Assembly: GCA_019689635.1 (NCBI GenBank) | Contig: JADGHB010000027.1 | Coordinates: 1-33,609 of the forward strand | Origin: Nevskia sp. | GTDB taxonomy: Bacteria > Pseudomonadota > Gammaproteobacteria > Nevskiales > Nevskiaceae | Length of the DNA: 33,609 nucleotides | Direction: 5' to 3' | Shown: piece by piece, positions 1 to 33,609 of the stretch | Numbering within the stretch: position 1 is the first letter of the stretch | How the letters are laid out: each line of letters begins with the position of its first letter | Notes under the pieces: model-generated | Database searches by the model: none | Told to the model about the DNA's origin: nothing | The model's input: the letters and a program-made list of their open reading frames with translations, nothing else | Position numbers and translations under genes: made by a program

Positions 1-174
1 TTCGGCGCGGTCCTGATCCTTGAGGTAGGTCTCGCTCCAGCGGCTGCGCGGCACGACCTCGCCGTTGAGTTCCACCGCGATCCGCCGGCCGCTCAGACGC
101 AGACGAGCGAGCAAATCCGCGACGGTGAGCGGGGAAGGCAGCGAAGTCGGTTCGCCGTTGAGGCGGATCTCCAT
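1..174 (-). CDS. thiS: Sulfur carrier protein ThiS (3' end outside window)
   Basis: ThiS is the small ubiquitin-fold protein that carries sulfur as a C-terminal thiocarboxylate to the thiazole synthase ThiG in thiamine synthesis. The 58 visible codons begin MEIRLNGEP, continue with a TVADLLARL helix and contain ELNGEVVPRSRW, matching the usual ThiS pattern of a short first strand, a 'leucine' helix and the 'N-x-x-VPR-x-x-W' segment. Family members are about 66 residues, so roughly eight residues, including the functional Gly-Gly end, lie beyond position 1. The ATG at 174 is preceded by a weak AGGT. A rho-independent terminator directly upstream separates it from the lipoprotein gene. Whether thiG follows cannot be seen. 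Confidence 0.85.
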   Translation of the reverse strand, partial: MEIRLNGEPTSLPSPLTVADLLARLRLSGRRIAVELNGEVVPRSRWSETYLKDQDRAE

Positions 175-185
175 GACCTGCGCGC

Positions 186-220
186 AAAAAAACGGGGCGT
201 GGATTTTAACCCACGCCCCG
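186..220 (-). terminator. Rho-independent terminator of the OmpA-lipoprotein unit
   Basis: A perfect 10-bp stem (193-202 pairing with 211-220, 8-nt loop) is followed on the minus strand by seven T residues (192-186). It lies just after the lipoprotein stop codon and 12 bases before the thiS start, so it ends the OmpA/lipoprotein transcript and insulates thiS. Confidence 0.85.
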
Positions 221-240
221 CGCGTGCTGCAGGAAACCGC

Positions 241-906
241 TTACGGCGTCGGCAAGGGCGAGAACACGCCCACCCCGGTGCCGTCGCTGCACGCGTTGAC
301 CACGTTGAGCGTGGCCAGCGCGCCGGCAACGATCGGCGCAACCGTGATATCAACGGCATCGAAGGATTTGGTCGTCTTGATGCCGAGATAAAAAGGATTG
401 TTATTCGAGAGCAGTCCCAACAAATCCAGCGTCAACAGCTGGCTGAAAGTGCTGGACTCCTGCTGTGTACCACCCAGGAAGGTCGTGATCTTGATCTGCG
501 GCAGCACCGTAGCCGACAGTAGCAGCGGATTGGGCACGAACAAGGTGAATCCCGGAATCTGCCCCGCCGGATAGGTCACTCCCGAAGGGCCATTTACGCT
601 CAAGCCCACACCGGCGGTGAGCAGCGAAAGATCCAGATTGATCGAAGCGTAGTTGTTGGGATCACTGTCAATCACGTTGTTGGGATTGCTCACCGAACAC
701 AGCAGACACAGGCCGGTTTTATGGGTGGCCACGGAAGCACCGTTGCTGATCGAAGCCGTGCAGGCCGCTTGATTGCCGCCGGTGCCACCCGGCGTACCAC
801 CGGGATTCCCGCCGGCCCCGGTGCCGGGCCCGTTGGAAGTGCAAGCCAGAAGCAGCGTCGCCGCCGCCAGGCTGGTGCCGAACCTAAACAAGCTAACTCT
901 GCTCAT
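241..906 (-). CDS. Predicted lipoprotein with unrecognised CLxCSVSN domain
   Basis: This is a 221-residue exported lipoprotein of unknown function. A signal sequence ends in a lipobox, LLLAC, with the lipidated cysteine at residue 22. A Gly/Pro/Thr-rich linker (about 23-47) is followed by one domain (about 48-215). That domain contains CLLCSVSNPNNVIDSD and later FLGGTQQES, LDLLGLL and FDAV, all of which recur in the C-terminal domain of the large lipoprotein at 4070-6358. I do not recognise the domain. The ATG at 906 is preferred over a GTG at 921 because GGGAG lies just upstream of it and the signal peptide begins there. The gene starts 33 bases after the upstream OmpA-family gene, so they are probably one operon. 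Location in the outer membrane is inferred. Confidence 0.8.
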   Translation of the reverse strand: MSRVSLFRFGTSLAAATLLLACTSNGPGTGAGGNPGGTPGGTGGNQAACTASISNGASVATHKTGLCLLCSVSNPNNVIDSDPNNYASINLDLSLLTAGVGLSVNGPSGVTYPAGQIPGFTLFVPNPLLLSATVLPQIKITTFLGGTQQESSTFSQLLTLDLLGLLSNNNPFYLGIKTTKSFDAVDITVAPIVAGALATLNVVNACSDGTGVGVFSPLPTP

Positions 907-939
907 GATCGATACTCCCACGCAGTCCCTTGCGCATGT

Positions 940-2268
940 TCAGTTGAGGATATGCAACTCGACGCGGCGGTTGCGCTCGCGTCCTTCCGCAGTGGCATTG
1001 CTCGCCACCGGATCGGCCTTGCCGTAGCCCTTCGGGGTCACGCGCGAGGATTCGATGCCCTGGCTGACCAGGTAATCGCGCACCGCTTCCGCACGGCGCT
1101 GCGACAGCTTGAGGTTGTAGGCGTCGCTGCCGATGCTGTCGGTGTAGCCGGCGATCTCGACGTTCATGTCGGGATACTTCTTCATGATGTCCACCACCCA
1201 CTTCAAGATGGTCTGGGCATCCGGACGCAGGCGGGTCTTGTTGAACTCGAAGGTCACGCCGTCCAGGCGCACGACTTTCGGGATCGGGCAGCCGTCGCCG
1301 TCCACGCGCGTGTTGGGCGGCGTGTTGGGGCACTTGTCCTTCTCGTTGATGACGCCGTCGCCATCGTCGTCGCGCAGACCCCAGGGGATCTGCACCACAT
1401 TGACCTTCTCGGGCGGCACCGCCGGCACGGAGACGTTACGAGTCTCGTAGAAGGGAATCTCGATGCCGATACCGGCACGGACATCGTTGAACCCGGTGTG
1501 GGTCTCCGTGCTCATGAAATCGTGAAGGTAACGGCCTTCGGCGCGCAGCCGGATCCGGTTGTGCCAGAAAGTGCCGGTGACGAAGCCCAGGCCGGCGTCG
1601 AGGTAGCCCGAGGCGCCGTTGTTGACGCGCGGGTGCTCGTCGTTGAAGTCTCCGCCGCCGCCCAGGAGGATGTAAGGCGTGAAGTGCTGACGATCGCCGA
1701 AGTTGTAGACCAGGTCACCACCCAGGGTGTAGCGGTAGAGGTCGCCGCCACCATTGGGACCGGTCTCGATGTTGTCGTAGCCGAACACCGCTTCCCAGCC
1801 CCAATGGTTGGCGAAGTGGCGACCGTAGATGCCCATGCCGCCGCCGCCGTTGTGGACCTCGGGACCGTGTTTGTCGTCGGCGAACAGATAGTGACCCATG
1901 GCGCTCAAGTAATCGATGTCGCGCACGCCGCTCATCGCCTCGGCGGGCGCCGGCGCTTGCTCGCCGCTCGGCGCGGCCTCGGTCGTTTCGCCGCCGGCCG
2001 GCGCGGTTTCGCCGCCCGGTGCGGCTTCGGCCGCCCCGCTGGTATTGCTTTCGCTGCCCGCCGCGGGCGTTTCCGGATTCGCGGGGGTCTCGGTGCCACC
2101 GGCGGCTGGCGCCGCCGGCTGAGCGCTGCCCCCGGCGCCATTCTGATCCGTCACGCCGTTGTCCTGGGCGGGCGCGGCGTTTTGCTGGGCGGCCTGATCG
2201 TCCTGGGCGTAAACGGCGCCACACAAGGCCAGACCGCAGATGGCTACTAGCTTTGCTGAGCGATACAT
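940..2268 (-). CDS. OmpA family outer membrane protein
   Basis: A 442-residue OmpA-type protein: an N-terminal eight-stranded-type barrel anchors it in the outer membrane and a periplasmic C-terminal domain binds peptidoglycan. A signal peptide (1-21, cut after VYA) is followed by an unusually long Ala/Pro/Glu/Gly-rich segment (22-112), a barrel region (about 117-275), a calcium-type thrombospondin-3 repeat (DDDGDGVINEKDKCP, about 300-330) and the OmpA C-terminal domain (334-442) with VTFEFNKTRLRPDA and ERNRRVELHI. The start has a strong AGGGGG ribosome site. It is a paralogue of the protein at 2901-4001, which lacks the long low-complexity segment. The lipoprotein downstream is likely co-transcribed. 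Confidence 0.92.
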   Translation of the reverse strand: MYRSAKLVAICGLALCGAVYAQDDQAAQQNAAPAQDNGVTDQNGAGGSAQPAAPAAGGTETPANPETPAAGSESNTSGAAEAAPGGETAPAGGETTEAAPSGEQAPAPAEAMSGVRDIDYLSAMGHYLFADDKHGPEVHNGGGGMGIYGRHFANHWGWEAVFGYDNIETGPNGGGDLYRYTLGGDLVYNFGDRQHFTPYILLGGGGDFNDEHPRVNNGASGYLDAGLGFVTGTFWHNRIRLRAEGRYLHDFMSTETHTGFNDVRAGIGIEIPFYETRNVSVPAVPPEKVNVVQIPWGLRDDDGDGVINEKDKCPNTPPNTRVDGDGCPIPKVVRLDGVTFEFNKTRLRPDAQTILKWVVDIMKKYPDMNVEIAGYTDSIGSDAYNLKLSQRRAEAVRDYLVSQGIESSRVTPKGYGKADPVASNATAEGRERNRRVELHILN

Positions 2269-2628
2269 GAAAAGCCCCCTTGCCTCAAAAAAAGCGCGTC
2301 CTGCGCGTGATTATTCGCCCGGCACCTCGTCCTCGACGCGTCACGATCGAGAAACGATCGGGCATCGAAAATATAGCACACCGGTAGGGCGGAAAAATAA
2401 ATGTTCATCCACCGTATATGAGGGGAGCGTGTGTCACGCACGCGTCACGAAACTGAACAACGACCCGTAAAGCGCTCGAGCAGGGTTTCTTGCACCCGCT
2501 GGGGACCGTCGCGCCTTCCGCGCTGGTGCTTCTTGTGCCCGTTGGGGCAGGGGCTAGAATATGCCCATACGCGCAGCGGCAAGGCGCCCCATCGCCGCGG
2601 GGATGAAGCGCAGGGATTGAAACAAGGC
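2269..2628. other. Intergenic region between ompA-like gene and tRNA-Gly
   Basis: No gene is evident. On the minus strand a TATATT at about 2369-2374 could be the -10 of the OmpA-type gene, but no good -35 lies 17 bases further up. Short repeats occur (CGATCG twice near 2344-2359, GTCACG twice near 2434-2450). The plus-strand side carries the tRNA promoter listed separately. Confidence 0.4.
2533..2560 (+). promoter_or_regulatory. Probable promoter of tRNA-Gly
   Basis: TTGTGC (2533-2538) and TAGAAT (2555-2560) are spaced by 16 bases, upstream of the tRNA. TAGAAT is one base from the sigma-70 -10 consensus; the -35 is weaker. This would give a leader of about 60 nt before the mature tRNA. Confidence 0.5.
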
Positions 2629-2702
2629 GCGGGTGTAGTTCAATGGTAGAACTGCAGCTTCCCAAGCTGCTAACGTGGGTTCGATTCCCATCACCCGCTC
2701 CA
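2629..2702 (+). tRNA. tRNA-Gly (anticodon CCC)
   Basis: A full cloverleaf of 74 nt: acceptor arms GCGGGTG/CACCCGC, a D-arm with GTAGTTCAATGGTAGAAC, anticodon stem GCAGC/GCTGC with the loop TTCCCAA giving anticodon CCC, a T-arm with GGGTTCGATTCCC, and an encoded CCA at 2700-2702. It closely resembles the glyU-type tRNA that reads GGG. It lies between the two oppositely oriented OmpA-family genes. Confidence 0.97.
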
Positions 2703-2798
2703 CATTCTCGATTCCGCCGCCGTCGGGAACCTGCCGCAGACTGAAGGGCGTACTTGCGCCAGCGCACGTTTCGGCGATGCCAAAACGCGAAAATGCGA

Positions 2799-2827
2799 TT
2801 GACGAGGCCTCTGGAATCGTCGATATT
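2799..2827 (+). promoter_or_regulatory. Predicted sigma-70 promoter for the second OmpA unit
   Basis: TTGACG (five of six consensus bases) and GATATT (four of six) are separated by exactly 17 bases. Transcription would start near 2834, leaving a leader of about 67 nt before the OmpA-family start at 2901. Confidence 0.5.
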
Positions 2828-2900
2828 GACCAAGCACAGGGCCCGGTCGCAGGACCAGGGAGTTGGGGTTAAGGGACTCGCCTCTTTCAGGGAATCTCCA

Positions 2901-4001
2901 ATGCGTATCCACCGCACCGCATCGCTTGCGTTCTTCGTCCTGGGCGCGCCCGCCGTCGTGCTCGCCCAAACCGACGACACCGATATGAGTGTGCGCCAGC
3001 ACACGGAATTCGTGTCCGGCGATTACATCGCCATCCTGCCGGGTTACGCCATTCCCGACAGCGGCCGCGGCACCCAGCGCAACGGGTTCACGATGTCGAT
3101 CATCTACGGCAATCAGATGACGACTCATTTCTCGGTCGAGGGCAATGTCCAGGGCTCGATCTTCGAAACCGGCCGCGGCCATGGCACCGACTTCTACCAG
3201 TGGGGCGGCACCATCGACTTGGTGTATGGCCTGACCGACCGCCGCAGCTCGCCGTTCATGCCCTTCGCCCTCATCGGTCTGGGCGGCATGTACAACGACG
3301 TTTTTCCGCAGAACCGTTCGGCGGCCAGCTTCGTCGCCGAAGGCGGCATCGGTTTCGTCACCGGCTCGCTGTACGACGGCCTCAAGCTGCGCGGCGACGC
3401 GCGCTATGTGCGCGACACCTTCGAGAGCGGCTACAACGACTACCGTTTGATGCTGGGATTCGAAATCCCCCTGGGCCGGGTGATCGAGCGCGTGGTGGAA
3501 AAGCCGGTGCCGCAGGTGCAGGTCAAGGAAGTGGTCAAGGAAGTCCCGCGGCCCTGGGTCGATTCCGACGGCGATGGCGTGGACGACGAGCACGACAAAT
3601 GCCCCGGCACGCCGCACGGCCTCAAAGTCGATGCGGACGGCTGTCCGATCCCCGGCCAGGTCATTCCGCTCAACGGCGTGACCTTCGAGTTTAACAAGGC
3701 GCGACTGACGCCCAACGCCGAGACCGTGCTCGACGGCGTGGTGCCGGCGTTCACCGGCGAACCCTCACTCAAGGTCGAGATCGCCGGGCATACCGATGGC
3801 GTCGGTTCGGCCGCCTACAACCTCAAGCTCTCGCAGAAGCGCGCCGAGGCGGTACGCAACTACCTCATCAGCCGCGGCGTGCGACCCGATCAGCTCGTGG
3901 CCAAAGGCTATGGCAAGTCGCAGCCGCTGGTCAGTCCGGAACGCACCGCGGAAGACCGCGAGCGCAATCGCCGGGTCGAGTTCCGCATTCTGCAAAAGTA
4001 A
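2901..4001 (+). CDS. OmpA family outer membrane protein (second copy)
   Basis: A 366-residue OmpA-type protein with a signal peptide (1-22, cut after VLA), a barrel region (about 38-191), a hinge rich in Val/Pro/Lys, a thrombospondin-3 type calcium repeat (DSDGDGVDDEHDKCPGTP, about 221-238) and a C-terminal peptidoglycan-binding domain (about 255-366) with VTFEFNKARL, EIAGHTD and RERNRRVEFRIL. The ATG at 2901 was chosen over ATGs further up because it starts a clean signal peptide and has AGGGAA upstream. It is clearly related to the protein at 940-2268, with the same order of barrel, TSP3 and OmpA domains. A lipoprotein with the shared CLxCSVSN domain follows after 68 bases, mirroring the other unit. 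Confidence 0.92.
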   Translation: MRIHRTASLAFFVLGAPAVVLAQTDDTDMSVRQHTEFVSGDYIAILPGYAIPDSGRGTQRNGFTMSIIYGNQMTTHFSVEGNVQGSIFETGRGHGTDFYQWGGTIDLVYGLTDRRSSPFMPFALIGLGGMYNDVFPQNRSAASFVAEGGIGFVTGSLYDGLKLRGDARYVRDTFESGYNDYRLMLGFEIPLGRVIERVVEKPVPQVQVKEVVKEVPRPWVDSDGDGVDDEHDKCPGTPHGLKVDADGCPIPGQVIPLNGVTFEFNKARLTPNAETVLDGVVPAFTGEPSLKVEIAGHTDGVGSAAYNLKLSQKRAEAVRNYLISRGVRPDQLVAKGYGKSQPLVSPERTAEDRERNRRVEFRILQK

Positions 4002-4069
4002 CCGGCAAAGGTGAAACAAGGACGTTTGTTGATCGTTGAGAGCTAGCGAACGCTCAGGAGGGAGTCACC

Positions 4070-6358
4070 GTGGAATTCAAGCTTGATCGAGCGCAGCGCC
4101 GCTCTCGTACCGTCCCCGCCTTGGCCCTGCTCGTCGGCCTGATGCTGGCGGGCTGTTCCGCCAATGGCGGACTCGGCACCGGCGGCGGTGGTGGCAGCAG
4201 CGGTGGTGGTGGTGGCAGCAGTGGCGGCGGCGGTGTCGGTCCGACCGTGACCATTACCGCGACTCCGGGGCAGGTCGCCCCCGGGGGGACCGTCACCCTG
4301 AGCTGGTCGTCCAGCGATCCCAACGCCACCTGCACGGCTTCCAGCAGCGCGCCCGGCAGCACCTGGACCGGGACCCAGCCCAGCCACGGCACCCAGGAGG
4401 TCACCGTGCCGACCGCGTCGGGCAGCTATGCCTACGCGCTGTCGTGCAAGAATTCCGCTGGCACCGGCACCGGTACGGCGACCGTGCAAGTCGGCGCGAC
4501 CGGCGGCAACAGCCCCACGGTCACCATTCAGGCTTCCCCCGCGCAAGTGACGCCCGGCGGCGAGATCACCCTGACCTGGTCGTCGAGCGATCCCAGCGCC
4601 ACCTGCACCGCCTCGAGCAGCGACTCCGCCAGCGCTTGGAAAGGCACCGAACCGACTTCCGGAACCACCCAGGTGACCGCCGCGCAGACGCCGGGGAGCT
4701 ATGCCTACGCGCTGTCCTGCACCAATGCAGCCGGCACCGGTACGGGAACGGCGACGGTCCAGGTCGGCAGCGGCGGCGGCCCCGGGACTCCGCCGACCGT
4801 GACCCTCAATGCCACACCCGGCCAGGTCGCTCCCGGCGGCACCCTCAGCCTGACCTGGTCTTCCTCCGATTCCTCGGCCAGTTGCACCGCCTCCAGCACC
4901 GACAGCAATAGCACCTGGAAGGGAGCCCAGCCCGCAGCCGGCACGACCCAGGTGACCGCCGCGCAGACGCCAGGCACCTACACTTACAGCCTGAGCTGCA
5001 GCAACGCGGCCGGCAGCGGCGTGGGCACCGCTTCGGTGACGGTCGGGCAAGCGGCGGCGCCGACGGTGAACATCAGCGTCTCTCCGCCCGCGATTCAGGC
5101 CCAGCAACAGGGCCAGCCGGCCGAACTGGCCGTGGTGAAGTGGACCACCACCAATGCCACGAGCTGCAAGGCCAGCGGCGGCGATGGCGCCGATGGCTGG
5201 GACGGAAGCACGCAACCGACTTCCGGCAGCTTCAATGTCAGCGCACCGCCCACGCCGGGCACCTACGCCTACACCCTGACCTGTAGCGGCCCCGGCGGCT
5301 CCGGTGCGGGCACCGCCGATCTCACCGTGACCAGCGGCCCGGCGCCGACCGTCCAGATCACGCCGCACAGCCAGTCCATCCCGGTGGGCGGCACGGCCAG
5401 CTTCAGCTGGGTGAGCACCAACGTGTCCGTTTGCGAAGCCAGCGGGGCCTGGAGCGGCCAGCAGCCGGTCAACGGCAGCTTCAATACCGGTGCGTTGACC
5501 ACGGCCGGGGTTTACCAGTACACCCTGACCTGTAGCGGGTCCGCCGGTTCGGCGACCGATACGACCACGGTCACGGTCGGCACGCCGCCGCCGCCGACGG
5601 TCACGATTTCGGTCGCCCCGACCTCGATCCAGGGCGGGCAGTCCGCGACGCTGACCTGGTCCTCGACCAATGCCACCGACTGCACGGCCAGCGGTTCGTG
5701 GAGCGGCGACCGCCCGGTTTCCGGTACGGCCAGCACCGGCACGCTGAACACGGCCGGCGCTTATTCCTACACTCTGACTTGCACCGGTCCGTCGGGCAGC
5801 GCCGCGGCGAGCGCGCTATTGACCGTGACCAGCAACTTCGTGCCAGCGCCAGACTGCGGCGTCGGCTTCCCGACCGTCGCGCTGGTCGGCACGAACGCAA
5901 GCGCGACGTTCTCGGCCACGCAGACCTGCCTGGGCTGCTCGGTCAGCAACCTCGGCAACGTGACTGACACCGATCTCAGCAACTTCGCGACCATCAGCAC
6001 CACGCTCAACCTCCTCGGCTCGGCGAGCATCAACGTGACCAAGGGCAGCGTCTTCCCGGGCGGGCGCAAAGTCGGCTTCCTGGTGTCCACGCCCAACGCG
6101 CTGCTGCTCTCGCTGGGTCTCTTGCAGAACGTGACGCTGGAAACCTTCCTGGCCGGTCAGGCGCAGGAAACCGCCTCGACCAGCTCGTCGACGGCCGGTC
6201 TCGACCTGCTCGGTTTGATCAACAACCCGAACGAGTACTTCCTGTCGTTCACGACCAGCGCCGGGAAGAATTTCGATGCGGTGCAGATCAACGACGGGGG
6301 TACCGCCAACCTGCTGAGCGGACTCAACGTGTACGCGGCCTGCGTCTCCAGCCAGTAA
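4070..6358 (+). CDS. Surface lipoprotein with six Ig-like repeats and CLxCSVSN domain
   Basis: A 762-residue lipoprotein of unknown function. It begins with GTG, preceded by a perfect AGGAGG. The lipobox is LAGC (cysteine 29), followed by a Gly/Ser spacer (about 30-57). Six Ig-like repeats of about 83-97 residues follow (about 58-594); each opens with P-T-V and has a W in the second strand and two cysteines, suggesting one disulfide per domain. The C-terminal domain (about 595-762) has CLGCSVSNLGNVTDTD (cysteines 620 and 623), ETFLAGQAQETAS, LDLLGLI and FDAVQI, matching the lipoprotein at 241-906. The repeats look like a stalk projecting the end domain, possibly as an adhesin; this is inference. 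It is probably co-transcribed with the OmpA-family gene and ends at a strong terminator. Confidence 0.85.
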   Translation: MEFKLDRAQRRSRTVPALALLVGLMLAGCSANGGLGTGGGGGSSGGGGGSSGGGGVGPTVTITATPGQVAPGGTVTLSWSSSDPNATCTASSSAPGSTWTGTQPSHGTQEVTVPTASGSYAYALSCKNSAGTGTGTATVQVGATGGNSPTVTIQASPAQVTPGGEITLTWSSSDPSATCTASSSDSASAWKGTEPTSGTTQVTAAQTPGSYAYALSCTNAAGTGTGTATVQVGSGGGPGTPPTVTLNATPGQVAPGGTLSLTWSSSDSSASCTASSTDSNSTWKGAQPAAGTTQVTAAQTPGTYTYSLSCSNAAGSGVGTASVTVGQAAAPTVNISVSPPAIQAQQQGQPAELAVVKWTTTNATSCKASGGDGADGWDGSTQPTSGSFNVSAPPTPGTYAYTLTCSGPGGSGAGTADLTVTSGPAPTVQITPHSQSIPVGGTASFSWVSTNVSVCEASGAWSGQQPVNGSFNTGALTTAGVYQYTLTCSGSAGSATDTTTVTVGTPPPPTVTISVAPTSIQGGQSATLTWSSTNATDCTASGSWSGDRPVSGTASTGTLNTAGAYSYTLTCTGPSGSAAASALLTVTSNFVPAPDCGVGFPTVALVGTNASATFSATQTCLGCSVSNLGNVTDTDLSNFATISTTLNLLGSASINVTKGSVFPGGRKVGFLVSTPNALLLSLGLLQNVTLETFLAGQAQETASTSSSTAGLDLLGLINNPNEYFLSFTTSAGKNFDAVQINDGGTANLLSGLNVYAACVSSQ
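4241..5851 (+). repeat. Tandem Ig-like domain coding repeats (six)
   Basis: Six in-frame units, starting near residues 58, 149, 242, 331, 426 and 509 of the lipoprotein. Units 1-3 are very alike (each has GQV or AQV, PGG, TWSSSD or SWSSSD, CTASS). Units 4-6 form a second, more divergent group (TNATSC, TNVSVC, TNATDC; then TLTCSG or TLTCTG). This suggests stepwise duplication from two ancestors. Confidence 0.8.
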
Positions 6359-6377
6359 ACGATACGCTGAAAAATCA

Positions 6378-6407
6378 CCCGGCCCGCCTCGCGCGGGCCG
6401 GGTTTTT
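6378..6407 (+). terminator. Rho-independent terminator after the Ig-repeat lipoprotein
   Basis: A 10-bp GC stem (CCCGGCCCGC 6378-6387, GCGGGCCGGG 6393-6402) with a 5-nt loop and T5 immediately after, 20 bases past the stop codon. The convergent rmuC gene ends 12 bases beyond. Confidence 0.92.
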
Positions 6408-6419
6408 CTTTGGCTGCGT

Positions 6420-7721
6420 TCAGCCGGGATCGACGTCGGAGGCGTCCGGCGGCGGCTGGCCGCCGCCGGTCAGCGCCGCGGGCAGCGATTTCGCGGATCG
6501 CGCGCCCAGCTCGCGCAGTTTTTCGGCGCGACCGATCAGGTTGCCGCGACCTTCCACCAGCCGCCGCCGCGCGGTGTCGTAGGCCGCCTGCGCCTGAGTC
6601 AGGCGCGAGCCGATCTCCGACAGCGACTGCTCGAACAGCACGAACTGGTCATAGAGCTTGCCGGCTTCGGCGGCGATCTGCTGGGCGTTGCGATGCTGGC
6701 GATCCATGTTCCACAGATTTTCGATGGTGCGCAGCGTGGGCAGCAGCGTGGTCGGCGAGACCAGCGCGAGGTTGCGCGACAGCGCCTCGTCGTAAAGTTC
6801 GGGCGCCGCGCGGATCGCCTCGATGTAGGCCGCCTCGCTGGGCACGAACATCAGCACGAAGTCCAGCGAGTTCAAGCCGGGCAGACCCTGATACTCCTTG
6901 CCCGAAAGTCCGCGGATGTGATTGCGCACCGAGGCGACATGCTCGGCCAGGGCTCGTTCGCGCTCCGCATCGGAGGCGGCGGCCACGGCGCGCGCGTAGG
7001 CGGTGAGCGAAACCTTGGCGTCGATCACCACGTCGCGACCGTCGGGCAAGCGCACCACCGCGTCGGGCCGCCGGCGGTTTCCGTCCTCGGTGGTCGTCGA
7101 GAATTGCGTCTCGTACTCGCGTCCGCGCACCAGCCCCGACATCTCGAAGACGCGCTCCAGGATCAGCTCGCCCCAGGCGCCCTGGGCTTTCGCTTCGCCC
7201 TTGAGCGCCACGGCGAGATTGCGCGCATCTTCGGCGACTTTTTGATTGAGGTCCTGCAGCGAGCGGATCTGCTGGAACAGCGCGACGCGATCGCGCGTCT
7301 CCTTGTCGTAGGCCTCCTTGACCTGCTTTTCGAAGTCGCCGAGCTTTTCGCGCAAGGGCTTGAGGATTTGCTCGATGTTCTCGCGGTTCTGCTCGGTGAA
7401 GCGGCGCGACTTTTCTTCGAGGATCTCCTGCGAGAGCTGTTTGAAGCGCGCGTCCAGCAACTGAAGTTGTTCGGCCGCCTTTTCGCGTTCCTTTTGCAGC
7501 GCCGTTTCCGCCGCGGCGAGCTGGGCACGGTCGGCCGACGCCTGGGCGCGCAGGCGCTCGGCATCGGCGCGCGCTTCGGCGAGCTGGCGCTCGCGCTCGA
7601 GCGCGGATTCCTGCTGCGCCGCGAGCTGCGCCCGCAGCCGTTCGGCCGCGGCCCGGCCCGCCAGCCAGGCGATCAGCGCGCCCAGCGCCGCCCCGCCCAG
7701 CGCCGCGATGACGAGATTCAT
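6420..7721 (-). CDS. rmuC: DNA recombination protein RmuC
   Basis: RmuC family proteins limit inversions and rearrangements at short inverted repeats and are thought to be nucleases. This 433-residue protein has an N-terminal membrane helix (about 3-22), a long Ala/Glu/Gln/Arg coiled coil (about 25-175) and the RmuC domain, recognisable from GAWGELILERVFEMSGL (181-197). The segment RRPDAVVRLPDG (218-229) plus VVIDAKVSL (231-239) gives a PD-(D/E)xK-like arrangement with D220, D234 and K236. Length is normal for the family. The HNH endonuclease gene lies 42 bases upstream on the same strand, so the two may be co-transcribed. The start is an ATG followed by the membrane helix; the ribosome site is weak. 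Confidence 0.93.
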   Translation of the reverse strand: MNLVIAALGGAALGALIAWLAGRAAAERLRAQLAAQQESALERERQLAEARADAERLRAQASADRAQLAAAETALQKEREKAAEQLQLLDARFKQLSQEILEEKSRRFTEQNRENIEQILKPLREKLGDFEKQVKEAYDKETRDRVALFQQIRSLQDLNQKVAEDARNLAVALKGEAKAQGAWGELILERVFEMSGLVRGREYETQFSTTTEDGNRRRPDAVVRLPDGRDVVIDAKVSLTAYARAVAAASDAERERALAEHVASVRNHIRGLSGKEYQGLPGLNSLDFVLMFVPSEAAYIEAIRAAPELYDEALSRNLALVSPTTLLPTLRTIENLWNMDRQHRNAQQIAAEAGKLYDQFVLFEQSLSEIGSRLTQAQAAYDTARRRLVEGRGNLIGRAEKLRELGARSAKSLPAALTGGGQPPPDASDVDPG

Positions 7722-7763
7722 GAAAAGGGTTCAGGCGCGTCCGCAGGCGCGCTGCGCCGCCGA

Positions 7764-8315
7764 TCAGGCCGCCTTCTTGCGCGCGAAGGACAGCAGGAAT
7801 TCCATCTGGTCGGCGAGGATGCGGCGGTTGGAGAGGATCAGGTACTCCGCCAGGTTCGGCGTGTACGGCACCGCCAGCAGCTTCATCCCCGCCTCCTCCG
7901 GCGTGCGGTCGTCCTTGCGCTGGTTGCAGCTCCGGCAAGCGGTGACGCAGTTCTCCCACACGCATTGTCCGCCGCGCGACACCGGCACCACGTGGTCGCG
8001 CGTGAGTTCCGAAACCGGGAACTGCTTGCCGCAATACAGGCACAGGTTGCGGTCGCGCTGGAACAGGGTGCGGTTGGTCAGCAGCGGGGCGTTGCCTTCG
8101 AAGCGGCGCGAGCGGTCGGCCACCGCGATGATCGAGCCGATCTGCAGACGCGAGGGCAAGCCGGAGCGCGCATTGACCCCGCCGTGGATGATGAAGCGCT
8201 CCTCGCCGGCCTCCCAGCACACGCGGCGGCGCGCGTAGAGCGTGGCCGCCGTCTGCCAGCGGATCCAGCTCACCGGCAGTCCGGTTTTGTCGAGCTTGAG
8301 GATGGCGGGAATCAT
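7764..8315 (-). CDS. HNH endonuclease family protein
   Basis: A 183-residue HNH-family protein. The zinc-supported HNH core is complete: CLYC (C92, C95), TRDHVVPVSRGG (D107-H108), an ENCVTACRSCNQRK segment with N122, C127, C130, N131 and K134, then the typical DRTPEEAGM. The two CxxC pairs would hold a structural zinc, and the DH/N/N set forms the metal-dependent active site. Such stand-alone proteins are widespread in proteobacteria, often with a housekeeping-like distribution and no known target, so a role in restriction or mobility should not be assumed. It lies directly upstream of rmuC on the same strand. The 110 bases before the start (8316-8425) hold no gene. Confidence 0.88.
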   Translation of the reverse strand: MIPAILKLDKTGLPVSWIRWQTAATLYARRRVCWEAGEERFIIHGGVNARSGLPSRLQIGSIIAVADRSRRFEGNAPLLTNRTLFQRDRNLCLYCGKQFPVSELTRDHVVPVSRGGQCVWENCVTACRSCNQRKDDRTPEEAGMKLLAVPYTPNLAEYLILSNRRILADQMEFLLSFARKKAA

Positions 8316-8425
8316 GATCGCCGTAATCTACCCCAAATCGGGGCTTTGTGCGCAAAAAGCGGGACTTGGACCATCATGCGCAAGCTCGGTGACAAGCTCG
8401 TGGCACAGCTCGAAGATTTTCGGGC

Positions 8426-9436
8426 TTAACGCCGCAGGATGATGCGGTAGCGCGCCCGGCCGGCGCGCAGGTGATCGAGCGCGGCGTTGACCTCGCTCAT
8501 CGGAAAATACTCGACCTGGGGAACGATACGGTGGCGGGCGCAAAACTCCAGCATCCGGACCATGGTCGCCGGGCTGCCCAGCGGCGAGCCGGAAATGGAT
8601 TTCTGCCCTCCGAAGAGGGCGCCCGGCCTGATGCCCAAAGCTTCGGGCACCGCGCCGACGAAGTGCAGCCGTCCGCGCGGCGCCAGCGTGGCGAGATAGG
8701 CTGGCCAATCCAGTGCGGCGTTGACCGTCACCAGCACGAAATCGAGGCGGCCCGCGAGCTTCTTGAGCGCGGCGGCATCCCGGCTCGAGACCGCGTGGTG
8801 GGCGCCCAGCGTGAGCGCTTCCTCGCGTTTGGCCTCGGTCGAAGTGAAGGCGGTCACTTCGCAGCCCCATTTGTTGAGGAACTTGAGCGCCAGGTGCCCC
8901 AGCCCGCCGATGCCAACCACGCCGACGCGATCGGTCGGTTTGACGCCGAACTGGACCAGCGGATTGAACACCGTGATGCCGCCGCAGAACAGCGGCCCGG
9001 CGCAATTCGCATCCACGCCCTCCGGCAGAGGAATCGCCCACACCCAGTGGCAACGCACGCGGTCGGCGAAGCCGCCGTGGCGGCCGACGATGGTGGCGCC
9101 GATCTCGCGGCACAGATTGTGGTCGCCGGACAGACAGGGCAAGCACCGTAAGCAACTCGACGCGAACCAGCCCAGGCCCACGCGCTGCCCGAGCTTGAGG
9201 CCCTTGACCTGCTCGCCCAGCGCCGCCACCGTCCCCACGATTTCGTGGCCCGGCACCAGCGGAAACCGGGTGTGGCCCCAGGCGCTGTCCAGCATGGACA
9301 AATCGGAATGGCAGATGCCGCAGTGCTCCACCGCGATCTCCACCTGTTCCGGCGCCAGCGGGCCCGGATCGTAATCGAAAGGCTGCAAGGGGGCGTGCAC
9401 TTCCAGCGCGGCGTAGGCATGGATCGGTTCGGACAT
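8426..9436 (-). CDS. Zinc-dependent alcohol/aldehyde reductase (YahK/cinnamyl alcohol dehydrogenase type)
   Basis: A 336-residue medium-chain zinc dehydrogenase that would interconvert aldehydes and alcohols with NADP(H). Catalytic zinc ligands are visible in EHCGICHSD (C39) and GHEIVG (H64, E65). The structural zinc site is the four-cysteine lobe at C95, C98, C101 and C109. The nucleotide-binding loop [12 protein letters not shown] follows. The sequence fits the CAD/YahK branch with wide aldehyde specificity; the physiological substrate cannot be told. The ATG at 9436 is preferred over starts further up because of GGAG upstream and because it gives the usual family length. It is divergent from gloA, and both handle reactive aldehydes, so shared use is plausible. 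Confidence 0.88.
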
Positions 9437-9551
9437 CGCGCGACTCCACAGATCGACAAGCGGGATAGAATCGAAACGGCCGCGCCCGTGCGCGGCGCGT
9501 TTCCGTTTTAGTTTAGCGCCGGTGAGCGCCCGGCGGTCCGAGGAGGCGGGC

Positions 9552-9959
9552 ATGCGCATCCTACACACCATGCTGCGGGTCGGCGACCTCGATCGTTCGA
9601 TCCGCTTCTACACCGAGGTCCTGGGCATGAAGCTGCTGTCGCGCCGCGACTACCCGGACGGCAAGTTCACGCTCGCCTTTCTGGGCTTCGACGAGCGGGT
9701 CGGCGGCAAGCAGGTGGGCGGCGCCGAACTCGAGCTGACCTACAACTGGGGCGTCGATCGCTACGAGCTGGGCAACGCCTACGGCCACATCGCCATCGAG
9801 GTGGACGATGCCGCGCGCGCCTGCGCCGAGGTCAAGGCGCGCGGCGGCAAAGTCACGCGCGAAGCCGGCCCGATGAAACACGGCACCACGGTCATCGCCT
9901 TCGTCGAGGATCCCGACGGCTACAAGATCGAGTTCATCGAAAAAGGCGTGCGCGAGTGA
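9552..9959 (+). CDS. gloA: Lactoylglutathione lyase (glyoxalase I)
   Basis: Glyoxalase I converts the methylglyoxal-glutathione hemithioacetal to S-lactoylglutathione. The 135-residue protein is the length of the bacterial nickel-type enzyme and starts [17 protein letters not shown]. The four metal ligands are in place: H5, E61 in [10 protein letters not shown]79 in AYGHIAIEV and E127 in GYKIEFIE. The ending [14 protein letters not shown] is a hallmark. The ATG at 9552 has GAGGAGG upstream. Its stop codon overlaps the GTG start of the next gene (lipid-transport permease) by four bases, so the two are translationally coupled although their functions seem unrelated. Confidence 0.97.
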
Positions 9960-11122
9960 TCGCCGAGCGCGCGCCAAGCCGGCTGGACGGCGCCGCGGGT
10001 CAGGATCCCGACGCTCCCCCGTCCTGGGCGCTGCGCGCGGAACCCGGCGGCGCGCGTCTGGAGCTGTCCGGCGCCTGGACGCTCGGTTCGGCGCTCCCCT
10101 CCGCGGCCGAGGTTGCGGCGCGCTGGCGGGCGCAAGGCGCCGGCGTGCTCATCCCCGAGCTCGTGGCGGTCACGCGCTGGGACGGCGCGCTGCTGGCTTT
10201 TTTGCTGGCGCTCGCGCAAACCGTGCGCGCCGGCGGCGGAACCTTCGACGAACGTGGCTTGCCGGACGCGCTGCGCCGCGTCCTGCGGCCGCCGGAGCCC
10301 GCTCAAGCGCATCCGCCGCCGCCTGCGCCGCGCGGGCTGCGGCGGGTGGGCGAATGGGCGCTGGCGCGGCTGACGAGTTTCAACGCGGCGCTGGAACTGC
10401 TGGGCGAGGTGGTGCTCGGGTTTTTCCGGCTGCTGCGCGGACAGGCGCGGCTGTACGCCGACGACGTGTGGCAGGTGTTCTCGGCGAGCAGCGCCCACGC
10501 GCTGCCGATCGTGGCGATCGTGAACCTGCTGGTCGGCGCCATTCTCGCCTTCATCGGCTCGGTGCAGCTCCTGCAGTTCGGCGCCGGCATGTACGTGGCC
10601 GACGGGGTGGCGATCGCGATGGTGCGCGAGATGGCCGCGGTGATCACCGCCGTGGTCCTCGCCGGCCGCACGGGCGCCGCCTTCGCCGCGCAGCTCGCCA
10701 CCATGCAGGGCAACGAGGAGATCGACGCGCTGCGCGTGCTGGGCGTGTCGCCGGCGGAGTTCCTGGTGCTGCCGCGGGTGCTGGCGCTGACGCTGATGAC
10801 GCCGCTGCTGTACCTCTACGCCTGCGCGCTGGGCATTCTCGGCGGCCTGCTGGTCGGCAGCGGCATGCTCGAGCTGTCGGCCGCCAGCTACCTCGACCGC
10901 ACCATCGGCGCGCTCAACACCCATAATTTCGTGCTCGGCGCGTCCAAGAGCCTGGTGTTCGGCGCGCTGGTGGCGCTGTCGGGCTGCCACTACGGATTGC
11001 GCGCCGGCCGCAACGCCGCCGCGGTGGGCCAGGCCGCCACCACCGCGGTGGTGACCAGCATCGTGGGCGTGATCGCGGTGGACGCCCTGTTCGCGGTGTG
11101 CGCCAATGCCCTCGGCGTTTAG
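9956..11122 (+). CDS. MlaE/YrbE-family lipid ABC permease with N-terminal STAS-like domain
   Basis: A 388-residue inner-membrane permease of an MCE-type phospholipid transporter. Residues about 20-110 resemble a STAS domain ([14 protein letters not shown]), which in related systems is a separate subunit (MlaB) or is fused as here. Residues about 125-388 are the MlaE domain with several membrane helices and the conserved coupling segment [14 protein letters not shown] followed by [13 protein letters not shown]. The start is a GTG overlapping the gloA stop (GTGA). The ATPase, MCE and PqiC-like genes follow. The 143-base gap before the ATPase is filled by a structured repeat, unlike the otherwise tight operon. 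The direction of lipid flow cannot be told from sequence. Confidence 0.92.
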
Positions 11123-11129
11123 CAGTTTG

Positions 11130-11265
11130 CTGAAAAAGTCCGTCCCTGGACTTTTTCAGGGTCGCTCCGAAAAGGCGCGACTTTTCTACGCTCCCGGAAA
11201 TCAAGCGAGGGAATCGCTTGATTTCCGTTGGCACGTCCCTGTGCCAAACGGAGGTCGATGAAAGC
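11130..11265 (+). repeat. Structured dispersed repeat, copy 1
   Basis: Three hairpins in a row: 11130-11141/11148-11159 (12 bp, loop GTCCCT), 11196-11208/11214-11226 (13 bp, loop GGGAA) and 11228-11234/11241-11247 (7 bp, loop GTCCCT). Between hairpins 1 and 2 lies GGTCGCTCCGAAAAGGCGCGAC. The same core and the same order of hairpins, with different stem sequences, recur at 19912-20045. The copy fills the gap between the permease and ATPase genes, and its end (GAGGTCGATGAA...) runs into the ATPase start region. Confidence 0.75.
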
Positions 11266-12048
11266 ATGGTTTTACATCAACCGGCTCACTCCGAAGTGGT
11301 CGTCGAGGTCGAGCGCCTGCTGATGGCCTACGGCCGGCGCGTGATCCAGCGCGAGGTCTCGTTCCGCGTCCGGCGCGGCAAGATTTTCGTCATCATGGGC
11401 GGCAGCGGCAGCGGCAAGAGCACGTTACTGCGCCACCTGATCGGCCTGCAACGGCCGCTCGCCGGCCACGTGCGCTACGGCGCCACCGACTACTGGGCGA
11501 GTCCACCCGAAGTGCAGGCGCGGCTGCGGCGGCGCTTCGGCGTGCTGTTCCAGAGCAGTGCGCTGTTCTCCGCCATGAGCTTGTTCGAGAACGTGGCGCT
11601 GCCGCTGCGGCTGTACGCGCGCCTGCCGGAGCCCGAGCTGCGCCAGCTCGTGCGCCACAAGCTGGCCCTGGTGGGCTTGCAGGGTTTCGAGGACTACGAT
11701 CCCTCCGCGCTGTCCGGCGGCATGCGCAAGCGCGCGGGCCTGGCCCGCGCCATGGCGCTGGACCCCGAAATCCTGTTCCTCGACGAGCCCTCCGCCGGCC
11801 TGGATCCGATCAGCTCGCGCCGCCTCGACGACCTGGTGCTGCGGCTGCGCGACGAGACCGGCGCCAGCGTGGTGATCGTCAGTCACGAACTGCCGAGCTT
11901 GTTCGCGCTGGGCGATGATGGCATCTTCCTCGATGCCGAGTGCCGGCGGCCGATCGCGCAGGGCTCGCCCAGGGAGCTGCTCGAACACTGCCGGCATCCC
12001 ACGGTGCAGGCTTTCCTGCGCCGCGAACCGGCGGAGCGCCACGGATGA
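11266..12048 (+). CDS. MlaF-family ABC transporter ATPase
   Basis: A 260-residue ATP-binding subunit for the MlaE-type permease upstream. Walker A GGSGSGKST (45-53), the Q-loop glutamine at 96, signature LSGGMRKRAGLARAMA from residue 149, Walker B ILFLDEPSAGLDP from 170 and the switch histidine H207 (VSHEL) are intact. LSGGMRKR is typical of the Mla/MCE ATPases. The ATG at 11266 was chosen because GGAGG lies 11 bases upstream; a TTG at 11218 lies inside a hairpin, and an ATG at 11258 is out of frame. The start and ribosome site sit in the tail of the structured repeat, so the original N terminus may have been altered. Confidence 0.93.
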   Translation: MVLHQPAHSEVVVEVERLLMAYGRRVIQREVSFRVRRGKIFVIMGGSGSGKSTLLRHLIGLQRPLAGHVRYGATDYWASPPEVQARLRRRFGVLFQSSALFSAMSLFENVALPLRLYARLPEPELRQLVRHKLALVGLQGFEDYDPSALSGGMRKRAGLARAMALDPEILFLDEPSAGLDPISSRRLDDLVLRLRDETGASVVIVSHELPSLFALGDDGIFLDAECRRPIAQGSPRELLEHCRHPTVQAFLRREPAERHG

Positions 12049-12058
12049 ATCGCAAGCG

Positions 12059-13012
12059 ATGAGAAGACCGAATCCCACGCTGATCGGCGCCTTCGTGCTC
12101 GGCGCCCTGGTCCTGGCCGCGCTGGCGGTGATCGCGATCGGCGGCGGTCAGCTGTTCCTGCGCAAGCAACACGCGGTGATCTACTTCTTCAACGGCGCGG
12201 TCACCGGGCTGGCCGTCGGCGCGCCGGTCAATTTCCGCGGCGTGCGCGTCGGCGAGGTGGACGACATCGGTCTGCAGTTCGACGCCAAGACGCTCGACGT
12301 GCGCATCCCGGTTTACATCAGCCTGGCGCCCAAGAAAATGCAGATGCTCGGCGGCGGCAACCTCTCCGAGGTGCCGTTTTCCACTTTCATCGCACGCGGC
12401 CTGCGCGCCAAGCTGGCGATCCAGAGCATGGTCACCGGCACGCTCGATGTCGAGCTCGATTTCCTGCCGAACACGCCGGCGGTGCTGGTCAGCCATGACC
12501 CCGGCGTCAACGAGATTCCGGCGGTCAAGTCGGATTTCGACGTGCTCAAGGATCAGCTTTCGCAGGTTCCGCTGCGGCAGACCGTGGAGGAGCTGCGCGA
12601 CACGCTCAAGGCGGTGCGCAGCCTTGCGCAGACCGCCAACGAGCAGCTCGCGACCACGGCGGCCGCCACGCGCGAAACCAGCGCCGCGCTGACCCACGCG
12701 GTCACGCAGCTCCAGCAAGACAGCTCGCGCACGCTCGCGGCCGTGCAGAAGCTGAGCGAGGACCTCGACCGGCAGGTGGGCACGCTGTCGCCGCAGTTGC
12801 GCGAGACGCTGGCCACCGCCCAGCATGCCCTGGCCGACGCCGACGCCACGCTGGCACACACCGCCGAGTTGACCGCGCCGGGCGGCGCGGCGCGCAGCGA
12901 CCTCGACGACGCCCTGCGCAACCTGGCACTGGCCTCGCAGTCGCTGCGCGATTTCGCCGCCACCATCGACCGCAATCCGCAGGCCCTGGTCACCGGAGTC
13001 CGGAACCGATGA
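12059..13012 (+). CDS. MCE (MlaD-family) lipid-binding protein
   Basis: A 317-residue periplasmic lipid-shuttle component anchored in the inner membrane. An N-terminal helix (about 9-30) is followed by one MCE domain (about 38-138) with the conserved GLAVGAPVNFRGVRVGEV. A long Ala/Gln/Thr-rich helical region (about 160-310) probably forms a coiled-coil tube or needle, so it is longer than E. coli MlaD and more like PqiB or LetB-associated forms in its tail. The ATG at 12059 is 10 bases after the ATPase stop. Its stop overlaps the next start as ATGA. With the permease, ATPase and PqiC-like lipoprotein it forms a full importer or exporter core. Confidence 0.92.
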   Translation: MRRPNPTLIGAFVLGALVLAALAVIAIGGGQLFLRKQHAVIYFFNGAVTGLAVGAPVNFRGVRVGEVDDIGLQFDAKTLDVRIPVYISLAPKKMQMLGGGNLSEVPFSTFIARGLRAKLAIQSMVTGTLDVELDFLPNTPAVLVSHDPGVNEIPAVKSDFDVLKDQLSQVPLRQTVEELRDTLKAVRSLAQTANEQLATTAAATRETSAALTHAVTQLQQDSSRTLAAVQKLSEDLDRQVGTLSPQLRETLATAQHALADADATLAHTAELTAPGGAARSDLDDALRNLALASQSLRDFAATIDRNPQALVTGVRNR

Positions 13013-13644
13013 AGCGCTGGTCCATCGCCGTACCGGGCGCCGTGCTGGGACTGTGGCTGGCCGCTTGCGCCAGCGTTCCGCCGCCGCGGCTGATCCTGCT
13101 GACCAATGACGAGGCCCGGCCCACGGTCGCCGGCACCACGCGGCCGCTGCTGGCGGTGCGCGGCGTGCAGCTTCCCGAGTATCTGCTGCGCTCGGCGGTG
13201 GTCTACCGCGCCTCGGACGCGGAGCTCGCGCGTTTTCCCGACGCGGAGTGGGCCGAACGCCTCAACGTGGCGGTGACGCGCTGGATCGCCCAGCAGCTCG
13301 CCGCCGAGCTGCCCCAGTACGACGTCCACGCCTACGGTGGCGCTGCCGCGCCCGCCCTGGCCTTGGAGGTGACGCTCACGCGCTTCGAGGCGGTAGCGCC
13401 GCAGACTTTCCAGTTGCGCGGCGACTGGCGGCTGGCCCGCCCCGGCGCGGCCGAGCCCGTCGCGGAAGCTGGGCTGTCCGCCGACGTGCCGCTGTCCGCG
13501 CTGACGCCCGAAGGGGTCGTGGCGGCGATGAACACGGCGCTCAAGCAGGCGAGCCAGTCCATCGCCGAGCGCCTGCGCGCGCTGCACGTAGGAGAAGCAC
13601 CAGCCCCGAGCGGCGCGGCACCTGCCGCGCCTACCGGAAATTGA
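13009..13644 (+). CDS. PqiC-like ABC-transport auxiliary lipoprotein
   Basis: A 211-residue lipoprotein with a short signal sequence and lipobox LAAC (cysteine 20). The body fits the PqiC/DUF330 family of lipoproteins linked to MCE transporters: a start in PPPRLILL, then TRPLLAVRGVQLPEYL, a central amphipathic strand pattern and WAERLNVAVTRWIAQQL. PqiC-type proteins sit in the outer membrane and are thought to dock the MCE tube. It overlaps the MCE gene by four bases (ATGA). Its last 14 bases overlap the end of the convergent TonB-dependent receptor gene. The C-terminal 20 residues are Ala/Pro-rich and probably disordered. Confidence 0.87.
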   Translation: MKRWSIAVPGAVLGLWLAACASVPPPRLILLTNDEARPTVAGTTRPLLAVRGVQLPEYLLRSAVVYRASDAELARFPDAEWAERLNVAVTRWIAQQLAAELPQYDVHAYGGAAAPALALEVTLTRFEAVAPQTFQLRGDWRLARPGAAEPVAEAGLSADVPLSALTPEGVVAAMNTALKQASQSIAERLRALHVGEAPAPSGAAPAAPTGN

Positions 13645-16081
13645 TGAAGAAGTTGGCGGTGTAGAAGCGCCCGCGGTCGATGCGGATGGCGGCGAAATTG
13701 CCCGGCGCCAGCGGCTGGTCGATCACCTGATCGCTGTACACTTGCTTGGTGAGATTCTGGATGCCCAGCGTCAGCGCCCAGTCGCCGGCGACGTCGTCGG
13801 CGAAGACGAGGCGCGGATTGATGAGCAGCGTTTGTTTCTGGAGCTGCCGCGGATCGTCTTCGGAATTGAGATAGCGGTCGCCCTGGTAGAGCAGATCCAC
13901 CGCCGCGCCGGCGCTGACCGACCAAGGCAGGTGCAAGCGGTAGGCCGGCGTCAGCGCGGCCGTCCATTGCGGCGCGAACGGCAGCCGCGCGCCGGTCAGA
14001 TCGCAGGTGCCGGATTGCGGCCCCGGCTTGCCCGTAGCGCAGCGGCCATCGCCGGTCTCCAGACCATTGGGATAGGAGAGATAGCGCGCATCCGCGAAAC
14101 CGAAGGAGCTGTACAGCGATAGCCCGCGCACCGGCAACAGCCACATCAGATCGGCCTCGAACCCCTGCGAGCGCGCGGCGGCGGCGTTGACCACGATCAC
14201 GTTGGTGCCCTGGAAGGTCGAGACCTGCAGGTTGGAGAAGTGCGTGCGGTACAGCGAGATCGAACCGCGGATCGGACCGTCGAACAGGCGATCCTTGATC
14301 TTGAAGCCGGCTTCGAAACTGGTCGCCTTCTCGGGCTGGTACTCGATGCTTTGCGGATTGAGCGGACGGCCGTTGAAACCGCCGCTTTTGTAGCCTTGCG
14401 CCCAGGTGAAATAGCCCTCGGTGTGCACGCTCGGCTGGTATTTGATCCCGGCCTTGGGCGAAAAATCGGTCTCGGTGCGCTGCAGGTGCAGGTCGAAATC
14501 CTGCTGGCCGGCGATGGCCTTGATGAGCTGGCTGCTGGAAAAGCTATGCGGTTCGCCTTTGCGGTTTTCCTTGGCGTAACGCAGGCCGCCGATCAAGGCC
14601 CAGTGCCGGGTGAAGAACCATTCGCCCTGACCGAAGGCGGCGTAGTCCTTGGTCCGCTGCATCAATCCCGATTGCGCCGACTGCTGGGGAATCAGCGGTT
14701 GGCCCAGCACCTGCTGAATCAAGTTGAAGGTCTGGCTCAAGACCCCGCCCAGATCGCCGGCGATGGTGCCCAAATTGCCGGGCGGGATGATGCCGCCGGG
14801 CCCGCACAGCAGCGGATGACTGTTGCAGAACCCCGGGGCCTGCGCCGCGAGCAGGTAGGCCGCGGCGGCGCCGAGATCCTCGATCATGAAATCGTCGGAG
14901 GTCGACAGAGTGTAGTTGTCGTAGTACAGGCCGGCGACGAAGCTCGCCTTGTGGCCCAGGCCGAACAGGTCGGGCCCGGCCCCCGACACGCGCAGCTCCT
15001 GAGTGAATTGCCGCTCCGTCTCCGGCGTCACCAGCGAATCGCGGATGAAGGGCACTGGCGAGAAATCCGCATCGAGATCGCGCGCCCCGATGAGGTTCTC
15101 GGCGACGCCGGTGATCGAGGTGATCTTGAGCGAGCTCATGCCGCCGGGATGGCCGAGGTCGCCGTTGAACGCAAGCCAGCCGCCGCGCGTGGTCGCGGCT
15201 TCCTTGCCCGGCACGTTCTCGGACGTGGTGTCGTCGAGCTGCGCGGTAAAACGTGGATCGTAGTGGCGATCCAGCGCGAACATCTCCGGGGAGAGGATGA
15301 ACAACTGCTGTTGATCGAAGTTCTGTTCCTGATGGCTGACGAAATACCCCAGGTCCATGGTCCAGCCCGCGCCGGAGTCGTAGCGCAAGCGCAGCCGTCC
15401 GCTGTCCTGCTGGGGATTCACTTCGCGGCGATCGAGGTCGGTGTTGAACAGCGTGCCACGGTCGCCGTGTTCGAAGTTGCCCGACGCCCGCAGGGCTAGG
15501 CCCGGGCCCAGCGGCAGGTTGATCACCGGCCGGAACGCGCGATTGCCGTTGCTGCGCATGTCGTACTCGCTGTGGATCAGGAGCTGGTCTTCCGGCGCGC
15601 TGGTGGTGATGTTGAGCAAGCCGGCGGTGACGTTCTTGCCGAACAGCGTGCCCTGCGGACCGCGCAGCACCTCGTAGCGGTCCAGATCGTAAAAAAAGGC
15701 GGTGAGATATTCCGGATAGGTGTAGACCACGCCGTCCACCACCACGCCGACCGAAGGATCCAGACCGGGAACGTCGTTGAGCGTGCCCAGCCCGCGGATC
15801 AGCAACTGGGTGGAAGAGGGCGACACCTGCAGATTGGTGTTGGCGGTGTAGTTCTGCAGCTCGGCGTAGCTGCGCACGCCGGTGCTACGAATGAAATCGC
15901 CGTCCATCGAACTGACCGAGGCCGGCACCTGCTCCAGCGTCTGGCGCATTTTCTGCGCGGTGACGATGACTTCTTTCAGCTCCTGCGTGTCCGTGCCGCC
16001 GTCGGCGGCGAGCGCCGCGGCCGGTGCCAGCGCCGAACCGTAAAGTCCGACACAGACCATGACCCATGCGCGCAAACTCAT
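13631..16081 (-). CDS. TonB-dependent outer membrane receptor
   Basis: An 816-residue TonB-dependent receptor, taking up an unknown ligand across the outer membrane with energy from TonB. A signal peptide (about 1-25) is followed by a possible TonB box (KEVIVTAQK, about 35-43), a plug domain with LLIRGLGTLND and EVLRGPQGTLFGKN, and a 22-strand-type barrel ending YTANFFINFR. The plug sequence belongs to the large group common in hydrocarbon- and sterol-using bacteria, but the substrate cannot be read from it. The start has GGAGGGG upstream. It lies 52 bases after hpnM on the same strand, so it may share that transcript. Its end overlaps the convergent PqiC-like gene by 14 bases, leaving no room for a terminator. 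Confidence 0.93.
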   Translation of the reverse strand: MSLRAWVMVCVGLYGSALAPAAALAADGGTDTQELKEVIVTAQKMRQTLEQVPASVSSMDGDFIRSTGVRSYAELQNYTANTNLQVSPSSTQLLIRGLGTLNDVPGLDPSVGVVVDGVVYTYPEYLTAFFYDLDRYEVLRGPQGTLFGKNVTAGLLNITTSAPEDQLLIHSEYDMRSNGNRAFRPVINLPLGPGLALRASGNFEHGDRGTLFNTDLDRREVNPQQDSGRLRLRYDSGAGWTMDLGYFVSHQEQNFDQQQLFILSPEMFALDRHYDPRFTAQLDDTTSENVPGKEAATTRGGWLAFNGDLGHPGGMSSLKITSITGVAENLIGARDLDADFSPVPFIRDSLVTPETERQFTQELRVSGAGPDLFGLGHKASFVAGLYYDNYTLSTSDDFMIEDLGAAAAYLLAAQAPGFCNSHPLLCGPGGIIPPGNLGTIAGDLGGVLSQTFNLIQQVLGQPLIPQQSAQSGLMQRTKDYAAFGQGEWFFTRHWALIGGLRYAKENRKGEPHSFSSSQLIKAIAGQQDFDLHLQRTETDFSPKAGIKYQPSVHTEGYFTWAQGYKSGGFNGRPLNPQSIEYQPEKATSFEAGFKIKDRLFDGPIRGSISLYRTHFSNLQVSTFQGTNVIVVNAAAARSQGFEADLMWLLPVRGLSLYSSFGFADARYLSYPNGLETGDGRCATGKPGPQSGTCDLTGARLPFAPQWTAALTPAYRLHLPWSVSAGAAVDLLYQGDRYLNSEDDPRQLQKQTLLINPRLVFADDVAGDWALTLGIQNLTKQVYSDQVIDQPLAPGNFAAIRIDRGRFYTANFFINFR

Positions 16082-16133
16082 GCCCCTCCCGTCGCTGGTG
16101 TTCTTGATTTTTACGCGCCGCGCACGCGCGCGG

Positions 16134-16742
16134 CTACGAGCAATCGGCCCGCGCTTTGCGCGTTTGCTCCTCGATCCAGGCCAGCAGCCCGTCGAAGCCC
16201 TTTTCCTCGTACAGCTTGGCGTATTGCGTCGAGCGTAGCGCCAGATCGCTCACGCCGTCCGCGATGATGTTGATGATGCGCCAGGCGCCGTCCTTCTGGC
16301 GCAGCACATAGTCGAAACTCACCGTATCGCCGCTGCCGGGCTTGAGCTGGGCGTGCACCAGCGCGTCGCCGTTGGGCAGGTTCTGCGTGTCCTGGGTGGT
16401 GAAGCGCTCGCCGGCGAAGTCCGCAAACTGCTGGGCGTAGGTGGCGACGACCAGCTCGCGGAACGCGGCGGTGTACCGTTGGCGCTGGTCATCGGCAAGC
16501 TGATCCCAGTGCCGGCGCAGCACGGTCTGGGCGATGAAAGGAATATCGAAATCCCGGTCGATCACCGGCGCCAGGCGCTGGCTGCGGCCCTGGCAGCCGT
16601 ACGCCTTGCCGTGCTTCATGTTGTCGAGCAGCGTGGCGTGAAAGCCGGTGACCACCGCCTCGGGCGTCGTAGCCGAGGCGGCCCAGGAGGCCCACGCCCA
16701 AACCAGGCACAGAATCGCGAAGACGGCACGAACGGCGCGCAA
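16134..16742 (-). CDS. hpnM: MlaC/HpnM-family periplasmic lipid-binding protein
   Basis: A 202-residue exported protein of the MlaC/Ttg2D family, which carries lipids through the periplasm. The HpnM subgroup accompanies HpnN in hopanoid-producing bacteria. It has a signal peptide (about 1-23, cut after AASA), and conserved MlaC blocks: DFDIPFIAQTVLRRHW, FRELVVATYAQQF, VSFDYVLRQKDGAWRI and NIIADGVSDLALRSTQY. I prefer a TTG start at 16742, six bases after AGGAG; a TTG at 16805 would add 21 residues before the signal peptide and lacks a ribosome site. A GC-rich inverted repeat lies in its leader (16769-16790). The hpnN gene diverges 159 bases away, which supports the HpnM label. Confidence 0.85.
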   Translation of the reverse strand: MRAVRAVFAILCLVWAWASWAASATTPEAVVTGFHATLLDNMKHGKAYGCQGRSQRLAPVIDRDFDIPFIAQTVLRRHWDQLADDQRQRYTAAFRELVVATYAQQFADFAGERFTTQDTQNLPNGDALVHAQLKPGSGDTVSFDYVLRQKDGAWRIINIIADGVSDLALRSTQYAKLYEEKGFDGLLAWIEEQTRKARADCS

Positions 16743-16901
16743 AGAAATCTCCTGTTGCGGATCGGCTCGCCGCCCGTCACGGACGGCGGCTGCAATGATG
16801 GGCAAAACGGGCTGAGCGCAAGATTAACATGACGCCCGCTCCCGCTCTTGCCCGGGAAGCGCCACAACACCAAACTAGCGCGTTTCCGTGCGGGAGCGCT
16901 C

Positions 16902-19550
16902 ATGGGACAGACGCCGGCAGAACTCGAAAACGATCGCGCAGGCCGCGGTGCGCGCGTGCTGCGGGCCTGGGTCGGCGCGGTGCAGCGCCGCGCGCCTTGG
17001 GTCGTCGCCGCGGCGCTGCTCGCCACGGCGGGCCTGGCCTGGTATGCCGCCACGCACCTGTCGGTGGACACCGACACCGAGCACATGCTGTCCGCGCAAC
17101 TGCCCTGGCGCCAAGCGCAGATGCGGCTCGACCGGCTGTTCCCGCGGCTCGACACCGGTCTGGTCGTCGTCATCGACGGCGAGAACGAGGAGCTGGCGGC
17201 CGACGCCCAGCAGCGGCTGGTGGCGGCGCTCGAGGCGCGGCCGCAGCTTTTCTCGGAAGTTTACGCGGCGGAAACCGATCCGTTCTTTCGCCGCAACGGT
17301 CTGCTGTACCTCGACACGGACGCCCTGCAGAAGCTTGCCGACGATCTCAACCAGGCCCAGCCTTTCCTCGGAGCGCTGGCGCAGGATCCGAGCCTGCACG
17401 GCCTGTTCACCCTGCTCGACCGCGCCGTCACCACGACGCAAAGCGAGGGCTTCGCCCTGGCGCCGGCGCTGGAGCGCGTCGCCGCGGGCGTCGACGCGGC
17501 GGTCGCCGACCGCTTCTACGCGCTGTCCTGGCAGAACCTGATCGGCAGCGGCGGCGCCGGACTGGAACCCAAGCGGCGCTTCATCGAGCTGCGCCCGCAC
17601 CGCGACTACGGCCGCCTGCTGCCAGCCGCGGCAGCCATCGACACGATCCGCGCCCTAGGGCGACAACTGCACATCGACGCGGCGCACGGGTTGCGCCTGC
17701 GCCTGACCGGTTCGGCCGCGCTGGAGCACGAGGAGATCCAGAGCGCGTTCGAAGGCGGCGTCATCGCCTTCAGCGCGGCGCTGGCGATGGTGGCGGCGCT
17801 GCTGTTCCTCGCCCTGCGTTCGGTGCGGCTGGTGGTCAGCGCCGTGCTCACCCTGGGCTGCGGACTGATCGCCACCGCCGCCTTCGCCGCCGCCGCGGTC
17901 GGGCATCTGAACCTCATCTCGATCGCCTTCGGCGTGCTGTACATCGGCCTGGGCATCGATTACGCGCTGTACCTGTGCATGCGCTACCGCGAACTGCTCG
18001 GCGAAGGGACGGCGGCGGACATCGCGCTGCCGCGAGCGGCCGGCGACGTCGGCGGCTTCATGGCGGTGTGCGCCGCCACCACGTCGCTGGGCTTCTTCGC
18101 CTTCATTCCCACGCCGTTCACCGGCATCGGCGAGCTGGGTCTGATCTCGGGCGCGGGCATGTTCGTGAGCCTGTTCGTCAGCCTCACGCTCCTGCCGGCG
18201 CTGATCCATGTCCTGCCGCCCGATCCCGCGCGCGCGCGCCTGCGCCGCGGCGGCGCAGGGCTGGGATGGCGCGTGCTGGACTGGCCGTATCGCCACGCGC
18301 GCGCGATCTGGATCGGCGCCGGGCTGCTGGCCGTGGGCGCGCTGTTCCTGGCGCCGCAGGCGCGCTTCGACAAGGATCCGCTGGATCTGCGCGATCCGAA
18401 CAGCGAATCGGTTTCCACCTTCCGCGACCTGCTGCGCGATCCCAACATCCCCACCCTGGCCGTGTCGGTGCTCACCGACGGCGCCGCGCAGGCGCGGGAA
18501 CTGGCGACCAAGCTCGCCAGGCTGCCGCTGGTCGCGCATGCGCTGACCCTGTCCGACCTGATCCCCGACGACCAGGACGCCAAGCTCGCCATCCTCGACC
18601 AGCTCAACCTCACGCTGGGCCCTGCGCTGGCCACCGGCAGCGGTCCGCTCACGATCGCCGCGCGCGCCGACGACTACGCCGCCATCGACCAGTTCGCTCA
18701 GGATCTGCCCGCTTACGCCGCGCGCCGCTCGGGCGCGGACCGCGAGGCGGCACGCAGACTTCAGACCGCGCTGCAGGGACTCGCCGAGGCGTGGAGCAAG
18801 GGCGACGCCGCCGCGCACGACGCCCTGCTTGCGCGTCTGCGCCAGGCCTTGCTCGGCACCCTGCCGCAGCACATCGACGCGCTGCGCGAGGCCTTGGCGG
18901 CCCAACCGGTGACCGAAAAAGATCTGCCGCCGGCGCTGGTCGAGCGCTGGAAGAGCGCCGACGGCACCTATCGCATCGAAGTCTGGCCCAAGGAAGTGCT
19001 CGATAACACCGCGGCGATGGAACGCTTCGTGGCCCAGGTACGCACCGTCGCCCCCGACGCCGCCGGTGGACCGGTCGGCTATATCGAATCCGGACAGGCG
19101 GTGGTCCACGCTTTCCGCCTCGCCTTCCTGTATTCCTTCGTCGCCATTACCCTGCTGTTGATCGTCCTGCTGCGCAGCTTCGCGGACACCCTGCTCGTGT
19201 TGATCCCGCTCGCTCTGGCGATTCTGCTGACCCTGGCCGGCATGGTGTTGTTGCGCGTGCCGTTCAATTTCGCCAACGTCATCGCGCTGCCGCTGATCCT
19301 CGGCGTGGGCGTGGATTACGGCGTGTACCTGGTGCAGCACGGGCGCGCCCGCAAGGGTAACCTGCTGCACACCGGCACCGCGCGCGCGGTGTTGTTCGGC
19401 GCGCTGATCACCGTGGCCAATTTCGGTAATCTCATGCTCGCGCGTCACCCCGGCATGGCCAGCATGGGCCTGCTGCTGACTTTGGGCCTGACCATGACCT
19501 TGCTGTGCGCGCTGGTGCTGCTGCCGAGCTTGCTCGCGCGCCGCAGGTGA
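16902..19550 (+). CDS. hpnN: HpnN-family RND (MMPL) transporter
   Basis: An 882-residue inner-membrane RND-superfamily protein. HpnN moves hopanoids to the outer membrane in studied bacteria. Two MMPL halves are seen: a first helix at about 32-50, a large periplasmic loop beginning TDTEHMLSAQLPWRQAQM, helices near 290-460, a second periplasmic loop, and helices near 745-880. HpnN hallmarks include FFRRNGLLYLDTD and QPFLGALAQDPSLHGLF in the first loop, and FNFANVIALPLILGVGVDYG near the end. The ATG at 16902 has GGGAG upstream. No squalene-hopene cyclase or other hopanoid genes are in the window, so the lipid it handles is inferred from family resemblance. Confidence 0.9.
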   Translation: MGQTPAELENDRAGRGARVLRAWVGAVQRRAPWVVAAALLATAGLAWYAATHLSVDTDTEHMLSAQLPWRQAQMRLDRLFPRLDTGLVVVIDGENEELAADAQQRLVAALEARPQLFSEVYAAETDPFFRRNGLLYLDTDALQKLADDLNQAQPFLGALAQDPSLHGLFTLLDRAVTTTQSEGFALAPALERVAAGVDAAVADRFYALSWQNLIGSGGAGLEPKRRFIELRPHRDYGRLLPAAAAIDTIRALGRQLHIDAAHGLRLRLTGSAALEHEEIQSAFEGGVIAFSAALAMVAALLFLALRSVRLVVSAVLTLGCGLIATAAFAAAAVGHLNLISIAFGVLYIGLGIDYALYLCMRYRELLGEGTAADIALPRAAGDVGGFMAVCAATTSLGFFAFIPTPFTGIGELGLISGAGMFVSLFVSLTLLPALIHVLPPDPARARLRRGGAGLGWRVLDWPYRHARAIWIGAGLLAVGALFLAPQARFDKDPLDLRDPNSESVSTFRDLLRDPNIPTLAVSVLTDGAAQARELATKLARLPLVAHALTLSDLIPDDQDAKLAILDQLNLTLGPALATGSGPLTIAARADDYAAIDQFAQDLPAYAARRSGADREAARRLQTALQGLAEAWSKGDAAAHDALLARLRQALLGTLPQHIDALREALAAQPVTEKDLPPALVERWKSADGTYRIEVWPKEVLDNTAAMERFVAQVRTVAPDAAGGPVGYIESGQAVVHAFRLAFLYSFVAITLLLIVLLRSFADTLLVLIPLALAILLTLAGMVLLRVPFNFANVIALPLILGVGVDYGVYLVQHGRARKGNLLHTGTARAVLFGALITVANFGNLMLARHPGMASMGLLLTLGLTMTLLCALVLLPSLLARRR

Positions 19551-19583
19551 CTGGCGATTCGGCGAATGCCGATCCTGCGCAAA

Positions 19584-19592
19584 TGGTAATAT
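19584..19592 (+). promoter_or_regulatory. Extended -10 promoter of tRNA-Ser
   Basis: TGGTAATAT, an extended -10 element (TGn plus TAATAT), ends 10 bases before the tRNA. I see no good -35 at the right distance, which the extended -10 could make up for. Transcription would start about 19599. Confidence 0.6.
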
Positions 19593-19602
19593 TGGAAAGT
19601 CG

Positions 19603-19695
19603 GGAGAGGTACCGAAGCGGTCATAACGGCGCCGACTCGAAATCGGATGGGGGCTTAACCGCCCCACGTGGGTTCGAATCCCACCCTCTCCGCCA
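19603..19695 (+). tRNA. tRNA-Ser (anticodon CGA)
   Basis: A 93-nt class II tRNA: acceptor arms GGAGAGG/CCTCTCC, anticodon stem CCGA/TCGG with loop CTCGAAA giving anticodon CGA (reads UCG), a long variable arm (GGGGGCTTAACCGCCCC), T-arm GTGGGTTCGAATCCCAC and encoded CCA at 19693-19695. Confidence 0.97.
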
Positions 19696-19703
19696 GGCTT
19701 AGA

Positions 19704-19821
19704 GGCAAGGGCCGACTGCTCGGCCTTGCCGCCGCAACGAGCGCGCTTCCGCTCGTCGGCTCACCGGGTTTCGCTGCTGCGCAGCGTGACTTGGCGCGCA
19801 AAACCGCGCAGAAACCCCGGT
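19704..19821 (+). other. Folded non-coding stretch after tRNA-Ser
   Basis: Three inverted repeats follow one another. 19704-19715 pairs with 19720-19730 (one bulge); it has no T-run, so it is not a classical terminator. ACGAGCG/CGCTCGT pair at about 19738-19756. A larger fold closes 19763-19772 on 19811-19821 (10 pairs, one bulge) around two inner hairpins (19773-19777/19781-19785 and 19794-19798/19805-19809), making a three-way junction. No coding gene is evident from 19696 to 20095. Confidence 0.45.
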
Positions 19822-19911
19822 AGAAGATTAGGCTAATGACCGCGGGCCACCAGGCCGCGTCGCCGATTCGCACGGGCGATCTTGCGCGGCAGGCCACGGT
19901 CTAAAAGTTCT

Positions 19912-20045
19912 CCGGAAGGTCCAGACCTGGACTTTTTCCGGTCGCTCCGGAAGGGCGCGACGAACCGAGACGTTCCCGCGAGCGCGCGAGGCGCTCGCTC
20001 GCGGTGGGTACCTGCGGGTGCCCAGCGCAGGCGGATGAATCACGA
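19912..20045 (+). repeat. Structured dispersed repeat, copy 2
   Basis: Shares GGACTTTTTC and GGTCGCTCCGGAAGGGCGCGAC (one stretch, 19929-19961) with the copy at 11130-11265, and has the same three-hairpin layout: 19912-19922/19929-19941 (loop AGACCT), 19977-19984/19996-20003 and 20006-20012/20017-20023 (one G-T pair). Stems 2 and 3 differ in sequence from copy 1 but still pair. It ends GGCGGATGAATCACGATTTT, similar to the end of copy 1, and lies in the leader of mltF. Confidence 0.7.
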
Positions 20046-20095
20046 TTTTTTCTTCGCCTGCCCCTCATCCACCCTAGGAGAACCGCTGTTTTCCG

Positions 20096-21565
20096 ATGTC
20101 CGCCGCGATCCGTCCATTGGTGATACTGGGCCTGTGGCTGCTGTTGGCCAGCCTGCTGGGGCTGTCCACCTGCTCGCCCAAGCTCGATGCGCTGGCGCGC
20201 GTGCGGCATGCCGGCGTCTTGCGCGTGGCCACCACGAACACTCCGACCACTTGCTACGACGGCGCGCGCGGCAAGACCGGCTTCGAATGCGATCTGCTGG
20301 CCGGCCTGGCCCGCCAGCTCGGCGTGCGCGTCGAGCTCACGTTCTACGACAGCACGCCGGCGGCGCTCGAGGCGTTGTTCGAACACCGCGCGGACCTCGC
20401 AGCCGCGGGCGTCGATATCACTCCCGAACGTGGAAAACAGTTTCGTTTCGGCCCGCCGTTCCAGCACGCGGTGCTGGAGCTGGTCTATCGCGCCGGCAGC
20501 CAAGCCCCGCGCGATCTCTCCGAGCTTGCCGGGCATCTGGTGGTGGTCGCGCACAGCAGCGCGGAGGAGCAATTGCTGGCGCTCAAACGACATTACCCCC
20601 GGCTTCAATGGACCACGGCGGCGCCGGGGGACGACAGCGAGGACCTGCTCGCCCAGGTGGCGGAAGGCCGCATCGACTACACCGTGGCCAATTCCGATCT
20701 GGTCGCGCTCAACCAGCGCTTTTATCCGCAGCTGCGCGTGGCTTTCGACGTGTCCGACCTGCAGAACATCGCCTGGGCGCTGCCGCGCGACGGAGACGAC
20801 AGCCTGTATCTTGCGGTGCAGAACTACTTCCAGACCCTGGGCGACGTGGAGCTCGCCAAACTGCGCGACCGCTATTTCGCGGCGGCGGCCCAGGCCGACT
20901 ATCTGGGCGTCAGCCGCTTCATCGCCGACGCGCAGCAGAAGCTTCCCCGAGTGCGCCCCTATTTCGAGCGGGCCGCGCAACGCTACGGTTTGGACTGGAA
21001 ACTGCTCGCGGCGATCGGTTATCAAGAGTCGCGCTGGGATGCGCAGGCCGTGAGTCCGACCGGCGTGCGCGGCATCATGATGCTGACGGTGAGCACCGCC
21101 ACCCACCTCGCGGTCGGCGATCGCAGCGACCCTCAGCAGAGCATCGAGGGCGGCGCGCGCTACTTGAGCGAGATCCTCCAACAATTGCCACCGCGGATCG
21201 AGCAACCGGACCGGATCTGGATGGCGCTGGCCGCCTACAATCAGGGCATCGGCCACCTGCTCGACGCGCGCGCCCTGGCGGCCCGCCGCGGAGGCGATCC
21301 CGACAGCTGGATCGACGTGCGCGACGCCCTGGCGCTCTTGTCGCACGAACGCTATTACCAACAGGCGCGCTACGGCTACGCGCAAGGGCGGGTGGCGGTG
21401 GCCTACGTGACCAACATCCGCAACTACTACGACATCCTGAAATGGATGACCCAGCATCCCGAGGCGCCCGTGCCGACGGACAATCTGGAAGCGCTCGCCG
21501 ACCCGCTGCCGCTCAAATCAACAGGCGCGCCACGATTTGCCCGCGGCACAGGTGGCTTTCGATGA
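20096..21565 (+). CDS. mltF: Membrane-bound lytic murein transglycosylase F
   Basis: MltF cleaves peptidoglycan between MurNAc and GlcNAc with formation of 1,6-anhydroMurNAc. The 489-residue protein has an N-terminal hydrophobic segment (about 7-25), a solute-binding-protein-like domain (about 35-270; RVATTNTPTTCYDGARG, FRFGPPF), and a lysozyme-like SLT domain (about 285-475). The catalytic glutamate is E311 in GYQESRWDAQAVSPTG; MMLTVSTA and LAAYNQGIGHLLDAR are typical of the family. The segment LSTC near the signal end is a poor lipobox. AGGAGA lies 15 bases before the ATG, rather far. The 3' end overlaps the convergent ferredoxin gene by 53 bases. Confidence 0.95.
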   Translation: MSAAIRPLVILGLWLLLASLLGLSTCSPKLDALARVRHAGVLRVATTNTPTTCYDGARGKTGFECDLLAGLARQLGVRVELTFYDSTPAALEALFEHRADLAAAGVDITPERGKQFRFGPPFQHAVLELVYRAGSQAPRDLSELAGHLVVVAHSSAEEQLLALKRHYPRLQWTTAAPGDDSEDLLAQVAEGRIDYTVANSDLVALNQRFYPQLRVAFDVSDLQNIAWALPRDGDDSLYLAVQNYFQTLGDVELAKLRDRYFAAAAQADYLGVSRFIADAQQKLPRVRPYFERAAQRYGLDWKLLAAIGYQESRWDAQAVSPTGVRGIMMLTVSTATHLAVGDRSDPQQSIEGGARYLSEILQQLPPRIEQPDRIWMALAAYNQGIGHLLDARALAARRGGDPDSWIDVRDALALLSHERYYQQARYGYAQGRVAVAYVTNIRNYYDILKWMTQHPEAPVPTDNLEALADPLPLKSTGAPRFARGTGGFR

Positions 21566-21827
21566 GTTCGTCCACGTCGCGCTCGTCCACGCAGCGGTAC
21601 CACACGCCTTCGGGATAGACCACCACCGTCGGCCCGAGCTCGCAGCGATCCAGGCAGCCCGACTGGTTGATGCGGATCTTGCCGGGGCCGTCGAGGCCCA
21701 GCGCGCGCACGCGCTGCTTGCAGTAGTCGCGCAGGCGCGAGCCGCCCTTGTCGTTGCAGCACCCGCGCGGCGCGCCGGGCGGGCGCTGGTTGCAGCAGAA
21801 GAACACGTGCGTGCGGTAGTAACTCAT
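21513..21827 (-). CDS. Thioredoxin-like [2Fe-2S] ferredoxin
   Basis: A 104-residue protein of the thioredoxin-fold [2Fe-2S] ferredoxin family. The cluster ligands fit the family spacing: one of C11/C12, one of C23/C24, then C58 and C62 in NQSGCLDRCELGP. The run VVVYPEGVWYRCV after them is also typical. Doubled cysteines at the first two positions make the exact ligands uncertain. Such proteins carry electrons for unknown partners. It lies 19 bases downstream of lptE on... the opposite side: its start at 21827 precedes, on the minus strand, nothing but a 19-base gap after the lptE stop, so leuS, lptE and this gene form one row. It overlaps mltF tail-to-tail by 53 bases. Confidence 0.88.
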   Translation of the reverse strand: MSYYRTHVFFCCNQRPPGAPRGCCNDKGGSRLRDYCKQRVRALGLDGPGKIRINQSGCLDRCELGPTVVVYPEGVWYRCVDERDVDELIESHLCRGQIVARLLI

Positions 21828-21846
21828 CGGGAATCCCTGTGCAAGG

Positions 21847-22368
21847 CTAACCCGCCGCGGCCGGCGGTCGGCGCGCCAGCTCGGCCTCGAGGCGCAGCAG
21901 GATCAGCTCGGCCAGCTCGTCCTGCATGTACTGGCGCAGGCGCTCTTCCTCGGCTTCCTTGGCGAGGATCTCGCTCACGCTGAAGCTGTAGTCGCGCGAG
22001 ACGCCCTGCGCCTCGGGGGCGATCAATTCCTGGCCGCCGCTGCGCAGCTCGAAGGTCACGCGCGTGACCAGGCGATACTCGATGGCCTTGCCGTCCAGGC
22101 CCACCGACAGCACCTCGCGCGTCTCGGAGAGGTCGGTCAACCGCAGGATCGACCGGGCCTGGTCCGCCTGCGATTTCACCTCGCCGCCGCGCGCCCGCAG
22201 ACGCGCTTGCAGCGCGGTCTCCAGCGGCGGCGTGGTGACCTCGTAAGGCACCACCAGATCGATGTAAACCGAGCGCAGGGCGGCGGGCAGCGGCCGTTCG
22301 CCGACGAAATGGAACCCGCAGCCCGAGAGCAGGGCGCCCAGCGCGAGTGCGACGAGGGCGCGGATCAT
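21847..22368 (-). CDS. lptE: LPS-assembly lipoprotein LptE
   Basis: LptE plugs the LptD barrel in the outer membrane and helps place lipopolysaccharide in the outer leaflet. The 173-residue protein has the lipobox LSGC (C17) followed by GFHFVGERPLPAALRSVYID, a signature opening for the family, and the GVSRDYSFSVSEILAKEAEEE helix region. Length is normal. Its ATG overlaps the leuS stop codon by four bases (ATGA), the usual leuS-lptE arrangement of gammaproteobacteria. In E. coli holA follows lptE; here a [2Fe-2S] ferredoxin gene follows instead. The C-terminal tail (ARRPPAAAG) is probably disordered. Confidence 0.95.
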   Translation of the reverse strand: MIRALVALALGALLSGCGFHFVGERPLPAALRSVYIDLVVPYEVTTPPLETALQARLRARGGEVKSQADQARSILRLTDLSETREVLSVGLDGKAIEYRLVTRVTFELRSGGQELIAPEAQGVSRDYSFSVSEILAKEAEEERLRQYMQDELAELILLRLEAELARRPPAAAG

Positions 22369-24953
22369 GTCACCAGGTTCACCAGCTTGCCCGGCACCAC
22401 GATGCGCTTCTTGAGCGGCGCGTCGGCGACGAACTTGCGCACGTTGTCGTCCGCCAGCGCGGCGGCGACGACGGCGTCTTCCGCCGCATCGGCGGCCACC
22501 GTCACGCGGCCGCGCAGCTTGCCGTTGACCTGCACCACCAGGGTCACGGTCTCGACCGCGCGCGCCTCGGCTTCGGCCTGCGGAAAGGCCGCGTCGATCA
22601 CCGGCGTTTCATGGCCCAGCGCGAACCACAGCTCGTGCGCCAGGTGCGGCACGATGGGCGCGAGCACGCGCACCAGCGCCTCCAGCACTTCCTGCATCAC
22701 GGCGCGACCCTGGGGACTGGTGTCTTCGAAGCGCGCGGCCGCGTTGGCCAGTTCCATGCAGGCGGCGATGGCGGTGTTGTAGCTGTGGCGGCGCTCGAAG
22801 TCGTCGCCGATCTTGGCCAGCGCGTCGTGCAGCCTGCGCCGCAGCGCTTTTTGCGCCGCGTTCAACTGCGCGCGCGCCAGCGGCGGCGCGGGTCCGCGTT
22901 GCACATGAGCGTGCACCAGACGCCACAGCCGGCGCAGGAATCGCCCGGCGCCTTCGATGCCGGCGTCGCTCCATTCCAGGGTCGCCTCCGGCGGCGCGGC
23001 GAACATCATGAACAGGCGCACCGCGTCGGCGCCGTGCGCGTCGATGATGGTTTGCGGATCCACGCCGTTGTTCTTGGACTTGGACATGGTGCCCAGACCC
23101 GCGGCGACCAGCGGTTCGCGCGTGATCTTGTGCAGCGCGCGCAGCGGCGCGCCGTGCGCGTCGCGCTCGACCTCCACCTCCTGCGGCGAAATCCACTCGC
23201 GCCCGCCGCCCGGCGTCACTTTGTAGTAGGACTCGGCCAGCACCATGCCCTGCGTCAGCAGTCGCGTGAACGGCTCGCCGATGGTCAGCAGGCCCAAGTC
23301 GCGCATCAGCTTGGTGAAGAAGCGCGCGTAGAGCAGGTGCAGGATCGCGTGCTCGATGCCGCCCACGTATTGATCCACCGGCAGCCAGTAGCCGGCGCGC
23401 GAGTCGAGCATCGCGTGCTCCTGATCGGCGCAGGCGAAGCGCGCGAAATACCAGGACGAGTCCACGAAGGTGTCGAAGGTGTCGGTCTCACGCCGCGCTT
23501 GCTTTCCGCACTGTGGACAATCGCAGCGGTAGAACGCCGGGTCGCGCGCCAGCGGATTGCCGCGCCCGTCCGGGACTTTGTCCTCGGGAAGCACGACCGG
23601 CAACTGGTCCTCCGGCACCGGCAGCGCGCCGCAGCGGTCGCAATACACGATGGGGATCGGACAACCCCAGTAGCGCTGACGCGAAATGCTCCAGTCGCGC
23701 AAGCGGTAATTCACCTGCCGCCGGCCGCGCCCCAGCGCTTCCAGCCGGGCCGCGATGGCCTCGAACGCCTGCCCGAAATCCAGGCCGCTGAACTCGCCGG
23801 AGTCGAACAGGATGCCCTTGTCCACGTAGGCCGCCTGCGAAACGTCCGGCGGCCCGGCGTTGCGCGCCGGCGCGATCACCGGCTTGACCGGCAGTCCGTG
23901 CTTGCGCGCGAACGCCCAGTCGCGCTGGTCATGGGCCGGCACCGCCATGACCGCGCCGCTGCCGTAGGTCATGAGCACGAAATTCGCCGCCCACACCGGG
24001 ATGCGCGCGCCGGTCAGCGGATGGAGCGCGTCGATGCCCAGCGGCACGCCGCGCTTTTCCATCGTCTCCAGCGTGGCCTCGGTCACGTCGCTCTTGCGCG
24101 CCTCCTCGACGAAGACGGCCACGCGCGGATCGCGGGCGGCCGCCTCGAGCGCCAGCGGATGCTGGACGGCCACGGCCATGTACGTCACCCCGAACAGCGT
24201 GTCCGGACGCGTGGTGAACACGGTCAGATGCTTGGCCCGCTCGGCGAGCGGGAAGTCGATCTCCAGACCCTCGCTGCGGCCGATCCAGTTGGCCTGCATG
24301 ACGCGCACCGCCTCCGGCCACTGCTCGAGCCGCTTAAGTTCCGCCAGCAGCTCGTCGGCATAGGCCGTGATTCTCAAGAACCACTGCGGCACCTCGCGCT
24401 GCTCGACGAGGGCCCCGCTGCGCCAGCCGCGGCCGTCGATCACCTGCTCGTTGGCGAGCACGGTCTGGTCCACCGGATCCCAGTTCACCAGCGCGTTCTT
24501 GCGATAGACCAGGCCGCGCTTGAACAACTGCACGAAGAACCATTGCTGCCAGCGGTAATAGCGCGGCTCGCAGGTGGCGAGGCGGCGCGACCAGTCGTAG
24601 GCGAAGCCGAGCTGCTTGAGCTGGGCGCTCATCGCCTCGATGTTGGCATGGGTCCACTGCGCCGGCGGCAGGCCGTTCTTGAGCGCCGCGTTCTCCGCCG
24701 GCAGGCCGAAGGCGTCGAAACCGATCGGCTGCAGCACGTTCTTGCCGCGCATGCGCTGGTAGCGGGCGATCACGTCGCCGATGGTGTAGTTGCGCACGTG
24801 CCCCATGTGCAGCCGGCCGCTGGGATAGGGAAACATGGACAGGCAGTAGAACTTCTCGCGCGCGGGATCCTCCTGGGCGCGGAACGAAGCGTGGGCATCC
24901 CAGTAGGCCTGCGCGGCGCGCTCGACCTCGCGGGGTGAGTATTCGGCTTGCAT
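22365..24953 (-). CDS. leuS: Leucyl-tRNA synthetase
   Basis: Charges tRNA-Leu with leucine. The 862-residue protein has the class I motif HMGH (49-52, in [15 protein letters not shown]), a CP1 editing domain with [17 protein letters not shown] and [16 protein letters not shown], a zinc-ribbon-like segment (CDRCG, then CDCPQCGK), the KMSKS loop present as [12 protein letters not shown] (MSKS from residue 623), and an anticodon-binding end ([21 protein letters not shown]). The first lysine of KMSKS is replaced by threonine. The ATG at 24953 gives the normal length and start ([11 protein letters not shown]); the ribosome site is weak. It is the first gene of the leuS-lptE-ferredoxin row. Confidence 0.98.
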
Positions 24954-24981
24954 CGGGGCGGATCGGGTGGCGGGAGCGCGT

Positions 24982-25012
24982 AGTTTAGACGGCCGGCGCG
25001 GCTTGCTAAACT
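24982..25012. promoter_or_regulatory. Symmetric divergent promoter pair, leuS / UDP-GlcNAc dehydrogenase
   Basis: AGTTTAG and CTAAACT form an inverted repeat that can be read as a promoter on either strand. Plus strand: TTTAGA (24984-24989), 17 bases, TAAACT (25007-25012). Minus strand: TTTAGC (25010-25005), 17 bases, TAAACT (24987-24982). Each hexamer has about four consensus bases. The leuS leader would be about 20 nt and that of the dehydrogenase about 95 nt. The two promoters would exclude each other. Confidence 0.45.
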
Positions 25013-25113
25013 GCCCATCGAATGCGCGCTTGGCCGCTATGGTCCCGAGTAGGCCCTCTGCGGCGGCAAGCCCGCCAACCGGTTCGACCTTGGCCTGTGG
25101 TCCACACGCCTCC

Positions 25114-26427
25114 ATGAACGACATCGCGCGGCCGCTGATCGCGCGCCTCGAAAACCGCCAGGCCCGCATCGGCGTGATCGGCCTGGGCTACGTCGGCCTG
25201 CCGCTCGCGCTGCGCTTCGCCGAGGTCGGTTTCCGCGTCACCGGCTTCGACACCGATCCGGACAAGCCGCGCAAGCTCGCCGCCGGCGAGAGCTACATCA
25301 ACTACATCCCCAATGAGACGATCGCCGCGGCGCTCGCGCGTGGCTTGACCGCCACCACGGACTACGCCGCCACCGGGGACTGCGACGCGCTCCTCATCTG
25401 CGTGCCCACGCCGCTCGACCGCCACCGCGAACCGGACTTGAGCTACGTGCTCGACACTGCCCGCGCGCTCCTGCCGCATCTGCGCCGCGGTCGGCTCGTC
25501 TGCCTGGAGAGCACCACTTACCCCGGCACCACCGAGGAAGAACTCAAGCCGCTGCTGGAATCCGGCGGCCTGCGCGCGGGCGAGGATTTCTTCCTGGTCT
25601 ATTCGCCGGAACGCGCCGACCCCGGCAACCCGCGCTACGACACGCGCAACATTCCCAAGCTGGTCGGCGGGGTGACGCCCGCCTGCCGCGACGTCGGCAT
25701 CGCGCTCTACGCGCAGGCGGTGGAGCGCGTGGTGCCGGTGTCCAGCCCGCGCGTGGCCGAGCTCGCCAAGCTCCTGGAGAACATCCACCGCGCGGTCAAC
25801 ATCGGCCTGGTCAACGAACTCAAGCTGCTCACCGACAAGATGGGTCTGGACATCTTCGAGGTGATCGACGCCGCCGCCACCAAGCCTTTCGGCTTCGTGC
25901 CCTACTACCCCGGCCCCGGCCTGGGCGGGCATTGCATTCCCATCGACCCCTACTACCTCACCTGGAAGGCGCGCGAATACGGCGTGCACACGCGCTTCAT
26001 CGAGCTCGCCGGCGAGATCAACCACGCCATGCCGGAGTTCGTCGTGCGCAAGACCGCCGAGGCGCTCAACGCCCGCGGCAAGCCGCTCAAGGGCGCGCGC
26101 CTGCTGATCCTGGGCATCGCCTACAAGAAGAACGTGGACGACCTGCGCGAATCGCCCGCGCTGGAGCTGATCGAACGCTTCCAGCAACTCGGCGCGCAAG
26201 TGGCCTACAGCGATCCGCACATCCCGCACATCCCGCCGTTGCGCCGCGGCCGCATCCCGCTCGCCAGCGTCGCGCCCACCCCCGAACGCCTGGCGGCGAC
26301 CGACGCGGTGATCATCGCCACCGACCACGACGCCTTCGACTACGCCGCGGTGCTCGCCCATGCCCCGCTGATCGTCGACAGCCGCGGCCGCTACCGCGAG
26401 CCGGCGGGGCCGGTGGTGCGGGCCTGA
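25114..26427 (+). CDS. wbpA: UDP-N-acetylglucosamine 6-dehydrogenase (WbpA type)
   Basis: Oxidises the C6 hydroxyl of a UDP-N-acetylhexosamine to the uronic acid with two NAD+, feeding O-antigen or capsule sugars. The 437-residue protein has the NAD motif [31 protein letters not shown], a substrate-binding [13 protein letters not shown] and the catalytic cysteine C274 in [38 protein letters not shown] starts the last domain. Length and motifs match WbpA-like enzymes; a close relative acting on UDP-Glc or UDP-ManNAc is less likely but not excluded. The ATG at 25114 gives the standard start. It opens the surface-glycan region that continues to the window end. Confidence 0.92.
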
Positions 26428-26602
26428 TCGCAGGCATTTCGAAATCGTCGGTGCCGGACGCAGCGACGCTACCATCGCGCGCGGCACCGGCATCCGCGAG
26501 TGACCGCGCTTGCGTAAACTCTATGGCCGAGCTCACTGGCGCAGCCGCAGGGCGCCGCTCTGCCCCGCGCGCAGGAGAGGCTTGGGGTTGGGGACGCCAA
26601 AC

Positions 26603-26617
26603 TGACAATTTCTGTCG
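26603..26617 (+). promoter_or_regulatory. Candidate PilR-type activator site
   Basis: TGACA, five bases, TGTCG: GACA/TGTC half-sites about 100 bases before the predicted pilin start point. The P. aeruginosa activator PilR binds TGTC-containing sites upstream of pilA. The position suits an enhancer-binding protein, but the half-site is short and could arise by chance. Confidence 0.35.
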
Positions 26618-26691
26618 CTTCCTGCCCGCGCCGCGAGCGAAAAGACACACCAAGCGCAGGCCAAGTGCTTATTCCAAAAGGCGCCGCCGGC

Positions 26692-26707
26692 TGGCACGGA
26701 GACTGCA
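26692..26707 (+). promoter_or_regulatory. Sigma-54 promoter of pilA
   Basis: TGGCAC (26692-26697), five bases, CTGCA (26703-26707). The invariant GG and GC dinucleotides are 10 bases apart, as required, and only one base differs from the TGGCAC-N5-TTGCA consensus. Transcription would begin near 26718. Sigma-54 control by PilR is established for type IV pilin genes in Pseudomonas. Confidence 0.85.
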
Positions 26708-26768
26708 AGAATCGCTGTTGCGGCGACGGCCGCATTTCAAAACCCCAACCGTTAACGGAGTGAACCCC

Positions 26769-27197
26769 ATGAAAAGGATGCAACAGGGCTTTACCCTGAT
26801 CGAGCTGATGATCGTGGTGGCGATCATCGGCATCCTGGCCGCCATCGCGATTCCGGCCTACCAGGATTACGTGATCCGTTCCAAGGTGTCCGAGGGCCTG
26901 GCCCTGGCCGACGCGGCGAAGACCGCGGTCGCCGAAACTTGGCAATCCAAGGGAACGTTGCCGGGTGACAACGCCGCCGCAGGCCTTTCGTCAGCCGCCT
27001 CCATCACCGGCAACAACGTCAAGTCGGTGGCAGTAGGCGCCAGTGGCATCATTACCGTCACGTACAGCGACGCCAATACCAATCTAGGCGGTAAAACCAT
27101 TGTTCTGACGCCGACGACTGGCGTCGGTGGAATCAAGTGGGATTGCACGGGAGGCGATCTCGCCGGCAAGTATCGCCCGGCAAGCTGCCGTTCGTAA
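26769..27197 (+). CDS. pilA: Type IV major pilin (PilA)
   Basis: The main subunit of type IV pili. The 142-residue prepilin has a seven-residue leader ending in Gly, cut by PilD before the N-methylated phenylalanine: [19 protein letters not shown]. Glu5 of the mature protein is present. The globular head ends in a D-loop bounded by C126 and C140, and the chain stops two residues later with Arg-Ser. GGAG lies eight bases before the ATG. It has its own sigma-54 promoter and its own terminator, so it is a single-gene transcript. Its position inside a glycan cluster, directly before a GT-C glycosyltransferase, suggests the pilin is glycosylated; the terminal serine is one possible site. Confidence 0.96.
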
Positions 27198-27217
27198 GTC
27201 CTCTCACCGATATAGGG

Positions 27218-27247
27218 AAAGCCCGCTCCATGCGGGCTTTCTTTTTT
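27218..27247 (+). terminator. Rho-independent terminator of pilA
   Basis: AAAGCCCGC (27218-27226) pairs with GCGGGCTTT (27232-27240) over a 5-nt loop, then C and T6. It lies 20 bases after the pilA stop and eight bases before the next start codon. Confidence 0.92.
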
Positions 27248-27255
27248 CCGCTTTG

Positions 27256-29199
27256 ATGCCTGCGACCCAAACGGCCGTGCGCCGCGATTCATTCCTGGCC
27301 CTCGGGCTCTTATGCCTGTGCGGATTCGCGCTGTGGAGCTTCTGGCCCGGGCGCACGGGTCCCTTTCTCTTCGACGATTTTCCCAACCTGGCTCCGCTCG
27401 GCCTGTTCGGCGGCGTGCACGACTGGCGCTCGGCAGAACGCTTCATTTTCGGTGGGACCTCGGGACCGCTGGGGCGCCCTCTGGCGCTGGCCACTTTCCT
27501 GATCAACGATCACGCCTGGCCCAGCGACCCGGAACCGTTCAAGTACACGAACCTGATGCTGCACCTCCTCGCCGGTGTCGTCTTGTTCGCTTTCCTCCTG
27601 CAGCTGGAACGTGCAAATCCCCTCCGCAGGGTACCGCCCGGTTGGGCGGCTTGGTTCGCCACCGGAGCCTGGATGTTGAGCCCGCTGCAAGCCGCGCCCA
27701 TTTTCCTGACCGTGCAGCGGATGACGATCCTTTCGGGTCTCTTCGTTTTCGCCGGTCTGGCGCTGTGGACTGCGGGACGCAACCGGATCGCCGAAAACCG
27801 TCGCGGCGGCTACCTGCGGATGACCGCCGGCATCGCCGGCGGCAGCTTTTTGGCAGCGCTGTGCAAGGAAAACGGCGTTCTGCTGGCACCCTTGGCCTGG
27901 GTCGTCGAAGCCACACTGGCGCCTTTACCCCGCGAACGCACGGCGCGTCTCTGGAAGCTTGCGTTCCTGGGGCTGCCGTCTCTGGCGATCGTCGCTTATT
28001 TTGTCGTGCAATGGCCCGAGGTTCTCAACGGTTATCGCTGGCGCGATTTCACGCTCAGCGAACGGCTGATGACCGAACCCGGCATTCTCATCGATTACCT
28101 GCGCCACATATTTTTGCCGCGCATTACGACGACCATTTTCCGTGACGATTATCCACTGACGGTCTCTGTCAATGCACAGACCGTTGCGACTTGGCTGGGC
28201 TGGATTCTGGCCCTTGGAGCCGCGTTGATCGCACGGCGGAAAGCGCCGCTATTTTCATTCGCCGTACTGTTTTTTTTGGCCGGCCACGTCCTCGAATCCG
28301 GGCCGATCGCCTTGGAGCTGTACTACATCCATCGCAACTACGTGCCAATGGTCGGCATGCTGTTCGCGGTGGCCGCGGCCGTGGCGATCTTGCTGCGTCA
28401 CCATCCCCGCGTGACTTTCGCAATAGCGGCGGCCTACCTGGCGTTGTTGGCGGTTCTGACTCGCAGCGAAAGCCGTTATTGGGGAAACGAAGGCTTACTT
28501 GCAAACGCTTGGGCCGTTGAAAGACCCGCATCGCCACGCGCCGCATCGATGGCCGCCAATTATTGGAGTACTCGTGGCCAGCCAGACAAGGCGATTGCCC
28601 TCGTTGAGCGGACGCTGAGTTTGCAACCCGATTCTCTCTCGTTGTGGGTGGGCGATTATTACTTGCATTGCCTGGCCGGCAAGGAAAATCGCGCGATTTG
28701 GGAAAAGATTTGGGACGAGCTGCCCAAAGGTAGCCAAAATTTCGCGTTACTCGGAACCTTCGACACGCTGGCTTTGAACATCCGCGATCATACCTGCCGC
28801 GAGGTGACGATTCGGGATATCGCCATGGCTCTCGATCGGCTCAAGCAGAATCCCTACTTCGCCAGCGCCGATCTTCAATCCCAGATCAACTACAATCTTG
28901 CCATCTACTTCCTGGAACTCAACGAACATGCCGCGGCAGCCGGAGCGCTCGAACAGGCAATCAAACATGCACCGACGGTTTACGAGCTGGAACTGCTCGG
29001 CGATCTCTATGCCGAATACGGCGATAAGCAACGCGCGGCTGCAACTTATCGTCGTGCGCTGAAGATCAATTTCTACAGCAACGTTTACCGTCGTTTCCTA
29101 TTCGACAATCCTGAGACCGATGGGCTACGGAAAAAACTGGATGGATTGGACCCCATTAGTCGCGAGCACCCGAATGAAGTAAGCGCATTGAGTGAATAA
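27256..29199 (+). CDS. GT-C membrane glycosyltransferase with C-terminal TPRs (candidate pilin glycosyltransferase)
   Basis: A 647-residue integral membrane protein resembling PMT/TMTC-type GT-C glycosyltransferases, which move a sugar from a lipid carrier to a protein on the outer side of the membrane. The first outer loop carries the acidic pair D40-D41 (FLFDDFPNL), as expected for the GT-C active site. About ten hydrophobic helices follow (LMLHLLAGVVLFAFLLQL, the YYIHRNYVPMVGMLF region), and the last 200 residues are TPR-like helices (AIALVERTLSLQPDSLSLW, AAATYRRALKINFYSN). Its place right after pilA suggests pilin as acceptor, as with pilin-linked Tfp enzymes; this is inference. No ribosome site is evident, and the pilA terminator is immediately upstream, so its expression is unclear. 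Confidence 0.75.
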   Translation: MPATQTAVRRDSFLALGLLCLCGFALWSFWPGRTGPFLFDDFPNLAPLGLFGGVHDWRSAERFIFGGTSGPLGRPLALATFLINDHAWPSDPEPFKYTNLMLHLLAGVVLFAFLLQLERANPLRRVPPGWAAWFATGAWMLSPLQAAPIFLTVQRMTILSGLFVFAGLALWTAGRNRIAENRRGGYLRMTAGIAGGSFLAALCKENGVLLAPLAWVVEATLAPLPRERTARLWKLAFLGLPSLAIVAYFVVQWPEVLNGYRWRDFTLSERLMTEPGILIDYLRHIFLPRITTTIFRDDYPLTVSVNAQTVATWLGWILALGAALIARRKAPLFSFAVLFFLAGHVLESGPIALELYYIHRNYVPMVGMLFAVAAAVAILLRHHPRVTFAIAAAYLALLAVLTRSESRYWGNEGLLANAWAVERPASPRAASMAANYWSTRGQPDKAIALVERTLSLQPDSLSLWVGDYYLHCLAGKENRAIWEKIWDELPKGSQNFALLGTFDTLALNIRDHTCREVTIRDIAMALDRLKQNPYFASADLQSQINYNLAIYFLELNEHAAAAGALEQAIKHAPTVYELELLGDLYAEYGDKQRAAATYRRALKINFYSNVYRRFLFDNPETDGLRKKLDGLDPISREHPNEVSALSE

Positions 29200-29203
29200 C
29201 GCC

Positions 29204-29596
29204 ATGCTCACCGAAAGTGGCACTTCTCTCAAGCGACCGTTTCTCATGATCCAGCGGGGGATCGCGGCGCTGCGTCTGGATTTCCATCCGCGTAGCGAGC
29301 GCGGAGTACTGGTTCGCCAAGCGCTCGGCACGATCAGCCTGCGTGCCGGCGCTTTGCTGATCGCTTTCATCGCCAGCATCCTGTATGCACGCACGGTCGG
29401 CGCTTACGGCTACGGGCTTTATGCCTACGTGCTGGCCTGGTCGGCGGTTGTTGCCATTCCAGCCGGGCTGGGTCTGTCGGAGTATCTGGTCCGGGAGGCA
29501 GCCAAAAATCCCGAGCCTGGTCGTTTGCGCCATTCCATTCCCGCCATACATTTCCGTGAACTGGCGACCCGGCGCTTATCTCAGAAGCAGCAGTAG
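29204..29596 (+). pseudogene. N-terminal remnant of a flippase
   Basis: 130 codons starting at ATG 29204 (a GTG at 29192 is also possible). Residues about 40-107 are the beginning of a polysaccharide flippase (Wzx/MATE-like): two membrane helices with LYARTVGAYGYGLYAYV and PAGLGLSEYLVREAAK. After about residue 109 the similarity stops and a short unrelated tail ends at TAG 29596. Family members are over 400 residues, so most of the gene is missing. The following gene restarts with its own copy of the same N-terminal motif, so this is not a simple frameshift but a truncated first flippase abutting a second one. The tail overlaps the second gene by 41 bases. Confidence 0.65.
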
Positions 29597-30788
29597 CCTC
29601 TTGATCTGGCTCGTACTGCGCGCGACGGCGCAGGCGACGATGGTGGTGCTGCTGGCGCAAGACCTGGGAGCGCAAGGCTACGGGCAGTTCGTTGCCGCGC
29701 TGGCGGTGGTGGGGTTCTTCACGCCTTTGGCCGCTCTCGGCCTGGGGCCTTTGCTGCTGCGTGACGGCGCGCGACAGCCGCAGACGCTACCTCGACAGGT
29801 GGGCATGGCATTGGCGCTGTGGTGGCCGGCGGTGTGGATCTTTTCCCTGATTGCCGCGTTGATCGCCTACTGGTCTTTGCCGACTGCTCTGCCGCTTGGA
29901 ATCCTCGCCGCTTTTGCTTTGGGCGAGGTGCTCTCCACCTCGCTGATCGAACTCGCCGGGCGCATCGCGCAATCCCAGCAACGGGTGCGCACCTTTGGCG
30001 TCCTGCAAGCTGGATTGATGTTCGCAAGGCTATTCGCACTCCTGGTTTACGCCGCGCTGTTTGCCCCTAGCCCCAGCGGTTGGATGATGGTGTATTCGGG
30101 AATCAGTTTGATCTATGCCGCCTTCGTCGCAACACGACTGGTCAGGGCTTTTCATCCGCTTTGGCCTGAGCAGCGAAACTGGGCTTTGATCAAAGAGGGA
30201 TTTCCCTTCACCGCCGGCGCTCTCTCTTTTCGTTTGCAAGCGGAGTTCAACAAGCCAGTTCTGGCGCAGCTCGGATACGCGCAGGCAGGTGCCTACGGCA
30301 TAGCCCAACGCCTGATCGATCTGGCGAGCTTGCCGCTGACTGCCCTCCAAGAAGCCTTGTGGCCGAGAGTCTTCGCTGCGCAACGTCCCGGCACGAGCTT
30401 GCTGCACACCGGCGGTTTTCTCGTGCTGCTGGCGCTGGGGATCGGAGGCGCTTTGGCCTGGGCTGCACCGCTGCTCGTTTGGTTGCTCGGGTTCGATTAT
30501 GGAGAATCGGCTCGTGTTTTGACCTGGCTCGCGTTTTTTCCGGCGGTCCAAGTGCTGCGTAACCTGGCGAACGCCTGGCTGATCGCCCAGAAATTCAGCC
30601 AATCCCTGCTCGTCGTTCATGGAGTGGCGGTCGTTGCGGGAGTATCGTTGACCTTATGGCTCATCCCACGTTTCGGCCTTGCCGGCGCGGCTTGGGCGAT
30701 GTATGGGAGCGAAATGTCGGCGCTGTTTGTGCAATGGGCGTTGGCGATTCATCACCGGTCCACGCAGATTAAAAAGGCCAAGACATGA
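29556..30788 (+). CDS. Polysaccharide/lipid-linked oligosaccharide flippase
   Basis: A roughly 410-residue polytopic membrane protein of the Wzx-type flippase group, which moves lipid-linked sugar units to the periplasmic face. It has the N-terminal LLAQDLGAQGYGQF and PLAALGLGPLLLRDGAR motifs, then about ten further helices and the central GFPFTAGALSFRLQAEFNKPVLAQL segment common in the family. The start is uncertain: GTG 29556 gives a complete first helix and was chosen, but no ribosome site is seen, and the beginning overlaps the flippase remnant. Its stop overlaps the methyltransferase start (ATGA). The substrate is unknown; nearby genes point to an O-antigen-like glycan. Confidence 0.8.
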   Translation: MNWRPGAYLRSSSSLLIWLVLRATAQATMVVLLAQDLGAQGYGQFVAALAVVGFFTPLAALGLGPLLLRDGARQPQTLPRQVGMALALWWPAVWIFSLIAALIAYWSLPTALPLGILAAFALGEVLSTSLIELAGRIAQSQQRVRTFGVLQAGLMFARLFALLVYAALFAPSPSGWMMVYSGISLIYAAFVATRLVRAFHPLWPEQRNWALIKEGFPFTAGALSFRLQAEFNKPVLAQLGYAQAGAYGIAQRLIDLASLPLTALQEALWPRVFAAQRPGTSLLHTGGFLVLLALGIGGALAWAAPLLVWLLGFDYGESARVLTWLAFFPAVQVLRNLANAWLIAQKFSQSLLVVHGVAVVAGVSLTLWLIPRFGLAGAAWAMYGSEMSALFVQWALAIHHRSTQIKKAKT

Positions 30789-31547
30789 ACGATTTTTCGA
30801 AAGAACTCTTCGACAATTACGCTCGACACTACGAGTCCATGGCTAAGATAGAACGCCTCCCCGATGATTTGGAACGCCTACGACGGGACCGCCTGCCGCA
30901 TTGGATCGATTCGATCCCAAAAAACGCGCGCATTCTGGATATCGGCTGCGCCCAGGGCCATCATCTGGAAGCGTTGCGGCGGGCGGGATTCACGAACCTG
31001 ACCGGCGTGGAGATTTCCGAACAGCTTCTCAACGCAGCTAGGCAGCGGCTGCCGCAGGCGCAATTGATTCAGGCCGACATCCGCGAATGGTTACAGAAAC
31101 AGAAAGCGTCGGCGGAATCCTTCGACGTAGTGTTCTTTCACGACGTGCTCGAACATCTGCCGCGCGAGGACACCATCGAGGTGCTGCGCGGGTTTTACCG
31201 TTTGCTCGCACCGGATGGGCGGCTCAGCGTGCGGGTGCCAAACATGAGTTGTTTGATAGCCCCTAATTGTATGGCCCTTGATTTTACCCATATCGCCCAC
31301 TTTACCGAGTTCTCGTTGCTTCAGGTGTTGGAGGCGGCAGGCTTCGATCCCGGCAGGATCGAATTCGAGTCCCAGGCGCCTCGGCTGTTCTGGTCTTGGC
31401 GCAGACCCCCATCGGGCAGTCTTCCGGCTGCTCAACCGCGGGCGGTGGCATCTCAATCGCCTGGTACATCGAGCCCTGTATTTGCTTGTGGACTTTACTA
31501 CGCCAACTCAGTTCGATCCCAATCTCATCGCAGTAGCTCGCAAATGA
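30785..31547 (+). CDS. SAM-dependent methyltransferase, frameshifted near 31406
   Basis: A class I methyltransferase of about 253 residues once a one-base shift is corrected. Motif I is ARILDIGCAQGHHLEAL (about 48-64), the acidic loop GVEIS follows, and FDVVFFHDVLEHLPRED and LSVRVPNM complete the fold. As written, the frame runs past FWSWRRP into a proline/serine-rich stretch and on into the next gene, giving an apparent 612-residue fusion. Dropping one C from the run at 31406-31410 gives RRPHRAVFRLLNRGRW and then LVHRALYLLVDF, a sensible C terminus that stops at TGA 31547, overlapping the ATG of the glycosyltransferase. A methyl group on a glycan sugar is the likely product, as in related clusters. 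Confidence 0.8.
31406..31410 (+). other. Probable frameshift site (extra C in a C5 run)
   Basis: Five Cs where four would keep the methyltransferase in frame through to its own stop at 31547. Either a real mutation or a sequencing error in a homopolymer. Confidence 0.65.
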
Positions 31548-32623
31548 AAATCGGTTTAGATGCTTTCCCGCTTGCGGGCCGTATCACCGGAATTGGTCGC
31601 TATGTGTTGGAAATCAGCCATGAGCTAGATGCGCTTCTACCTGATGCCGAGTTTTTCCTTTACAGCCCAGAGCCGATAGCTGTAGAGCTACCGTCCGGAC
31701 GTTGGCACGTAAGAATCGGCGGCTCTCGCTTTCCAAGTTCCTATCGTTGGCTGAAAACTAAGGTCCGTGAGATGGCGATAGCCGATGGCATTGACGTTTT
31801 TTGGGCCACGCGCACGATTCTGCCTGCATTTTCCAACAAATTTCGCACTCTTACCACCGTTCATGACCTCAATTATCAAGTTTTCCCAAAATCTATGCCC
31901 TATGTCACCCTATGGGTACATCGCCTGTGGTTTGCGCGCGATGTATGCCGGGCGGATACAGTGGTAACCAATTCCCAGGGTACGGCAAACCGGCTGCGCG
32001 ACATATTGGGTGTGGAAGCAGACGCTGTGGCACGTCCAGGTGTGAAGCCGCCGTTTGGCCCGCAAGACCCATACAAGGTTGCAGAAAAACTAGCTGCGCT
32101 TGGTGTTGAAAATCCTTATTTTCTTTCCGTCGGTACTCTAGAGCCGCGCAAGAATCTGTCGGCGCTGATCGAGGCATTCGTTTCCCTAAAACAGGCAGGT
32201 GAACTGCCAGATCATCGATTGCTGATCGTAGGCAGCCGAGGCTGGCGCGGTAGGCGCCTGCACGCACTATTGGATAAGTCCGAGCGTTACGGGGTAACTT
32301 GGCCAGGTTTCGTTGCGGACGAGGATCTAGCAGCGCTGTACTCAGCGGCCGAGGCTTTTGTGTTCCCTTCACTTTATGAAGGGTTTGGTATTCCGGTGGC
32401 GGAAGCCCGAGCCTGTGGCGCGCCGGTTATTGCATCCGACCTGCCGGAATTACGTGAAGCAGCTGGCGATGCGGCCATTTTCGTCGAGCCTACAGTAGCG
32501 GCCCTGCGTGAGGCATTGCAGCAAGCGGGCAAGCAGCAGGTTTGTTTCTCGAGCTCAGGGAAAGTTTTAAGCTGGACTGAAGCAGCGAAAGTGATGGCTG
32601 ACCAATTTAGAAAGCTTGCATGA
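31544..32623 (+). CDS. GT4-family glycosyltransferase
   Basis: A 359-residue retaining GT-B enzyme that adds a sugar from a nucleotide donor to a growing glycan at the inner face of the membrane. It begins MKIGLDAFPLAGRITGIGRY, where the Gly-rich loop is typical, has a TTVHDLNYQVFP segment, NPYFLSVGTLEPRKNLSALI opening the C-terminal half, and the E-x7-E motif in SLYEGFGIPVAEARACGAPV. It most resembles mannosyltransferase-type GT4 proteins, but the sugar cannot be fixed. The ATG at 31544 overlaps the true stop of the methyltransferase. Local AT content is higher than in the rest of the window. Confidence 0.88.
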   Translation: MKIGLDAFPLAGRITGIGRYVLEISHELDALLPDAEFFLYSPEPIAVELPSGRWHVRIGGSRFPSSYRWLKTKVREMAIADGIDVFWATRTILPAFSNKFRTLTTVHDLNYQVFPKSMPYVTLWVHRLWFARDVCRADTVVTNSQGTANRLRDILGVEADAVARPGVKPPFGPQDPYKVAEKLAALGVENPYFLSVGTLEPRKNLSALIEAFVSLKQAGELPDHRLLIVGSRGWRGRRLHALLDKSERYGVTWPGFVADEDLAALYSAAEAFVFPSLYEGFGIPVAEARACGAPVIASDLPELREAAGDAAIFVEPTVAALREALQQAGKQQVCFSSSGKVLSWTEAAKVMADQFRKLA

Positions 32624-32636
32624 ATCTGCCGAATTG

Positions 32637-33609
32637 CTATTCCTTCGAAATAATCCTGTACAGTTCGATATAGCGGGAGATTTGAGTCCCTATCTCAAAG
32701 TAGGTTTTAACTCGTTGTCTCGCCGCTTGCCGCATCATCCGCCAACGGGCGATATCAGTTGTGAGCGTGCGCGCCGCCTGGACAAATGCCTCGATACCAT
32801 CCACTGGGCACAGCAGGCCAGTCACGCCGTCTTCAACCACCTCTGGCAGCGATGAGGTGCGCGCGGCGATGACCGGCAGACCGCAGGCCATCGCTTCGGC
32901 CGCCACCAGGCCGAACCCTTCCAGCCGTGAAGGGAACAGCAAGGCATCGGCCTGCTGGTAAGCAGCGACCAGCGCTGGGTCGGAGAGCCGCCCGAGATTG
33001 CGGCAGTTCGGCGGCAGTGGGCAACGTTCATGCGCGCCGTTGCGGTCAGCGGTGTAGGCCAGTTCGAAATCGTCTCCCAACGCTTGCATGATCGGTGCGA
33101 GCAGATCGACGCCCTTTCGGGGAATCCAGTTGCCCACGTAGAGGAGGCGGAACGGTCGATTTGGAGACGTACGTTCGGTCGGATGGTAGCGTCTCGTATC
33201 GACGCCATTATGAATAACTTCTATCCCACTTAGGTCAAAAATATTTTCATAGGCCGTTGCGGTGTAGCGGCTTACAGCGACAATTCTATTGGACCGATTC
33301 AGCAGAGCTTTTTCTACTCGTTTAATCCACAGGCAGTGGTAATGGACTTGCACGCAAGATTTATAGGGAGTCAGCAGAGGGTCGTGAACGCAGTGATGAA
33401 CAGTGGTGAGCACCGGCAAATCCGGCGGCAAAAAACGCGGAGGCAGCCAGGAATTGACGTGGACGATGTTGGCCCATGCCGGCGGGCTGGGAACCGGCAC
33501 GCTCCAGGGGGCATACTCGGCGCGCAGCGGCAGCCAGGTGATCGCGGCGCGAATGCCGCGTTCGTTGAGTCCGGCGCAGAGGCGTTCCGTGAACACGTCG
33601 GCGCCGCTG
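32637..33609 (-). CDS. GT4-family glycosyltransferase (5' end outside window)
   Basis: A GT4 glycosyltransferase on the minus strand whose first residues lie beyond the window; the frame stays open to the edge, and the GTG at 33596 falls inside the conserved GADVFTERLC, so it is not the start. About 323 residues are visible. NIVHVNSWLPPRF and TTVHHCVHDPL belong to the N-terminal half. RPFRLLYVGNWIPRKGVDLL starts the second Rossmann domain, and SRLEGFGLVAAEAMACGLPV holds the E-x7-E site, followed by SLPEVVEDGVTGLL. It converges with the other GT4 gene with only 13 bases between stops. It is probably the end of an opposing transcript of the same glycan region. Confidence 0.88.
   Translation of the reverse strand, partial: SGADVFTERLCAGLNERGIRAAITWLPLRAEYAPWSVPVPSPPAWANIVHVNSWLPPRFLPPDLPVLTTVHHCVHDPLLTPYKSCVQVHYHCLWIKRVEKALLNRSNRIVAVSRYTATAYENIFDLSGIEVIHNGVDTRRYHPTERTSPNRPFRLLYVGNWIPRKGVDLLAPIMQALGDDFELAYTADRNGAHERCPLPPNCRNLGRLSDPALVAAYQQADALLFPSRLEGFGLVAAEAMACGLPVIAARTSSLPEVVEDGVTGLLCPVDGIEAFVQAARTLTTDIARWRMMRQAARQRVKTYFEIGTQISRYIELYRIISKE

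Follow-up and report, generated by a model that had tools for sequence, protein, structure and literature searches.

Recurrent OmpA-lipoprotein gene pairs in Nevskia-like bacteria: a putative anchor-and-adhesin family with a predicted galactose-binding-like tip

The window analysed here is a 33,609-nucleotide stretch of DNA from Nevskia sp. (Gammaproteobacteria, Nevskiales, Nevskiaceae; GenBank assembly GCA_019689635.1, contig JADGHB010000027.1, positions 1 to 33,609 of the forward strand). Near its left end lie two OmpA-family genes, each followed by a lipoprotein gene, on either side of a tRNA gene:

1..174, minus strand: start of thiS (Pfam ThiS, E 8.5e-12), at the contig's left edge; marks the old flank of the site
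241..906, minus strand: lipoprotein 1, 221 aa, with lipobox, Gly-rich linker and C-terminal domain
280..762, minus strand: predicted galactose-binding-like C-terminal domain, copy 1 (alignment, profile, AlphaFold and Foldseek)
940..2268, minus strand: OmpA 1, with Ala/Pro-rich stretch, barrel, one TSP3-like repeat and peptidoglycan-binding domain
2629..2702, plus strand: tRNA-Gly(CCC)
2901..4001, plus strand: OmpA 2, with eight-stranded barrel, one TSP3-like repeat and peptidoglycan-binding domain
4070..6358, plus strand: lipoprotein 2, 762 aa, GTG start, with lipobox, Gly/Ser linker, Ig stalk and C-terminal domain
4238..5834, plus strand: six Ig-like repeats forming the stalk (by eye, limits approximate; PKD/Ig-type Pfam matches, K319L-like PKD 5.9e-07)
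5882..6346, plus strand: predicted galactose-binding-like C-terminal domain, copy 2 (alignment and profile)

This layout, with gaps of 33 bases between OmpA 1 and lipoprotein 1 and 68 bases between OmpA 2 and lipoprotein 2, was described in a first-pass annotation and is reproduced in the sequence. Both lipoproteins begin with a signal peptide and lipobox (LLAC-TSNG in lipoprotein 1, LAGC-SANG in lipoprotein 2), as judged by a simple pattern rule with no dedicated predictor. Between lipobox and C-terminal domain they differ in the way first reported: lipoprotein 1 has a Gly-rich linker of about 30 residues, and lipoprotein 2 has the six Ig-like repeats, counted by eye. In the 2.81 Mb genome to which the window belongs, the C-terminal domain is found twice, both times inside the window and both times paired with OmpA (2/2). 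Elsewhere in the window (26700-29200), a type IV pilin-like sequence, identified by eye, precedes a large membrane protein whose end is TPR-like; from its resemblance we take the latter to be possibly a pilin glycosyltransferase.

OmpA 1 and OmpA 2 are 45% identical across 334 columns. The first-pass annotation had given both proteins a barrel, a TSP3 calcium repeat and a peptidoglycan-binding domain. The last of these is clear: the C-terminal Pfam OmpA domain (PF00691) is matched at E-values of 8.5e-27 and 2.9e-25, or 93.8 and 88.9 bits against a cut-off of 27.2. The TSP3 assignment reduces to a single partial repeat in each protein (16 and 14.9 bits, under the Pfam cut-off of 25), and the barrel matches of both proteins also fall below cut-off. 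An AlphaFold model of OmpA 2, the one OmpA modelled, has the eight-stranded N-terminal barrel of the OmpA family, with eight long strands at residues 41-190 (pLDDT mostly >90 there; whole-model pTM 0.48), followed by a linker with the TSP3-like repeat and then the OmpA domain. An OmpA search of the window's genome gave 9 matches in 2.81 Mb, from which 8 OmpA genes were counted; five of the six other OmpA loci were inspected.

The two lipoprotein C-termini align beyond chance, at 43% identity (E 7e-23, an E-value for this one comparison), and the common domain proposed for them is thereby upheld. Its description as unrecognised also stands: Pfam and NCBIfam contain no family over the domain in either window lipoprotein, a Pfam search with 31 members of the domain alignment gave no credible relative (one chance-level match, E 0.055), and a search of PDB chain sequences gave nothing credible (best E 0.68). 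An AlphaFold model of the domain, built from the 31 sequences, has a pLDDT of 84.6. Its best Foldseek matches include CBM32 (2v72, E 9.4e-6, TM about 0.5) and F-type lectin domains, with phage tail proteins and others also present; the 22 matches at E <= 0.001 have modest query TM-scores of 0.36-0.56. The domain models as a galactose-binding-like (CBM32/F-lectin-like) sandwich. This likeness to CBM32, F-type lectin and discoidin-like domains is one of predicted fold: identity to the CBM32/F-lectin entries is only 8-15% in the structural alignments, and the CBM32/F5-8 type C Pfam model is matched by none of the 31 members at E 0.1.

The domain is encoded in 52 of 58 genomes of the family (single-sequence search) and in 69 of 85 genomes of the order (profile search). 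In an even sample of the class it was found in 6 of 369 genomes, three of the six, among them the genome of the window, being members of the order. When named genomes were searched with an alignment built at genus level, 13 loci were found: six from Nevskia sp. (a single genome bin supplying two), one from Lysobacteraceae, two from Gammaproteobacteria and four from Lewinella-type Bacteroidota. In the four Lewinella-type loci (L050-L053) the domain lies in large proteins, with up to 8 copies in one; in L051, the eight copies are accompanied by Ig/cadherin-type repeats. The CxxC seen in the window copies of the domain is not a general feature: it is present in 20 of 41 proteins of class I and 12 of 19 of class II (classes defined below).

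The first-pass annotation had inferred a two-component surface system, and the frequency with which OmpA neighbours the domain bears directly on this idea. We scored it in 100 same-family neighbourhoods plus the window, using script-called ORFs and profiles built for the domain and for the OmpA C-terminus. The 100 regions were taken best-scoring first, not at random, among the matches listed, and represent 47 genomes in addition to the window's own. Where domain ORFs overlapped, only the best was kept, giving 118, some of which may be false starts or frames (e.g. L096 7932-9125). In class I, the window type, OmpA lies directly upstream on the same strand within 150 bp; in class II, a divergent OmpA lies within 500 bp. 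By this rule OmpA is the direct neighbour of 60 of the 118 domain ORFs (41 class I and 19 class II), against an estimated rate of roughly 0.6% for a random gene (8 OmpA genes, about 2700 genes), and 42 of the 48 sampled genomes have at least one such pair. Seen from the OmpA side, 60 of the 80 OmpA ORFs in the 1.41 Mb of fetched sequence are class I or II neighbours of the domain; by chance, about 4 to 5 OmpA genes would be expected there (from 9 matches in 2.81 Mb). Fifteen of the 19 class II OmpAs carry 3-7 TSP3-type motifs, and four carry none by pattern.

The other 58 ORFs are unpaired by the rule: in 17 cases an OmpA is present but farther away or in an odd position, and in 41 the fetched stretch contains none. 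Eleven of the 41 lie near contig ends with <1.3 kb of sequence upstream and so could not be judged. Large two-domain proteins are mostly unpaired. In several same-genus genomes two consecutive OmpA ORFs precede a run of two or three domain ORFs (L098 4428-9558, also L096, L108, L113 and L116). Among 15 further loci, drawn from the matches listed in the family and order searches, outside the earlier sample, and assessed by eye, nine are paired: three class I, four divergent and two with OmpA just downstream. Mechanically called ORFs overlap in two of the divergent pairs (L197 and L201). Outside the family, 3 of 20 loci are paired, each in a different family of the order, with some of the 20 regions cut by contig ends. 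None of the seven loci in one family of the order (f6) is paired. The domain proteins at these seven loci (L178-L184; 460-1030 aa) have no OmpA neighbour and themselves contain TSP3-type motifs (as many as 26 by pattern), confirmed by Pfam TSP_3 in both proteins tested. We are confident that OmpA-lipoprotein pairing is a recurrent arrangement.

The paired proteins share a build. The simple lipobox rule is satisfied by 38 of 41 class I and all 19 class II proteins, compared with 0/89 for OmpA ORFs and 11/600 for other ORFs; the three class I proteins that fail it look lipoprotein-like by eye. Across all classes, the domain ends no more than 30 residues from the C-terminus in 113 of the 116 ORFs whose end is complete. 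The spacer between lipobox and first domain measures 26-582 residues in class I and 93-492 in class II, and is variously Gly/Ser/Thr-rich, Ig-like, Big_2 or TSP3 (L129 has 16 Pfam stretches). Complete unpaired domain ORFs lack a lipobox by rule in 12 of 37 cases, several of them small and secreted-looking. Six such proteins of about 180-220 aa (L097, L099, L109, L117, L146 and L149), with a signal-peptide-like start and no OmpA in the stretch (L097 being near a contig end), are perhaps a secreted branch of the family. A pattern just after the lipid Cys fits 20 of 41 class I lipoproteins and 0 of 38 other lipobox ORFs; the pattern was written after seeing the sequences, and because the control was crude we do not count it as evidence.

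Gene adjacency could also reflect shared regulation of envelope genes that travel together while their products do not interact, a reading for which the 58 unpaired ORFs count. The distances between OmpAs and between their domains bear on this point. After removal of four class I pairs whose OmpA ORF is <300 aa, 56 pairs remain (class I, 37; class II, 19), and over these the distances correlate with r 0.60; when domain partners are shuffled within each genome, a test resting on 13 genomes with 28 pairs, the mean r is 0.36 and 0 of 2000 shuffles reach 0.60. Linkage alone can make such distances correlate, and could yield part of this signal. The trees hold classes I and II largely apart, with four class II OmpAs inside the class I side, and require 2 (OmpA) and 4 (domain) changes of layout label versus about 16 in shuffles; support at the deep nodes of the domain tree is weak. 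Pairing occurs in two separate layouts, mostly in different OmpA clades, and this, together with a distance correlation beyond same-genome shuffles, argues against mere co-travel.

The window itself furnishes the other evidence for non-interacting partners. Its domain 1 falls outside the group of domains belonging to OmpA 1 orthologues, and closely related OmpA 1 genes have divergent domains. The sequence nearest to domain 1 (53% identity) is instead a copy at L054 (4051-6275), where two tandem domain ORFs occur with no OmpA on the 8.3 kb contig; the nearest OmpA 1 relatives have other domains. This likeness suggests that tips may have been exchanged between units. On balance we regard non-interaction as rather unlikely. 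The two-component proposal is supported by the pairing in both samples (60 of 118 and 9 of 15) and by the distance correlation, and OmpA and lipoprotein probably form a physical complex, a prediction we favour without holding it firmly.

Despite their mirrored layout, the two pairs do not appear to be a duplication in inverse orientation, as the first-pass annotation had proposed. In the OmpA tree, OmpA 1 groups with L056, L119 and L123, and OmpA 2 with L064, L066, L152 and L057, each grouping being strongly supported. The tRNA-Gly(CCC) adjoins the OmpA 2 orthologue in all four of the latter loci, and a tRNA search in the three OmpA 1 orthologue loci found none (0/3). In L064 the order is thiS-like gene, tRNA, OmpA 2, lipoprotein, RmuC, HNH and Mla-type genes, and thiS and tRNA are separated by <200 bases (264-455); the window has all of pair 1 in this interval (174-2629). 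The corresponding interval holds a JmjC-like gene in L066 (4366-6971) and a short-chain dehydrogenase plus a metal-dependent hydrolase in L152 (7157-10791). The stretch from thiS to tRNA-Gly(CCC) is therefore a site of variable content, near-empty in one relative and filled with different genes in others. The three longest inverted matches at the DNA level (25 of 36 matches shown) lie in the two OmpA genes and span 48-108 bases at 70-81%, as expected of diverged OmpA paralogues. We reject an in-place inverted duplication on the OmpA tree, the tRNA synteny and the flank comparison. Since the OmpAs have separate orthologues, the tRNA accompanies pair 2 and pair 1 sits between thiS and the tRNA, the mirrored arrangement looks as if two old paralogous units had come together at the variable site.

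The relatives of pair 2 also allow sequence identities to be compared, with not every gene present in every relative. Domain identity is the lowest of the genes compared (36-43%, versus 64-71% for OmpA 2); RmuC stands at 59-63%, the Mla-type genes at 62-69%, the HNH protein at 84%, a small gene linked to Mla at 50-59% and the thiS fragment at 45-58%.

Among known systems, TraA/TraB of Myxococcus, encoded by adjacent genes and responsible for outer-membrane exchange, is the closest in design that we found (PMC12045341, PMC3325183). TraB combines a beta-barrel, TSP3 repeats and an OmpA domain, and TraA is a surface protein, likely lipid-anchored, with a variable, lectin-like recognition domain on a repeat stalk. 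TraA has its PA14-like recognition domain near the N-terminus, followed by Cys-rich repeats and a C-terminal MYXO-CTERM anchor, whereas the window lipoproteins have the lipid at the N-terminus and the CBM32-like domain at the C-terminus; traA is first in its operon, whereas OmpA is first in class I pairs. Pfam and NCBIfam searches at E up to 1 found the PA14-like, Cys-rich and MYXO-CTERM features absent from both window lipoproteins. The TraB model NF033763 gives 106.9 and 93.7 bits with the two OmpAs against a cut-off of 700, over the TSP3/OmpA end only. Given these TraB scores and the opposite domain order, our best reading is that the pair would work like TraB/TraA without belonging to that family. 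The earlier view that no described system has this make-up thus needs qualifying, TraA/TraB being close in design.

In the open-licence literature, TraA/TraB was the only described design found to join OmpA, TSP3 and an outer-membrane lipoprotein; none was found there on Nevskia OmpA, on OmpA-discoidin lipoprotein adhesin operons or on a TSP3 surface lipoprotein with OmpA. TpgA and Ata of Acinetobacter resemble the pair in having an envelope partner gene beside an adhesin gene, the two usually present or absent together, but Ata is a trimeric autotransporter and not a lipoprotein (PMC6363060). The NCBIfam TpgA model, named as peptidoglycan-associated, weakly matches OmpA 1 (47 bits against a cut-off of 350).

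Outer-membrane lipoproteins lipidated at the N-terminus face the periplasm by default, and the lipoprotein could accordingly be periplasmic, bind the OmpA C-terminal domain and, with OmpA, sense or buffer the state of the envelope. We consider this possible but doubtful: stalks that reach 580 residues, built of Ig, Big_2 or TSP3 repeats and ending in a domain, are typical of surface proteins, and no other gene compared has an identity as low as the domain's. The model for such a sensor would be RcsF of E. coli, an outer-membrane lipoprotein complexed with OmpA, which according to PMC7553776 acts as a stress sensor and contacts OmpA at its periplasmic domain, not at its barrel; it is likened here by description, not by sequence.

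The first-pass annotation had also raised the possibility that the OmpA barrel exports its lipoprotein. The class I gene order, OmpA and then lipoprotein, would suit an export channel, as would RcsF complexed with barrel proteins, its lipidated end on the surface (PMC4942254). We nevertheless find export very unlikely, as the OmpA 2 model has only eight barrel strands and, according to PMC7553776, the barrel of two-domain E. coli OmpA has no open channel for the RcsF linker.

That OmpA anchors its lipoprotein, on the other hand, is plausible. Under this anchoring reading, OmpA would sit in the outer membrane via its eight-stranded barrel and grip peptidoglycan with its C-terminal domain. The lipoprotein would be tied to the same membrane by its lipidated N-terminus and carry the galactose-binding-like domain at its far end, on a stalk that varies in length and make-up among species and presumably points outward. 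The tip may bind a ligand on cell surfaces, such as a glycan, and OmpA may hold the lipoprotein through its barrel loops or its periplasmic domain, passing pulling forces to the cell wall. Whether each unit is in fact an operon for such a surface device, a peptidoglycan-anchored OmpA with a stalked, adhesin-like lipoprotein, we judge evenly balanced, and surface adhesion is a putative function to which we give equal weight. The OmpA-lipoprotein pairs of Nevskia-like bacteria look like an undescribed anchor-and-adhesin family.

Nevskia forms rosettes, and Nevskia-type bacteria dwell in surface films. In a bolder reading, which we consider improbable, the pair would be an independently arisen gammaproteobacterial counterpart of TraA/TraB, in which a wall-anchored OmpA holds a fast-varying, stalked, lectin-like lipoprotein and the latter recognises other cells. 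Species would then reshuffle stalk and tip while keeping the anchor, and the outcome might be kin or partner recognition, perhaps in rosettes. A recurrent pair with a domain named in none of the family libraries searched would give Nevskia-type bacteria a candidate attachment or recognition system, and would suggest that an OmpA wall anchor with a stalked, variable tip evolved more than once. It would also make many natural pairs available for asking how OmpA holds an outer-membrane lipoprotein.
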